64,000 bases of DNA from Polynucleobacter necessarius (GTDB taxonomy: Bacteria; Pseudomonadota; Gammaproteobacteria; Burkholderiales; Burkholderiaceae): contig LT606947.1 in NCBI GenBank assembly GCA_900095165.1, positions 558,001 to 622,000 on the forward strand, in the 5' to 3' direction. The position numbers were made by a program, and so were the translations under genes. Positions 1 through 64,000 of the stretch are shown one piece after another. Below the pieces are notes generated by a model. That model was not told the origin of the DNA. It searched no databases and was given only the letters and a program-made list of their open reading frames with translations. Numbering within the stretch: the stretch's first letter is position 1; each line of letters begins with the position of its first letter.

Positions 1-578
1 GGAATGTTCAAATCTGTACGCAGTTCAGCCAATGTCTTATATAAACCTTGGCACGTTGGTGCATCAATTGCTGAAAATGGCTCATCCAGAAGTAGGATTT
101 TGGGTTGCCTGGCCAGAGCTCTTGCGAGGGCAACGCGTTGCTGTTGTCCGCCAGATAGTTGGTTGGGCATGCGTTCTGCAAGATTGGCGATACCCATTCG
201 ATCTAGCAAATCCATACTGATCGCATTACGCTCTGATTTTTTAAGTGCAGAATTTTGCAAAGGTATTGTCACATTGCCTAATGCGTTTAGATGGGGAAAG
301 AGTGCGTACTGTTGGAATAAGAATCCACATGCGCGTTCTGCAGGTGAAAGTTGCCAAACCTTGCTGCCAAGATCATTGGCCTCGAAGCAAACCTCGCCAT
401 TACATTCAATTTTTCCTCTAGATGGCGCATTTAAGCCGGCAATAGTTCTAAGGACAGTAGTTTTACCACTCCCAGAGGGGCCAACCAAGGCATGCAACTC
501 CCCAGGTGCGCATTCCAAGCTTATTTGCAGTGGGCTAGGAGTGTTTTGGCTAATCTTTACCTTAAGCATCAGTGACAT
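1..578 (-). CDS. modC: Molybdate ABC transporter ATP-binding protein ModC (3' end outside window)
   Basis: This is the ATPase that powers molybdate import at the inner membrane. The minus strand is open from ATG 578 (second in-frame ATG at 569) to the window edge, so the C-terminus is missing. Visible motifs are Walker A GPSGSGKTT, the Q-loop FLFQQYALFPHLN, the ABC signature LSGGQQQR and Walker B ILLLDEP. The start overlaps the end of modB (stop at 562-564), which indicates translational coupling in one operon. No modA lies upstream. I see no lesion in this part. An ORF on the opposite strand is only its shadow. ModC rather than another importer ATPase is inferred from the ModB-type permease next to it. 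Confidence 0.85.
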   Translation of the reverse strand, partial: MSLMLKVKISQNTPSPLQISLECAPGELHALVGPSGSGKTTVLRTIAGLNAPSRGKIECNGEVCFEANDLGSKVWQLSPAERACGFLFQQYALFPHLNALGNVTIPLQNSALKKSERNAISMDLLDRMGIANLAERMPNQLSGGQQQRVALARALARQPKILLLDEPFSAIDAPTCQGLYKTLAELRTDLNI

Positions 579-1219
579 CTCTGCGACGACTTAGGTTGCG
601 CTCACATACCCCATAAGAGAGCGCTATGCACACAAGAGAGATCCCCAGGAGCGCAAGTGCTAAAGAACCTGCACCCGAGGTATCAAAGCCCTGAACTTTG
701 TCATAAATGGCAATAGAAGCAGTTCTCGTTTCTCCTGGAATTGCGCCGCCAACCATGAGGACAACCCCGAACTCACCAAGAGTATGGGCAAAAGTAAGGA
801 CGGCGGCCCCAGTGATGCCTCGCCATGAGAGCGGTAGCTCTATTAAGCGAAAGATTTGCCAGCTACTTAGACCGCTTACCTGAGCAGTCTCTCTAATTTC
901 AGGATTGATAGCCTCAAATGCTCTCTGAATGGGTTGAATTGCAAAGGGGATGTTCACGATCAATGAGGCAATCAGAATTCCAACAAATGAAAAGACAAGG
1001 GTGGGCGCCGAAAACGCTGGTATTGCCAAATGAAACTAGAAAGTAATAGCCTAAGACAGTGGGCGAAAGCACTAAAGGCAAGGCTAAGGTTGCTTCAAGC
1101 CAAGGCCGGCTTTTATTGAGCTTCACTAGTTTATGGGCTGCCCATATCCCAAAAGGGAGTATCAGAGCCATGGTCCAAAAAGCCAGCTTTAAGGATAGGA
1201 GAATTGCATCAATATCCAT
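562..1219 (-). pseudogene. modB: Molybdate ABC transporter permease ModB, frameshifted
   Basis: ModB is the membrane subunit of the molybdate importer. The N-terminal part (start 1219, MDIDAILLSLKLAFW) and the C-terminal part (VFSFVGILIASLIVNIPFA, HTLGEFGVVLMVGG, IPGETRT) are both typical but lie in different frames. The switch falls near 1000-1008, after SFGNTSVFGA. About ten residues that ModB proteins have before the VFSF segment seem to be missing, so a small deletion rather than a one-base slip is likely. The combined length of about 219 codons is slightly short for the family. It is the first gene of a modBC operon divergent from the ArsR-type regulator. Confidence 0.8.
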
Positions 1220-1266
1220 TTTTTTGATTGTATTGCGTTTGAGGGCTAGGGTATCCCACTATATAA

Positions 1267-1665
1267 GTGTTCAAGGGTTCGGTGTCCAATATATGCACGT
1301 ATACGCATATATTGTTAAATCCATTGAATACAAAAGCAAAAGTTAAAAAAGCCACCAAAGAACTTTCTCCAAAAGAGATGGAAAAGATATTTACTCGTGT
1401 TGCCGAATATTTCAATGTCCTTTCTGAACCATCACGCCTACGCATCATGTATGCAGTGTGTAGTGGTGAAAAGTCTGTTTCTGAGGTCGTTGAGTTATGT
1501 GGCTCGAGCCAGGCCAATGTTTCGCGCCATCTTTCGGCACTGCATAAGGCGGGAACCCTGCATAGACGTAAAGAAGGTACATCAGTTTTTTACTCAATTG
1601 CTGATAACGCTACTGTCGAGATGTGCCAAACGGTATGCGCCAAGATTGCTGAAAGTTTGCATTAA
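1267..1665 (+). CDS. ArsR/SmtB-family transcriptional regulator of the sox cluster
   Basis: This is a winged-helix repressor-type protein. The domain runs from about residue 38 (FTRVAEYFNVLSEPSRLRI) through the recognition helix (SSQANVSRHLSALHKAGTLH) to the wing (RRKEGTSVFYSI). Sox clusters often carry such a regulator, called SoxR, that senses reactive sulfur through a cysteine pair. Cysteines are present near the N-terminal helix (YAVCSG), before the recognition helix (ELCGSS) and near the end (MCQTVC), but pairing cannot be assigned. The longest ORF starts with GTG at 1267 but would cover the inverted repeat at 1288-1313, so a downstream TTG (1312 or 1324) or ATG 1378 is more likely. soxC follows 35 bp downstream. 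Confidence 0.8.
   Translation: MFKGSVSNICTYTHILLNPLNTKAKVKKATKELSPKEMEKIFTRVAEYFNVLSEPSRLRIMYAVCSGEKSVSEVVELCGSSQANVSRHLSALHKAGTLHRRKEGTSVFYSIADNATVEMCQTVCAKIAESLH
1288..1313. promoter_or_regulatory. Inverted-repeat operator candidate for the ArsR-type regulator
   Basis: Perfect 9-bp arms AATATATGC and GCATATATT flank an 8-bp centre, ACGTATAC. AT-rich symmetric sites of this size are typical of ArsR-family operators. It lies between divergent modB (start 1219) and the regulator, so binding could control the regulator with sox, and possibly modBC. It is seen as a palindrome; the function is inferred. Confidence 0.6.
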
Positions 1666-1700
1666 TTATTGAAGCATCTATTCATCAAAGTAGAGGCCAC

Positions 1701-3056
1701 ATGACTAGTAAACAATTAGAGATTAGTGCGCAGGATATTGACGCTATCGAAAAGCCAACCAATCGAGCTCGCCTAGTAAAGGCACCTGAGCATTTTGTTT
1801 CTCAAGAGTTGATTGTTGACATCAACGCTAATGGCTTAGATGAGAAGCGCCGTGGTTTCTTGCGCAAAGGTTTTATGTCTGCCATTGGTGGCGCGGCGGC
1901 CAGTCTAGTGGCTCCCTATGCGATGGCAGTAAGCGAGGGTGATCCAGCCATACTAGAAAAGCAAGAATGGCAAACCACTCTCGGCAAGAACGTGGCAACA
2001 ATGCCCTATGGCGTACCGTCTATTTACGAGTCCAACTTAATTCGTCGTGAGTCTCCAGGCTTAACTCGAGTTTCAGCAGCTTCAGTTGCGTTCACCCCAT
2101 TGCATGGTTTATTTGGAACTATTACACCAAACGGATTGCATTTCGAGCGTCATCACCAGGGTTGGTACAACATTAGCCCAGAAACTCATCGCCTAATGGT
2201 TAATGGTTTGGTGAAAAACCCACGTGTTTTCACGATGAATGATTTGATGCGCCTACCTTCAGTTTCTCGCACGCACTTTATTGAGTGTGGTGCCAATACT
2301 GGATTGGAGTGGGGTAACGTTGCTGTTCCTACTGTTCAATACACCCACGGCATGCTTTCGTGCTGTGAGTTCACGGGCGTTCCTTTAAAAGTGTTGCTTG
2401 AAGAGTGTGGCGCTGACCTTAAAAAAGGAAAGTTCATGCTGGCAGAGGGTGGTGATGGTTCTGGCATGACTCGCACCATTAATCTCGAGAGCTGTCTAAA
2501 TGACACTATCGTTGCTTGGTCGATGAATGGTGAGATGTTGCGCCCTGAAAACGGATTCCCGTTGCGCTTGGTTGTACCAGGAGTTCAGGGTGTAAGTTGG
2601 GCTAAATGGTTGCGTCGCCTTGAGGCGGGAGACATGCCATGGAATGCAAAAGATGAGGCGGTTCACTATATTGAGCTCATGCCTGATGGAACACATCGTC
2701 AGTACGCTTCGATTCAAGAATGTAAATCTGTTATCACCACTCCATCAGGCGGTCAGCAGTTACTGGATAAAGGTTTCTATAACGTGAGTGGTATGGCTTG
2801 ATCAGGCCGCGGAAAAATTACGCGTGTAGACGTTTCATTTGATGGCGGTAATAACTGGCGTACTGCACGCCTAGAGACTCCAGTCCTTACGAAGTCTATT
2901 ACTCGCTTCAATATTTATTGGGTTTGGGACGGCTCTCCCGCAATTCTGCAATCACGCGCTATGGATGATACTGGCTATATTCAACCTTCGATTAAGACAC
3001 TACGCAATGTTCGCGGTACTCGATCGATTTATCACAATAATGCAATCCAATCATGA
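1701..3056 (+). pseudogene. soxC: SoxC, molybdenum subunit of sulfane dehydrogenase, nonsense-mutated
   Basis: SoxC is the molybdopterin subunit of periplasmic SoxCD, which oxidises the sulfane sulfur held on SoxYZ. A twin-arginine signal (KRRGFLRKGF) is followed by the sulfite-oxidase fold with the Mo-ligand cysteine in FIECGAN and the region GVQGVSWAKWLRRLE. A TGA at 2799-2801 interrupts the frame inside GMA-stop-SGRGKI, where the family has a highly conserved Trp. The frame stays open after it for 84 more codons (VDVSFDGGNNW, ending NAIQS) to TGA 3054-3056. One TGG to TGA change explains the defect. The truncated 366-residue product would lose the C-terminal dimerisation domain. Confidence 0.9.
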
Positions 3057-3093
3057 AAATTGGATTCAAATGGCGAGGTGAGCAATATTCAAG

Positions 3094-4150
3094 TTGGATA
3101 AATTAAGCGTCCGTTTGGGATTCGCAGCGCTCATCGCAATTACTTCGCAACAAGCGTTAGCACAATCTGGCTCCGCTAAATTTCCTGGTATTGGTCGAGT
3201 AGCCACTCCTGCTGAAGTTGCGGCCTGGGATATTGATGTCCGCCCCGACTTTAAGGGTTTGCCAAAGGGGTCTGGCTCAGTAGAGCAAGAGCAAGTAATT
3301 TGGGAGGCTAAGTGTGCCAGTTGCCACGGTACATTTGGTGAGTCCAATGAAATCTTTACTCCTATTGCAGGCGGCACGACTAAGGATGATGTGAAGACAG
3401 GTCGCGTTGCATCACTAAAGGATATGAAGCAGCCGCAGAGAACAACCTTGATGAAGGTTCCCACGGTTTCAACATTGTGGGATTACATCTATCGCGCAAT
3501 GCCCTGGAATGCACCAAGATCACTCACGCCTGATGACACTTATGCCGTTGTTGCGTTCATCTTGAGTCTTGGGGAGATTGTTCCCGATGATTTTGTTCTG
3601 AGCAATACAAATATTGCCGAATCGTAATGGCATGACAACTAAGCATGGCTTCTGGAGTGTGACTGGTAAGCCGGATGTAAATGGCAGCGCCTGCATGCAT
3701 AACTGCGTGACTTTTGTTCAAATTGCTTCAACATTGCCTGATTTCGCTAGAAATGCGCATGAAAATATTGCAGAGCAAAATCGCATGTATGGTCCCTATC
3801 GTGGTGCTGACACCACCAAACCTCCTATTAAGGCTTTGCCAGGTGCCTCAGGCGCTGGTTTAGCCCATGCAGTTGATACCCATTCTTCAGCAGCTAAAGG
3901 CCCTGCAGCACTATTTAAGAATGAAAACTGTTCTGCTTGCCACGCTCAAAATGCCAAGTTAGTTGGCCCATCTATAGCCGATATTGCTAAGAAATATGAG
4001 GGGCATGGCGGTGCTTTGGATAAATTAATGACTAAAGTAAAGGCTGGCGGTGCTGGGGTTTGGGGTGCAATACCCATGCCTCCACAAGCCCAGCTTTCGG
4101 ATGAGGATCGCAAAACTTTGGTCACTTGGGTGCTATCTGGCGATAAATGA
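3094..4150 (+). pseudogene. soxD: SoxD, diheme cytochrome c subunit of sulfane dehydrogenase, frameshifted
   Basis: SoxD passes electrons from SoxC. The ORF opens at TTG 3094 after a GAGGTG ribosome site, with an export signal ending QQALAQ. The first cytochrome c domain has CASCH at about residue 75. The frame ends at TAA 3625-3627 right after NTNIAES. The second half (PNRNGMTTKHGFWSVTGKPD, then CSACH and the MPPQAQLSDEDR tail) continues in the next frame to 4150. A loss of a few residues plus a frameshift at about 3615-3626 fits. TGCCGAA sits exactly at the junction (3615-3621), suggesting deletion between two copies of that short repeat. The second heme domain would not be made. Confidence 0.85.
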
Positions 4151-4228
4151 TTTAAATTTAGTAGTTCATTGACGGTTTTAAAGCAAAATAGCTTATGTTT
4201 GTAGCTAAAGATTAATAAAGGAGTTTCT

Positions 4229-4681
4229 ATGAATCATCAGCGTCGTAGTTTATTGAAGTACTCAGCGGTATTTGGTTTGATGGCCTCTGCAGGTCTCATT
4301 AGCACCGCTCAAGCTCAAGAGTGGAACAAAGTCGCTTTTGAAGGCAAAGGTATCGATGATGTATTCAAGATTTTGGGTGCTGGTAGCCCAGACAAATCGT
4401 CTGCTGTTACTTTCAATGCTCCGGATATTGCTGAAAATGGTGCTGTAGTTCCAGTTGGAATTACTACAACATTAAAAGCAGAGCAAATGGCTATTCTGGT
4501 TGAAAAAAATCCAAGCTCACTCGCCGCTCAATTCTTTATTCCTGCCGGTACAGATGCTTTCGTAACAACTCGTATCAAAATGGGTCAAACATCAAATGTG
4601 TATGGCCTAGTTAAGGCTGATGGTAAGTGGCTGATGACTGTTAAAGAAGTCAAAGTAACGCTTGGTGGTTGCGGCGGTTAA
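4229..4681 (+). CDS. soxY: SoxY, sulfur-carrier subunit of SoxYZ
   Basis: SoxY carries the growing sulfur substrate covalently on its C-terminal cysteine in the periplasm while SoxAX, SoxB and SoxCD act on it. The protein (150 aa) has a twin-arginine signal (MNHQRRSLLKYSAVF), cleavage near AQAQ, and the diagnostic swinging-arm end GGCGG. A GGAG ribosome site precedes the ATG. The reading frame is complete, although its enzyme partners SoxA, SoxB and SoxCD are broken. Survival may be chance, because the gene is short, or may reflect a remaining carrier role. Confidence 0.93.
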   Translation: MNHQRRSLLKYSAVFGLMASAGLISTAQAQEWNKVAFEGKGIDDVFKILGAGSPDKSSAVTFNAPDIAENGAVVPVGITTTLKAEQMAILVEKNPSSLAAQFFIPAGTDAFVTTRIKMGQTSNVYGLVKADGKWLMTVKEVKVTLGGCGG

Positions 4682-4736
4682 TTCCGAAGCGATTAATAGA
4701 CACAATTCACTTATATAGAATAAAAGAGGAACCAAA

Positions 4737-5045
4737 ATGGCTGATCCAATGCGCGTAAGAGCTGCTGAAAACGGCGGTACCGTAGACGTAAAAATTTTGA
4801 TGAAGCATGATATGGAATCCGGTCAGCGTAAAGACGCTTCTGGCAAAACTATTCCAGCATGGTTTATCAGCACTATCAATGTAAAGGCCAATGGTAAAGA
4901 TGTATTTAACGGTCAATTTGGTCCAGCAGTTTCTAAGAATCCATTTTTGAACTTCAAGTACAAGGGCGCTAAGGGCGACAAAATTGTTGTAACTTGGAAC
5001 GATAGTAAGGGCGACAAGCGCACTGATGAAGCAACAGCTTCTTAA
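4737..5045 (+). CDS. soxZ: SoxZ, partner of SoxY in the sulfur-carrier complex
   Basis: SoxZ (102 aa, no signal peptide) forms the heterodimer with SoxY and is co-exported with it. Family features are MADPMRVRA at the start, the conserved IPAWFIST segment and an all-beta pattern. It begins 55 bp after soxY with an AGAGGA ribosome site and is intact. Confidence 0.93.
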   Translation: MADPMRVRAAENGGTVDVKILMKHDMESGQRKDASGKTIPAWFISTINVKANGKDVFNGQFGPAVSKNPFLNFKYKGAKGDKIVVTWNDSKGDKRTDEATAS

Positions 5046-5099
5046 TTGCTTTTTGCTTAATAAATCATCACCGCCTCCGTGGTTCTGAAATGGTAGGAA

Positions 5100-5917
5100 A
5101 TGCAGCGTAAATTGACCTTAGGGTTAGCTACTGGTTTAGTGGCAACTTTATTAACAATGACATCTTCGGCGTCGGCACAAAATAGTGCTACAGACGATAT
5201 TGCTAAATATCGAGAGATGATTGCAGACGGTAACCCTTCAGAGCTTTACGAGGCGGCTGGTGAAGATTTATGGAAAAAACCAGCTGGCCCTAAAAATGCC
5301 ACGCTTGAAAAATGTAATTTAGGATTAGGTCCTGGCGTAGTTAAAGGTGCTGCAGCACAACTGCCGCGCTATTTTAAAGATACAAACAAAGTTCAGGATC
5401 TTGAATCTCGTTTGATGACCTGTATGCAAGTGCTACAAGGTCGTGACCCACAATTGATGATCGATGCACCATTCCAAAATGGCCCAAAAAAGGATATGGA
5501 AGCGATTGTTGCTTACGTTGTAACTCAGTCTAAGGGTGACAAGATCAAAGTAAGCGCAGCCCATCCGAAAGAGAAAGAAATGTATGACTTAGGTAAACGC
5601 GCCTTCTTTTTTCAGGGAGGGGTCCAATGGACTTCTCATGCGCATCTTGCCATTCCGAGAATGGAAAGCGTATTCGCTTACAAGATCTACCAAATATTAC
5701 AGAGCAAAAAGGAGCTGCGATGGGCTGGGGTTACTGGCCTGCATACCGAGTTTCCAGTGGACAGTTTTGGACAATGCAGCAACGTCTAAATGATTGCTTC
5801 CGCCAACAACGTTTCCCTTTCCCGATTTATGGGTCTGACGTCACTATTGCTCTATCTATGTATATGGCTAAGACTGCCAATGGCGGCACAGTTGAAACCC
5901 CTGGCTTGAAGCGTTAA
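5100..5917 (+). pseudogene. soxA: SoxA, L-cysteine S-thiosulfotransferase cytochrome, frameshifted
   Basis: SoxA with SoxX couples thiosulfate to SoxY. The first frame (5100-5789) gives an export signal ending SASAQ, the N-terminal cysteine pair (EKCNLGLG and LMTCMQ) and the fold up to GKRAFFFQGG. It then runs out of frame at a G-run near 5617-5623. The correct continuation, PMDFSCASCH with the heme-binding site, the MQQRLNDCFRQQR segment with the axial cysteine and the C-terminus at 5917, is in the next frame. The lesion is a one-base loss or two-base gain in GGGG, within the 'ggaggggtcc' stretch. Without it the product lacks heme and the active-site cysteine. Confidence 0.88.
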
Positions 5918-5936
5918 TAGATAAGAGACGACGAAA

Positions 5937-6575
5937 ATGAAAATGACACACTTAAAACAACTCTTAGCTATTTCTGGATTTATTTTTGCAGCTGATTTAG
6001 TGCATTCATCTGCGCTTGCTCAGCAAAAAAATGATCTTAAATACAACAAGATGATTCAAGATAGTTTCCGAGCTGAAGGTATCACCGGATTGAATCGCAT
6101 TGATCAAGATGCAACACAGAAGTTTTGTTCAGATCCGCAGTTTGCTAACAGCAAACAAGGTGAAGCGATGCGTGAAAAAATCCAGAAGATCAATGTGGAT
6201 TCGATTCAACAACCATCCGATGGAAAGTATATCGGCGATTGGAAGAATGGCGAAAAAATCGCTCAAAGCGGTCGCGGTGCCACTTGGTCTGATAAAGCTG
6301 ATACCGTTATTGGTGGAGGTTGCTATAACTGTCATCAAATTGATCTTAAAGAAATTTCCTATGGAAATATCGGTCCATCATTATCGGGCCATGGAAAATT
6401 GCGCGGCTATTCCAAGGAGGTTGTAACATATACCTGGAATCGCATTAATAACTCTAAGGCTTATAACGCTTGCAGTAATATGCCTCGTTTTGCTCACTTC
6501 AAATTACTGAATGAGCAGCAGATTCAGGACGTCATGGCTTTATTACTTGACCATGAATCACCTGTAAACAAATAA
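5937..6575 (+). CDS. soxX: SoxX, monoheme cytochrome c of SoxAX
   Basis: SoxX (212 aa) is the electron-accepting partner of SoxA. It has an export signal ending SSALAQ, a single heme site CYNCH at about residue 131 and a distal methionine ligand in SNMPRF. It starts 19 bp after soxA with GAGACGA upstream. The frame is complete although SoxA is broken, so the SoxAX enzyme cannot form as such. Confidence 0.9.
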   Translation: MKMTHLKQLLAISGFIFAADLVHSSALAQQKNDLKYNKMIQDSFRAEGITGLNRIDQDATQKFCSDPQFANSKQGEAMREKIQKINVDSIQQPSDGKYIGDWKNGEKIAQSGRGATWSDKADTVIGGGCYNCHQIDLKEISYGNIGPSLSGHGKLRGYSKEVVTYTWNRINNSKAYNACSNMPRFAHFKLLNEQQIQDVMALLLDHESPVNK

Positions 6576-6585
6576 CAGATCTAAG

Positions 6586-6605
6586 CAGGCCGAAAGGCCT
6601 GTTTT
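6586..6605 (+). terminator. Hairpin terminator or attenuator between soxX and soxB
   Basis: Stem CAGGCC / GGCCTG with a GAAA tetraloop, followed by TTTT. It lies directly after soxX and 14 bp before soxB. It could reduce, rather than stop, readthrough into soxB. Confidence 0.65.
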
Positions 6606-6619
6606 CTTAAGGAAATACT

Positions 6620-8350
6620 ATGTCTTTAAATCGCCGTGAATTTCTTCAAGCACTAGCAATTGCTTCTGCTGGTGGCATGAGCTTGCAATCTAATTTTGCT
6701 AGCGCGCAAACTACCGCTCAAAAATTCTATGATTTACCAAAGTTCGGTAACGTCCATTTCCTGCACTTTACAGATTGCCATGCGCAACTCCTGCCAATCT
6801 ATTTCCGCGAACCCAATGTCAACCTTGGTATTGGCGCTCAAGAGGGTAAGACACCGCATTTGGTAGGCGAATACTTCTTAAAGGCTAACGATATTACAGC
6901 GGGTACACGTGATGCCCATGCATTTACTTACTTAGATTACGTAACCGCGGCTCAGAATTACGGCAAGATGGGCGGCTTCGTCCATATGGAGACTTTGATT
7001 AAGCAAATTAAAGCTAGCCGTCCAGGCGCGTTACTTCTGGATGGTGGCGACACTTGGCAGGGATCTTGAACTGCACTCTGAACCAATGGACAGGATATGG
7101 TTGACGCAGCCTTACTGTTGGGCGTAGATGTCATGACTCCGCATTGGGAGATGACTTTAGGAGAGCAGCGTGTAATGGAAATCGTCAATGGCGATTTCAA
7201 AGGCAAGGTTTCTTTTGTTGCGCAAAATATTAAGACGGCAGATTTTGGCGACTCTGTATTCAATCCCTATGTGATGAAAGTTCAAAATGGGATTCAAGTA
7301 GCCATCATTGGTCAAGCATTTCCATATACAACGATTGCTAACCCACGCTATTTCACTCCTGATTAGACATTTGGTATTCAGGAAGAGAACTTGCAGAAGA
7401 CTATTAAAGAAGTGCGCGCAAAATGTGCGAAGGTTGTTGTATTGCTGTCGCATAACGGTATGGACGTTGATTTGAAGATGGCATCACGCGTTAGTGGTAT
7501 TGGTGCAATTATGGGTGGCCATACTCATGATGGAGTTCCAATTCCAGTCAAGATGAAGAATTCTGGCGGTGTTACCTTAGTTACAAACGCAGGCTCCAAT
7601 AGCAAGTTCTTGGGCGTGTTGGACTTTGACGTAAAGGGCGGTAAGCCTGTTGATTTCCGTTACAAACTTTTTCCAATCTTCTCAAATATGATTCCGGCCG
7701 ACCCTGCGATGAACAAGCTGATCACTAAAGTTCGCGCCCCATACGAAGCAAAGTTTAGTGAAAAGTTAGCCACTACAGATGGGCTTTTATATCGTCGTGG
7801 TAATTTCAACGGCAGTTTCGATCAGTTAATTTTGGATGGATTGATGGCTCAGAAGAATGCGGAGATTGCATTCTCTCCAGGTTTCCGTTGGGGCACCAGC
7901 TTATTGCCAGGTCAAGCTATTACCCGTGAGAATCTATTGAATCAAACTGCAATTACCTATCCATACACCACAGTTACCAATGTGACTGGTGAGACTCTCA
8001 AGACCATTCTTGAGGATGTAGCGGATAACTTATTTAATCCTGATCCTTATTACCAGCAGGGCGGTGATATGGTTCGTGTCGGTGGTATGCAATACACCAT
8101 CGACCCTGCAGCATCTGCAGGTAAACGCATTAGCGACATGCGTTTAAATGGGAGAGATATTGATCCAAGTAAAACTTATAAAGTCGCTGATTGGGCGCCG
8201 GTAAGTGAAGAGGCTAGAAATGCTGGTGGTGAGCCGATCTGGGATGTAATCGAACGTCATTTACGAGATGTGAAAGTGGTGAAGGCTGTGAAGCTAAATG
8301 AACCAATCATTAAAGGTGTAAAAAATAACCATGGAATGGTTTCACTTTAA
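6620..8350 (+). pseudogene. soxB: SoxB, dimanganese S-sulfosulfanyl-L-cysteine sulfohydrolase, three in-frame stops
   Basis: SoxB hydrolyses the terminal sulfone from SoxY to release sulfate. The full-length frame (576 codons before the end) has a Tat signal (NRREFLQAL), the metal-site motifs HFTDCHAQLLP, GGDTWQG, LLSHNGMD and GGHTHDG, and a normal 5'-nucleotidase-type C-terminal domain. Stops interrupt it at 7067-7069 (TGA, at a Gly of WQGSGTAL), 7079-7081 (TGA, at the Trp before TNGQDM) and 7364-7366 (TAG, at the Trp of PDWTFGIQE). There is no frameshift: all parts share one frame. Three independent hits mean the gene has been non-functional for some time. Confidence 0.93.
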
Positions 8351-8376
8351 TAATACTTATTAATCAGAGATATATT

Positions 8377-8802
8377 ATGAAAAAATTACTTCAGTGCCTC
8401 GTGACTTCTTTAGCCTTTTTTGCTTTGACTGTACATGCTGCTGGCTCCACTGAAGTGGTTTATCACATTGATGACGCGGAAACTCAAGGCATTAAAGGCC
8501 TGCGTAATATTTGCAATCATTTGGATGTATCCCCACAAACCAAGATCATTGTTGTTACTCACGCCAATGGGGTAGACATCATGATGGAAGGTGCAAAAGA
8601 TAAGAAAAATGGAATTGAATATGCGCCCCTAGTTGGCGCATTGAAGTCTCGTGGCGTTCGTTTTGAAGTCTGTGAAATTACTTTAAAGAATCTCAATCTC
8701 AAGAAGGATCAATTCATTCTCGATACTGAGTTCACCCCATCTGGAGTTGTTCGAGTGGCTGATCTTCAATACCAAAATTATTTCGCTTACATCAAGCCTT
8801 AA
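8377..8802 (+). CDS. Periplasmic DsrE/F-like family protein of the sox cluster
   Basis: This is a 141-aa protein with a signal peptide ending VHAAG and a DsrE/DsrF-like alpha/beta fold (STEVVYHIDD at the start, then KIIVVTHANGVDIMMEG and a conserved cysteine in RFEVCEITLKNLNL). Such proteins often accompany sulfur-oxidation genes and may handle sulfane sulfur, but the exact job of this exported type is not established. It sits 26 bp after soxB, is intact and presumably co-transcribed. Confidence 0.75.
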   Translation: MKKLLQCLVTSLAFFALTVHAAGSTEVVYHIDDAETQGIKGLRNICNHLDVSPQTKIIVVTHANGVDIMMEGAKDKKNGIEYAPLVGALKSRGVRFEVCEITLKNLNLKKDQFILDTEFTPSGVVRVADLQYQNYFAYIKP

Positions 8803-8811
8803 TTTTTAGTT

Positions 8812-9759
8812 GTGATGGCTATTCAGATGCGATCGCTTCTTCTGAGTGCATTCTCGATCTTTTTATCGGTAACCTTGGCTTATGCCTCAGATGATTTACT
8901 CCTTAAACCTATCCAGGTCGCTCCTCACACTTATTTTGTGCAAGGGTTCCCGGAGATGGGCAATAGCAAGAATCAGAACTTCATTTCCAATGCGGGATTT
9001 GTTATTACATCCAAGGGTGTAGTAGTGATTGATGCTTTAGGTTCGCCCGTTCTTGCAAAGAAACTGATTTCTGAAATTAAAAAGACTACGCCTCAGAAGG
9101 TTGCCGCTGTCATTGTGACTCACTACCATGCCGATCATATATATGGCCTGCAAGAGTTTAAAAATGTTGGGGCAAAAATTTATGCCCAAGGCGAGGATAG
9201 AAGTTACCTCTCATCTGAAACTGCTAAGCAACGGCTAATAGCCTCCAGGATTGATTTCGCTCCCTGGGTGAATTCCTCGACCAAGCTAATGGGGGCTGAT
9301 GTATGGATAGATCAAAGCTACACACTGACAGTCGGCGGAATTGAATTCAAGATCGGAAGAGTGGGACCAGCTCATGCTCCGGAAGACTTGATTATTTATG
9401 TTCCCTCTGAAAAAGTCCTTTTTGCTGGAGATTTAGTATTTCGAGGACGCATTCCTTTTGTCGGTAATGCCGATAGCAGAGGTTGGTTGCATGCCTTGGA
9501 TGAAATTGAGGCATTTAACCTCAGCATCGTGATTCCAGGTCATGGCGCCCATTCAACCAATCCAGCTGAAGATATCCTTTTTACTAGAGAGTATTTGAGG
9601 TATTTACGCGAATCGATGACCAAATCGGCTGTAAATATGGATCCTTTCGAGGAGGCCTATCAGCAGACTGATTGGTCTGAATACGAAGGAATGCCTTTAT
9701 TTAGGGCTGCAAACCGTATGAATGCCTATAACGTTTACCTCTCGATTCAGGCCGAATAA
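8812..9759 (+). CDS. SoxH-like metallo-beta-lactamase-fold hydrolase
   Basis: This exported zinc hydrolase has a signal ending LAYAS and a metal site HYHADH at about residue 104. A further ligand histidine lies in GPAHAPEDL, the aspartate in FAGDLVFRG and a histidine in IPGHGAHS. It resembles the SoxH / quinoprotein-relay metallohydrolase group found at the end of sox operons, whose substrate is unknown. The longest frame starts with GTG 8812, but ATG 8815 or 8827 (MRSLLLSAF) would give a better signal peptide. The frame is complete. Confidence 0.8.
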   Translation: MMAIQMRSLLLSAFSIFLSVTLAYASDDLLLKPIQVAPHTYFVQGFPEMGNSKNQNFISNAGFVITSKGVVVIDALGSPVLAKKLISEIKKTTPQKVAAVIVTHYHADHIYGLQEFKNVGAKIYAQGEDRSYLSSETAKQRLIASRIDFAPWVNSSTKLMGADVWIDQSYTLTVGGIEFKIGRVGPAHAPEDLIIYVPSEKVLFAGDLVFRGRIPFVGNADSRGWLHALDEIEAFNLSIVIPGHGAHSTNPAEDILFTREYLRYLRESMTKSAVNMDPFEEAYQQTDWSEYEGMPLFRAANRMNAYNVYLSIQAE

Positions 9760-9819
9760 GGCAGATTTGTCATCTGGGCTTTAAAATAGCCACTTAGTTC
9801 CCTGAATGACTGATTTCAA

Positions 9820-10134
9820 ATGAAATTACCACTGATAAAGCTTGGCTTTGCCATTTTTGCAGCCCTAGGGCTGCATTCATCTGCCTTCGCATCGCCAGAT
9901 CTGGTAAATGGCAAAAAAATTGATCAGCAGAAATGCTACGCCTGCCATGCTAAGAAATCTGACTTTGGCAATGGCGATATGATTTACACGCGCAGCGATA
10001 GCAAGGTTAAAAATCTCCAGAATTTAAAGTCGATGGTTGCCATGTGCAACACAGAGCTCCGCCTCGATCTTTTCCCTGAGGATGAAGCTGATGTCACAGC
10101 CTTTCTCAATAAACAGTTTTATAAATTTAAATAA
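9820..10134 (+). CDS. Small c-type cytochrome, SoxE-like
   Basis: This is a 104-aa periplasmic cytochrome with a signal ending SSAFAS and heme site CYACH at about residue 47. The helix ending DEADVTAFLNKQFYKF is typical of small sox-linked cytochromes that take electrons from the Sox enzymes. Assignment as SoxE rests on position and size. The frame is intact. Confidence 0.75.
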   Translation: MKLPLIKLGFAIFAALGLHSSAFASPDLVNGKKIDQQKCYACHAKKSDFGNGDMIYTRSDSKVKNLQNLKSMVAMCNTELRLDLFPEDEADVTAFLNKQFYKFK

Positions 10135-10154
10135 TTCAGTAAAGAAATTTGATT

Positions 10155-11276
10155 ATGGATGCGGTAGATATTTCCTCACTCAGCAAATCCGTTTTGCTTG
10201 TTACCTTTGCAATTACTTTTTTGCTTGGTGCGGTCATGCAGAAAACCGGTTTTTGCAGTATGAGTGCTGTTTCAGATATTTTTATTATGTCTAGTTGGGA
10301 GCGTTTGAAGCAATGGTTCCTGGCCATTGGTGTTGCCATTGTTGGTTTTGTTCTGATGTCATATTTAGGCTTGATTGATCCATTAAAGAGTATGTATACC
10401 GGCAGCAAGCTCTTATGGTTATCCGCTATTGTCGGCAGTACGCTTTTTGGTTTCGGGATGGTGCTAGCTTCTGGTTGCGGAAGCAAAACATTAGTGCGTA
10501 TTGGTGGCGGAAATCTTAAGTCTATCGTTGTGTTTATGGTTCTTGGGCTCTCTGCCTATATGACCATGAAGGGTTTTCTTGGAGTCGTTCGTATCAACAC
10601 ACTAGATTCTGTTTTCATAGCCTTGAATACACCGCAGGATTTGCCAAGCATTTTGAGTCCAATCACTGGCATTGCTCGAACTAATTTGCACTTAGCTCTA
10701 GGCCTTATAGTTGGCTTTGCTTTTATTGCTTATGCATTAGCCAGTAGGGCTTTTTGGACAGCAGAAAATTTGTTTGTTGGCATATTTGTTGGTCTTGCCA
10801 TTTGCGCCGTATGGTGGGTATCTGGTAACTTAGGCTATGTAGCTGAGGATCCAAATACACTAGAGGAGGTTTTCTTGGTTACCAACTCTGGTCGCATGGA
10901 GAGTCTTTCTTTTGTAGCGCCTTATGCCTACTTGCTAGATTGGTTAATGATGTACAGCGATACATCCAAGGTAATTACTGTTGGTATTGCCGCTGTTATT
11001 GGGATGATTGCTGGCTCAGCATGTGCTTCTATATTCACCAAGTCTTTCCGCTGGGAGAGCTTTCGCAACACTGAAGACGCTGCCAATCACTTGGTTGGTG
11101 CTATGCTCATGGGCTTTGGCGGTGTAACGGCACTTGGTTGCACTGTGGGTCAAGGCTTGAGTGGAATCTCTACATTAGCTATCGGTTCAATGCTGGCGTT
11201 GCCAGGATTTATCTTCGGCGCATATTTGGCTCTGCGTTATTTAGAGTCTCGTAGTGCGCCCAACCCCTGCAGTTAA
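10155..11276 (+). CDS. YeeE/YedE-family transporter, thiosulfate/sulfur-compound uptake (TsuA-like)
   Basis: This integral membrane protein has roughly nine to ten hydrophobic segments. It carries the family's conserved cysteine motifs GFCSMSAVSD, GCGSKTLVRIGGGN and GCTVGQGLSG, which in TsuA-type transporters relay thiosulfate through the membrane. ATG 10155 (MDAVDISS) is preferred over TTG 10149. It is 20 bp after the SoxE-like gene and likely part of the same operon. The frame is intact. Substrate by family and context only. Confidence 0.8.
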   Translation: MDAVDISSLSKSVLLVTFAITFLLGAVMQKTGFCSMSAVSDIFIMSSWERLKQWFLAIGVAIVGFVLMSYLGLIDPLKSMYTGSKLLWLSAIVGSTLFGFGMVLASGCGSKTLVRIGGGNLKSIVVFMVLGLSAYMTMKGFLGVVRINTLDSVFIALNTPQDLPSILSPITGIARTNLHLALGLIVGFAFIAYALASRAFWTAENLFVGIFVGLAICAVWWVSGNLGYVAEDPNTLEEVFLVTNSGRMESLSFVAPYAYLLDWLMMYSDTSKVITVGIAAVIGMIAGSACASIFTKSFRWESFRNTEDAANHLVGAMLMGFGGVTALGCTVGQGLSGISTLAIGSMLALPGFIFGAYLALRYLESRSAPNPCS

Positions 11277-11297
11277 CCCTTTTTTAAGAATAATCAG

Positions 11298-11735
11298 ATG
11301 CAGATCGATTGGTTGACATTTACTCCTGGCCCCGCATTTTTCGGTGGAATGCTATTGGGCATTGCTGCAGCCTTATATGTCATTCTGCATGATCGAATCC
11401 TTGGTATCAGTGGAATCGTTTCTGGTCTCCTTACGCCTAAAGAGGGTGATGTTAATTGGCGCTTAAGTCTTATATTAGGCTTGCTAAGCGCACCATTTTG
11501 GGCAAGCTTGTTGCTTGATCTGCACACAACAACACTAATTGATGCAGATTGGCTTGCCATCATCATTGCCGGCCTTTTTGTGGGTTTTGGTGCTCACTAT
11601 GGCTCAGGCTGTACGAGTGGTCACGATGTTTGTGGTTTATCCCGTTTATCACCAAGATCTTTAGTGGCCACGATCTCCTTCATGTTTGCTGGATTCCTTA
11701 CAGTGTTTGTCATTCGTCATGTGTTGGGCCTATAA
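11298..11735 (+). CDS. YeeE/YedE-family half transporter, first gene
   Basis: This 145-aa membrane protein has four predicted membrane spans and the conserved motif GFGAHYGSGCTSGHDVCGLS. It is the small, two-gene form of the YeeE family, normally encoded in tandem with a second half as seen here. It probably moves a sulfur compound together with the next gene product. It starts 21 bp after the larger YeeE gene. Confidence 0.8.
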   Translation: MQIDWLTFTPGPAFFGGMLLGIAAALYVILHDRILGISGIVSGLLTPKEGDVNWRLSLILGLLSAPFWASLLLDLHTTTLIDADWLAIIIAGLFVGFGAHYGSGCTSGHDVCGLSRLSPRSLVATISFMFAGFLTVFVIRHVLGL

Positions 11736-11738
11736 ATC

Positions 11739-12170
11739 ATGAGAAGACATTTCAATTTCTATAGTCAGTATTTGATTGGTGTTTTATTCGGTATTGGCCT
11801 GATTATTTCCGGCATGAGTAACCCCCAAAAGATTCTTAATTTTCTTGATCTTGCTGGCAATTGGGATCCATCTTTAATGTTTGTGATGGCTGGAGCTATT
11901 CTGGTTGGCTTTGGCGGCTTTTATGTGGTCTCTAAACGTTCAGAAGCTTTTTTTGGTGACGCCATGCATATCCCAACCAGAAGAGATATTTCTAAGCCTC
12001 TTGTGATTGGCAGTCTAATATTTGGCGCAGGATGGGGGATTGCTGGCTTTTGTCCTGGTCCTGCGATTGTTGCTCTTGGCGCTGGCCATCTAAAGGCCTT
12101 GGTCTTCATACTGTCTATGCTTATCGGCATGGCGTTCTGCAACCGTTTCTTTACGGGCCATAAAAAGTAA
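11739..12170 (+). CDS. YeeE/YedE-family half transporter, second gene
   Basis: This 143-aa membrane protein has the paired motifs FGIGLIISGMSNPQK and GAGWGIAGFCPGPAIVALG characteristic of the second half of the two-gene YeeE-type transporters. It begins three bases after the stop of the first half, so the two are translated together. The frame is intact. Confidence 0.8.
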   Translation: MRRHFNFYSQYLIGVLFGIGLIISGMSNPQKILNFLDLAGNWDPSLMFVMAGAILVGFGGFYVVSKRSEAFFGDAMHIPTRRDISKPLVIGSLIFGAGWGIAGFCPGPAIVALGAGHLKALVFILSMLIGMAFCNRFFTGHKK

Positions 12171-12228
12171 GTCTGATTTAGAATCGAAGTTATTAGTTTT
12201 TAAAACTTTTTTACTTTTTGAGGTCTAA

Positions 12229-12573
12229 ATGAGTCTTCCTATTGCTTGCCATACCGATCAATTCGGCACGCTCGGTCAAATTGACCCAAGCCACTTAGCT
12301 GAGATCGTTAAACAGGGTTACAAAAGTGTGATTAATAATCGCCCCGATTTTGAAGGTGGGCCCGATCAACCTACCAATGCGCAATTTCAGGCACAAGCTG
12401 AAGCGCTAGGCTTGAGCTATGCTTATTTGCCAGTCATACCTGGCGCATTTACGCCTGATCAAGTTGTTGAAATGGCTCGCTTGTTGAAAACAATGCCTAC
12501 CCCCATATTGGCCTTTTGCCGTTCTGGTTCCCGCTCTACCAATTTGTATCAAATGACTCTACAAGTTCGTTAA
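12229..12573 (+). CDS. TIGR01244 / DUF442 family phosphatase-like sulfur-metabolism protein
   Basis: This 114-aa cytoplasmic protein has the tyrosine-phosphatase-like P-loop FCRSGSRSTN near its end and the family start pattern FGTLGQIDPSHLAEI...YKSVINNRPDFE. Relatives (Blh N-terminal domain) sit next to YeeE transporters and persulfide dioxygenases and are thought to take part in sulfide or persulfide handling. The active-site Cys and Arg are present. It follows the YedE pair after 58 bp, with a TGAGG site upstream. Confidence 0.78.
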   Translation: MSLPIACHTDQFGTLGQIDPSHLAEIVKQGYKSVINNRPDFEGGPDQPTNAQFQAQAEALGLSYAYLPVIPGAFTPDQVVEMARLLKTMPTPILAFCRSGSRSTNLYQMTLQVR

Positions 12574-12590
12574 TTTTTCATTAAGAACTT

Positions 12591-13010
12591 ATGCGCATTG
12601 AGATCCAGGAGGAAAAAAAGTTTGTTCATCAAATGAACATGCTAATTCGTTGGGGTGACATGGATGCATTTGGTCATGTCAATAATACGGTGTACTTTCG
12701 CTATATGGAGCAGGCTAGAGTGGAGTGAATTACTTCCCTTGGTTATAGTATTGCTCCTGGTGATGAATCTATGTTGATGATTAATGGGTTTTGTAATTTT
12801 CATCAACAGCTGGCCTATCCTGGTGAGCTGACACTAAAAACGTATATTGGCAAAATTGGGTGCTCAAGCTTAGATGTCTATACGACTATGGCATTGACCA
12901 CTGAACCCGATTCGATGGCGGCGGTTGGCGGGGCTACTATGGTCTGAGTAGATCTGAAGACTGGTAAGTCGACGCCTTGGCCAGATCATGTGATCAATAA
13001 GCTGTGCTAG
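12591..13010 (+). pseudogene. 4-hydroxybenzoyl-CoA-type acyl-CoA thioesterase, two in-frame stops
   Basis: This is a hotdog-fold thioesterase (139 residues if read through). The catalytic region is intact (RWGDMDAFGHVNNTVYFRYM, then EQARVE). TGA codons interrupt at 12726-12728 (ARVE-stop-ITSLG) and 12945-12947 (ATMV-stop-VDLKTGK). Family members have Trp at both places, so each is a single TGG to TGA change. The end overlaps the GTG start of selU (13004). With two stops the gene is surely non-functional. Confidence 0.85.
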
Positions 13011-14092
13011 GACATTATTTGCAAGCTAGCAATCCCCATATTCTCAGTATTGAAAAGTTGGCACCCTCTTTAAATGAGTTTGATGCCATTATTGATGTTC
13101 GCTCACCAGCTGAATTTGCCTTGGATCACATTCCTGGCTCTATTAATCTCCCAGTATTGAATAATGAAGAGCGCATTGAAATCGGTACTCTTTATAAACA
13201 AGTATCGCCATTTGCGGCAAAAAAATTGGGTGCGGCATATGTCTCACGCAATATTGCCAATCATTTGGAAAATTCTTTGATTGATTTTCCGAGAGAGTGG
13301 CGTCCTTTGATTTACTGCTGGCGTGGTGGTGAACGTAGCGGCGCTTTTACCCATATCCTCAATCGCATCGGATGGAAAGCCATGCAGCTACAAAGTGGCT
13401 ACCAAGGCTTTCGGCATGTTGTGATTGATGACCTCGATCAGGCAGCCAAAGATTTTTCTTTCCAAGTCATTGCTGGAATGACTGGAAGTGGTAAGACTCG
13501 CATCCTCCAAGAGATTGGCTCGCTTGGTCAGCAGATATTGGATCTTGAAAGCTTGGCAATTCACCGTGGCTCAGTCCTTGGTAATGAGCCAAACATTGAG
13601 CAGCCCTCGCAAAAAGGCTTTGAAACCAATCTATGGAATGCGTTAAATAAATTAGACCCCGGCAAGATTGTTTTTGTGGAGTCTGAAAGCAAAAAGGTGG
13701 GTGGCTTACACATTCCGGATCCGTTAATGGAGCGTATTCGCGAAGGTCAATGCATTGAACTTCGCTCAAATACTGCTACGCGCGTTTCTTGGCTTCTGCG
13801 TGAATACCGACATTTTTTATCCAATCCCGAAAGCTTTAAGCAAAAACTTTGCTTGTTAACATCGCGTTACGGTAAGGTTCAAATTGCCAAATGGCATGAG
13901 GCGATTGATGCAGGAGATTTTGAGAATTTGGTCGAAGAATTATTGGTGATGCATTACGACCCGTCGTACCAATCTTCAATCGTTCGCAATTTTCCGAGCT
14001 ATCGCGAAGATCATTTCGTGCACCTCGAAAATGATAGCGATGAAGCTTTTGCAAAAACTGCAAAAGACCTCATCACCAAGCTTGGATATTAA
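13004..14092 (+). CDS. selU: tRNA 2-selenouridine synthase (SelU/MnmH)
   Basis: SelU converts 2-thiouridine at the wobble position of tRNA-Lys/Glu/Gln to 2-selenouridine using selenophosphate, through a geranylated intermediate. The N-terminal rhodanese domain has [20 protein letters not shown] and the catalytic cysteine in [10 protein letters not shown]. The C-terminal P-loop domain has [11 protein letters not shown]. The length of 362 aa matches the family. The start is GTG 13004 inside the end of the thioesterase pseudogene. The frame is intact. Confidence 0.9.
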
Positions 14093-15267
14093 CTAAAAGC
14101 TTGAATTCCAGTTTGTGCACGTCCCAAAATGAGGGTGTGAATATCATGCGTACCTTCATAGGTGTTGACGACTTCTAGATTGAGCATATGACGCACTACG
14201 CCATACTCATCTGAGATGCCGTTCCCACCATGCATGTCTCTAGCTAAGCGAGCTACATCCAAAGATTTTCCGCAGGAGTTACGCTTCATCATGGAGGTAA
14301 TTTCTGGGGCAGCAATACCTTCATCCTTCATGCGACCTAAGCGTAAGCAACCTTGAAGTGCAAGTGTGATTTCGGTTTGCATATCCGCAAGCTTTTTTTG
14401 AATTAGTTGATTGGCAGCGAGAGGGCGATCAAACTGCTTGCGATCCATCGTGTATTGACGTGCGGCGTACCAGCACGACTCAGCGGCGCCAAGCGCACCC
14501 CAGGCGATGCCATAACGTGCTGAGTTTAAGCAGGTAAATGGGCCTTTGAGTCCAGTAATTTCTGGGAATTCATTTTCCGCTGGAACAAACACTTCATCCA
14601 TCACGATTTCGCCGGTAATGGAGGCGCGCAGACCCATTTTCCCGCTGATCTTTGGCGCAGATAGCCCCTTCATACCCTTTTCCAGTATGAATCCTCTAAT
14701 CAAGCCTTCATCATTTTTAGCCCACACAACAAATACATCTGCAATTGGTGAGTTGGAGATCCACATCTTAGAGCCTGTGAGCGAGAAGCCTCCCGGAACC
14801 TTTTTCGCCCTTGTAATCATTCCGCCTGCATCTGATCCAAAGTTAGGCTCAGTCAAGCCAAAACAACCAATCCATTCACCGGTAGCCAATTTTGGAAGAT
14901 ATTTCTGTTTCTGGGCTTCGCTACCAAATTCATTGATAGGAACCATGACTAAAGAGGATTGAACACTCATCATCGAGCGGTAACCAGAATCCACGCGTTC
15001 AATTTCGCGGGCGATTAATCCGTAAGAAACATAATTGAGGTTTGCGCCACCGTATTGCTCGGGAATGGTGATGCCCAAAAGACCCAATTCACCCATTTCG
15101 CGAAAGATTGCAGGGTCAGTTATTTCATTGCGATAGGCATCATGAATGCGCAGCATTAAACGGCCCTGAGCATACTCAGCGGCAGCATCGCGCACCATGC
15201 GCTCATCTTCTGTCAGTTGGGTATCGAGGAGTAGGGGGTCTGCCCAGTTAAAACTAGCTTTACTCAT
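14089..15267 (-). CDS. gcdH: Glutaryl-CoA dehydrogenase (acyl-CoA dehydrogenase family)
   Basis: This FAD enzyme oxidises and decarboxylates glutaryl-CoA to crotonyl-CoA in lysine/tryptophan and glutarate breakdown. It is 392 aa with [32 protein letters not shown] and the catalytic glutamate in [20 protein letters not shown], which marks glutaryl- rather than short-chain acyl-CoA dehydrogenases. It converges with selU, the two stops overlapping by four bases. The frame is intact. Confidence 0.88.
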
Positions 15268-15362
15268 GATTCTTGGCCATCCTATCTTGGTTTTTGATAT
15301 GCACTCTGCGAATTTTCAGGAATGCATATATTCTTATTTCTATTGTCCATTTTTCTAGACTT

Positions 15363-16073
15363 ATGGACGCATCTAAACGTCACCATCGCTATTACGACCT
15401 TATATTGGCAGCTTTTGTTGTGGTCTTGCTGTGCTCCAACTTCATTGGCGCCGGCAAAGCTGCAATCTTGGATTTTCCATATGTTGGCGAGGTGACCTTT
15501 GGCGCTGGGATTCTATTTTTCCCAATTGCCTATTTCTTTGGCGACATTTTGACTGAAGTGTATGGCTATGCCTATGATCGCCGTGCAGTTTGGGCTGGTT
15601 TTACAGCTCTGGCCTTTGCAGCCATCATGGCTCAACTGGTCATTGCTTTGCCTGTAGCGCCTGGATCCTATATGGCAAATTACCAGCAAGGTATGGAAAC
15701 GGTCTTTGGTAACTCATGGCGCGTTGCCCTTGCTTCTATGTTTGCATTTTGGTGCGGTAGTTTTGTCAACAGTTATACGCTCGCCAAAATGAAGATTTTG
15801 ACCCAGGGTCGCTTTCTGTGGATGCGTACGATTGAATCCACAGCCACTGGGGAGTTGATGGATTCATCCCTGTTCTATATGCTAGCCTTTTACGGGGTCT
15901 GGCCATTTCATGAGGTCTTGGCTGTTGCAGCTTCTCAATATCTCCTAAAGACCACTTGGGAGGTTCTAGCAACCCCTTTAACGTACTGGATAGTAGGTTT
16001 TCTGAAGTACAAGGAAAATCAGGATCACTATGACGCTCATACTAATTTCACGCCATTTAAGCTAAAAGTCTAA
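15363..16073 (+). CDS. Queuosine precursor transporter (YhhQ/QPTR family)
   Basis: This membrane importer for queuine precursors preQ0/preQ1 used in tRNA modification has about six spans. Hallmarks are FFPIAYFFGDILTEVYGY, a conserved WCGSFVNSYTLAKMK segment and RTIESTATGELMDSSLFY. An upstream in-frame ATG at 15273 would add 30 poorly conserved residues, so ATG 15363 (MDASKRHHRYYDL) is preferred. I see no preQ1 riboswitch in the short leader. Confidence 0.85.
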   Translation: MDASKRHHRYYDLILAAFVVVLLCSNFIGAGKAAILDFPYVGEVTFGAGILFFPIAYFFGDILTEVYGYAYDRRAVWAGFTALAFAAIMAQLVIALPVAPGSYMANYQQGMETVFGNSWRVALASMFAFWCGSFVNSYTLAKMKILTQGRFLWMRTIESTATGELMDSSLFYMLAFYGVWPFHEVLAVAASQYLLKTTWEVLATPLTYWIVGFLKYKENQDHYDAHTNFTPFKLKV

Positions 16074-16175
16074 TTTACGGCTTTTTTAGGCGCAAGCCGT
16101 TAAAATAACGGTCTTTGATGCAAAACCTGCATCCGCGCCCTCGTATTTGACCTATCAGAAAGTAAGAACACATCC

Positions 16176-17783
16176 GTGCTGTCAGCATCCAATATCACTA
16201 TGCAGTTTGGGGCAAAACCCCTGTTTGAAAACATCTCCGTTAAGTTTGGCGGCGGTAATCGCTATGGCCTAATCGGCGCCAACGGTTGCGGTAAATCCAC
16301 TTTCATGAAGATTTTGGGCGGAGAGCTCGAGCCAACCAGCGGAAACGTGAGTTTGGATCCCGGTATTCGTTTGGGTAAATTGCGCCAAGATCAGTTTGCG
16401 TATGAAGATGTACGCGTCCTTGACGTGGTGATGATGGGTCACGAAGAGATGTGGAAAGCCGCAGCAGAACGCGATGCCATTTACGCCAACGCAGATGCGA
16501 CTGATGAAGATTACATGAAAGCTGCTGAGCTCGAAGGTAAGTATGCCGAGTACGGTGGCTATACCGCAGAGGCAAAAGCAGGGGAATTGTTATTAGGTAT
16601 CGGTATTCCGATTGAGCAACACAATGGCCCTATGAGTGCAGTAGCTCCGGGCTGGAAGTTGCGGGTATTGTTAGCGCAAGCCTTATTCTCCGATCCAGAT
16701 GTACTCCTCTTAGATGAGCCAACCAATAACTTGGATATTCACTCCATTCATTGGCTTGAAGACATTCTCAATCAAATTAAGAGCACGATTGTCATCATCT
16801 CCCATGATCGCCACTTCCTCAATGAAGTGTGCACACATATGGCAGATATGGACTTTGGAATACTGAAGGTCTATCCCGGAAATTACGACTCCTATATGCT
16901 GGCATCCGTTCAGGCAAGAACACAGCAACTCAGTAATAACGTTAAAGCCAAAGAAAAAATTGCTGAATTAGCAGCTTTCGTCGCTCAATTCTCTGCAAAT
17001 GCATCAAAGGCACGTCAGGCTACTTCACGCCAGAAACAACTTGAGAAAATTGAGATTGTTGAAGTAAAACCTTCTTCGCGCCAAAATCCATTTATTCGTT
17101 TTGATTCTGAGAAGAAGTTGCACAACATGGCTGTTGAGTGCAATGCGCTGACTAAAGCCTATGATCGCACCATCTTCAAAAACTTTAAGCTGGGTGTTCG
17201 TGCCGGTGAAAAGATTGCCATCATTGGACAAAATGGCGCAGGTAAGACAACACTACTAAAAACCATTTTGAGTAAACGCTTTGACGGCATTGCCGCTGAT
17301 AGCGGCGATGTCAAATGGGCGGAAAATGCCAATGTTGGTGTAATGCCTCAAGATAATACCGAGATGTTCGCAAAAGACGAGCTACTCATGGATTGGATGA
17401 ATAACTGGCGTAATACTGGCGACGATGATCAAGTGATTCGTGGCACATTAGGACGCTTGCTATTCTCAGGCGATGATATTGGCAAGTCCGTCAAAGTGTT
17501 GTCTGGTGGTGAGAAGGGTAGAATGATTTGGGGCAAATTGATGCTTCAAAAATATAATGTTCTTGCAATGGACGAGCCAACTAACCATATGGATATGGAG
17601 TCGATTGAGAGCTTGCAGATCGCTCTTGAGAAATACGAAGGTACTCTAATTTTCGTATCCCATGATCGAGAGTTTGTTTCCGCTCTGGCTAATCGCATCC
17701 TCGAAGTGAAGATGGATGGAACAATTGCTGACTACTCCGGAACTTATGAAGAGTATTTGCGTAGCCAAGGTTTAGCTGGCTAA
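16176..17783 (+). CDS. ABC-F family ATPase, YbiT-like
   Basis: This soluble ATPase has two ABC domains and no membrane domain. It probably acts on stalled ribosomes, as other ABC-F proteins do. Walker A motifs are GANGCGKST (near residue 35) and GQNGAGKTT. The second-domain signature is LSGGEKGR and the Walker B motifs are [11 protein letters not shown] and [11 protein letters not shown]. The first-domain signature region reads [11 protein letters not shown] rather than LSGG, a degenerate form. The domain linker (about residues 245-300) is lysine/glutamine rich. The start is GTG 16176. Length is 535 aa, as in YbiT. Confidence 0.88.
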
Positions 17784-18034
17784 GTATTTTCTTTGGCTTG
17801 ACGCTGGAATCGCATCGCAGTGCCATCGGCACGGATGCGCTTCCAGACGGAATCTTTTTCTTCCTGACTAAAAAATACCCAATTGCTGACCTCGCCTAGA
17901 GTGCGGCCACAGCCCTGACAGATTTCGTCATACAGAGTTGTGCAAACTCCAATGCAGGGTGAGTCAGATGCATCGTCACCAACCGCTAAAGAATTGGCTC
18001 CCGATTGCTCTGGTGAGTTGTTGGATGAAGTCAT
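17780..18034 (-). CDS. DUF1289 family protein, cysteine-rich
   Basis: This 84-aa protein has the DUF1289 pattern [11 protein letters not shown]...[11 protein letters not shown] followed by a tryptophan-containing helix ([17 protein letters not shown]). The four cysteines suggest metal binding. The role is unknown. Its start overlaps the stop of the upstream acyltransferase-like gene (TGATG), so the pair is co-translated. Confidence 0.8.
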
Positions 18035-19203
18035 CGCAGTACTTTAGACGATTTCAGCGGAATGTGTTGCTCAAGTTCATCGACATACGCTGCCATACCT
18101 TCATGTTCACGTTCTAAGAAGCGCTTCGCCGCATTGTAAAAGCCGGGGCCTTCAATCCAGTGGGCGGATTGTAGGGTGGTGGGTAAAAATCCTCTGGCCA
18201 TCTTGTGCTCGCCCTGAGCACCACCCTCAAATATCTCAATACCTTCCTTGATGCAATATTCAATGGCTTGGTAATAGGCCAATTCAAAATGAAGACAAGG
18301 AATATGTGCGATAGCGCCCCAATAACGGCCATATGCTTTTGAAGTCAAACGATCAACTACAAGCAATGACGATGCTATAGGATTGCCATTCTGAAAGGCA
18401 TTAATGAGATGGAAATTCTCTGGCATGCTACTACCAAGCAATTGAATACATTCCTCCGTTAGGTAGGGTGAAGATCGGTGCTCGATATAGGTATTTTCAT
18501 AGCATCGATAGAAGAAGACCAAATCATCCGGGGTGGCAATCGACCCAGGAATATGACGATAGGCAATTTGATGACTCTCTACAGCGGCACGTTCTCGCCG
18601 AATATTCTTGCGGCGCTTCATCGTTAAGTCAGCAAGAAATTGTTCAAAATCTTGGTATCCCGAATTATGCCAGTGGAATTGAACGGAGTCGCGTAGCATG
18701 AATCCTTGCTTTTTGAGTTCATCAAGTTCACTAGGCTCTGGAAAGAGAATGTGGGCAGAGGAGAGGGCGTTTTGACTTACGAGTGATTTCAGGCCCCAGA
18801 TTAAGGCCTCTTGAGCGGCAGGCTTATCCACATTTGATGACACAAGAAGTCTTGGCCCGCGAACGGGTGTAAATGGGATTGCGGAGAGTGCTTTTGGGTA
18901 ATAAGGCATGCCGTTCTGTTCATAAGCCTGCGCCCAGGCCCAATCAAAAACAAATTCACCATAGGAATGCTGCTTGAGGTAAAGAGGCATTGCGCCAAGA
19001 ATTCTTGGTTGGGAACCCTCTGCTAACAAGTGAGCCACTTGCCAGCCAGTATTACCACCTACGCACCCAGTTAGCTCTAAAGCATATAGAAATGCATGCT
19101 TTAAGAATGGCCCGGTATCCGGCGCAAGTAATGTATTCCAGTCGGCCTCAGCAGCTTCCGAAAGACTTTGAATTACTCGAAGCTTGAGAGCACCCTGTTT
19201 CAC
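18031..19203 (-). CDS. FemAB-like / GNAT-fold N-acyltransferase (DUF482 family)
   Basis: This 390-aa cytoplasmic protein of the PF04339-type family, related to FemAB aminoacyltransferases, has SVQFHWHNSGYQDFEQFL, LTMKRRKNIRRERAAV, a GRYWGA segment and FEGGAQGEHKMARGF in the C-terminal half. The substrate is unknown. It ends in TGA overlapping the next gene, which shows TGA works as a stop in this genome. The frame is intact. Confidence 0.8.
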   Translation of the reverse strand: MKQGALKLRVIQSLSEAAEADWNTLLAPDTGPFLKHAFLYALELTGCVGGNTGWQVAHLLAEGSQPRILGAMPLYLKQHSYGEFVFDWAWAQAYEQNGMPYYPKALSAIPFTPVRGPRLLVSSNVDKPAAQEALIWGLKSLVSQNALSSAHILFPEPSELDELKKQGFMLRDSVQFHWHNSGYQDFEQFLADLTMKRRKNIRRERAAVESHQIAYRHIPGSIATPDDLVFFYRCYENTYIEHRSSPYLTEECIQLLGSSMPENFHLINAFQNGNPIASSLLVVDRLTSKAYGRYWGAIAHIPCLHFELAYYQAIEYCIKEGIEIFEGGAQGEHKMARGFLPTTLQSAHWIEGPGFYNAAKRFLEREHEGMAAYVDELEQHIPLKSSKVLR

Positions 19204-19217
19204 CTGGAGAGAGAAAA

Positions 19218-19604
19218 TCAGTGTTGAATTAACTCAATCTTGTAACCATCTGAATCAGTAACAAATGCGATGATAGTGTCACCGCCCATTACTGGACCCG
19301 CTTCACGAGTCACATTGCCGCCTGATGCCTTGATCTTCTTGCAAGCAGCATAAGCATCGGGAATGCTGATTGCAATGTGGCCATAAGCAGTGCCTAAGTC
19401 ATAGCCATCAACACCATCGTTATAGGTTAGCTCAATCTCAGATTGCCCATCTGCGTTTCCTTTTCCGAAGCCAACAAATGCCAAAGAGTATTTCTGTTCT
19501 GGGTGCTCGGTAGTGCGAAGCAGGTTCATGCCTAAAACTTTGGTATAGAAATCAATCGAGCGAGTCATATTGCCGGCTCTAAGCATGGTGTGCAGGATCA
19601 TCAT
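19218..19604 (-). CDS. gloA: Lactoylglutathione lyase (glyoxalase I)
   Basis: This metal-dependent enzyme converts the methylglyoxal-glutathione hemithioacetal to S-lactoylglutathione. At 128 aa, it carries [22 protein letters not shown], the metal-ligand segments around YGHIAI and [14 protein letters not shown], and the full glyoxalase I pattern. The gene lies just upstream of the DUF482 gene. The frame is intact. Confidence 0.92.
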
Positions 19605-19644
19605 TCTTCAAATATAAAGGTAAACGTAGTTTCTCGTTGGGCAT

Positions 19645-19673
19645 GAAAAAAACCCAGGGGATTGACCTGGGTT
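19645..19673 (-). terminator. Intrinsic terminator of the parvulin gene
   Basis: Stem AACCCAGG / CCTGGGTT (19651-19658 with 19666-19673) with a seven-base loop, followed on the minus strand by a run of T (plus-strand A-run 19645-19652). It lies 24 bases after the peptidyl-prolyl isomerase stop. Confidence 0.85.
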
Positions 19674-19696
19674 TGTGAGCTCAAGGGAGTTTTGCT

Positions 19697-20491
19697 TTAC
19701 TGAATCTTTGCCTTAGCGCGAAACTTTTGCATTAACTCAGAGAATTTAGCTTTTTGCCAATTTTGGTCTGCGGTGATCATTTGCTTTAGCTGGTCTTTAA
19801 TTTCTTCCATGCTAGGAGCCTTCACGTCGCGTACATCATCCAATTTAATAATGTGCCAGCCGTATTGAGTTTTGACTGGTTTGTCAGTAACTTGACCTTT
19901 TTTCAGCTGGACCATCGCCTTAGAAAATTCAGGTACCAGCGCTTTATCGCTTACCCAACCGAGATCTCCGCCATTAGGGGCGGAGCCAGGGTCCTTCGAC
20001 TTTTCTTTGGCAATTTGCTCAAAGTTACCGCCAGCTTTAATTTGCGCTGTGATTTCTTTCGCATCAGCCTCTTTTTCAACCAGAATATGTTCTACGTGAT
20101 ATTCCTTACCGGTGTACTGACCCTTAACTTGTTCGTAAGCGGCTTTCAGCTCAGCCTCCGCAACACCTTCTTTTTCAACATAGTCCTCAAATACTGCCGC
20201 AATCAAAATACCCATTTTGGATTGCTCAAGCTGATCGCGAACTGACTCCTTCTGCATTACGCCACGATTATTGGCTTCTTGCAAAATGAGTTCACGGGTT
20301 ACAAGCATTTCTCTTGCTTGATCTCGCACTTGCGGATTGTCGGGTTGATTCGATTTTTGAACCAATTTATCCAATTGCGCTTTAGGAATTGCTTTGCCAT
20401 TCACGATGGCAGCATTCTGTGCGTAGACAGCTGATGAGAGAAGTGCAGTGCTAAAAGCGCTTATGGTCAAAATTTGGCGTGTGTTCAACAT
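19697..20491 (-). CDS. Periplasmic parvulin-type peptidyl-prolyl cis-trans isomerase
   Basis: This 264-aa foldase has a signal ending SAVYAQ, an N-terminal chaperone helix region (GKAIPKAQLDKLVQ) and one PPIC domain (YHVEHILVEKEADAKEI, KDPGSAPNGGDLGWVSD, TQYGWHIIKLDDVR). It helps fold exported proteins. It is followed by a strong terminator. Confidence 0.9.
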   Translation of the reverse strand: MLNTRQILTISAFSTALLSSAVYAQNAAIVNGKAIPKAQLDKLVQKSNQPDNPQVRDQAREMLVTRELILQEANNRGVMQKESVRDQLEQSKMGILIAAVFEDYVEKEGVAEAELKAAYEQVKGQYTGKEYHVEHILVEKEADAKEITAQIKAGGNFEQIAKEKSKDPGSAPNGGDLGWVSDKALVPEFSKAMVQLKKGQVTDKPVKTQYGWHIIKLDDVRDVKAPSMEEIKDQLKQMITADQNWQKAKFSELMQKFRAKAKIQ

Positions 20492-20543
20492 GGATTGGGG
20501 AATATAAGTATGTGTAAAAAAGAAATCTTAATGCAATCTATGG

Positions 20544-20828
20544 CTAATTGGTGCTTTCACTAGGTGTGAAAGCCAAGATAGTAAGGGCATGGATGGCGGC
20601 AGGGAAGTGCGTATTTAACGCGGCATAGATGGCCCTATGGCGAGCTACCTTGCTCATTCCATCGAATTCTGGGGCTACGATAGTAAGCTTAAAGTGCCCA
20701 CCACCAGAAGCCGCTCCAGCGTGACCTGCATGCAGATGGCTTTCATCTTCAATATTCAACTGGATCAGCTGAAACGCTAACTTCAGATCTGCTTCGAATA
20801 AGGCAATTCGATCTTGATTGATGCTCAT
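20544..20828 (-). CDS. BolA family protein
   Basis: This 94-aa protein has the BolA pattern of a helix (LKLAFQLIQLNIEDESHLHAGH), the core HFKLTIVAPEFDGMSKVARHRAIYAAL and IHALTILAFTP. The histidines are those used with monothiol glutaredoxins to bind Fe-S clusters. The start overlaps the TGA of the upstream yciB gene. Confidence 0.88.
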   Translation of the reverse strand: MSINQDRIALFEADLKLAFQLIQLNIEDESHLHAGHAGAASGGGHFKLTIVAPEFDGMSKVARHRAIYAALNTHFPAAIHALTILAFTPSESTN

Positions 20829-21373
20829 TCCGCAGGGTGCTCCATATGGCGACTAAGCCAGACCCCTTGAAGGATGACGAAAATCACTAGTAGTCCTGTG
20901 CTACCAAATAGCTTGAAATTGACCCAAGTTTCTTCTGAATACTCAAAGGCGATATAGAGGTTAAGGACACCCATAAAAAAGAAGAATACTGCCCAGGCCA
21001 TATTCACTCGATGCCAAACAGATATAGAGCTGTGCTCCTTGAGGGTAATCTGCTTGCTCATCAAGGCTTGAATCCAATTCTTTTGGAAGAACTGCGCGCT
21101 AATAAATAGGGCGCCAGCAAATAACCAGTAAAGAGCGGTTGGTTTCAGTTGAATAAAGGTTTTGTCATGCAAGAAGATTGTGAAGCTACCAAAAACCAGA
21201 ATCATGACAAGGCTGACCCATTGCATTGCATCTATTTTTCGATGACGGTAGTACACCCACAAAATTTGCCCGATGGTGGCAACCATAACTACGATAGTTG
21301 CGGTGTAGATATCACCAAATTTAAAGGCAATAAAAAAGAGGATGATGGGAAAGAGGTCGAATAGAAATTTCAT
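20825..21373 (-). CDS. yciB: Inner membrane intracellular septation protein (YciB/IspZ)
   Basis: This 182-aa, five-span membrane protein is involved in cell-envelope synthesis and septation. Typical start MKFLFDLFPIILFFIAFKF and the conserved HRVNMAWAVFFFFMGVLNLY segment. It ends with TGA overlapping bolA. The frame is intact. Confidence 0.92.
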   Translation of the reverse strand: MKFLFDLFPIILFFIAFKFGDIYTATIVVMVATIGQILWVYYRHRKIDAMQWVSLVMILVFGSFTIFLHDKTFIQLKPTALYWLFAGALFISAQFFQKNWIQALMSKQITLKEHSSISVWHRVNMAWAVFFFFMGVLNLYIAFEYSEETWVNFKLFGSTGLLVIFVILQGVWLSRHMEHPAE

Positions 21374-21399
21374 GCAGTGATTATCCAGCTATTTGAAGA

Positions 21400-21822
21400 T
21401 TATTTTGCTTTATTGGGGGTGGCATTGTCAGAGGTGTCAAATTTCAAGGAGGCTGAGTTAATGCAGTAGCGCAATCTCGTAGGTTGGGGCCCATCATCAA
21501 ACACATGCCCCAAATGGGCATCGCATTTGCTACAGCGCACTTCCGTGCGAATCATTCCATGTGAGCTATCCCGAATTTCGGTAATTGACTCAATGTTTTC
21601 TGGTGCGTTATAGCTCGGCCAGCCGCAACCTGCATCAAACTTAGTGGAAGATTGAAATAATAGCGTGTCACAACAGATGCAGCGGTATTGGCCGGCAGCC
21701 CAGTGATCCCAATACTCGCCGGTAAAAGGCCTTTCGGTTGCTGCCTCTCGCGTGACCCGATATTGGATATCGCTCAGTGAGTTTTTATATTCTTGATCTG
21801 TTTTCTTAGTCATGGTGGTCAA
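21400..21822 (-). CDS. msrB: Peptide-methionine (R)-S-oxide reductase MsrB
   Basis: MsrB repairs R-methionine sulfoxide in proteins. It has the zinc-binding cysteine pairs CICC and [12 protein letters not shown], the GCGWPSY motif and the catalytic cysteine in [10 protein letters not shown]. Length is 140 aa. The gene is in the same direction as yciB and bolA, spacer 26 bp. Confidence 0.94.
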
Positions 21823-21831
21823 TGTGTTTAG

Positions 21832-23298
21832 TTATGAGGAGCAACTGACTGGTATAGCCTGCATATCCACAGGTGGTGATTTTGAATAATGCTCAAACGT
21901 CTCTTGCTCATCAAACGGATGCATGAGTATCTGATGCAATTTTTGAACTTCAGAAAAATCATCCTGCTGGGCTTTTTCAATAGCGGCTTGAGCTAAATAA
22001 TTTCGTAGGATGTATTTTGGGTTGACTTGGTTCATCAGGCCATTTCTTTCTGCATCATTTAAGAGCTCAGATTGAAGCCTATTAACGTAATCAGCAAACC
22101 ATTGGTCGATATTTTCACGATCAACAAATTCATCTTTCTGCAGAATCTCTATCGGCATGGAGTCTTTCTTGATGTTGCTGAGGCTACGAAAGAAATTAGT
22201 AAAATCTATCTTTGAGTCATGCATCGCTTGCAGTAGGCGCTCAATTAATGCGGTGTCGCCATCTTCCTTAGACTGTAAGCCTAATTTAGAACGAAATAGT
22301 TGATGCCACTCTTTTGTATAAATAACTGAAAATTCTTCGAGTGCGGAGCGAAGAAGGTCTTGAGATTCTTCTGCGGAATGCTCGAGCTCTAGCAAGGGGA
22401 GCATTGCGCTTGCAAGACAGGCCATATTCCAATACATGATTTGAGGTTGACGATGATAAGCATATCGACCACCATGATCGCTATGGTTGCAAATATGATC
22501 GATTTGAAACTGATCTAAAAAGCCGAAAGGGCCATAGTCGATAGTGAGCCCTAGGACGCTAGTATTGTCACTATTTAAAACGCCATGACAGAATCCTACC
22601 GATTGCCACTGGGCAACCAATTTTGCATTGCGAGCACTAATTTCTTTGAATAGATTTAGATAAGGACCTTTGTTAGCAAGACACTCTGGATAGAATTCAG
22701 CAATCAACAGATCCGCAAGCTCTTTTAGGCGCACAACATTTTGCAATGAGGCAAAGTGCTCAAAGTGCCCAACACGAATAAAGCTCGGTGCAATGCGAGA
22801 GCATATCGCTGCGGTTTCCATGGTTTCTCGCCTGACAGCTTGCTTTGACCCCACCAATGCAAGAGCTCGACTGGTAGGAAGACCAAGGGCATGCATTGCT
22901 TCGCTACACAAGAACTCGCGAATAGAGGATCTCAAAACTGCTCTGCCATCACCCATTCTCGAATAGTGAGTTCTACCAGCACCTTTTAATTGGAGCTCGA
23001 GATTATTGATATCTCCGAGCAAGATGGTGCGACCATCACCTAGCTGCCCCGCCCACGAGCCAAACTGATGGCCGCTATAGACTGTAGAGATTGGGTTTGA
23101 AAATATCAACTCCCCAGCATTGAGTTGATTCCCTGCCAGTACATCTAGCCACTCAGGATCCTTTGGAAGGTTATTTGCTCGTAGTTCCACCCCAAGTAAC
23201 TTGGCGACAGAGGGTGAAAATGCCACCCAATAGGGGTTAGGTAGTGGAGTGGGCGGAGTGGGCCGACAGACGTCATCGCCACGAAGATTAAAAGGCAT
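21832..23298 (-). CDS. selO: SelO pseudokinase-type protein AMPylase (YdiU)
   Basis: SelO adds AMP to redox proteins using an inverted protein-kinase fold. Features are YSGHQFGSWAGQLGDGRTILLG, ELQLKGAGRTHYSRMGDGRAVLRSS split over the N-half, the catalytic NSDNTSVLGLTIDYGPFGFLD, and a C-terminal tail with cysteines (PVSCSS) in the position where many relatives have a redox Cys or Sec. Length is 488 aa. The start is at ATG 23298. Confidence 0.92.
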   Translation of the reverse strand: MPFNLRGDDVCRPTPPTPLPNPYWVAFSPSVAKLLGVELRANNLPKDPEWLDVLAGNQLNAGELIFSNPISTVYSGHQFGSWAGQLGDGRTILLGDINNLELQLKGAGRTHYSRMGDGRAVLRSSIREFLCSEAMHALGLPTSRALALVGSKQAVRRETMETAAICSRIAPSFIRVGHFEHFASLQNVVRLKELADLLIAEFYPECLANKGPYLNLFKEISARNAKLVAQWQSVGFCHGVLNSDNTSVLGLTIDYGPFGFLDQFQIDHICNHSDHGGRYAYHRQPQIMYWNMACLASAMLPLLELEHSAEESQDLLRSALEEFSVIYTKEWHQLFRSKLGLQSKEDGDTALIERLLQAMHDSKIDFTNFFRSLSNIKKDSMPIEILQKDEFVDRENIDQWFADYVNRLQSELLNDAERNGLMNQVNPKYILRNYLAQAAIEKAQQDDFSEVQKLHQILMHPFDEQETFEHYSKSPPVDMQAIPVSCSS

Positions 23299-23353
23299 AT
23301 TTTGTATTCTATGGGTAATTCACAAGCGTTGCAGAAGCATCTAAAATGACCCT

Positions 23354-23837
23354 ATGACAAATAAAGTACAGCTGAATGCGGCAACTCAGCTTGCCAATCT
23401 GGGCGAAGAACTCAACGTCCCTTTTTTAAAACTCCTCGGTGTGCGTCTGATTAGCGCCGAAATGGGTAAAGGCGAAATACTTCTAGCCCTTAAACCTGAG
23501 CACACGAACACCTGGGATGTAGCTCATGGCGGCGTATTAACTTACCCTAATGGATGTTGCTATGGCCGTGGCTGCGCGTTCTAGCGATCCTGGAGATCGT
23601 AGCGTTGTAACCGTGGAGATGAAAAATAATTTCATGCAGGCTGCCAATGGCATCTTGAGGGTAAAAGCAGATACCGTACGACGTACCGCTACGATGGCAT
23701 TTTGTGAGGCTAAGCTCTATAACGATCAAGGTGAAATCTGTTGTATGGCAACAGGTACATTCCAGTTTCTAAAACGACCGGCTGCTAAAGATGCAAATGG
23801 TGAACGCGTTGTGAATGAAGATTCGATTCAGAAGTAA
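23354..23837 (+). pseudogene. PaaI-type hotdog thioesterase, frameshifted
   Basis: This is a small acyl-CoA thioesterase of the PaaI group. The first frame (23354-23584) gives the N-terminus to WDVAHGGVLT. The second (23550-23837) gives MDVAMAVAARSSDPGDRSVVTVEM-type sequence and the C-terminus. Removing one T from ACTTACC near 23539-23545 restores HGGVLTTLMDVAMAVA exactly, so a one-base insertion is the single lesion. The rest of the sequence looks undamaged, so the event is recent or a sequencing error. Confidence 0.85.
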
Positions 23838-23860
23838 ATATTTACGCGTGTATTGATTGC

Positions 23861-24718
23861 TTAAACGAAGAGATTTGATCCTGGAGCAGCACTGAGCTCT
23901 CCAGTGACAACATCGTGGCCCACGGTGTCATTTGCATCAAACCGCCTCTCCACCATCTCAAACTGACCATCCTTACGAACACGCAAAATAGTGCTCGATC
24001 GTGTTCCATAAGAAGGTGTCTTAATAAATGCGGCAGATAAGGCTTTTTCCCAATCTGAGTTCACGCCAGTACTCGGCAACTCTTGTGGGTTTGCTTCATG
24101 TGTATCGGCCAATACGCGCAAATAGTGATCTGCGTTTTTAAATTTACCGCTGTCCATCGCTAGTGTTTGAGCAAAAGCTGCTACTCGATGATTCACTTTT
24201 GGCCATGGAGTATCTAGCATGGCATTGGAGAGGCCATAGACTCCAGGGTTCAGGGCTTGTTCTGGAAATACTTTTCGTGGGCGAATATTTTGAGCCATCA
24301 TGAGGTGATTGCTGACCCAGTGCATTTCTGCATTCTCGGGATCACTGAGATCTGCCATCAATAAATTGAAACCGTTGTACTGCTCAAACCTCTTAGCATT
24401 CTCTTGAATGTAAGCATGGGGTTTATGCTGGCCTGTTAGGTAGCGTAGGCTGAGCTCTCCACGCGTTCTTGCGTCAGGATTTTTTTCACTCGGCGCCCTG
24501 ACATTAGTGAGTGCAGCAAAGCGACCAGTCTTGGTAAACCCAAGCCATGTGCCGGGACTGCCTAATACTTCTGCCTTATCTTTTCCTGCAAAAAGATTAG
24601 GGTGCTCTGACCACCATCCCATTGGTTCAGTATCACGCTCATAAAATTCATCTCGATTCGCCGCTACAACCAGAGGGTAGTCTGGGTGTGATTTCCAGGC
24701 GAAGAGAATTAGGCACAT
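23861..24718 (-). CDS. NRDE / TANGO2 family protein
   Basis: This 285-aa protein begins MCLILFAWKSHPDYPLVVAANRDEFY with the Asn-Arg-Asp-Glu motif that names the family, followed by GSPGTWLGFTKTGRFAALTNVR. Eukaryotic TANGO2 is tied to heme trafficking and lipid metabolism. The bacterial role is not known. The N-terminal Cys may be a hydrolase-type nucleophile after Met removal (inference). The frame is intact. Confidence 0.85.
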   Translation of the reverse strand: MCLILFAWKSHPDYPLVVAANRDEFYERDTEPMGWWSEHPNLFAGKDKAEVLGSPGTWLGFTKTGRFAALTNVRAPSEKNPDARTRGELSLRYLTGQHKPHAYIQENAKRFEQYNGFNLLMADLSDPENAEMHWVSNHLMMAQNIRPRKVFPEQALNPGVYGLSNAMLDTPWPKVNHRVAAFAQTLAMDSGKFKNADHYLRVLADTHEANPQELPSTGVNSDWEKALSAAFIKTPSYGTRSSTILRVRKDGQFEMVERRFDANDTVGHDVVTGELSAAPGSNLFV

Positions 24719-24745
24719 AACAAAATAATTGGCAGGGTAATGAAA

Positions 24746-25753
24746 TTAAATTTCTATTAGATGGTAGGGTAGTTGGTCTATTTCTAACACAGGGCCGCTA
24801 CTCATGGCTAGGTGGATTTGTCCTAACTCAAGAGCATCTAACTTGCACTCAACCTGAAGATCAATACGATCTGGTTGACTTGGATTGCTAGCCGCTAGAA
24901 CCACCATACCGCATGGTTGGCTAGCATCACTATCATGAAATAACTCTACACCAGGCTTGGCGAGATCCAAAGCCGAGTCACTTGATTGAATATGTGCGAG
25001 TTGCAGTCTGCGCTTGACTGCACCGCGATATTGGCTGCGGGCAACAATTTCTTGACCCGGGTAGCAACCTTTTTTGAAATCCACGCCAGCAACCGATTCA
25101 AAATTAATCATCTGTGGAACAAACTGTTCTTGAGTGGCCAGCACAATACGCGGAATTGCACTTAACACCTCTAAAAAATTCCATTGGATGAGGGCGGCCT
25201 CATCAACCAAGGATGTATCAGTATCAGACTTTCTTTTTGCAATCAGAGTGCGTCCAAAGGATTTTCCGTTAACAAGCACATCAGGCATTCGCAATGCGAG
25301 AGCATCGTTGGGTATCGCAATCGATTGCTCGAATTGTAAGTTTTGATAGGAGCCAAATACATCCCAGTCGTTCGAAGCATCCAACACTTTCACCTTTGAG
25401 CGCAGAATGTACATCGCCAATCGCTTGGCAGTACTGGCGGCAATATCTTTAGAGATGAAAAGTGCAAAAAGATCATCAGAATCAGCGGATTCTGGAAATA
25501 AGGCAAGCCAAGCGCTGGCCAAAAGCCGTCCTTTGGGGTTGCAGTACCCAACTAGGCGAACAGCTCCTGGAGCCTGGGCGGTTTCACCTGGAAGGGTTCG
25601 TTTCAGGCTGATTACGGAATTACTTAATTGACCTTGAAGTAAGGTTGCTGCATCAGGACCCTCGATCAGGATTAAGCCCCAATTGGTCAGGGCAGTAAAT
25701 CCATGATCGTGACTGGTGGACGGCGCTTGGGTGTTTTTCGGGCTTTGGGTCAT
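24746..25753 (-). CDS. ygfZ: Folate-binding protein YgfZ
   Basis: This tetrahydrofolate-dependent protein, related to the GcvT T-protein, supports repair or assembly of certain Fe-S enzymes and tRNA thiomethylation. The signature KGCYPGQEIVARSQYRG is complete with its essential cysteine. Length is 335 aa. It is divergent from mltG with starts only 20 bp apart. Confidence 0.9.
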   Translation of the reverse strand: MTQSPKNTQAPSTSHDHGFTALTNWGLILIEGPDAATLLQGQLSNSVISLKRTLPGETAQAPGAVRLVGYCNPKGRLLASAWLALFPESADSDDLFALFISKDIAASTAKRLAMYILRSKVKVLDASNDWDVFGSYQNLQFEQSIAIPNDALALRMPDVLVNGKSFGRTLIAKRKSDTDTSLVDEAALIQWNFLEVLSAIPRIVLATQEQFVPQMINFESVAGVDFKKGCYPGQEIVARSQYRGAVKRRLQLAHIQSSDSALDLAKPGVELFHDSDASQPCGMVVLAASNPSQPDRIDLQVECKLDALELGQIHLAMSSGPVLEIDQLPYHLIEI

Positions 25754-25772
25754 GTCCTTTTATCATAGCTCG

Positions 25773-26849
25773 ATGAGCAGAAAATTTCAGAAAAGAACTC
25801 TTTTTACAACGCCTTCGAATGGTGGGACATGGAAATCCTATGCGCTCTACTCGGCCGGCTTTCTTATTCTTCTATATGGAGCAATCTTCCTGTGGCCGGT
25901 TGTGCCGGATGTATCAAATATCCCGGCGGGCTCAGTGTACAAGGTCAAGATTGCCCCTCAATCAGGGTTATCAGCCATTTCGAAGCAGCTATCAGAGCAA
26001 GGCGTATCCACCAATCCACTGACTCTGCATATCGCGGCAAGAGTACTTTTTGTTGGCCCCAAGCTTAAGCCGGGCACCTATCTATTAGCACCTCGTGCAA
26101 GCTTGGGAAATGTTTTACTACAAATTGCCCGTGGTGACCGGGTTAGGGAGAGTATAGCCATCATTCCCGGCATAACTATATGGCAGCTGAGAAGCCTCAT
26201 AGATAGCCATCCAGCCCTTATTCATCAAACCAAGGGGATGAGTTCTAAAGAATTGCTTCAGGCTATTGGGCTTGCTTATCCTGGTGATGAGGGCCTTTTC
26301 TATCCAGATGCTTATTTATTTGATCCAGATGACTCGGATATTTCAATTTACCGCAGAGCATCCCAAGCAATGCAAAAACAACTGACATCCGCCTGGGAAC
26401 AAAAAGATGCTACCTCGCCATTAAAAACCCCATACGACCTCCTCATTTTGGGTTCTATCGTTGAAAAGGAGACAGGGCGCTCTAGTGATAGATCTCTGGT
26501 TGCAGCGGTCTTTGTTAATCGCCTTAAGATCAATATGCCACTTCAGACCGATCCAACCGTAATTTATGGTGTTGGCTCTAAATTTGACGGCAATCTTCGA
26601 AAAGCAGATTTACGTAAAGACAATCCCTACAATACTTATATGCACAAAGGTTTACCGCCAACACCGATAGCAATGCCGAGTAAGGAATCCCTCCTGGCTG
26701 TGATGCATCCTGCAAAAAGCGATGCTATTTACTTTGTCGCACGCGGTGATGGCAGCAGCCATTTTTCCAAAACCTTAAAAGAACATGAAAATGCTGTTGA
26801 TCAATTTCAACGCAAACGCAATATAACCACTAAATCGAATTCACAGTAA
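25773..26849 (+). CDS. mltG: Endolytic murein transglycosylase MltG
   Basis: MltG cuts nascent glycan strands at the inner membrane and sets their length. It has one N-terminal membrane span (about residues 20-37, [14 protein letters not shown]), a LysM-like middle region and the YceG domain with SIVEKETG (catalytic Glu), [35 protein letters not shown] and [18 protein letters not shown] 25773 ([10 protein letters not shown]) is the likely start. The longer frames overlap divergent ygfZ. It is followed by tmk after 5 bp. Confidence 0.9.
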
Positions 26850-26854
26850 TCGTT

Positions 26855-27493
26855 ATGACAACTCTATTACCAGGTTATTTCATTAGTTTTGAGGGCATCG
26901 ATGGCGCAGGAAAGAGCACGCATATTGACTCTTTTGCCAAGCTCTTAAAAGAACGCCATCCAGATCGTGATGTTGTTATGACAAGAGAGCCTGGCGGCAC
27001 TCAGCTAGGCGAACAACTGCGTGCCTTATTACTTGACGCCCCCATGAATATTGAGACCGAAGCACTGTTAATGTTTGCGGCACGGCGTGAGCATATTGCG
27101 CAAGTAATTGAGCCAGCGTTAATGTCCGGAAAGATTGTTATTTCCGATCGCTTTACGGATGCTAGTTTTGCTTATCAAGGTGGTGGTCGCGGCTTAAGTC
27201 TCGAAAGGTTAAATGATTTAGAGTGCTGGGTGCAAGGTCGTCCAGACGGCTCTTTACTTCAACCTAATCTCACTTTTCTTTTTGACTTGCCCGGTTCCGT
27301 TGCTGAAGCCAGAAGATCCAGGGTGAGGGCGCCAGATAAGTTTGAGAAGATGGATTTAGATTTCTTTGAAAAGGTTCGCCAAGAATATCTCCGTAGAGCA
27401 AAGGCTGATCCACGACGCTTTTATTTAGTGGATGCCACCCGTACGACAGATGTGATTTGGAATGATCTTGAATCATTGGAAATCAAACTGTAA
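26855..27493 (+). CDS. tmk: Thymidylate kinase
   Basis: Tmk phosphorylates dTMP to dTDP. The P-loop is [11 protein letters not shown], the DR(Y/F) motif reads [17 protein letters not shown], and [14 protein letters not shown] is the dTMP-binding loop. Length is 212 aa. The stop is directly followed by the holB start, so the mltG-tmk-holB-tatD genes form one operon. Confidence 0.95.
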
Positions 27494-28639
27494 ATGGTTG
27501 ATCTGATATTTCCACATGAGTCTGCGAGAAAAATAGCTCCTTGGCTAGAGTCTGTCTGGAATGGAATTAATTTCTCCGAATTCCCTAATGCGGTTCTAAT
27601 CCATGGCCAATCAGGCATTGGCAAGTTTGAGTTTTCTATTGAGTTAGCTAAGGCACTTTTATGTGAGGCTTCTGAAGGCGCGAAGCCCTGTAATCACTGT
27701 GAGGCTTGTAGGTGGTTCGACTTAGCTAATCATCCGGACTTTATTGCACTTATCCCCGAAACGCATCGCAAGCTTTTACCTCATGGTGATTTCGATTCTG
27801 AATCTGACTCACCTAAAAAATCAAAGACGAGCCTAGTTGATAGCGATGGTGATGCACTGGAGAAAAAAGAGAAGAAAAGTATTTCGATTGAAGATGCGCG
27901 AAGTGCAATTGAGGGCCTTTCCATCGGGACGCACCGCGGAGGCAATCGCATCATCTTAGTTTATCCATTGGAAATGCTCAGATCAGACTCTGCAAATACC
28001 CTGCTTAAATCCCTTGAAGAGCCGCCAAAAAATACGATTTTTATTTTGCTAGCAGATCGCCTCGATCGTGTTTTGCCAACGATTCGATCGCGTTGTCGTT
28101 TGTTGTCGGCACCACGCCCAGATCGAATCAGTGGGTTGCATTGGTTGCGCAATCAACTTGCTTCAGTTCCTAGCATGAAAATTAGTGATGCTGATATTGA
28201 ATCCATTTATGACGAGCAGGGTGGGGCACCCTATGCCGTTTTGGATTCGTTAACTGCACGTCACAATAGGGATGAGAAAGATGAGCTCACTATTGCAATT
28301 CAAGCGTCGCGGTATTTATTGCAGTCGATGTCACAGGGCGCTCGAATTAATTGGCTAGATGCTGCTGATAAGACACAAAAAGCACGTTATTCAATCTTAT
28401 TAGCCACAATGCAACGCTGGGTCTCAGACCTGCAAAGTTGCGCTCAAATGGGTTCGCCTCGCTATTACCCCAAACATGAGGCTGCAATAAAGGCCCTCGC
28501 TCAACAAGTGCACCTCCCTAAGTTGCTGCGTTTCTGGAAGTCATTAATACAGGCGCGACGACATGAAAACCATCCCCTGGCCACCCGCATTCAGCTTGAA
28601 GCCTTGCTTTCTCAATACCAGCAGGTATTTGAAGATTAA
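27494..28639 (+). CDS. holB: DNA polymerase III subunit delta-prime
   Basis: This is a clamp-loader subunit of the replicase. It has IHGQSGIGKFEFSIELAKALLC (P-loop-like, degenerate as usual for delta-prime), the four-cysteine zinc site around CEASEGAKPCNHCEACRWF, and the SRC motif in TIRSRCRLL. A charged lysine-rich insert lies around residues 105-130 (KKSKTSL...EKKEKKSIS). Length is 381 aa. The frame is intact. Confidence 0.9.
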   Translation: MVDLIFPHESARKIAPWLESVWNGINFSEFPNAVLIHGQSGIGKFEFSIELAKALLCEASEGAKPCNHCEACRWFDLANHPDFIALIPETHRKLLPHGDFDSESDSPKKSKTSLVDSDGDALEKKEKKSISIEDARSAIEGLSIGTHRGGNRIILVYPLEMLRSDSANTLLKSLEEPPKNTIFILLADRLDRVLPTIRSRCRLLSAPRPDRISGLHWLRNQLASVPSMKISDADIESIYDEQGGAPYAVLDSLTARHNRDEKDELTIAIQASRYLLQSMSQGARINWLDAADKTQKARYSILLATMQRWVSDLQSCAQMGSPRYYPKHEAAIKALAQQVHLPKLLRFWKSLIQARRHENHPLATRIQLEALLSQYQQVFED

Positions 28640-28650
28640 AATGGCGAGTC

Positions 28651-29430
28651 ATGTTTATAGACTCCCATTGCCACCTCGATTTCCCGGAACTTCAAACACG
28701 CTTGCCTGAGGTTTTGGCCAATATGGCCACCTGCAAGGTGAGTCACGCCCTTTGCGTTTCGGTTGATATCCCAGACTTTCCTAATGTAAAAAAGCTTGCC
28801 GAGGATCATGCCCATTTGTATGCCTCTGTTGGAGTGCATCCAGATTACGAAGATACGCCAGAACCTAGCTTTGACTTCTTGGTTGAGGAGGCTAAGCACC
28901 CCAAAATTGTTGTCATCGGAGAAACAGGGCTTGATTACTATCGCATAGGTGATAGAAGCTATGAATCCATGGAATGGCAGAGAGAACGTTTCAGGATCCA
29001 TATCAGGGCTGCAATTGCATCTAAAAAGCCTCTGATCATCCATACGCGTTCATCATCAGCCGATACGCTCCGAATCCTAAAAGAAGAGGGTGCCGATCAA
29101 ATTGGTGGCGTAATGCACTGCTTTACGGAATCTACCGAAGTTGCCATGACAGCTATGGAAATGGGCTTCTACATTTCTTTTTCGGGAATTGTGACGTTTA
29201 AGAGCGCCAAAGATCTTCAGGAAACTTGCAAGCAAGTGCCTTTAGAGCGCATGCTGATCGAAACGGATTCTCCGTATTTGGCGCCAATTCCATATCGCGG
29301 CAGGACTAATGAGCCTGCCTGGGTCTCTAAAGTTGGAGAATTTATTGCCGATTTGAAGGGCATCCCAATTGATCAACTTGCAGAACATACTTCAAATAAT
29401 TTTTTCCAATGTTTTCAGATTGATAGATAG
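28651..29430 (+). CDS. tatD: TatD family metal-dependent hydrolase
   Basis: This two-metal 3'-5' nuclease-type hydrolase has the TIM-barrel signature MFIDSHCHLDF, GETGLDYYR, PLIIHTRSS, GVMHCFTES and the C-terminal ETDSPYLAP followed by PYRGRTNEPAWV. Length is 259 aa. It lies directly behind holB, a common order in Burkholderiales. The frame is intact. Confidence 0.92.
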   Translation: MFIDSHCHLDFPELQTRLPEVLANMATCKVSHALCVSVDIPDFPNVKKLAEDHAHLYASVGVHPDYEDTPEPSFDFLVEEAKHPKIVVIGETGLDYYRIGDRSYESMEWQRERFRIHIRAAIASKKPLIIHTRSSSADTLRILKEEGADQIGGVMHCFTESTEVAMTAMEMGFYISFSGIVTFKSAKDLQETCKQVPLERMLIETDSPYLAPIPYRGRTNEPAWVSKVGEFIADLKGIPIDQLAEHTSNNFFQCFQIDR

Positions 29431-29435
29431 GCTTT

Positions 29436-30137
29436 ATGAGAAATTCATTTAAATTTAATAGCACTTTGAGCGCTACTTTTATCGGCTTTTCTAGCCTTGT
29501 TTTTGCTCAAACAGCGGATCAAGTTGACGACTTCACAAAAGCAGCTAAGTTCGACGATGTGTCTGAGGTTCAATCCTTAATTAAGACTGGAGTTAGCCCC
29601 AATACAGTAGATCCCAAAGGCAATCCGATGCTGATTGTTGCTATTCGAGATAAATCCTTAAAGGTTGTCGATTTGCTGATTGCCAATCCAGTAACAGACG
29701 TCAATCTAGTCAATAAAAGCGGTGAAAACCCATTAATGATGGCATCTATCGAAGGTGAGCTGCCTTTAGTTGAGGTCTTAGTGCTCAAGAAGAAAGCAGA
29801 TGTAAATAAGTCTGGTTGGACTCCTTTACATTACGCCTGTACCACTGGGAAGCTGAGTGTTGCTCAATTCCTAGTTGCTAATGGCGCTAAAGTGAATGCA
29901 TTAAGTCCTAGCGATACGACACCATTAATGATGGCTGTTAGCTCCGGTAATGATCTGCTAATTAAGTTCTTACTGGATAACGGTGCTGACTTGCGGATGC
30001 GCAATCATGAGGGCTATTCAGCGATTGATGTTGCTACTTTATTCAGCAAGGAAGATATACGCGAGGGCTTGATCTCGCGCTGGGAGAAGCTTTATAAGCA
30101 ACCATATCCAGGTGGGCCCAAGAAGTTTCCTTCATAA
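29436..30137 (+). CDS. Exported ankyrin-repeat protein
   Basis: This 233-aa protein has a signal peptide ending SLVFAQ and about five ankyrin repeats (residues 35-200, for example GNPMLIVAIRDKSLKVVDLL, GENPLMMASIEGELPLVEVL, GWTPLHYACTTGKLSVAQFL, DTTPLMMAVSSGNDLLIKFL). It probably binds other proteins in the periplasm. It starts 5 bp after tatD. Ankyrin proteins attract interest in symbionts, but this position downstream of tatD also occurs in free-living relatives (recollection, not checked). Confidence 0.85.
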   Translation: MRNSFKFNSTLSATFIGFSSLVFAQTADQVDDFTKAAKFDDVSEVQSLIKTGVSPNTVDPKGNPMLIVAIRDKSLKVVDLLIANPVTDVNLVNKSGENPLMMASIEGELPLVEVLVLKKKADVNKSGWTPLHYACTTGKLSVAQFLVANGAKVNALSPSDTTPLMMAVSSGNDLLIKFLLDNGADLRMRNHEGYSAIDVATLFSKEDIREGLISRWEKLYKQPYPGGPKKFPS

Positions 30138-30164
30138 ATGACATATCTGTTTTTTGCGTATAAT
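30138..30164 (+). promoter_or_regulatory. Possible sigma-70 promoter of the ion-channel gene
   Basis: ATGACA (30138-30143) and TATAAT (30159-30164) are separated by 15 bp, about 55 bp before the channel gene. The -10 box is perfect, but the spacer is short, so this is tentative. Confidence 0.4.
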
Positions 30165-30219
30165 CATTATTATGTCAAATAAGAAATTAATCTAGATCAA
30201 TCAGTCCACAATTAGCCAA

Positions 30220-30759
30220 ATGTATCTACTAGACCACATAGCCAAACTCCTCGGCTTTCATAACTTACTCAGTTTCACCACTTTATTTGCTGAGATTAAT
30301 ACAGACATGGGCAATAGTGAGGTCTGGTTTGTATTGGTCTTGGCGTGCTTGATGCTGACATTTCATGGTTTAGCGGTATTAATGATTGCTGGCGCATTTC
30401 ACTGGATAGATCAGAAGCTAGAAAATAAACGGGTTTATGGCGCAAATTTCTTGTCGTATTTCATAGCAATCTTGCTAATTATTGTCAGTCATTTGATTGA
30501 GATCGTAGCCTGGTCTTATATTTGTGTAGCACTTCAGGTCTTCCCAACCAATCCACAGACCTTTTACTTTGCGGGTGAAATGTACACAACAGTTGGTTAT
30601 GGCGATTACACGCTTTCACAGCGCTGGAGAATTCTGCCAATCATCATTTCATTCTCAGGTATTTTTGCCGTCTCAATGTCTGGGGCGGCCTTGTATTCCA
30701 TGATGGGCGCTCTATTGAACCGTCCAGCCCAGAATCCGAAGTCTGGGGCTGGATTCTAA
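30220..30759 (+). CDS. Two-pore-type potassium channel family protein
   Basis: This 179-aa membrane protein has three predicted spans plus a pore loop. The selectivity-filter region reads EMYTTVGYGDYTL, matching K+ channels (TVGYGD). There is no cytoplasmic RCK domain, so it is the minimal ion-channel form. The start ATG 30220 is chosen; ATG 30307-30309 (MGNSEVWF) is an alternative. The frame is intact. Confidence 0.85.
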   Translation: MYLLDHIAKLLGFHNLLSFTTLFAEINTDMGNSEVWFVLVLACLMLTFHGLAVLMIAGAFHWIDQKLENKRVYGANFLSYFIAILLIIVSHLIEIVAWSYICVALQVFPTNPQTFYFAGEMYTTVGYGDYTLSQRWRILPIIISFSGIFAVSMSGAALYSMMGALLNRPAQNPKSGAGF

Positions 30760-30824
30760 AAATGTCTCTTAGGAGGTATTTCACTTAATTAATGAGCTTG
30801 GCTTTTTCAATTGGAGTCTTTTGC

Positions 30825-31756
30825 TTAAAGATTAGCTCCAAAACGCGTCCATTGGACTCTAGAGATCGCATTCTTCCGGGAATGCCAATCAAAGGTCTTC
30901 GCGAGCCAAATATCAACCTGGCGCTTGTATGGGTCTTTTTCACGTTGCATAAGTGCGTAATGTCGATTCACTGACTTACCTAGACTGGGAATGGCTTCGG
31001 ACTCCTCCTCACCGTAGCTCTTAAATTGCCACATCTCTAGAGTGTTGTAGTCGACTACAGGAAGCGCTCGAATGCTCCCGGCATCATCAATTTTATCGCT
31101 GCCATTTAACAGAGAGGCAAATTGAAACATTAGAATAAATCGATCCTGAGTTTCTGGCAACAAATCAGGGGTGAATTCTGGTTTCTCAGAGAAGTACATC
31201 CTCCCTGCTCCATTGTGATCACGATCGAATCTAGAGTAGCGAGGAGGTTTTGCTCCTCGTTGAGTCCAGTAGATTGAGGGTGCTATTCCGTATGCATCGA
31301 CCGAGCCACGTGATTCAAATGCGAATGAACCAACAACCGCATAGGGTATGTTGATATAAAGGCGGTAATTATTGCCCTCAGTAATCCAGTCTAACTGCGC
31401 AGTTTGATAGAGTTGTTCGTCAACATAGGCATCAAAATAATAGGTTCCAGAATCTGGAAGGCGGAATGCCTGACCAGATTGATTGCCAAATGCTCCCTGC
31501 TCTCCCTTGCCTTCGTTCGCCAAGGGATTTACTAAAACAGCATTCGATTTCTTAGGTGTAGTTTTATTCTTTGGTACGCCGCTAAGTTGAATCTTTTTGG
31601 GGGCTCAACACGAAGCTCTGTTTTGATAATCAGGTCTTCAGATATAGGCGGTGCGCTACCTAATGAAGTGAAAGACAGCCCAAAAAATAAAATTAGGTGC
31701 CCAAGAACCGACAGGAAAATTGCGACAACTAGAATCCACAGAGATCTTCTGCGCAT
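30825..31756 (-). pseudogene. DUF3108 domain protein, frameshifted
   Basis: The N-terminal part starts at ATG 31756 (MRRRSLWILVVAIFL, one membrane anchor). It loses frame in the sequence cccccaaaaag near 31595-31605 and would stop at 31532. The second frame is open from KIQLSGVPKNKTTPKK through the DUF3108 domain (GTYYFDAYVDEQLYQTAQLD to the stop at 30825). A missing A in the A-run (A5 instead of A6) would restore PPKKIQLSGV. This looks like a recent one-base deletion or a homopolymer sequencing error. The family is envelope-associated with unknown function. Confidence 0.8.
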
Positions 31757-31793
31757 AGATTGGAAAAAATTGCTAAATGAATCAATCAAGAAA

Positions 31794-32381
31794 TTAATGC
31801 TGGATAAAATCAATCACTGCTGGTAGATGATCGGCATAGTCCGCAATGCTATGATCACTACCTTGAAGAATAAGCTGTTTAGCGCCTGGATAAAAATCAG
31901 CCATTTCTTTCCAATCGAGGAGTTCGTCACCTTTTGCAGCGATTAAAAAATATCGATCTGGATTGGTAATCTTGTTAACCTGCAAAGCACGTAGTTCATC
32001 AATATATTCAGCCCTGAAATCAAATGGTTCCTCACTATCGCAAGCAGTCATCATGCCAACATGGGGTTCTAATTCTCTAGCAGCATACACGGCGGGATTT
32101 AAAGCAATACCCTTGCATTGATATTTTTCAGCAAGATAGTTGGCATAGAAACCACCCAACGAAGATCCGATGATAACTATGCGATCCGCTTTAGATTGAT
32201 CGATATGCTTAACCACCATATCGATACTTTCATTAGGGGATGCCAGCAATTGAGGGCAATGCCATTCGTAAACATTATCAGGCGTTGAAAGCGCCCTCAC
32301 CGCCTCACCAGTCATCACCGCCTTGGTTGAATTTGGGGAGGAGCGAAAGCCATGAAGATAAACCAACAGCGTTGTTCTCAT
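31794..32381 (-). CDS. YqiA/YcfP family alpha/beta-hydrolase (esterase)
   Basis: This 195-aa small hydrolase has YLHGFRSSPNSTKA, the nucleophile elbow GSSLGGFYANYLAE, ALNPAV and the catalytic end AAKGDELLDW...GSDHSIADY. It likely cleaves esters; the true substrate is unknown. The frame is intact. Confidence 0.85.
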   Translation of the reverse strand: MRTTLLVYLHGFRSSPNSTKAVMTGEAVRALSTPDNVYEWHCPQLLASPNESIDMVVKHIDQSKADRIVIIGSSLGGFYANYLAEKYQCKGIALNPAVYAARELEPHVGMMTACDSEEPFDFRAEYIDELRALQVNKITNPDRYFLIAAKGDELLDWKEMADFYPGAKQLILQGSDHSIADYADHLPAVIDFIQH

Positions 32382-32390
32382 AATCTTCTT

Positions 32391-33285
32391 TTAAGCCTTC
32401 TGCCCAATTTCAAAGTTAGCCATTTTTTCCAAGGCCTTTACCATAGCTGAATGATCCCAAGCTTTGCCGCCATGGGCGCTACATGAATTTAACAATTCTT
32501 GAGCTGTTGCAGTGTTGGGTAAGGAGACGTCCAAGGCTTTAGCGCTACTGAGTGCAAGATTCAAATCCTTCCGATGAAGTTCAATTCTGAAGCCGGGGTC
32601 AAAGGTTCTTTTGATCATGCGCTTCCCATGAACCTCCAAAATCTTAGAGCTCGCAAAGCCTCCCATAAGCGCTTCGCGCACCTTGTCGGGATCGGCCCCC
32701 CGCCTTGGAAGCAAATACTAACGCTTCAGCAATTGCTTCGATATTTAAAGCCACAATAATTTGATTGGCCACTTTAGTAATTTGACCGGCACTATTAGCC
32801 CCGATTAGAGTAATGTTCTTGCCCATCAACTCAAATATTGGCTTGACCTTAGCAAAGGTCGCTTCACTGCCCCCCACCATAATGATGAGCGTTGCACCTT
32901 TTGCGCCAAGTTGACCACCAGAAACTGGCGCATCCAGATACTCGCATACCAAAGCATTAATCTTTTGTGCAAATTCTTTGGTAGCGATCGGCGAGATTGA
33001 GCTCATATCTACGACAATCTTGCCCTTGCTTAATCCAGAAGCAATTCCATTTTCACCAAATAGGACTTTTTCTACACCAGGGGTATCTGGCACCATCGTG
33101 ATGATGTCTGCTTTGCTGGCAACTTCTGCAGGGGTGGAAGATGGGATTGCGGCACTATTGACTAACTCATCCGGAATCTTGCTGCGGGTGTTGATAAAGA
33201 CTTCATGGCCAGCGGCCACTAAGTGGCCCACCATGGGTGCTTCCATAATTCCGAGACCAATAAAACCTAGCTTTAACTTACTCAT
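32391..33285 (-). pseudogene. glxR: 2-hydroxy-3-oxopropionate (tartronate semialdehyde) reductase, frameshifted
   Basis: GlxR makes glycerate from tartronate semialdehyde with NAD(P)H. The start is ATG 33285. The first frame covers the Rossmann domain and DAPVSGGQLGAKGATLIIMVGG up to VFASKAGG. The rest (GADPDKVREALMGGF to the stop at 32391) is in another frame. The run GGGGGG near 32696-32702 has one G too many: with five, SKAGADPDKV is restored. The coenzyme motif reads GLGIMEAPM, where the family has GLGIMG: a Gly to Glu change (GGA to GAA) suggests decay beyond the frameshift. Confidence 0.85.
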
Positions 33286-33299
33286 AACGTCTTCCTTTT

Positions 33300-34082
33300 T
33301 TATTCTTGTTCGTATTGACTCATCCACCCAAGACCTGTCTCAGTGGATTTAAGTGGCTTATATTCGCAGCCAATATAGCCTTCGTAACCAAGGCGATCTA
33401 ACAAGCCGAAAAGATATTCGTAGTTGATTTCCCCTGTGCCCGGCTCATTGCGGCCTGGGTTATCGGCCAGCTGAATATGCGCTATTCGGTTGAGGTGCCT
33501 TTGGATGATGTTACCCAACTCACCTTCCATGCGCTGTGCATGATAGATATCGTATTGCAGAAAAGCATTATCAGCACCAACAGCATCCAATATGGCAATC
33601 CCCTGCTCCGTCTTGGAGAGATAAAACCCAGGGATATCAAATGTATTGATTGGCTCAATCAGTAGCTTCAGTTCAGCTTTCTTCAGTTCGTTTGCTGCGT
33701 ACTGAAGATTGGCAACAAAAGTGTCGTGAAGTACCTTTGGGTCAGAATCTACCGGCGCTTTACCAGCGAGGCAATTTAATTGAGGTACCTCTAGGATGGT
33801 GGCGTATTCAATGGCTATAGCGACTCCAGCGCGGAACTCATCCACTCGGTCCGGTAGACAGGCGATTCCTCGCTCCCCCGCATCCCAGTTGCCCGCAGGG
33901 AGATTGTGAAGCACTAGTTTTAGAGCATTGTTATCTAGAGCAGATTTAATATCTTGCACATTAAATGCATATGGGAAAAGAAATTCGACCGCTTTAAATC
34001 CACCAGTTTTGGCAAGTGCAAAGCGTTCAAAAAATGGAACTTCATTAAAAAGCATAGTGAGGTTTGCGGCAAAACGAGGCAT
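33300..34082 (-). CDS. hyi: Hydroxypyruvate isomerase
   Basis: Hyi interconverts hydroxypyruvate and tartronate semialdehyde in glyoxylate metabolism. It is a 260-aa TIM-barrel from ATG 34082 (MPRFAANLTMLFNEVPFFERF) with LLIEPINTFDIPGFYLS, FLQYDIYHAQRMEGEL, HIQLADNPGRNEPGTGEINY and the end YIGCEYKPL. The frame is intact although the next enzyme, glxR, is broken, so its product has no obvious local outlet. Confidence 0.9.
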   Translation of the reverse strand: MPRFAANLTMLFNEVPFFERFALAKTGGFKAVEFLFPYAFNVQDIKSALDNNALKLVLHNLPAGNWDAGERGIACLPDRVDEFRAGVAIAIEYATILEVPQLNCLAGKAPVDSDPKVLHDTFVANLQYAANELKKAELKLLIEPINTFDIPGFYLSKTEQGIAILDAVGADNAFLQYDIYHAQRMEGELGNIIQRHLNRIAHIQLADNPGRNEPGTGEINYEYLFGLLDRLGYEGYIGCEYKPLKSTETGLGWMSQYEQE

Positions 34083-34236
34083 CTCATTCCTTTTGATCAA
34101 GGTACAACAAAAGAACTGATGTTATCAAAGAACCCTATAAATTTCCTTGAGCCCCATGGGATAGCGTTTTAGGTCAAATTGAGGATAAAAATACGCTAAT
34201 ATCACTAAAGAAGCACTCAATATACTAAGGAAAGTT

Positions 34237-34836
34237 ATGAAAATGAAATTCGCCCCAATTGCCCTCGTAGCCACTGCCCTACTGACAGGCCCCGCACTTG
34301 TTTTTGCCCAAACCCCTAGCTCAGCAAATGCCGTGGTGGTGGATGCGGCTGTTACTGACAATATTTTCCAGCTATATGAAGGTGCAGTTACCAAGATTGA
34401 TAAGAAAACTCGTACGATTTTCTTTAAAAACAATGAAGGTGAATCTAAATTTGTTGCCGGTCCTGAGATCAAAAATTTTGATCAGATCAAAAAAGGTGAT
34501 CGCCTAAGTGTTACTTATGAATTGGCTGTTGCAATTGAGTTGATTAAGACCAAGAGTGATGGTATCCGTAGCAAAGTAGAAACTTCTTCTGAGGTGGCCT
34601 CTAAGCCTGATGAAAAGCCAACACGTACCATCAAAAACACGACAACCATCATTGCTGACATTGTTGATGTCGATCGTGCTAAAAAATTGGTGTCGGTTAA
34701 AGGGCCGAGTGGCAAAGTTACTGTAGTGACAGTAAAAAATCCTCAGTTGTTGGCTGATGTAAATGTTGGAGAACAAGTTAAGGTGATTTATTTTGACGCG
34801 ATGGCTGCATCCATTACAACGCCTAAAAAGAAATAA
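34237..34836 (+). CDS. Exported hypothetical protein
   Basis: I do not recognise this 199-aa protein. It has a clear signal peptide (MKMKFAPIALVATALLTGPA, cleavage after VFAQ), followed by two similar beta-rich stretches: residues 50-85 (GAVTKIDKKTRTIFFKNNEG) and 145-185 (ADIVDVDRAKKLVSVKGPSG). The charged middle (KSKVETSSEVASKPDEKPTR) is likely flexible. The two halves may be a duplicated small domain. The GGAAAG ribosome site supports the start. Confidence 0.7.
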   Translation: MKMKFAPIALVATALLTGPALVFAQTPSSANAVVVDAAVTDNIFQLYEGAVTKIDKKTRTIFFKNNEGESKFVAGPEIKNFDQIKKGDRLSVTYELAVAIELIKTKSDGIRSKVETSSEVASKPDEKPTRTIKNTTTIIADIVDVDRAKKLVSVKGPSGKVTVVTVKNPQLLADVNVGEQVKVIYFDAMAASITTPKKK

Positions 34837-34858
34837 GGAATCAAGTAATTCTTTGTAA

Positions 34859-35698
34859 ATGCAGGGATCTCATATGAGCATTCGCATCTTTTGGATCCTT
34901 GCGGCCACCGTCTTCCTCTCGGCCTGCGCCAATACAACTAGGCCTGGGGCTGTCGGCGTGAACAGATCACAATTCATGATGGCCTCATCGGAAGATGTGA
35001 ATCGCCTCTCTGCAGTCAGCTATAACGAGCAAAATCAAAAAGCTAAAGAAAAAAATATATTGGTCACGTCTGGGCCAACGTATGATCGGCTGAAGTTCAT
35101 AGCAAATCGACTCATTCCACAAACCGAAGCATTCCGAGATGACACAAGACAGTGGGATTGGCGCTTAACTCTCATTGACGCGCCAATACTGAATGCAAGC
35201 TGTGCACCAGGTGGAAAGATTACTTTCTACACAGGGATTATTGAGCAGCTAAATCTCAATGACGATGAAATCGCTGCCATCATGGGGCATGAGATTGCGC
35301 ATGCACTAAGAGAGCATGGTAGAGAGCGGGTTTCTCAGGCTGCAGCGCAAAATGTATTGGTCAACATCGCTATGGCTGTAGCCGGCCCCTATGGATCTGC
35401 AGTGAGCGCCGCAAACCAAGTTGCTCAATACGCAATTGTTCTGCCCAACTCCAGAGAAAATGAGTCAGAAGCCGATGCAATTGGGTTGGAGTTGGCAGCA
35501 AGAGCAGGCTACAACCCCATTGGGGCAATTACCGTTTGGCAAAAAATGTTGAAGGCGACTAAAGCCAATAGTTCACCAGAATTCTTGTCCACCCACCCTT
35601 CTGGTGAAATCCGCATTGAGCAATTGACTGCACTATTACCGTCGGTTGAGTCTCTTTATAAAGCGGCACCTAAACCGCCGCACACGAAGAAGCTTTAA
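34859..35698 (+). CDS. M48 family metalloprotease, lipoprotein
   Basis: This is an outer-membrane-anchored zinc protease of the LoiP/YcaL type. The lipobox is FLSAC. The zinc site is GHEIAHALREHG at about residue 141, and the third ligand is in ENESEADAIGLELAARAGYNP. ATG 34859 or 34874 (MSIRIFWIL) may be the start. It is 279 aa long and intact, and followed by a strong hairpin terminator. Confidence 0.88.
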   Translation: MQGSHMSIRIFWILAATVFLSACANTTRPGAVGVNRSQFMMASSEDVNRLSAVSYNEQNQKAKEKNILVTSGPTYDRLKFIANRLIPQTEAFRDDTRQWDWRLTLIDAPILNASCAPGGKITFYTGIIEQLNLNDDEIAAIMGHEIAHALREHGRERVSQAAAQNVLVNIAMAVAGPYGSAVSAANQVAQYAIVLPNSRENESEADAIGLELAARAGYNPIGAITVWQKMLKATKANSSPEFLSTHPSGEIRIEQLTALLPSVESLYKAAPKPPHTKKL

Positions 35699-35714
35699 TA
35701 AGAATCATGAAATG

Positions 35715-35743
35715 AAAAAAAGCCCCTTATGCAGGGGCTTTTT
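35715..35743. terminator. Bidirectional intrinsic terminator
   Basis: Stem AAGCCCC / GGGGCTT around TTATGCA, with A-run before and T-run after. It ends the M48 gene on the plus strand and can end the tRNA transcript on the minus strand. Confidence 0.85.
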
Positions 35744-35752
35744 AAACTTACT

Positions 35753-35829
35753 TGGCGGAGCGGACGGGACTCGAACCCGCGACCCTCGGCGTGACAGGCC
35801 GATATTCTAACCAACTGAACTACCGCTCC
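35753..35829 (-). tRNA. tRNA-Asp (GUC)
   Basis: A 77-nt cloverleaf on the minus strand with encoded CCA. Acceptor GGAGCGG pairs with CCGCTCC. The anticodon loop is CTGTCAC, giving GUC. The T-loop is GTTCGAG. Confidence 0.95.
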
Positions 35830-35886
35830 AAGTACATCGCATGCTACTTGTGTCACTTCTTACTACCCACAACTAGCCAAAAATTT

Positions 35887-35962
35887 TGGCGTCCCCAGGG
35901 GGATTCGAACCCCCGTACTCACCGTGAAAGGGTGATGTCCTAGGCCTCTAGACGATGGGGAC
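35887..35962 (-). tRNA. tRNA-Glu (UUC)
   Basis: A 76-nt cloverleaf with encoded CCA. Acceptor GTCCCCA pairs with TGGGGAC. The anticodon loop is CTTTCAC, giving UUC. It lies in the same direction as gltX. Confidence 0.95.
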
Positions 35963-36002
35963 CTGGACTACTACTAAAACTAATGCTGCTATTTTAAATG
36001 CT

Positions 36003-36078
<76 letters not shown>

Positions 36079-36159
36079 GTAATCTCGCTAAAAATCTACA
36101 AGACACTCAAAACAATCTAAAATTTTATCCTATTTTTGTAGGGGGACGCAAATTCTGTC

Positions 36160-37554
36160 TTAGGCGACCTTGGAAAGCCTTTCTACAGCTTCATTCTTAC
36201 CCAAAACAACCAACACAGAATCAATGGCTGGAGTCTGTGTTGTTGCAAATAAGGCATAACGGACGGGCATAGCTAATGCTGGCATTTTGATTTGATGTTT
36301 AGCCAAAACTTCTTTAAAAGCTAGGTCATAGGCTGCTTTTGTATGCTCCGTAGATTTAATCGCTTCTATCAAATCTTCGAGGGCTGGAATAATTTCTGCT
36401 GGGATATTTGCGGCAATTTGTTCGGGATTGTGCGTTGGTGCCGGCAAGTAAAAAAGCTTTGCCCCCTCTGCTATTTCAATCAGGGTGTTTGCGCGATCCT
36501 TTAGAAGCGCAACCACTTGAATAAAATCTGGCCCCTTTTCTGTATCAATACCTAACTCATGCGCAAAAGGCTTGCTTGCTTCTGCAAGAGCGACTGGATC
36601 TGCATTCTGAATGTATTGATGATTCAGCCAAAGCAATTTTTCAGAATTATGTTGTGCGGGCGATCTACCGAGGCTATCCAAGTCAAACCAATTAACAAAC
36701 TGCTCTTTGGTAAATATCTCTGCATCACCGTGAGACCAGCCTAGTCTTGCAAGGTAATTCAAAATAGCTTCAGGCAAGTACCCTGCTTTTTGGTAATCGC
36801 GAACACTCATGGCGCCATTACGCTTACTCATTTTTTCACCAGAGTCATTGAGGACTGTTGGCAAATGGGCGTATACAGGCGGTGCGCCACCGAGCGCCTT
36901 CATGATGTTAATTTGGCGAGGCGTGTTATTCACATGATCGTCACCACGAATCACATGAGTAATATTCATATCCAGGTCATCCACTACAACGCAAAAGTTA
37001 TAAGTTGGCGTGCCATCAGGGCGAGCAATCACCAAATCATCGAGCTCATCATTGCTAATTTCAATCTTTCCCTTAACGGCATCTTCCCAGATGACTGAAC
37101 CGCCAATAGGGTTCTTGAAGCGAATCACGGGCAAAACACCTCCAGGAATTGCTGGCAGCACTTTACCAAGTTCGGGACGCCATTGACCGTTGTATCGTGG
37201 CTTTTCTTTACTAGCCATCTGTTGATCGCGTAGCTTGTTTAGTTCATCCTCGCTCATATAACAAGGATAAGCAAGGCCAGCATCCAGCATCTGCTTAATA
37301 ACTTCACGATAGCGATCAATGCGTTGCATTTGATAGATTGGGCCTTCATCTAAATCCAGGCCAAGCCATGCCATGCCTTCAATAATGACGTCGACCGCCT
37401 CTTGAGTAGAGCGTTCTACATCGGTATCCTCGATGCGCAAAATGAAGTCGCCTTTGTTATGACGGGCAAAAGCCCATGGATACAAAGCGCTGCGAAGGTT
37501 GCCCAAGTGAATGAAGCCCGTTGGACTGGGGGCGAAACGTGTACGTATATGCAT
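36160..37554 (-). CDS. gltX: Glutamyl-tRNA synthetase
   Basis: GltX charges tRNA-Glu with glutamate. This class I synthetase has [19 protein letters not shown] (HIGH-type motif HLGN) and [11 protein letters not shown] (KMSKS-type). Length is 464 aa from ATG 37554. The tRNA-Glu gene lies 200 bp downstream in the same direction. The frame is intact. Confidence 0.96.
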
Positions 37555-37633
37555 AAATAACATTATCTCAGGTCAGCCTAAGATTTCAGGATTTAGCACC
37601 CTAAGCCTCAAAAAAAAGTGGATACTTTCATTT

Positions 37634-38599
37634 ATGAATGAATTACTTGTATTTATGTGTGATGGTGCCCCAATCCGCGGGGAAATTGTTTCCATTAGCA
37701 GCGCCTGGCAGACCGTTTTAGAGCGCCGCAACGATCTCCTTGTAATACGACGAATCTTGGGTGATTTCGTGGGCGCAGCGACGCTTTTAAGTGCTAGCCT
37801 CAAATTTGATGGGACCTTGATTATTCAAGCTCAAAGTAAAGGCCCTATTCAGCTACTGGTGGTCGAATGCAAGTCTGATCTGACGATGAGGGCCACTGTA
37901 AAGCTCTCCGTTGACGCTGTCAGCATTCATCCCGATGCAACCCTAGGTGAGTTATTGGATGCGGACAATACAGGACGACTGGTTATCACGCTTGACACAT
38001 CCGACCGTCAGCCTGGTCAATCGCCCTATCAAGGGATTGTGGCACTTCAGGAGCACTGTGGTAGCGTCATCAAGCCTGTGACTAGTGTTGCTGAGGCTAT
38101 CGAGCTGTACATGCAAAATTCAGAGCAGTTAGATACCCGTATATGGCTGGCATCAAACGATACCTATGTAGGTGGATTGCTTTTGCAGCGATTACCTGAT
38201 TCTGGCGGCCATACCCATCTAGATCCTCAGTTTGCCGCAGAGGGGTGGACAAGAATTCAGACGCTTGGTGAAACCATCACCAATGAAGAGTTACTAACCC
38301 TGGCCCCGGAAACCATCCTCCGCCGTCTCTTTTTAGAGGAGTCCACCGAGAGTGGTGTTCGCAGCTTTCCGACTCGCCCAGTTCGTTTTGGCTGCCGCTG
38401 CTCACGCGCTAAGGTGGCCGATGTTCTCAGAATGCTTGGCGAAGAAGAGGTTGAAAGCATCCTTGCCGAACAAGGTGCCGTAGAAACTGAGTGTGATTTT
38501 TGCGCCAAATCCTATCGCTTTGATGCAGTGGATTACAGACAAGTATTTAAAACGGACTTATTGGCTGATGCTACTAGACCACCATCAAGTGGGCATTAA
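37634..38599 (+). CDS. hslO: Redox-regulated chaperonin Hsp33
   Basis: This holdase is activated by oxidation. The C-terminal zinc/redox switch is CRCSRAK...CDFCAKSY with all four cysteines. The N-terminal domain starts MNELLVFMCDGAPIRGEIV. ATG 37634 is chosen because the longer frame overlaps divergent gltX. Length is 321 aa. Confidence 0.9.
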   Translation: MNELLVFMCDGAPIRGEIVSISSAWQTVLERRNDLLVIRRILGDFVGAATLLSASLKFDGTLIIQAQSKGPIQLLVVECKSDLTMRATVKLSVDAVSIHPDATLGELLDADNTGRLVITLDTSDRQPGQSPYQGIVALQEHCGSVIKPVTSVAEAIELYMQNSEQLDTRIWLASNDTYVGGLLLQRLPDSGGHTHLDPQFAAEGWTRIQTLGETITNEELLTLAPETILRRLFLEESTESGVRSFPTRPVRFGCRCSRAKVADVLRMLGEEEVESILAEQGAVETECDFCAKSYRFDAVDYRQVFKTDLLADATRPPSSGH

Positions 38600-38606
38600 A
38601 CGCTAG

Positions 38607-38933
38607 TTATTGTTTTGTAGTTGCTGGCTTTACGCCATCCGCAGCATTAGCAGCTGATTTCTCGGTTGGCAGAATTTGTACGAAAAACTCACCCTCCTTG
38701 ATCATGCCGTGCTCAACACGAGCACGCTCTTCAATGGCGCGAGCCCCATCCTTTAAATCTTTAACGTCACCTGTGAGTTTGGCGTTACGCAAGCTGAGCA
38801 GGCTATTTTTAGCCTGCTGCAACTCGAGCTGCTTCTCCATCTCGTAAACCTTAAGCCATCCACCCTTACCCAACCAAAGTGGGTACTGTATTGCGATAAG
38901 CAATAACAGCATAGAGTAGATGATAATCCGCAT
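38607..38933 (-). CDS. ftsB: Cell division protein FtsB
   Basis: FtsB is a divisome scaffold working with FtsQ and FtsL. It has one N-terminal span (IIIYSMLLLLIAIQYPLWL), a coiled coil (residues 30-65) and the motif ARVEHGMIKEGEFFVQI. Length is 108 aa. It lies 18 bp after eno, as in many proteobacteria. Confidence 0.92.
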   Translation of the reverse strand: MRIIIYSMLLLLIAIQYPLWLGKGGWLKVYEMEKQLELQQAKNSLLSLRNAKLTGDVKDLKDGARAIEERARVEHGMIKEGEFFVQILPTEKSAANAADGVKPATTKQ

Positions 38934-38951
38934 AAAAAATGGAGCTGCTAG

Positions 38952-41136
<2,185 letters not shown>

Positions 41137-41145
41137 GACGATCTC

Positions 41146-43195
<2,050 letters not shown>

Positions 43196-45781
43196 ATGCT
43201 AGAAGCCTACAACACCCAAGTTGCCGAACGCGCAGCCCTTGGAATTCCAGCCCTCCCCTTGACTAAAGATCAAACTGCCGAACTGGTTGGTTTGCTCAAA
43301 AATCCTCCAAAGGGTAAAGAGGTAGAATTGCTTGAACTCATTACCAATCGCGTACCTGCCGGTGTTGATGAAGCGGCTAAAGTTAAAGCAGAATTTTTGG
43401 ATGCCGTTGCTAAAGGAACTGAGAAGTCACCTTTGATTTCACGCATTAAGGCTACAGAGCTTTTGGGCACCATGCTCGGCGGTTACAACATTAAGCCATT
43501 AGTTGAATTGCTCTCTGATTCAGAGTGTGCGGCTACTGCAGCAGCAGCTTTGAAAAAGACCTTGTTGATGTTCGACTATTTCCATGATGTACAAGAGTTA
43601 GCCGAAAAAGGTAATGCAGAAGCTAAAGGTGTTCTGCAAAGCTGGGCTGATGCCGAGTGGTTTACAAGCCGCCCTGCCGCTCCAGAAAGCATGAAGCTCA
43701 CCGTGTTTAAAGTTACCGGTGAAACCAATACCGACGACCTATCTCCAGCTCCTGATGCTTGGAGTCGTCCAGATATTCCATTACATGCAACGATCATGTT
43801 GAAGAACCCACGTCCGGGCATTGAGCCAGACGAGGCTGGTGTTCGCGGCCCAATGAAGCAAATCGAAGCCCTCCAAAAGAAAGGCAATCAAATTGCCTAC
43901 GTTGGTGACGTTGTCGGCACAGGATCCTCACGCAAATCTGCAACAAACTCTGTATTGTGGTGGACTGGTCAAGATATTCCATTTGTTCCGAACAAGCGCT
44001 TTGGTGGTGTTTGCTTAGGTACAAAGATTGCCCCAATCTTCTTTAATACCATGGAAGATGCTGGCGCCTTGCCAATTGAGTTAGACGTTTCTGATATGAA
44101 CATGGGCGATGAAATTGAATTGCGTCCATACGAAGGAAAAGCATTTAAGAACGGCAAAGAAATTGCTGCTTTCTCACTCAAGTCGCCCGTAATTTTGGAT
44201 GAAGTTCGTGCAGGCGGTCGTATTCCTTTGATCGTCGGTCGTGGCCTCACAGCTAAAGCGCGTGCTGCACTTAGCTTGCCAGCTTCTACAGAATTCCGCG
44301 TCCCAGTTAGCCCGCCTGACAACAAAAAAGGTTTCAGCTTGGCGCAAAAGATGATTGGTCGTGCCTGTGGATTGCCAGAAGGTCAAGGCGTACGCCCAGA
44401 CACTTATTGCGAGCCACACATGACTACAGTCGGCTCGCAAGACACTACCGGTCCAATGACTCGTGATGAATTAAAAGACTTGGCTTGCTTAGGCTTCTCT
44501 GCTGACTTGGTAATGCAATCCTTCTGCCATACATCTGCATATCCAAAACCAGTAGATATTCGCACTCACCATGAGTTGCCAGCATTTATGACTAACCGTG
44601 GCGGCATTGCATTACGTCCAGGTGATGGTGTAATCCACAGCTGGTTAAATCGTTTGCTCTTGCCAGATACCTGCGGTACTGGTGGTGATAGTCATACCCG
44701 TTTCCCAATCGGCATCTCCTTCCCTGCTGCTTCTGGCTTAGTTGCTTTTGCTGCCGCTACTGGCGCAATACCTTTGGATATGCCTGAGTCAGTCTTGGTT
44801 CGCTTCAAAGGAAAAATGCAGCCTGGCATTACTTTGCGTGACTTGGTTAATGCAATTCCTTTGTATGCCATTAAGAAAGGCTTGTTGACAGTTGAAAAAC
44901 AAAACAAGAAGAACATTTTCTCTGGCCGCATCTTAGAAATTGAAGGTTTGCCCGACCTCAAAGTTGAACAAGCATTTGAGTTATCTGATGCTTCAGCAGA
45001 GCGTTCAGCAGCTGGTTGCGCAATTGCTCTCAGCAAAGATCCCATCATTGAATACATGCGCTCTAACATCACCTTGATGAAGTGGATGATCGCAAATGGC
45101 TACGAAGATAAGCGCACCCTAGGTCGTCGCATCAAGGCAATGGAAGCTTGGATCGCTAAACCTGATTTACTCAAGGCTGATGCAAATGCAGATTATGCAG
45201 AAGTAATCGAAATCGATATGAACGAGATTAAAGAACCGATCTTGGCATGCCCTAACGATCCAGATGATGTGAAGTTCTTGTCTGAAGTTTCTGGCGAGAA
45301 AATCGATGAAGTATTTATCGGCTCTTGCATGACGAACATCGGACACTTCCGTGCAGCAGGTCAAGTTCTTCAGGGTAAAAAGGATATGCCTACTCGCCTA
45401 TGGGTAGCCCCTCCAACCAAGATGGACCAGATGATTTTGACCGAAGAAGGCTATTACGGCATTCTGGGTGCCACAGGTGCCCGCATGGAAACTCCGGGCT
45501 GTTCACTGTGTATGGGTAACCAGGCTCAGATCCGCAAAGGCTCTACAGCGGTCTCCACATCAACACGTAACTTCCCGAATCGTTTAGGTATCGATACTCG
45601 TGTGTACCTAGCTTCTGCTGAGATTTCAGCGGTTGCAGCACTCTTGGGTCGCCTACCAACGCCGCAGGAATATTTCGAGCAAGTTGAGTCGTTGAACGCT
45701 AAATCTGGTGAGGTTTATAAGTACATGAGCTTTGACAAGATTAAGTCGTTCAGCGATGTTGCCGACACAGTAACAATCTAA
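43196..45781 (+). CDS. acnB: Aconitate hydratase B
   Basis: AcnB isomerises citrate to isocitrate in the TCA cycle. It is 861 aa, beginning [20 protein letters not shown], with the HEAT-like N-domain, the swivel domain ([20 protein letters not shown]), [12 protein letters not shown]-type motif [14 protein letters not shown] and the Fe-S cysteines in GSCMTNIGH and [11 protein letters not shown]. The frame is intact, and a strong terminator follows. Confidence 0.97.
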
Positions 45782-45810
45782 GTATTAGCGCCCCGAACTT
45801 AGGGGAAGTA

Positions 45811-45839
45811 AAAAAGGCGATCAACTGATCGCCTTTTTT
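45811..45839. terminator. Bidirectional terminator after acnB
   Basis: Stem GGCGATC / GATCGCC with loop AACT, preceded by A5 and followed by T6. It separates acnB from the convergent broken methyltransferase-like gene. Confidence 0.9.
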
Positions 45840-45856
45840 CTTATCTGAATTTGGTT

Positions 45857-46617
45857 TTAGATGCAGAGCCTATTTTCTTGATGAGCATTTTCACGATTCA
45901 AACTGGAAGCCCAACTGTTAGTCGGTAAGCCTGTTTTTTCCATGATCAACTTGGCGCACCTGGAAACTTCTTTCCACTCCACGTCCAACTGAGGACCTTT
46001 GAAAGCAATTGCAACTACGTTGCAGTCATGAGACTCTGGAAACAGCAGAACGCGGCTATCAAATGTTTCACAGATATTATTTAAATTGATATTAAAGCTC
46101 TTATGGCGAGAAAACAAATTCACCGTTAGCACACCAGGCGATTTAAGAATGTCGTAACAGCCTTTGTAAAAATCTAATGAGCTAGCAGCCGATCCATCGC
46201 AAATCGCATCATATAAGTCAACCTGAACTGCATCAAAGCGATCCTGATTCTTCGCGTTCTGAACAAAAGCCTTGGCATCTGTATGCAGCGTCTCCAGCCG
46301 ACGATCATCATCGGACGTGAAAAAATGCTTCTTACTGAAACAATCACGGCAGGATTGAGTTCAACAACCGTCGTCTTTACGGCCGGGCAATATCGATGAG
46401 CAAACTTCGTGAGAGCGCCGGTACCTAAGCCAAGTTAAGCTATTCGCATACCCGGCTTTGACTCCAAGAAAAGTAGCCAGGCCATCATTTGCTGGTTGTA
46501 CTCCAGATAAATCTCATCTGGATCACGAATACGCATCACACCCTGAATTAACTCGCTCCCAAAGTGCAAATAGCGCACTCCACCACTCTCAGAAAATGTA
46601 ACTAGCTCCATCGCCAT
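45857..46617 (-). pseudogene. Spermidine-synthase-like methyltransferase-fold protein, stop plus frameshift
   Basis: This SpeE-like protein has a nucleotide-binding core. The frame starts at ATG 46617 (MAMELVTFSESGGVRYLHFG) and meets TAA at 46435-46437 within MRIA-stop-LGLGTGALTKF, where a Gln (CAA) is expected. Farther on, after VVELNPAVI near 46338-46346, the frame shifts by one base. The continuation SKKHFFTSDDDRRLETLHTD-type sequence runs to VNLFSRHKSFN and the stop at 45857. Two independent lesions make it a clear pseudogene. Whether it made a polyamine is uncertain: many such proteins are of unknown substrate. Confidence 0.82.
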
Positions 46618-46635
46618 TGATAAATCCGATATTAA

Positions 46636-49600
46636 TTACTTTGCCCAGACTCTAGCATTGCGGAATAAGCGCATCCAAGGGCTTGCGCCATCTGGAGTAT
46701 TAAGCCATTCATTTGGAGCCCAGCTCATCTGCACAGCCCTAAAGACACGCTCAGGATGCGGCATCATGACCGTGAAGCGACCATCTGGAGTAGTAACGCC
46801 AGTTAAGCCGTCGGGCGAACCATTCGGATTCATTGGGTAGGTTTCAGTTGGGCTACCTTGGTGATCCACAAAACGTAGAGCAGCTAATCCTTGTTTCTGA
46901 AGCGCCTTCAAATTGCCTTGATGGCTAAAGTTAGCAAAGCCCTCGCCATGCGCGATAGCAATGGGAAGCTGACTTCCTGCCATACCTTGCGTAAAGATAG
47001 AGGGCGAAGCCGTCACTTCAGCCATCACCAATCGAGCCTCGTACTGCTCTGATTGATTGCGGGTGAATTTAGGCCAAGCTTCAGCACCTGGAATGATTCC
47101 TGATAAATTGCTCATCATTTGGCAGCCATTACAGACGCCCAATGCAAAACTATCTTGGCGATTAAAGAATGAAGAAAACTGATCGCGCAATTGAGCATTA
47201 AAGAGAATGGTCTTCGCCCAACCCTCGCCCGCTCCCAATACGTCTCCGTAGCTAAATCCACCGCAGGCAATCAGGCCACGAAAATCATCTAACTTAGATT
47301 TACCGGCAAGCAGATCTGACATGTGAACGTCATAGCTATCAAAGCCTGCCCAATTCATGGCATAAGCCATTTCAACATGAGAGTTCACGCCCTGCTCTCG
47401 CAAGATGGCAACTTTGGGTCTAGCGTTTTTGCTAATGAATGGGGCTGCAATATCGTTCGCAATATCAAATGTCAGCTTTGGTGACATTCCAGCATCGGAA
47501 ACGTTATCGAGTAGCGCAAACTCACTATCAGCGCAATCTGGGTTATCGCGTAAACGAGCAATCTGATAACTTGTGTTAGCCCACATCTTTTGCAGCACTT
47601 CACGTGGCTCAGCAAAGACATTTTTTGCATCACGCCAAATTTCAATACGGCCATTGGAATTAGGCTTTGCAATCACATGGCTATAGGCGCTCAGTTTCAA
47701 TTTACGCAAAACAGCAAATACTGCATCGCGGTCAGCTTTACGAATCTGAATTACCGCACCAAGCTCTTCATTAAATAAAGCGCGCATGGTTTGCTCATGA
47801 CGTCGACCGGATACTTGTTGAGCCCAGTTCTTAGCATCGCCCCAATCAGCTTCTTGCCCAACATCAACAGCAATCATGTCGACATTCATTGAAATTCCGG
47901 TATGCGATGCAAAAGCCATCTCTGCAATACAAGCGAACAAGCCACCGTCAGAACGGTCATGGTAAGCAAGCAACTGATCTGCTTTGCGCAGCTCAATGAT
48001 GGCATTAGCAAGCGCCTTTAGATCTTCTGGGTGATCAACGCTAGGAGCTGATTTACCAGATTGGTCAAGCACTTGAGCAAGAATGCTTCCGGCCATACGG
48101 TTTTTACCGCGACCTAAGTCAATCAGAATTAATTCGGTTTCTAATGCTGTTCCAGATTCATCTTTGAGTTTTAGCAAAGGGGTCGTGGTTTTGCGAACAT
48201 CCTGAACTGCAGCAAAAGCTGAAATGATTAACGAAACTGGAGAAACCACTTTCTTGGCTTGGGCACCCTCTTGCCATGCAGTAGCCATCGATAAAGAATC
48301 TTTACCAACCGGAATAGAAATGCCAATGGCTGGGCATAAATCCATACCAATTGCTTTAACTGAGTCATACAGCTTTGCATCCTCGCCGGACGCACCGCAA
48401 GCAGCCATCCAATTGGCGGAGAGCTTAACGTCTTCTAAGCGACGAATATCCGCAGCTAATAGATTGGTAATTGATTCACCAACTGCCATCTTGGCGGCAG
48501 CTGGTGCATCAATCACAGCCAATGGAGTGCGCTCGCCCATGGTCATAACTTCACCGCGGTAGCCCTTGTAATCCATCAAAGTAACCGCGCAGTCCGCAAC
48601 AGGAACTTGCCATGGGCCTACAAATGGATCACGGGCATTCAGACCCCCAACGGTACGATCGCAAATAGTAATCAAGAATGATTTACTAGCAACCGTGGGT
48701 TGCTGAAGGACCCAGGCAATGCATTGCGCAAGATCGGCGTCAGTGACATTTAATTCTTCAAACTCTTGCGCAACACGCGTCACATCACGATGCATGCGTG
48801 GTGGTTTACCTAGCAATACTTCCATTGGCATATCAATGGGCATTGCAGCATCGGTACCAGTTATTTCTTTGCTATCGCTTAACTGGAGCTGACGCTCAAC
48901 AGTTGCCTCGCCGACCACAGCGAATGGGCAACGCTCGCGTTCGCATAGAGACTTGAAAAGCTCTAAGTCTTTAGCTTCAATTGCTAGAACATAACGCTCT
49001 TGTGATTCGTTACACCAAATCTCCGCGGGACTCATGCCACTTTCTTCAAGTTGCACTTTACGCAATTGAAATTGCGCACCTAAGCCGGCACCATCAGCCA
49101 ACTCTGGAAATGCATTAGAAATACCGCCAGCGCCAACGTCATGAATTGAAACAATAGGGTTACTCTGACCCATGGCAATGCAAGAATTAATAACTTCTTG
49201 CGCACGACGTTCCATTTCGGGGTTGCCACGTTGGACGGAATCAAAATCCAAATCTGCAGTATTGGTGCCAGTTGCAACCGAACTACCGGTTGCACCACCC
49301 ATGCCAATACGCATACCAGGACCACCTAATTGAATAAACAAGTGCCCCGCTTTAATTTGCTTCTTCGCAGCATGAATCGAATCAATGCTACCAATACCAC
49401 CAGCAATCATGATTGGCTTGTGATAGCCACGACGAACACCTTCTAGGGTTTGCTCAAACACACGGAAATAACCGCCAAGAATGGGGCGACCAAATTCATT
49501 ATTAAATGCGGCGCCACCCAATGGCCCATCGATCATGATCTGCAGTGGCGTGGCAATACGCTCTGGCTTGCCATACTTTTCAGATTCCCACGGCAAATCA

Positions 49601-50670
49601 GTACCGGGGATATTAAGGTTTGAAACAGAGAAGCCGGTAAGACCTGCTTTAGGACGCCCACCGACACCAGTCGCGCCTTCATCCCGAATCTCTCCACCAG
49701 CACCTGTAGAGGCGCCAGGGAATGGAGCAATTGCTGTTGGGTGATTATGTGTCTCCACCTTCATCAAGGTATGCACTAAACGTGTGTCCTTTTCGTAACG
49801 CCGACCCTCGCCTTTAGAGGACCAAGTTTCCGACTCGGCTCCAACCATTACGGCTGAGTTATCAGAGTAAGCAACGATCGTGCCTTCTGGCTGAAGTTGA
49901 TGCGTATTGCGAATCATCGCAAATAAGGATTTCTCTTGATCATCGCCATCGATAGTCCAGCTAGAGTTGAAAATCTTATGACGGCAATGTTCGCTATTCG
50001 CTTGGGCAAACATAATCAATTCAACATCACTCGGATTACGCTCTAAGCGAATGAAATTCTCAACGAGGTAAAGCGCCTCATCCTCTGATAAGGCGAGACC
50101 TAGTTCTTGGTTTGCTTTATCGAGAGCAGCCCTGCCCTCAGTTAATACGGGAATGCGAACAAATGGGCGATCAGGTAGAGATTGATACAAAGCACCAGCT
50201 TCATTGATATCTAAGATAACAGCCTCGGTCATCCGATCATGCAATGCAGCCAATACCAGTTGCTCTTGTTCTGTGTTGAGTGATTTTTTGCTTTGCCACG
50301 CATACTGCGTGCCACGCTCAATACGTAAAACTTGCAGTCCACATTGACGAGCAATATCTGTTGCTTTACTAGCCCATGGAGAAACTGTGCCAAAACGGGG
50401 AATAGCAATAGCGGATTGCTTATCGGCAGTCTTACTAAACAAGGAGTCCCCACCCTTTATTTGCGATACAAAAGGTTGGCCGTAAGTCAGGAGACTCTCG
50501 AGCACCTCTTTGTCTTTGGCATTGAGTTCTGACTCAGACCAAACGAAATGAAGGTATTGAGCCTCTATGGACTCAAGTTGAATTCCTTGGGCTGCGAGCG
50601 AGGCTAAAAGTCGCTGTTGGCGGAAGTCTGAAAGGGCATTTGCCCCGGACAAGCAACAGAATGATGACAT
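46636..50670 (-). CDS. purL: Phosphoribosylformylglycinamidine synthase PurL
   Basis: PurL catalyses the ATP- and glutamine-dependent step 4 of purine synthesis. This is the long single-chain form, 1344 aa, with PurS-like N-domain, two synthetase repeats ([23 protein letters not shown]-type [14 protein letters not shown]), and a C-terminal glutaminase ([36 protein letters not shown]). The length and motifs are complete, with no lesion. Confidence 0.96.
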
Positions 50671-50691
50671 GCCAAGATTATAAGGTTTTGC

Positions 50692-51372
50692 TTAAGCTAG
50701 GCGGCCACCCTGTAGACTCAATTGGCGTCCGCACCGAGCAGCCAAGGCTGGATCGTGGGTCACCAGAACCAGGGTTGAGGAATTCTCCCGATTTAGCTCA
50801 AAAAGGAGCTCAATCACCCTATTTCCGCTAGCTTCATCAAGACTCCCAGTAGGTTCATCGGCGAATAGGATGGCGGGCTTGTTAATGAAAGCTCGGGCTA
50901 GCGCCACCCGTTGCTGCTCACCGCATGACAGAGTCTTAGGAAAGTGATTCGCTCTAAGACTCAACCCAACTTTTTCTAGCCATTGATAGGCCTCTAGCCT
51001 AGCTTCAGCATGATCTACACCAGCCATTTCCAGGGGAAGCATGACGTTCTCCATGGCTGTTAAATGCGGCAATAACTGGAATGATTGAAATACAAAGCCA
51101 ATGAACTGACCGCGCAAACGTGCCCTGCCATCTTCATCCAACAGATTGAGGTTTTGCTCCATTAAATCAATTTGCCCTGTGCTTAGCAGATCTAAACCAG
51201 CCAAGAGACTTAACAAGGCACTCTTTCCAGAGCCGGAGGCGCCAATAATTGCCACACTTTCACCCCGCTCAATTTGAAAACTCAAGTCGTGCAAAATGGC
51301 TAAGTCACCATCAGCCGTATTTACCAGCTTGCCGACGTGTTCGGCAACAATGGAATTAGACTGTTTGTTCAT
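50692..51372 (-). CDS. YbbA/LolD-like ABC transporter ATP-binding protein
   Basis: This ABC ATPase (226 aa) of the MacB/LolD class has Walker A GASGSGKSALL, Q-loop FVFQSFQLLPHL and Walker B ILFADEPTGSLDEAS. The signature motif reads LSCGEQQR instead of the near-invariant LSGGEQQR, so one glycine codon (GGC) has become TGC. It is divergent from tesA, as ybbA is in Escherichia coli, but the expected permease gene ybbP is not beside it: purL follows. It may be functionally impaired or orphaned. Confidence 0.82.
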   Translation of the reverse strand: MNKQSNSIVAEHVGKLVNTADGDLAILHDLSFQIERGESVAIIGASGSGKSALLSLLAGLDLLSTGQIDLMEQNLNLLDEDGRARLRGQFIGFVFQSFQLLPHLTAMENVMLPLEMAGVDHAEARLEAYQWLEKVGLSLRANHFPKTLSCGEQQRVALARAFINKPAILFADEPTGSLDEASGNRVIELLFELNRENSSTLVLVTHDPALAARCGRQLSLQGGRLA

Positions 51373-51417
51373 GTGAAAATTTTCTAGAGTGGAAAAATAC
51401 AGATTCAGTTTTTAATT

Positions 51418-52000
51418 GTGAACAAATTCATTACAGGGCTATTTTGCCTCGTATTGAGCATTTCTTCCTGGGCTCAAGTAAAGCCAGTAATCCTGATACT
51501 GGGTGATAGCCTTTCCGCTGAGTATGGCTTGCCGCTTAGCACAGGCTGGGTCACCCTTCTCCAAGAGCAATTAACCAAAAATAAGAGCCTCTGGAGCGTA
51601 TTTAATGCCAGCATTAGTGGAGAAACTAGCTCGGGCGGGTTAAGCCGCCTTTCCAATCTCTTGGATCAAAAAAACAGGAATAGCTCTCATAGAGCTGGGA
51701 GCAAATGATGCCCTGCGTGGCTTACCGGTAAATCAAACTGAGTCCAATCTACGCAAGATCATTCAGCTGAGCAAAAAATCGGGTGCAAAGGTTTTGCTCT
51801 GCGGCATACAGATTCCTTCGAACTATGGTCAAACCTACACCATGCAATTTAAGGATCTCTACCCCCTTCTTGCAAGTCAAGAGCGGGTCCAGTTACTCCC
51901 ATTTTTCCTAGAGGGCGTTGCCAGCAAACCGGAATTATTTCAATCGGATCGCCTGCATCCCAATGTGGCAGCACAAAGCATTATCTTTAAAAACGTATGA
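51418..52000 (+). pseudogene. tesA: Arylesterase / thioesterase TesA (GDSL family), frameshifted
   Basis: This periplasmic GDSL lipase has a GTG start at 51418, a signal ending ISSWAQ and the nucleophile block LGDSLSAEYGLP. The frame is lost at a run of seven A (near 51669-51675) in GATCAAAAAAAC. With six A, LLDQKTGIALIELGANDALRG is restored, followed by GAKVLLCGIQIPSNYG and the catalytic DRLHPNVAAQ to the stop at 52000. A one-base insertion is the only lesion, so a sequencing error cannot be excluded. Confidence 0.88.
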
Positions 52001-52047
52001 GGCTCAATGACCCCATATAGTAACTTACTTAGAAAACTGCCTTAGAT

Positions 52048-53499
52048 TTAACTGCCTGCGTTATCCGAGCTTACTTGCTTGAGCGGATTGATGACTTTAA
52101 CACCAGCGCTATTACGCCAGTAGTCCATGAAGCCAGCAAATTCTGATTGCGCAGCTAGTGCTTGAATCTGTTGCGCCTTCGCATCAACAGCTGGAGGCTG
52201 ACGAACTTGATCAATACGATAAATCGTAGTGCCAACACCTGAATTAGCAACAGAAACTACAGCCGGTAAGTTACTTACATTAACGGACATGATTTTGTCC
52301 ATAGATGGCCCAACTAAATTGCCGGGCTTATTGCGTGAAATCCAGCTAGAACTTCCGAAGCCAGCGACATTCTTCGGATCTTTTTCAAGGGCGGCTAATT
52401 TCTCGCTTGCGGCGGCAATGGCTAATTTCTCTGCAGCGCGTTGACTAACTTGACGCTTCACCTCTGCGGCAACTTCTTTATACGGCAAAATTTGCGCTGG
52501 GTGCAGGGTCACCACTCGAGCGGATACAAATACACCCGGCGCGGTTTGAACGGCTTCAGTGTTGCGCTTGTTCTTAAGGGCCTCATCTCCATAAAGAGAC
52601 TGAATCACCTTAGGATTGGATAAAGGATGATCTTTGGATGCACCTGGCGCACCACCACGAGACACACCTTTGTGAGATTGAATGCTCAGCTTTAATTTAT
52701 CAGCAGCAGGCTTCAAGCTATCAGACTGGTCGTAAGTCATATTCGCAAACTGATCTGCCTTTTCATTAAAAGCTTTGGAGTCTTCTTTTGGATCTGCCTT
52801 GAGAACAATGTACTCAACGTCAATGTATTCAGGACGCTCAAATATTTTGGCATTAGCTTCATAAAAAGCCTGCAACTCTTCAGCGCTAGGATTCACTTTA
52901 GACAAATAATCCTTGGCATTGAACTGCAAAGTCTGAATCTGTCTTTCAGTTTCATACAAAGATGAAACAATCTCAGATAATTTTGGGCTAGCCAGTTCTG
53001 TACGGGCAACCGAGTTCACTAACTGTTGAATTTTTAAGTCAAAGCTTTGGCCAGCATAGAACTGTTCTTCGTTCATGCCATTACTTGCCAATAACTGCTT
53101 AAAGCGAACATCATCAAATGTGCCATCTTGACGATATAAGGCGCGAATCTGAGGAATTTTCTGGAGACTATTTACAAGCTCTTGCTTGCCGACTTGCAAG
53201 CGCAGGTCGCTTACTGCAAATCCTAAAATGCGCTGCTGGAGTAATTCATTCAGAATAGCTTGACGAAACGGCAAGCTTTGGGCAATTTGCATGTTCCCAC
53301 CGACACGCTCAGCTTGACGCTTGGCGGCCATATCAACCTCTTGCGCACTAATCGGCTTGCCATTGACCTTCACGATATCTGTTTCCTTATCCATGAAACT
53401 GGAATAGCTGGAGATGCCAAATAAGGCGAAAGACGGAACAATAAAAAGCATCAATACAAACTGAAGAATTTTTTGGTGCTTACGTGCTGAATCAAACAT
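52048..53499 (-). CDS. PpiD-like periplasmic chaperone, parvulin core not visible
   Basis: This membrane-anchored folding factor has one N-terminal span (QKILQFVLMLFIVPSFALFG) and a SurA/PpiD chaperone domain (VNGKPISAQEVDMAAKRQAERV). PpiD proteins are usually above 600 residues with a PPIC domain in the middle; this one is 483 aa. The segment VEYIVLKADPKEDSKAFNEK leads straight to QFANMTYDQSDSLKPAADKL, which normally lies after the PPIC domain. I see no PPIC motifs of the GGDLGW type. This is either a clade trait or an in-frame deletion. Chaperone activity may remain. Confidence 0.78.
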   Translation of the reverse strand: MFDSARKHQKILQFVLMLFIVPSFALFGISSYSSFMDKETDIVKVNGKPISAQEVDMAAKRQAERVGGNMQIAQSLPFRQAILNELLQQRILGFAVSDLRLQVGKQELVNSLQKIPQIRALYRQDGTFDDVRFKQLLASNGMNEEQFYAGQSFDLKIQQLVNSVARTELASPKLSEIVSSLYETERQIQTLQFNAKDYLSKVNPSAEELQAFYEANAKIFERPEYIDVEYIVLKADPKEDSKAFNEKADQFANMTYDQSDSLKPAADKLKLSIQSHKGVSRGGAPGASKDHPLSNPKVIQSLYGDEALKNKRNTEAVQTAPGVFVSARVVTLHPAQILPYKEVAAEVKRQVSQRAAEKLAIAAASEKLAALEKDPKNVAGFGSSSWISRNKPGNLVGPSMDKIMSVNVSNLPAVVSVANSGVGTTIYRIDQVRQPPAVDAKAQQIQALAAQSEFAGFMDYWRNSAGVKVINPLKQVSSDNAGS

Positions 53500-53603
53500 G
53501 ATTAATCGCTCGAAAATGAAGTCAATAACACCAGTGTACTAGGCAGAAGGTCTAGAGGAACTAGAAAGCCTATATGAGAAAAAGCGAATGCGATTTGGGA
53601 AAC

Positions 53604-53679
53604 TGGTGGGCGCTGACGGGATCGAACCGCCGACATTCTGCGTGTAAGGCAGACGCTCTACCATCTGAGCTAAGCGCCC
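53604..53679 (-). tRNA. tRNA-Val (UAC)
   Basis: A 76-nt cloverleaf with encoded CCA. Acceptor GGGCGCT pairs with AGCGCCC. The anticodon loop is CTTACAC, giving UAC. It lies between lon and the PpiD-like gene, all on the minus strand. Confidence 0.95.
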
Positions 53680-53797
53680 CAAATTAATACAGACGAGATT
53701 GTAACCTAGTGCGGAAATAAAAGAGAGATTCTTCATCAAAATGGACTTAAATAAACCGTTCAATATGACTCAAAATCCCTCAAATATCCCCTGGGCA

Positions 53798-56230
53798 TCA
53801 ATGCTTTAAGGCTTCTCCGGAAGAAATCTTTTCATTGGCTTTGCTAGCTTCCGCCGCCTTTTTGGCAAGCTCTTCTGGCGTTAGATCTGGCAAAGCAATG
53901 GGTTTTCTCTCTAAAGCCAACTCCAGCACCTTATCAATCCAGCGAATCGGAACGATTTCAATTGCGTTCTTGACGTTATCCGGAATATCGATCAAATCTT
54001 TGACGTTTTCCTCAGGAATTAAAGCTAGTTTGATGCCGCCACGATGAGCTGCCAAAAGCTTCTCCTTTAGACCGCCAATTGGTAATACTTCGCCACGCAA
54101 AGTAATCTCACCGGTCATAGCCACATCAGAACGAATCGGAATGCCCGTAAACACGGAAACGAGGGCCGTTGTTATCGCAATACCAGCCGATGGACCATCC
54201 TTTGGTGTCGCGCCATCTGGGAAGTGAATATGAATATCCTTCTTCTCAAAAGCTTCATCTGCAATCCCCAAACCTCGCGCTCTGGAACGAACCACAGTCT
54301 TAGCTGCCTCAACAGATTCCTTCATCACATCGCCAATGGAGCCAGTACGAGTAATAACGCCTTTGCCTGGCATCACTGCCGCTTCGATAGTCAACAGATC
54401 ACCGCCAACTTCGGTCCAAGCCAAACCAGTTACCTGGCCAACTTGATTTTCTTTTGCAGCAAGACCAAAGTCATACATCTTCACAGATAGGAACTTCTCT
54501 AGATTGTCAGCATTAACAGTGACTGGTGCTGCCTCTTTCTTAAGAAGAAGCAACTTCACCACCTTACGGCAGATCTTGCTAATTTCACGCTCTAAAGAGC
54601 GAACACCGGCTTCACGCGTGTAATAACGAATCATGCTGCGAACAGCGGATTCCTTAATCTTCAACTCATCTTTCTTAAGACCATTATTTTTAATTTGCTT
54701 AGGAATTAAATAATTGATGGCGATGCTGGTTTTCTCATCCTCCGTGTAACCAGCAAGACGAATGATTTCCAAGCGATCCAATAAAGGCCCGGGAATATTC
54801 AAAGAGTTAGATGTTGCAACAAACATCACGTCAGAGAGATCAAAGTCAACCTCAACATAGTGATCTTGAAATGTGTGATTTTGCTCTGGATCCAAAACCT
54901 CAAGCAAAGCACTCGCAGGATCGCCACGGAAATCCATGCCCATCTTGTCTACTTCATCCAAGAGGAATAAAGGATTGCGTACACCTACTTTGGTCAAGCT
55001 AGAAAGAATCTTGCCCGGCATAGATCCAATATAGGTGCGACGATGACCACGAATTTCAGACTCGTCACGAACGCCACCCAATGCCATACGAACAAACTTA
55101 CGGTTTGTTGCACGTGCAATAGATTGACCCAGGGAAGTTTTACCAACACCAGGAGGCCCAACTAAACAAAGGATCGGTGCCTTGACGCGTTCAACACGTT
55201 GTTGAACTGCGAGGTATTCCAGGATGCGTTCTTTAACTTTATCAAGTCCGTAATGATCTTCATCCAATACTTTTTCAGCATTAGCTAAATCATTATTGAT
55301 CTTGGTTTTCTTCTTCCAAGGAAGGGTCACAAGAGTATCAATGAAATTGCGAATTACGGTTGCTTCAGCAGACATTGGTGACATGAGTTTGAGTTTCTTC
55401 AACTCAGACTCGGCCTTCTTCAACGCCTCTTTAGGCATACGAGCTGCTTTAATACGCTTCTCAAGTTCTTCGAGATCAGCGCCCTCTTCACTCTCACCCA
55501 ATTCCTTTTGAATGGCCTTAACTTGTTCATTTAAGTAGTACTCGCGTTGACTCTTTTCCATCTGACGCTTTACACGGCCACGAATGCGCTTCTCCACTTG
55601 CAAAATATCTATTTCAATTTCGAGATCAGCCAAGAGACTCTCTAGGCGCTGAACTACATCAGCCATCTCCAGTAAACGCTGTTTCTGCTCGAGCTTGACT
55701 GGAAGATGTGCACAAATCGTATCCGCTAAACGGCTTGGATCATCGATGCCACCCAGTGACGGCAGAATCTCTTGAGGGACTTTTTTATTCAGCTTTACGT
55801 ATTGATCAAACTGGGCCATGATGGCGCGACGTAAAGCCTCAGTCTCATGTGCATCTAATGCTGACATTGGGCTTGGACTAGCTTCACAGCAGAAATAACC
55901 CTGACTATCCTCTACCTGGTTTACTTCGGCACGCTGTACGCCCTCAACCAATACCTTTACGGTACCGTCAGGCAGCTTGAGCATTTGCAAAATGTTGGCG
56001 ATACAGCCGACTTCATAGAGGTCCTCTACACCAGGCTCATCCTTGGCAGCTGTCTTTTGGGCCACCAAAAGCACATTTTTGCCAGTTTCCATGGCGGCTT
56101 CTAGGGCTTTGATAGATTTTGGGCGCCCCACAAATAAGGGGATAACCATATGCGGAAACACCACGACATCTCTCAAAGGGAGAAGTGGCAGTTGAATAGG
56201 TTCAGAGGGTAGTAATAAGTGGCCAGGCAT
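53798..56230 (-). CDS. lon: ATP-dependent protease Lon
   Basis: Lon degrades misfolded and regulatory proteins. ATG 56230 (MPGHLLLPSEPIQLPLLPLRD) is chosen because GGAGGAA lies 7 bp upstream; the longer frame adds 23 residues without homology. It has an N-terminal substrate domain, AAA+ (GPPGVGKTSLGQSIA, LLDEVDKMG) and the S16 protease domain with catalytic Ser in KDGPSAGIAITTALV and Lys in GGLKEKLLAAHRGG. Its end at TGA shows normal use of TGA as stop. A sigma-32-like promoter lies upstream. Confidence 0.95.
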   Translation of the reverse strand: MPGHLLLPSEPIQLPLLPLRDVVVFPHMVIPLFVGRPKSIKALEAAMETGKNVLLVAQKTAAKDEPGVEDLYEVGCIANILQMLKLPDGTVKVLVEGVQRAEVNQVEDSQGYFCCEASPSPMSALDAHETEALRRAIMAQFDQYVKLNKKVPQEILPSLGGIDDPSRLADTICAHLPVKLEQKQRLLEMADVVQRLESLLADLEIEIDILQVEKRIRGRVKRQMEKSQREYYLNEQVKAIQKELGESEEGADLEELEKRIKAARMPKEALKKAESELKKLKLMSPMSAEATVIRNFIDTLVTLPWKKKTKINNDLANAEKVLDEDHYGLDKVKERILEYLAVQQRVERVKAPILCLVGPPGVGKTSLGQSIARATNRKFVRMALGGVRDESEIRGHRRTYIGSMPGKILSSLTKVGVRNPLFLLDEVDKMGMDFRGDPASALLEVLDPEQNHTFQDHYVEVDFDLSDVMFVATSNSLNIPGPLLDRLEIIRLAGYTEDEKTSIAINYLIPKQIKNNGLKKDELKIKESAVRSMIRYYTREAGVRSLEREISKICRKVVKLLLLKKEAAPVTVNADNLEKFLSVKMYDFGLAAKENQVGQVTGLAWTEVGGDLLTIEAAVMPGKGVITRTGSIGDVMKESVEAAKTVVRSRARGLGIADEAFEKKDIHIHFPDGATPKDGPSAGIAITTALVSVFTGIPIRSDVAMTGEITLRGEVLPIGGLKEKLLAAHRGGIKLALIPEENVKDLIDIPDNVKNAIEIVPIRWIDKVLELALERKPIALPDLTPEELAKKAAEASKANEKISSGEALKH

Positions 56231-56322
56231 GGGGCAGTTCCTCCAAAATAGTCGTTCCGTAAAAATCTCTAAAAATGCCGTACCACTAGATATGGACATT
56301 ATTTAGGAATAGGATACTACAT

Positions 56323-56350
56323 ATATGGGTGCCACCCAGAGAAAAACAAG
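56323..56350 (-). promoter_or_regulatory. Candidate heat-shock (sigma-32) promoter of lon
   Basis: On the minus strand CTTGTTT (56350-56344), a 13-bp spacer and ACCCATAT (56330-56323) match the sigma-32 consensus CTTGAAA and CCCCATNT with two and one mismatches. It gives a leader of about 85 nt to the lon start at 56230. The position and the gene's known heat-shock control support it. Confidence 0.55.
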
Positions 56351-56408
56351 GGGGAAATATGCAAAAAGTGAGCGAAAACCCTGTGAAAACAGCAAAAAAT
56401 AGCAAAAA

Positions 56409-57770
56409 TTAGGCTTTTTTGCTCATTTCTGTAGATTCTTCACCCTGCTTGTAGACCAAAATGGGCTTTCCACCATCCGCGATGGTATTTTCATCGATAA
56501 CCACCTTTTGAACATTCTGTAAAGATGGCAGGTCATACATTACGTCCATGAGGGATTCCTCGAGAATAGAACGCAGGCCCCGTGCACCGGTTTTGCGTGC
56601 AATAGCCTTCTTGGCAATAGCAGACAGCGCCGCCGGGCGAACCTCAAGCTCAGAGTCTTCCATCGTCAATAACGCTTGGTATTGCTTAACCAAGGCGTTC
56701 TTAGGTTCAGTCAGGATCTGAATTAAGGCAGTTTCATCCAATTGCGCCAAAGTCGCTACGACCGGCAAGCGGCCAATCAACTCCGGAATCAAGCCAAACT
56801 TAATCAAATCCTCTGGCTCCACTTCGATTAAGAGATCGCTAACGCCGCGATCATCTTTACCTGGAACCGCAGCATTAAATCCAATGCCAGTCTTAGCGGT
56901 GCGCTGTTGGATGACCTTCTCAAGACCATCAAATGCACCACCACATATAAATAGGATGTTAGTAGTGTCCACTTGCAAGAAATCTTGGTTTGGATGCTTA
57001 CGCCCACCTTGGGGGGGCACAGCAGCCATCGTACCTTCAACTAGCTTCAACAAAGCTTGTTGGACACCCTCGCCGGATACATCGCGAGTAATAGATGGGT
57101 TATCTGACTTACGAGAAATCTTGTCGATCTCATCGATGTACACAATACCGCGCTGCGCTTTTTCTACGTTGTAGTCACAGGCTTGCAATAACTTTTGAAT
57201 AATATTTTCTACGTCTTCACCAACATAACCTGCCTCGGTTAATGTTGTGGCATCGGCCATTACAAATGGCACATCCAACATACGAACTAAAGTCTGAGCC
57301 AGCAAAGTCTTGCCAGAGCCAGTTGGACCAATCAGCAAAATATTGCTCTTTGCTAATTCAACACCATCAACCATGGCTTTGGCTGGAGTCTTTGATTCTT
57401 TTTTGTCTGCAACCTCGACGGGCTTACCGCCTTTATCAAGCTTCTCTTTCTTAGGTTTTGGCAAATACTGCAAACGCTTGTAGTGGTTATAAACCGCCAC
57501 AGCCAAAGTCTTCTTCGCATGATCTTGACCAATCACATACTGATCCAAGTTCTCACGAATCTGGTGTGGCGTTGGTAAAGCGTCATCGCCCTCACCTTTA
57601 GGAACCTTAGCGAGCTCTTCTTGAATGACGTCAGTACATAAGTCGATACACTCATCGCAAATAAATACAGAAGGTCCGGCAATCAGTTTTTTTGCCTCAT
57701 GCTGACTCTTGCCACAGAAAGAGCAATACAGAACTTTATCTGCGCTATTGGTAGTGTTTTTATCGCTCAA
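56409..57770 (-). CDS. clpX: ATP-dependent Clp protease ATP-binding subunit ClpX
   Basis: ClpX unfolds proteins for ClpP. The N-terminal zinc domain ([28 protein letters not shown]) is complete. The AAA+ module has [18 protein letters not shown]-type Walker [14 protein letters not shown] and the pore loops GYVG ([14 protein letters not shown]) and RKHP-type GRKHPNQDF. Length is 453 aa, slightly longer due to a lysine-rich insert around residues 100-125. Confidence 0.96.
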
Positions 57771-57798
57771 GGTAGATATCTATAAAAATGAATATGTA

Positions 57799-58428
57799 TT
57801 AAGGGCGCTTATCGATCACTTTATCGATCAAGCCGTACTCTTGGGCTTGATCTGCAGACATAAAGTTATCGCGATCAGTGTCCTTAGCAATCGTTTCAAT
57901 CGACTGACCAGTGCGATCAGCCAAAATCTTATTCAAGCGTTCACGCAAATAGAGAATCTCACGAGCTTGAATTTCAATATCGGAAGCTTGGCCTCGTGCG
58001 CCTCCTAATGGCTGATGAATCATCACGCGTGAATTAGGTAATGCATAACGCTTACCTTTCTCGCCAGCACACAGCAAGAATGCACCCATACTCGCAGCCA
58101 TACCCATACACAAAGTGCTGACGTGTGGCTTGATAAATTGCATTGTGTCGTAGATTGCTAGACCGGCAGAAACAGAGCCGCCGGGAGAATTGATGTACAG
58201 AGAAATTTCTTTGTCTGGATTTTCACTCTCAAGGAATAGCAACTGAGCAATAACTAAATTTGCAGTTTGATCATTTACTTCGCCAACTAAGAACACAACG
58301 CGTTCTCTCAGTAGGCGAGAGTAAATGTCATAGGCCCTCTCACCTCGACCAGAGGTTTCAATCACCATTGGAACTAAACCCAAACCTTTTGACTCTAAAT
58401 TCTCAGACTGGAAATGATTCTGGTTCAT
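57799..58428 (-). CDS. clpP: ATP-dependent Clp protease proteolytic subunit ClpP
   Basis: This serine protease barrel partners ClpX. The catalytic Ser is in [11 protein letters not shown], the His in [12 protein letters not shown] and the Asp in [11 protein letters not shown]. Length is 209 aa. It lies between tig and clpX in the usual operon order. The frame is intact. Confidence 0.97.
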
Positions 58429-58454
58429 GTGGTCAGGCCTTATTTAATAAATAT

Positions 58455-59792
58455 TTAGTTGAGCTTGCTCAGTTCTTCGAAAGTAACCGCTTTATCAATC
58501 ACTTTAGCTTGCGAAGTGAAATACTTAATCACGTTGTCTTCCAACACCAAGTTCTCGATATTTTTGAGGCGACTTGGATTGCTGTAGAACCAATGCACTA
58601 CTTCTTTAGGATCTTCGTATGTAGCAGCTTGTTCATCAATCTCAGCTTTGATTTGATCGGCAGTTGCAGCCAAGTTTTGCTGTTTAACCAAGTCACTCAG
58701 AATCAAACCGAGGCGAACGCGCTTGAGAGCTTGCTCAGCAAACATTTCCGCAGGAATCGGTGCATCTTTCGCATTAGGAATGCCACGCTGCATCAAGTCT
58801 TGACGTGCGGATTCAACTAAACGCTCTTGCTCTTGAGCAACCAAAGATTTAGGTGCGTCGAGTTCGCAAAGGCTGTTGAGCTTGTCCATTACCTCGCTTT
58901 TTAATAAGGAAGTAATGCGACGTTTTGTTTCGCGATCTAAATTCTCCTTTACTTCCTCACGCATTTTGGCAACGCCACCTTCAGTAACGCCCAAAGACAA
59001 TGCAAACGCATCGTCAACTGCAGGCAGATGGGCCCAATTGACTGACTTCACAGTGATGGTGAAATCTGCAGTCTTACCAGCCACATCTTTACCGTGGTAA
59101 TCGGCTGGGAAGCTCAATGGGAAAGTCTTGCTCTCACCTGCTTTGAGGCCCAATGTAGCAGCTTCAAATTCTGGGAGCATGCGGCCTTCACCAAGAACGT
59201 ATTCAAAGTTTTCAGCCTTACCGCCAGCAAATTCAACACCGTCGATCTTGCCAACAAAGTCGATCACAACTTGATCACCAGCTTGGACTGCTGTGTTTGC
59301 GCCACCATCGCCCTGTGCGCCAGCTTCGCCGCGCGGATGGTAATGAACTTGTTGCTTGCGCAATACATCTAATGCGCGATCAATTTCTGCATCAGAAATA
59401 TCGGTTGCGTACTTAGTCACTTCTGCTTTACTGAAATCACCAATCTTCACTTCTGGCAACACTTCAAAGTAAGCATCAAACACAATTTTATCTGCGTCTA
59501 ATTCTGATTTAGGGTCAAGGCGCGGTTGGCCTGCCAAAAGGATTTTTTCTTTTTGCGCTAAGTCATAGAAGAGCTCAGAAGCTTTATCGAACTGAAGCTC
59601 GAAATCCACTTGCATGCCGTATTGCTTTTCAACCATGTTCTTTGGCACTTTGCCTGGACGGAAGCCTGGAGCTTTCATGGTTTTACCCAATTTAGCCAAA
59701 TGGTCTTTTCTTGCCTTAGCCAAATCGGCACGAGCGAACTCTAAGGTCACTTTGCGGTCTAACTGACCTAAATTTTCTATCTGCACAGCCAT
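58455..59792 (-). CDS. tig: Trigger factor
   Basis: This ribosome-bound chaperone binds nascent chains. The N-terminal ribosome-binding domain ends at the GFRPGKVPKNMVEKQYG signature. It has an FKBP-type PPIase domain (GDQVVIDFVGKIDGVEFAGG, FPADYHGKDVAGKTADF) and a helical C-domain. Length is 445 aa. It heads the tig-clpP-clpX cluster, with tRNA-Leu just upstream. Confidence 0.96.
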   Translation of the reverse strand: MAVQIENLGQLDRKVTLEFARADLAKARKDHLAKLGKTMKAPGFRPGKVPKNMVEKQYGMQVDFELQFDKASELFYDLAQKEKILLAGQPRLDPKSELDADKIVFDAYFEVLPEVKIGDFSKAEVTKYATDISDAEIDRALDVLRKQQVHYHPRGEAGAQGDGGANTAVQAGDQVVIDFVGKIDGVEFAGGKAENFEYVLGEGRMLPEFEAATLGLKAGESKTFPLSFPADYHGKDVAGKTADFTITVKSVNWAHLPAVDDAFALSLGVTEGGVAKMREEVKENLDRETKRRITSLLKSEVMDKLNSLCELDAPKSLVAQEQERLVESARQDLMQRGIPNAKDAPIPAEMFAEQALKRVRLGLILSDLVKQQNLAATADQIKAEIDEQAATYEDPKEVVHWFYSNPSRLKNIENLVLEDNVIKYFTSQAKVIDKAVTFEELSKLN

Positions 59793-59848
59793 TCTCGTCT
59801 CTTAATTGAAAATCGGATATGTGAAGTCCAAGCCAAGTAGCTATCTTG

Positions 59849-59935
59849 TGGTGCGAGGAGGGGGACTCGAACCCCCACACCATTGCTGGCGTCAGGACCT
59901 AAACCTGGTGCGTCTACCAATTTCGCCATCCTCGC
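59849..59935 (-). tRNA. tRNA-Leu (UAG)
   Basis: An 87-nt class II tRNA with a long variable arm and encoded CCA. Acceptor GCGAGGA pairs with TCCTCGC. The anticodon loop is TTTAGGT, giving UAG. It sits just upstream of tig. Confidence 0.95.
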
Positions 59936-60016
59936 GCGAATTCCGCAAACACTACCGAGCTGAAGCTTCACTCTAAAGACCGTAATTCTACAATGCTTAG
60001 CGATTTTGAAGGATAT

Positions 60017-60520
60017 TTAGGCCTTGTAGAGCAAAGCTACCGCATGGACTGCAATCCCCTCACCTCTGCCTAAGTGCCCAAGGAATTCATTGGTTTTGGC
60101 CTTCAGGTTGACATGGCTCGGTGTAACAGCCAAATCCGCCGCGATATTGCGGACCATATCCGGCAAAAAAGTAGCTAATTTAGGCTTTTGGCAAATAATC
60201 GTCGCATCAACGTTACCGATCTGAAACCCGGCAGCCTGAATCTTCTGAAGCGCGGCTCTGAGCAAAATTCGGCTGTCCATATCATTAAACTGGGGATCCG
60301 TATCTGGAAATAGTTGGCCAATATCATTCAGCCCAGCAGCGCCTAGCAATGCATCAGTTAATGCGTGCAATAAGGCATCCGCATCTGAATGCCCTAATAG
60401 ACCTTTATCGCTAGGAACATGAACGCCGCCCAATATCAATTTACGATCCTCAACTAAGGCGTGTACGTCATAACCTTGACCAATACGAAACTGCGGAATG
60501 TGAGGAGCGTTTGAAGTCAT
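60017..60520 (-). CDS. ispF: 2-C-methyl-D-erythritol 2,4-cyclodiphosphate synthase
   Basis: IspF is the fifth enzyme of the MEP isoprenoid pathway. It has [53 protein letters not shown] and the end [14 protein letters not shown]. Length is 167 aa. It lies 28 bp downstream of ispD. Confidence 0.96.
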
Positions 60521-60547
60521 TGGGTTGTCGTTATAGGTTCAGGGAGT

Positions 60548-61306
60548 TTATTTGCTGGATGCCTGCAAGATGGTTTGCATCAAATCCCAATCTGCTGGGT
60601 GGGTTACTTTGAAATTGCGAGTAGCGCCCTCTATCAACAAAGGGCTAGAACCTGAAAGCTCCATTGCACTTGCCTCATCGGTAATATAAGTCTCTAGTCG
60701 TATGCCCTCTTCAATTGCATCATGCAGACTCTTAAGGCCAAACATCTGAGGTGTTTGGGCCTGCCAAAGGTGATCTCGAGAAATCGTCTTCAGCGCTCGA
60801 TTCGGATTGCCGGCAATTGCGGAGTTGGCATCAGCCATTTTTAAGGTATCTACTAAAGGCATTGCCAAGAGACCGCCCTCACCTGCTTGAGTGACAGCAC
60901 GAATCAGTTTTTGAATCAGCTCAGAAAAGATGCCAGGGCGAGCTGCGTCATGAACTAGCACCCAATCAGCCTCGGGAATGCCTGCCTTAAGCATGGCTGC
61001 AAGAGTATTTCTGACGGTTTCTTGACGAGTTGGGCCGCCGCTCGAAAGAAATTGAATGAGGGTAGATTTACTGGAGAGTGAAGTCAAAATAGGGTTGTCG
61101 ATGAATCCAGGGCTGACTCCCACCCAAACAGAGACAATCTCTGGGGTAGCAATAAAGGCATCCAAGGCATAGGCCAGCATTGGCCTGCCCGCCAATTCCT
61201 GAAACTGTTTTGGCAAGACTCCACCAAGTCTAGATCCTGTTCCGGCTGTCGGCAGCAAGGCGTGGCATTGGGGCAAGGACTGCGAAGATTGAATTCCTGC
61301 GTTCAT
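60548..61306 (-). CDS. ispD: 2-C-methyl-D-erythritol 4-phosphate cytidylyltransferase
   Basis: IspD joins CTP and methylerythritol phosphate in the MEP pathway. It has LLPTAGTGSRLGGVLPKQF, the VHDAARP motif in WVLVHDAARPGI and TDEASAMEL near the end. ATG 61306 (MNAGIQSSQSLPQ) is the chosen start, as the longer frame overlaps mfd. It is divergent from mfd with starts about 23 bp apart. Confidence 0.94.
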   Translation of the reverse strand: MNAGIQSSQSLPQCHALLPTAGTGSRLGGVLPKQFQELAGRPMLAYALDAFIATPEIVSVWVGVSPGFIDNPILTSLSSKSTLIQFLSSGGPTRQETVRNTLAAMLKAGIPEADWVLVHDAARPGIFSELIQKLIRAVTQAGEGGLLAMPLVDTLKMADANSAIAGNPNRALKTISRDHLWQAQTPQMFGLKSLHDAIEEGIRLETYITDEASAMELSGSSPLLIEGATRNFKVTHPADWDLMQTILQASSK

Positions 61307-61329
61307 ACCTGATTCTATAATGAGCGCAG

Positions 61330-64000
61330 ATGTCTGATGCATTAAAACTAGCACCCCCCATACCCGCACCCCGGGCTGGGCAGCGCTTTACCTTTTCAGG
61401 ACTAGTCGGCTCATCAGATGCCGCATTAATAGCCCAATCCGCCCTCCGGTACCGATCTGAATTCTCAGTCATGGTTATTTTCTGCGCTCAGGCGCAAGAA
61501 GCCCAGCGCCTTTTAGAAGAAATTCCAGCCTTTGCCCCGCAACTCAAGACGCGTTTATTGCCCGACTGGGAAATTCTGCCTTATGACCATTTTTCACCTC
61601 ATCAGGATTTAGTCTCAGAACGCTTGGCAACGCTCTATGAATTACTCAATGGCAGTTGCGATATTGTCTTGCTGCCGATTACTACCGCTTTGCAGCGACT
61701 CGGGCCGCCAAACTTTTTATCTGGCCACACCTTCTTTTTTAGGCAAGGTGACAAGCTGAATGAGGCGGCATTAAAACTTCAGTTGCAGCAGGCCGGTTAC
61801 GACCCTGTCAGCGCAGTCATGCGTCCCGGCGAATACAGCATTCGCGGTGGGCTAATTGATTTATTTCCAATGGGCTCTAGCCTGCCTTATCGCTTGGACC
61901 TCTTTGGCGATGAAATTGAGCAAATTCGGGCTTTTGACCCCGATACTCAGCGCAGCCTCTATCCCGTTAAAGAAGTTCGTCTATTACCAGGGCATGAATT
62001 TCCATTTGATGATGCGTCACGCACCGCCTTCCGCAGCAGATGGCGCGAAGTATTTGAAGGTGATCCAACGCGATGCTCAATATATAAAGATGCCAACCTC
62101 GGAATCCCTAGCGCTGGTATTGAATCGTATTTACCCCTCTTCTTTGAAGAGTCATCGACAGTCTTTGAATATTTCCCCCGCTCAGGCGATCCCGTCTGGC
62201 TAGTCAGCATTGGTGATGTTGAAAAATCGATTAAGAGCTTTTGGAAAGATACGCTTTCAAGATATGAATTCCTAAAACACGATCTTGATCGCCCCATTCT
62301 TCCACCAGAAGAGTTATTTCTGGATGTCGATCAATTATTTACGGCGGCTAAACCCAATGCGCGTTTGGCATTAGATAAAGAGGCGGATAAGGAATCAAGA
62401 GCCACCCCACAATTTTTAGCTGTACCTGATTTAGCAGTACATCGTCGTGATGCCGATCCAATGAATCGCTTGCGCGCTTTGGTTTCCCAAGAAAAAGTTC
62501 GCGTACTTATTTGCAGCGATAGCAATGGTCGCAAGGAATCGATTCGCCAACTCTTTGAAGAGAGCAATTCAGTTGCCGGACAAAATGGCAAATCACTCTA
62601 CCCATTAAAGCCAGAAGGCTTTGAAGGTGTCGCTGACTTTATTAAGAGTGATGCCCTATTTGGTTTGGTCACAGCACAACTTTTTAATGGATTTACTTGG
62701 CCCGCAGAAAACCTCATCGTTGTTACCGAAGCTGAGCTCTTTACCACTACCGCTCGCCAACGACGCAATGGTAAAGAAAGCGAGAGCGCAGATCCAGATA
62801 TGCTCTTCAAAGATTTATCTGAGCTCAAGATTGGTGATCCTGTTGTACATTCAGATCATGGCATTGGTCGCTATCAAGGTTTAGTGCTACTCAATTTAGC
62901 ACCCTCCAAAGAAGAGCCCATTTTTGAAGAGTTCCTGCATTTGGTTTACGCCAAAGATGCAACACTGTACGTACCAGTGCAACAACTACAGATGGTGACC
63001 CGATATGCAGGCTCTGATCCTGACTCAGCACCATTGCACCAATTGGGTTCTGGTCAATGGGATAAGGCAAGGCGTAAAGCTGCACAACAAATTCGGGATA
63101 CCGCTGCTGAGCTATTAAGCCTATATGCAGCAAGAGTGATTCGCAAAGGCCATGCCTTCGAATTCTCAGCACATGATTACGCAGCCTTTGCCGAAAGCTT
63201 TGGCTTTGAAGAAACGCCGGATCAAGCAAATGCGATTGCCGCAGTGATCGGCGATATGACCAGCGGCACACCGATGGATCGACTAGTGTGTGGCGATGTG
63301 GGCTTCGGTAAGACCGAGGTTGCGCTACGTGCCAGCTTTGTTGCGGTTATGGGTGGCAAGCAGGTGGCCATCTTGACGCCAACTACCCTACTCGCGGAAC
63401 AACACGTTGCAACTTGGAAGGATCGCTTTGCTGATTGGCCGGTACGCATTGTTGAGCTCTCACGTTTTAAAACCACTAAAGAAATTAATGCAGTTCTAGA
63501 GGCAATCGCTAAAGGCGAAGCTGACATCATCATTGGGACGCACAAACTGCTCTCGAAAGAAACACAATTCGCAAACTTGGGCTTAGTTATCGTTGATGAG
63601 GAGCATCGCTTTGGTGTGCGTCAAAAGGATGCGCTCAAAGCATTGCGCGCCGAAGTCGACATCCTAACCTTAACCGCCACCCCCATTCCGAGAACACTTG
63701 GCATGGCCATGGAGGGTTTGCGTGAGTTCTCAATTATTGCAACAGCACCTCAGAAACGTTTAGCTATCAAAACATTTGTGCGCCGTGAAGGTGATAGCGT
63801 GATTCGTGAGGCTGTGCTTCGCGAGATTAAACGTGGTGGACAGGTCTATTTTCTGCACAACGAAGTTGAAACTATTCAAAACCGTAAGCATGCATTACAA
63901 GAACTTATTCCAGAGGCACGCATTAGCGTTGCGCACGGTCAAATGCATGAGCGTGAATTGGAATCAGTTATGCGTAAGTTTGTGACTCAACGCTCCAACA
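61330..64000 (+). CDS. mfd: Transcription-repair coupling factor Mfd (3' end outside window)
   Basis: Mfd removes RNA polymerase stalled at DNA damage and recruits UvrA. The frame is open from ATG 61330 (MSDALKLAPPIPA) to the window edge, about 890 codons. It has a UvrB-like N-domain (YSIRGGLIDLFPMGS), the RNA-polymerase interaction region (GDPVVHSDHGIGRYQGL) and the translocase motor with Walker A GDVGFGKTEVALRA, TTLLAEQH and the DEEHRFGVRQK box. No lesion is seen in this part, so transcription-coupled repair may be retained here. Confidence 0.93.
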   Translation, partial: MSDALKLAPPIPAPRAGQRFTFSGLVGSSDAALIAQSALRYRSEFSVMVIFCAQAQEAQRLLEEIPAFAPQLKTRLLPDWEILPYDHFSPHQDLVSERLATLYELLNGSCDIVLLPITTALQRLGPPNFLSGHTFFFRQGDKLNEAALKLQLQQAGYDPVSAVMRPGEYSIRGGLIDLFPMGSSLPYRLDLFGDEIEQIRAFDPDTQRSLYPVKEVRLLPGHEFPFDDASRTAFRSRWREVFEGDPTRCSIYKDANLGIPSAGIESYLPLFFEESSTVFEYFPRSGDPVWLVSIGDVEKSIKSFWKDTLSRYEFLKHDLDRPILPPEELFLDVDQLFTAAKPNARLALDKEADKESRATPQFLAVPDLAVHRRDADPMNRLRALVSQEKVRVLICSDSNGRKESIRQLFEESNSVAGQNGKSLYPLKPEGFEGVADFIKSDALFGLVTAQLFNGFTWPAENLIVVTEAELFTTTARQRRNGKESESADPDMLFKDLSELKIGDPVVHSDHGIGRYQGLVLLNLAPSKEEPIFEEFLHLVYAKDATLYVPVQQLQMVTRYAGSDPDSAPLHQLGSGQWDKARRKAAQQIRDTAAELLSLYAARVIRKGHAFEFSAHDYAAFAESFGFEETPDQANAIAAVIGDMTSGTPMDRLVCGDVGFGKTEVALRASFVAVMGGKQVAILTPTTLLAEQHVATWKDRFADWPVRIVELSRFKTTKEINAVLEAIAKGEADIIIGTHKLLSKETQFANLGLVIVDEEHRFGVRQKDALKALRAEVDILTLTATPIPRTLGMAMEGLREFSIIATAPQKRLAIKTFVRREGDSVIREAVLREIKRGGQVYFLHNEVETIQNRKHALQELIPEARISVAHGQMHERELESVMRKFVTQRSN

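Follow-up and report, generated by a model that had tools for sequence, protein, structure and literature searches.

The Sox operon in the analysed stretch (the window; 64,000 nt in full) of the genome of the freshwater bacterium Polynucleobacter necessarius was probably inactivated recently in an eroding genome, and SoxYZ and YeeE may constitute a separable sulfur-carrier/importer module that was kept after the rest of the operon was lost. On the comparison of sequences, we place the probability of this reading at roughly 0.58. SoxYZ is usually viewed as the servant of SoxAX, SoxB and SoxCD. The new element is comparative, in that separate decays of the operon suggest that the module has been spared.

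Inactivation of the Sox operon in an eroding genome

All genes of the locus are encoded on the + strand. An open ArsR-family regulator gene in a SoxR-like position (1321..1665; Pfam HTH_5, E 7.9e-13) precedes seven core genes, of which four are pseudogenes carrying seven disabling lesions in total. The soxC pseudogene (1701..3101) contains an in-frame TGA at 2799 and a further TGA at 3054, close to the gene end, soxD (3085..4150) has a 14-bp deletion near 3614 relative to strain 78F-HAINBA, soxA (5100..5917) a 2-bp insertion near 5616, and soxB (6620..8350) two TGA codons (7067 and 7079) and a TAG (7364). The soxY gene (4229..4681; Pfam SoxY 1.1e-30), whose product has a twin-arginine leader and a C-terminal GGCGG arm, and soxZ (4737..5045; Pfam SoxZ 3.8e-34) are intact, and soxX (5937..6575) is open. 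The original prediction of four broken and three open genes at these positions, made without the TGA at 3054, is therefore upheld, while its description of most lesions as single-base applies to five of the seven; the soxD lesion, being a 14-bp deletion, and the 2-bp insertion in soxA are not of this kind. As such, open SoxX, SoxY and SoxZ of a functional Sox system are present, and intact SoxA, SoxB, SoxC and SoxD are not. Downstream, genes for a DsrE/DsrF-like protein (dsrE; 8377..8802; Pfam DsrE 1e-10), a SoxH-related metallo-beta-lactamase-fold protein (mbl; 8812..9759) and a small CxxCH cytochrome-like protein (9820..10134) are open. They are followed by the intact full-length YeeE/YedE sulfur transporter gene yeeE1 (10149..11276; TsuA/SoxT-like; PF04143 6.9e-60), the open half-length YeeE/YedE genes yeeE2 (11298..11735; PmpA/PmpB-like size; PF04143 1.7e-8) and yeeE3 (11739..12170; DUF6691; PF20398 4.1e-49), and an open TIGR01244 sulfur transferase gene (12229..12573; DUF442/BLH phosphatase-like; PF04273 2.3e-27), the product of which scores 92.9 bits against the TIGR01244 profile (cut-off 85.85).

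The window operon is collinear with those of its relatives, and the sox genes are intact in the two inspected (L039 and L052). Besides 78F-HAINBA, 79 named loci (L040-L118) were available, of which 60 of at least 13 kb were tested and 55 passed a full-operon filter, giving 56 relatives with 78F-HAINBA. None of the 56 aligned relatives carries a stop codon at the five stop positions of the window. A lesion filter, which is blind to paired frameshifts and to lesions at extreme gene ends, flagged 71 of 784 gene rows in these relatives as irregular, with none in soxD, soxY, soxZ or soxB. Four irregular rows concern soxC, every one at the gene start (L079, L089, L091 and L108), and the remainder fall in soxR, mbl, dsrE, the cytochrome gene, the start of soxA or yeeE1, and a single soxX frame excursion (L089). 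The lesions are thus missing from relatives and the rest of each gene is conserved, as in true pseudogenes. Separately, the soxC match of genome G001 has two TAA codons; by its coordinates G001 corresponds to L113, which the lesion filter did not flag in soxC.

With four of the five stops being TGA, a code in which TGA specifies tryptophan and the genes remain functional might be considered. The fifth stop is TAG, one TGA lies off any tryptophan site, and soxD and soxA carry frame lesions; the TAG and frame lesions rule out recoding as a general rescue, and its probability is negligible.

SoxA, SoxB, SoxC and SoxD are all truncated or frame-broken, and consequently SoxAX loading of SoxYZ, SoxB hydrolysis and SoxCD oxidation are not expected. 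The predicted outcome, in agreement with the original prediction, is that thiosulfate oxidation is lost in the window genome. That this loss is recent, as also proposed, is supported by the 85-97% protein identity which the pieces of the broken genes still share with 78F-HAINBA and by an omega of only 0.040 for soxCDAB on the window branch. The relaxation of dN/dS expected across a decaying operon was not borne out, as five free-living control tips span 0.014 to 0.061 and so enclose the window value, and omega was rejected as proof of relaxation. Relaxation in the broken genes is nevertheless evident from invariant residues, 20/869 of which are changed in the window as compared to 0 to 10 of approximately 870 in nine free-living tips.

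Base-call or homopolymer errors could in principle mimic such lesions, which are known from the assembly rather than from reads, and the soxA insertion is located among short runs. This explanation is very improbable, given that five lesions are substitutions and one a 14-bp deletion, that the 1.89 Mb genome forms one contig rated 99.99% complete, that three other genomes contain similar but different lesions, and that changed invariant residues are also in excess throughout the broken genes. Erosion, furthermore, extends genome-wide beyond the sox operon. Of 164 genes in the 224 kb sampled (12% of the genome), 15 were scored as absent and excluded; 14 of the 15 are located at the outer ends of the sampled stretches, where the genomes have probably lost register with one another. 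Among the 149 genes that could be assessed, 23 appear broken. The same test applied as a control flagged 13/62 window genes and 5/62 in the free-living es-MAR-4, with two of the 13 flagged there too.

Separate decays of the operon within the genus

Three further genomes of the genus, each assembled as a single contig (G157, G106 and G103), have separately broken sox operons: the counted lesions are at differing positions, and in the tree free-living species fall between these genomes. Across the four decayed genomes, window included, soxY, soxZ and full-length yeeE1 are intact in all, whereas none has an unbroken soxC, soxA or soxB, and soxD and soxX are each broken in three. G106 additionally retains open soxD, dsrE and yeeE2, while yeeE2 is broken in G157 and G103, yeeE3 in G157, G106 and G103, and the TIGR01244 gene in G103. 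The mbl gene is broken in all three and in G158. The decay of yeeE2, yeeE3 and the TIGR01244 gene in some lineages indicates that not every decayed genome retains the complete relay. The original prediction treated soxY, soxZ and soxX alike; soxY and soxZ indeed seem to be kept, but soxX does not, being broken in all three other genomes (in G106 in the leader region only).

In length-weighted shuffles, at least 1890 nt remained untouched with P values of 1.7e-5 to 1.3e-3, and with the window excluded, P for both soxY and soxZ being untouched in G157, G106 and G103 was 0.005 to 0.03. The soxY and soxZ genes are short, and a large share of this outcome derives from yeeE1. Lesions were counted by hand from the filter output, leaving out soxR, the free-living-type N-terminal differences of mbl and last-codon indels of soxD, yeeE2 and yeeE3. 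G158 was excluded since its soxA, soxX and soxB are intact. The cytochrome and TIGR01244 genes were placed outside the core, and the G103 cytochrome was counted as hit in the run reported, although not in an earlier run.

A less probable, though still appreciable, alternative is that the whole operon is dying and that soxY, soxZ and yeeE are open only through shortness or chance so far. The soxY and soxZ genes comprise just 762 of the 10125 nt in the shuffle test, and soxX, open in the window yet broken in three other genomes, implies that some open genes are merely not yet hit. Chance is less readily reconciled with the same genes being untouched across four separate decays, or with yeeE1 (1128 nt) being untouched while its shorter neighbors of 426-438 nt (dsrE, yeeE2 and yeeE3) carry lesions in some genomes. 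It also fits poorly with G017 and G151, which retain the module without other sox genes nearby. Their cluster comprises soxY, soxZ, three yeeE-type genes and the TIGR01244 gene, and neither a soxB match nor a strong soxC match was found genome-wide. In G017 the flanking gene on each side of the cluster is broken, and long open reading frames cover only 60% of two 20-kb samples.

Constraint on SoxYZ and YeeE and the possible role of the module

Both family scores (SoxY: TIGR04488, 160.7 bits, cut-off 125; SoxZ: TIGR04490, 120.5 bits, cut-off 76) and the GGCGG arm, retained in five of five decayed or part-decayed genomes, identify a canonical SoxYZ carrier. YeeE1 contains the PF04143 domain and three channel cysteines, which are retained in all eight sequences. 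The Shine-Dalgarno stretch of soxY is conserved, including in G103; an internal promoter before soxY was rejected, no promoter-like site adjoining this gene having been found.

Within the window, SoxYZ enjoys no extra protection. Changed invariant residues number 3/155 in SoxYZ as compared to 20/869 for the broken genes (P 1), and omega is 0.037 versus 0.040; in nine free-living tips SoxYZ has just 0 or 1 such changes. This equality with the broken genes is what decay of the whole operon would predict, and the window selection data alone do not distinguish protection of the open genes from a lack of hits so far. By contrast, constraint is significant in G103, the most decayed genome, where 1/155 invariant residues of SoxYZ and 2/149 of YeeE1 are changed against 28/366 in the SoxCDAB remnants (P 0.0006 and 0.003, respectively). 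Pooling the four genomes gives P 0.005 and 0.0016, while G157 and G106 alone show no significant extra conservation (SoxYZ: P 0.79 and 0.18; YeeE1: P 0.16 and 0.071). Two other candidates for the kept core were rejected. The TIGR01244 transferase gene is broken in G103, while the cytochrome has an open frame in G157, G106 and G103 but seems unconstrained in G106 and G103 (3/32 and 4/32 invariant residues changed). Its expected start codon is altered in G103; this start is uncertain, as the free-living L117 also lacks an ATG at the end of the same stretch.

Should the SoxYZ-YeeE module have been kept, periplasmic SoxYZ might receive sulfane sulfur or sulfide on the cysteine of its GGCGG arm, supplied by some donor that is not SoxAX. 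The loaded carrier would hand sulfur to the three-cysteine YeeE channel, which may move it into the cytoplasm, by analogy with the proposal for SoxYZ-SoxT1A of Hyphomicrobium denitrificans. Such a line would import or relay sulfur with thiosulfate oxidation no longer involved. More tentatively, and with somewhat less than even odds, the module may be self-standing and needed after both thiosulfate oxidation and sulfate assimilation are lost, with erosion, possibly in ciliate hosts, repeatedly trimming the operon down to it and G017 representing an end point of this path.

A narrower purpose, namely feeding reduced sulfur into cysteine synthesis after loss of sulfate assimilation, appears improbable. 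In its favor, CysD of the window genome contains a TAG, CysH is frame-split and sulfite reductase has a TGA and a TAA, while CysD of G106 has a TGA, CysH and CysN of G157 are in pieces, and G103 has no CysD/CysH match. Symbiotic P. necessarius, according to the available part of a review (PMC11253213), lost nitrate, sulfur or sulfate assimilation. However, cysteine synthase is frame-split near its end in the window genome and persists only as remnants in G103, a poor fit that weakens this purpose. CysD/CysH are, moreover, missing from many genomes of the genus (above-cut-off matches in 117/186, some being other proteins), and G151 retains them alongside its stand-alone module.

Separate decays sparing the carrier and the YeeE channel amount to a natural deletion series that hints at a SoxYZ-YeeE role outside thiosulfate oxidation. 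Such a role could be tested in free-living Polynucleobacter in culture and is relevant to reduced-sulfur handling by genome-reduced bacteria, perhaps symbionts.

Comparison with known systems

The complete Sox operon of free-living Polynucleobacter (78F-HAINBA, L039) has the same gene order and position, with 86% DNA identity over 14 kb; all genes are open there, whereas soxC, soxD, soxA and soxB are broken in the window. Polynucleobacter symbionts of Euplotes are described in the accessible portion of the review as having reduced genomes, many pseudogenes and several independent origins (PMC11253213). The genome erosion and loss of sulfur assimilation reported there resemble the window genome, and that portion makes no mention of Sox or of SoxYZ-YeeE retention. 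YeeE1 shares family PF04143 with the thiosulfate importer TsuA (YeeE) of Spirochaeta thermophila (PDB 6leo; match 8.4e-15; alignment over residues 21-361), with the three cysteines aligned. Its NCBIfam TsuA score of 106.5 bits is under the equivalog cut-off of 400, and YeeE1, unlike TsuA, is linked to soxYZ. A further parallel is the SoxYZ-SoxT1A-Rhd442 sulfur import line proposed for H. denitrificans, as far as the available text describes it (PMC11582611). Both systems have a SoxYZ carrier and a three-cysteine YeeE-type channel, and Rhd442, its type being judged from the name, can be likened to the TIGR01244/DUF442-type transferase of the window. In H. denitrificans, carrier loading depends on SoxXA and SoxB, with the sulfur then oxidised by sHdr, whereas in the window these loading enzymes have been lost.

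Lesions of the sox operon and their genomic setting

The genome that carries the window (at bases 558001-622000) is a single contig of 1,893,413 bases and, by its named relatives, belongs to Polynucleobacter. The sox operon lies where the original prediction had placed it, and comparison with strain 78F-HAINBA and other relatives likewise bears out that soxC, soxD, soxA and soxB are broken and soxX, soxY and soxZ open. Stops interrupt soxC (TGA at 2799 and 3054) and soxB (TGA at 7067 and 7079, TAG at 7364), with a stop codon present at these five positions in 0/56 relatives, while soxD has a 14-bp deletion near 3614 and soxA a 2-bp insertion near 5616. Over 14 kb the operon is collinear with those of 80A-SIGWE, 78F-HAINBA, 31A-FELB, MG-27-Goln-C1 and es-MAR-4 (85.5-86.8% DNA identity), and in 80A-SIGWE and 78F-HAINBA the sox genes read as intact ORFs. 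PMC3308952 already places sox genes in free-living Polynucleobacter.

Damage in the window genome reaches beyond the operon. Among genes conserved between 78F-HAINBA and MG-27-Goln-C1, with 15 unfound genes excluded, 23 of the 149 assessable genes in 224 kb are apparently broken (3/42, 13/62 and 7/45 per stretch). For the window region of the free-living control es-MAR-4, 5/62 genes were flagged, two of them at the stretch end; two of the five are shared with the 13 of the window genome and resemble poor gene calls. Breakage affects 4/7 core sox genes versus 19/142 others (Fisher P = 0.011), in a region picked because it is broken. Within the window, a permease gene that we read as modB-like (571-1259) has a frame break, a thioesterase-like gene (12591-13010) two TGA codons, and a 489-aa gene (36160-37631) a frameshift and a TGA close to its start.

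Relaxed dN/dS had been proposed as a mark of decay, but omega leaves relaxation unproven. By a three-taxon distance method, soxCDAB omega on the window's own branch is 0.040 (0.03-0.05), within the 0.014-0.061 of free-living tips (L052 0.022, L104 0.021, L117 0.014, L080 0.061, L076 0.038), and the branch was therefore probably mostly under selection; soxYZ omega is 0.037 (0.01-0.07). Residues invariant in free-living rows give a clearer signal, with 20/869 changed in the window's soxCDAB; for nine free-living tips the counts are 0, 1, 2, 1, 0, 1, 3, 10 and 1, each out of some 870 residues. Window SoxYZ is changed at 3/155 such residues versus 0 or 1 in free-living relatives, and thus the window alone gives no sign of soxYZ protection. 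The soxA and soxX genes of free-living P. parvulilacunae (L080) are unusually divergent on their own branch (dN 0.19 and 0.12), possibly through recombination.

Decayed operons across the genus and the genes they retain

A soxB search over 186 Polynucleobacter genomes, with follow-up searches, identified among the matches listed at least three further single-contig genomes with a broken sox operon (G157, G106 and G103); more may be hidden among matches beyond those listed or among partial matches in fragmentary assemblies. Nine of the 186 had no soxB match among those listed, seven of them multi-contig assemblies. The 1.7-Mb genome G158 (locus L175) has lost part of soxC and has a broken metallo-beta-lactamase-fold gene, its six remaining core sox genes being intact, and may have only begun to decay in this way. 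The counted lesions lie at differing positions from genome to genome. In a tree that rests on operon codons alone, the window joins the 78F clade (support 69; wider group 100), G103 groups with L053, L063, L068, L072 and L076 (100), and G106 pairs with G158 (88), these two and G157 falling with free-living L080, L081, L087, L099 and L117 (100).

All four decayed genomes have broken soxC, soxA and soxB, and three have broken soxD (the exception being G106) and soxX (the exception being the window; the G106 lesion is a leader-region frameshift). By contrast, soxY, soxZ and the full-length yeeE transporter gene (yeeE1) are free of stops, frameshifts and indels in all four, and likewise in G158. 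Random placement of lesions in proportion to gene length left 1890 nt or more without a lesion with P = 1.7e-5 for all lesions shuffled, 1.3e-3 with extra lesions per gene halved and 1.4e-4 keeping just the number of broken genes (4.3e-5, 0.004 and 4.1e-4, respectively, with the window excluded). This strength is largely due to yeeE1; soxY and soxZ alone yield P = 0.003-0.02 (0.005-0.03 excluding the window). Changed invariant residues in G103 number 1/155 in SoxYZ (P = 0.0006) and 2/149 in YeeE1 (P = 0.003) versus 28/366 in the SoxC, D, A and B remnants; the corresponding P values are 0.79 and 0.16 in G157, and 0.18 and 0.071 in G106. Pooled over the four genomes, 10/620 (SoxYZ, P = 0.005) and 8/596 (YeeE1, P = 0.0016) compare with 108/2862.

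A 2017 paper reportedly describes parallel genome reduction in Polynucleobacter symbionts, and the retention may stand there. Genome reduction, pseudogenes and loss of sulfur assimilation in Polynucleobacter symbionts are reported in PMC11253213. Selective SoxYZ-YeeE retention is unreported in the consulted portions of the literature found on Polynucleobacter sox, SoxYZ-YeeE, SoxYZ pseudogenes and lone SoxYZ, but may already appear in main symbiont-genome papers outside this search, such as that of Boscaro and colleagues (2013).

A putative stand-alone module in G017 and G151

In two further genomes, G017 (1.55 Mb) and G151 (2.09 Mb), flanks matching the neighbours of the window's operon enclose a cluster made up of soxY, soxZ, a trio of YeeE-type genes and a TIGR01244 sulfur transferase gene. 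No other sox genes occur in the stretches read. Genome searches gave no soxB match in either genome and no soxC or SoxA match in G017; in G151, soxC has one weak match (2.2e-5) and SoxA a sole match at 32% identity. The flanks of G017 include a modB-like gene with a stop and a frame-split thioesterase gene, and its six module genes are free of stops and frame breaks. The cluster may constitute what we term the natural minimal form of the module.

Coverage by long ORFs (150 aa or more) is 60% in G017 (two 20-kb samples), 71% in G106, 76% in G103, 81% in the window genome (ten samples), 85% in G157, 86% in G158 and 85-89% in 78F, MG-27, G105 and G160, a rough measure given that G164 reaches 79% and G151 83%. 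G160 has two copies of the transporter gene, a truncated yeeE1 that follows the sox operon and one of full length elsewhere on the genome (C1:1296032-1296292 and 809527-810642, respectively), as if the gene had been moved or replaced.

Possible function and comparison with known systems

The SoxY twin-arginine leader and GGCGG arm are kept in the four decayed genomes and G158, while SoxY ends in GGCG in G151 and SGCGS in G017. YeeE1 belongs to family PF04143 and matches its relative TsuA (PDB 6leo, 8.4e-15), and three of its cysteines align with those of TsuA in 8/8 sequences. The window genome also harbors a second sox-like cluster (L179; G000:C1:281301-285612) with all genes open, encoding a molybdopterin-binding (xanthine/aldehyde dehydrogenase-like) large subunit, a 144-aa product for which no Pfam match was found, and SoxY-like, SoxZ-like and SoxA/TsdA-like proteins.

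One possible purpose of SoxYZ-YeeE is cysteine supply. Each of the four decayed genomes shows damage to sulfate assimilation; in the window genome (G000:C1:919706-921120, 7421-8686 and 1022371-1023251), CysD has a TAG, CysH is frame-split, sulfite reductase has a TGA and a TAA, and cysteine synthase is frame-split close to its end. However, cysteine synthase is reduced to remnants in G103, and CysD/CysH are absent in many other genomes of the genus; we therefore make no commitment to cysteine supply.

In lucinid symbionts, divergent SoxY genes adjoin YeeE, according to PMC11237559. In Hyphomicrobium denitrificans, the YeeE-type protein SoxT1A is required for sulfur entry into the cytoplasm (PMC11582611), and in the decayed Polynucleobacter lineages sulfur would likewise flow inward, with the oxidising enzymes gone.
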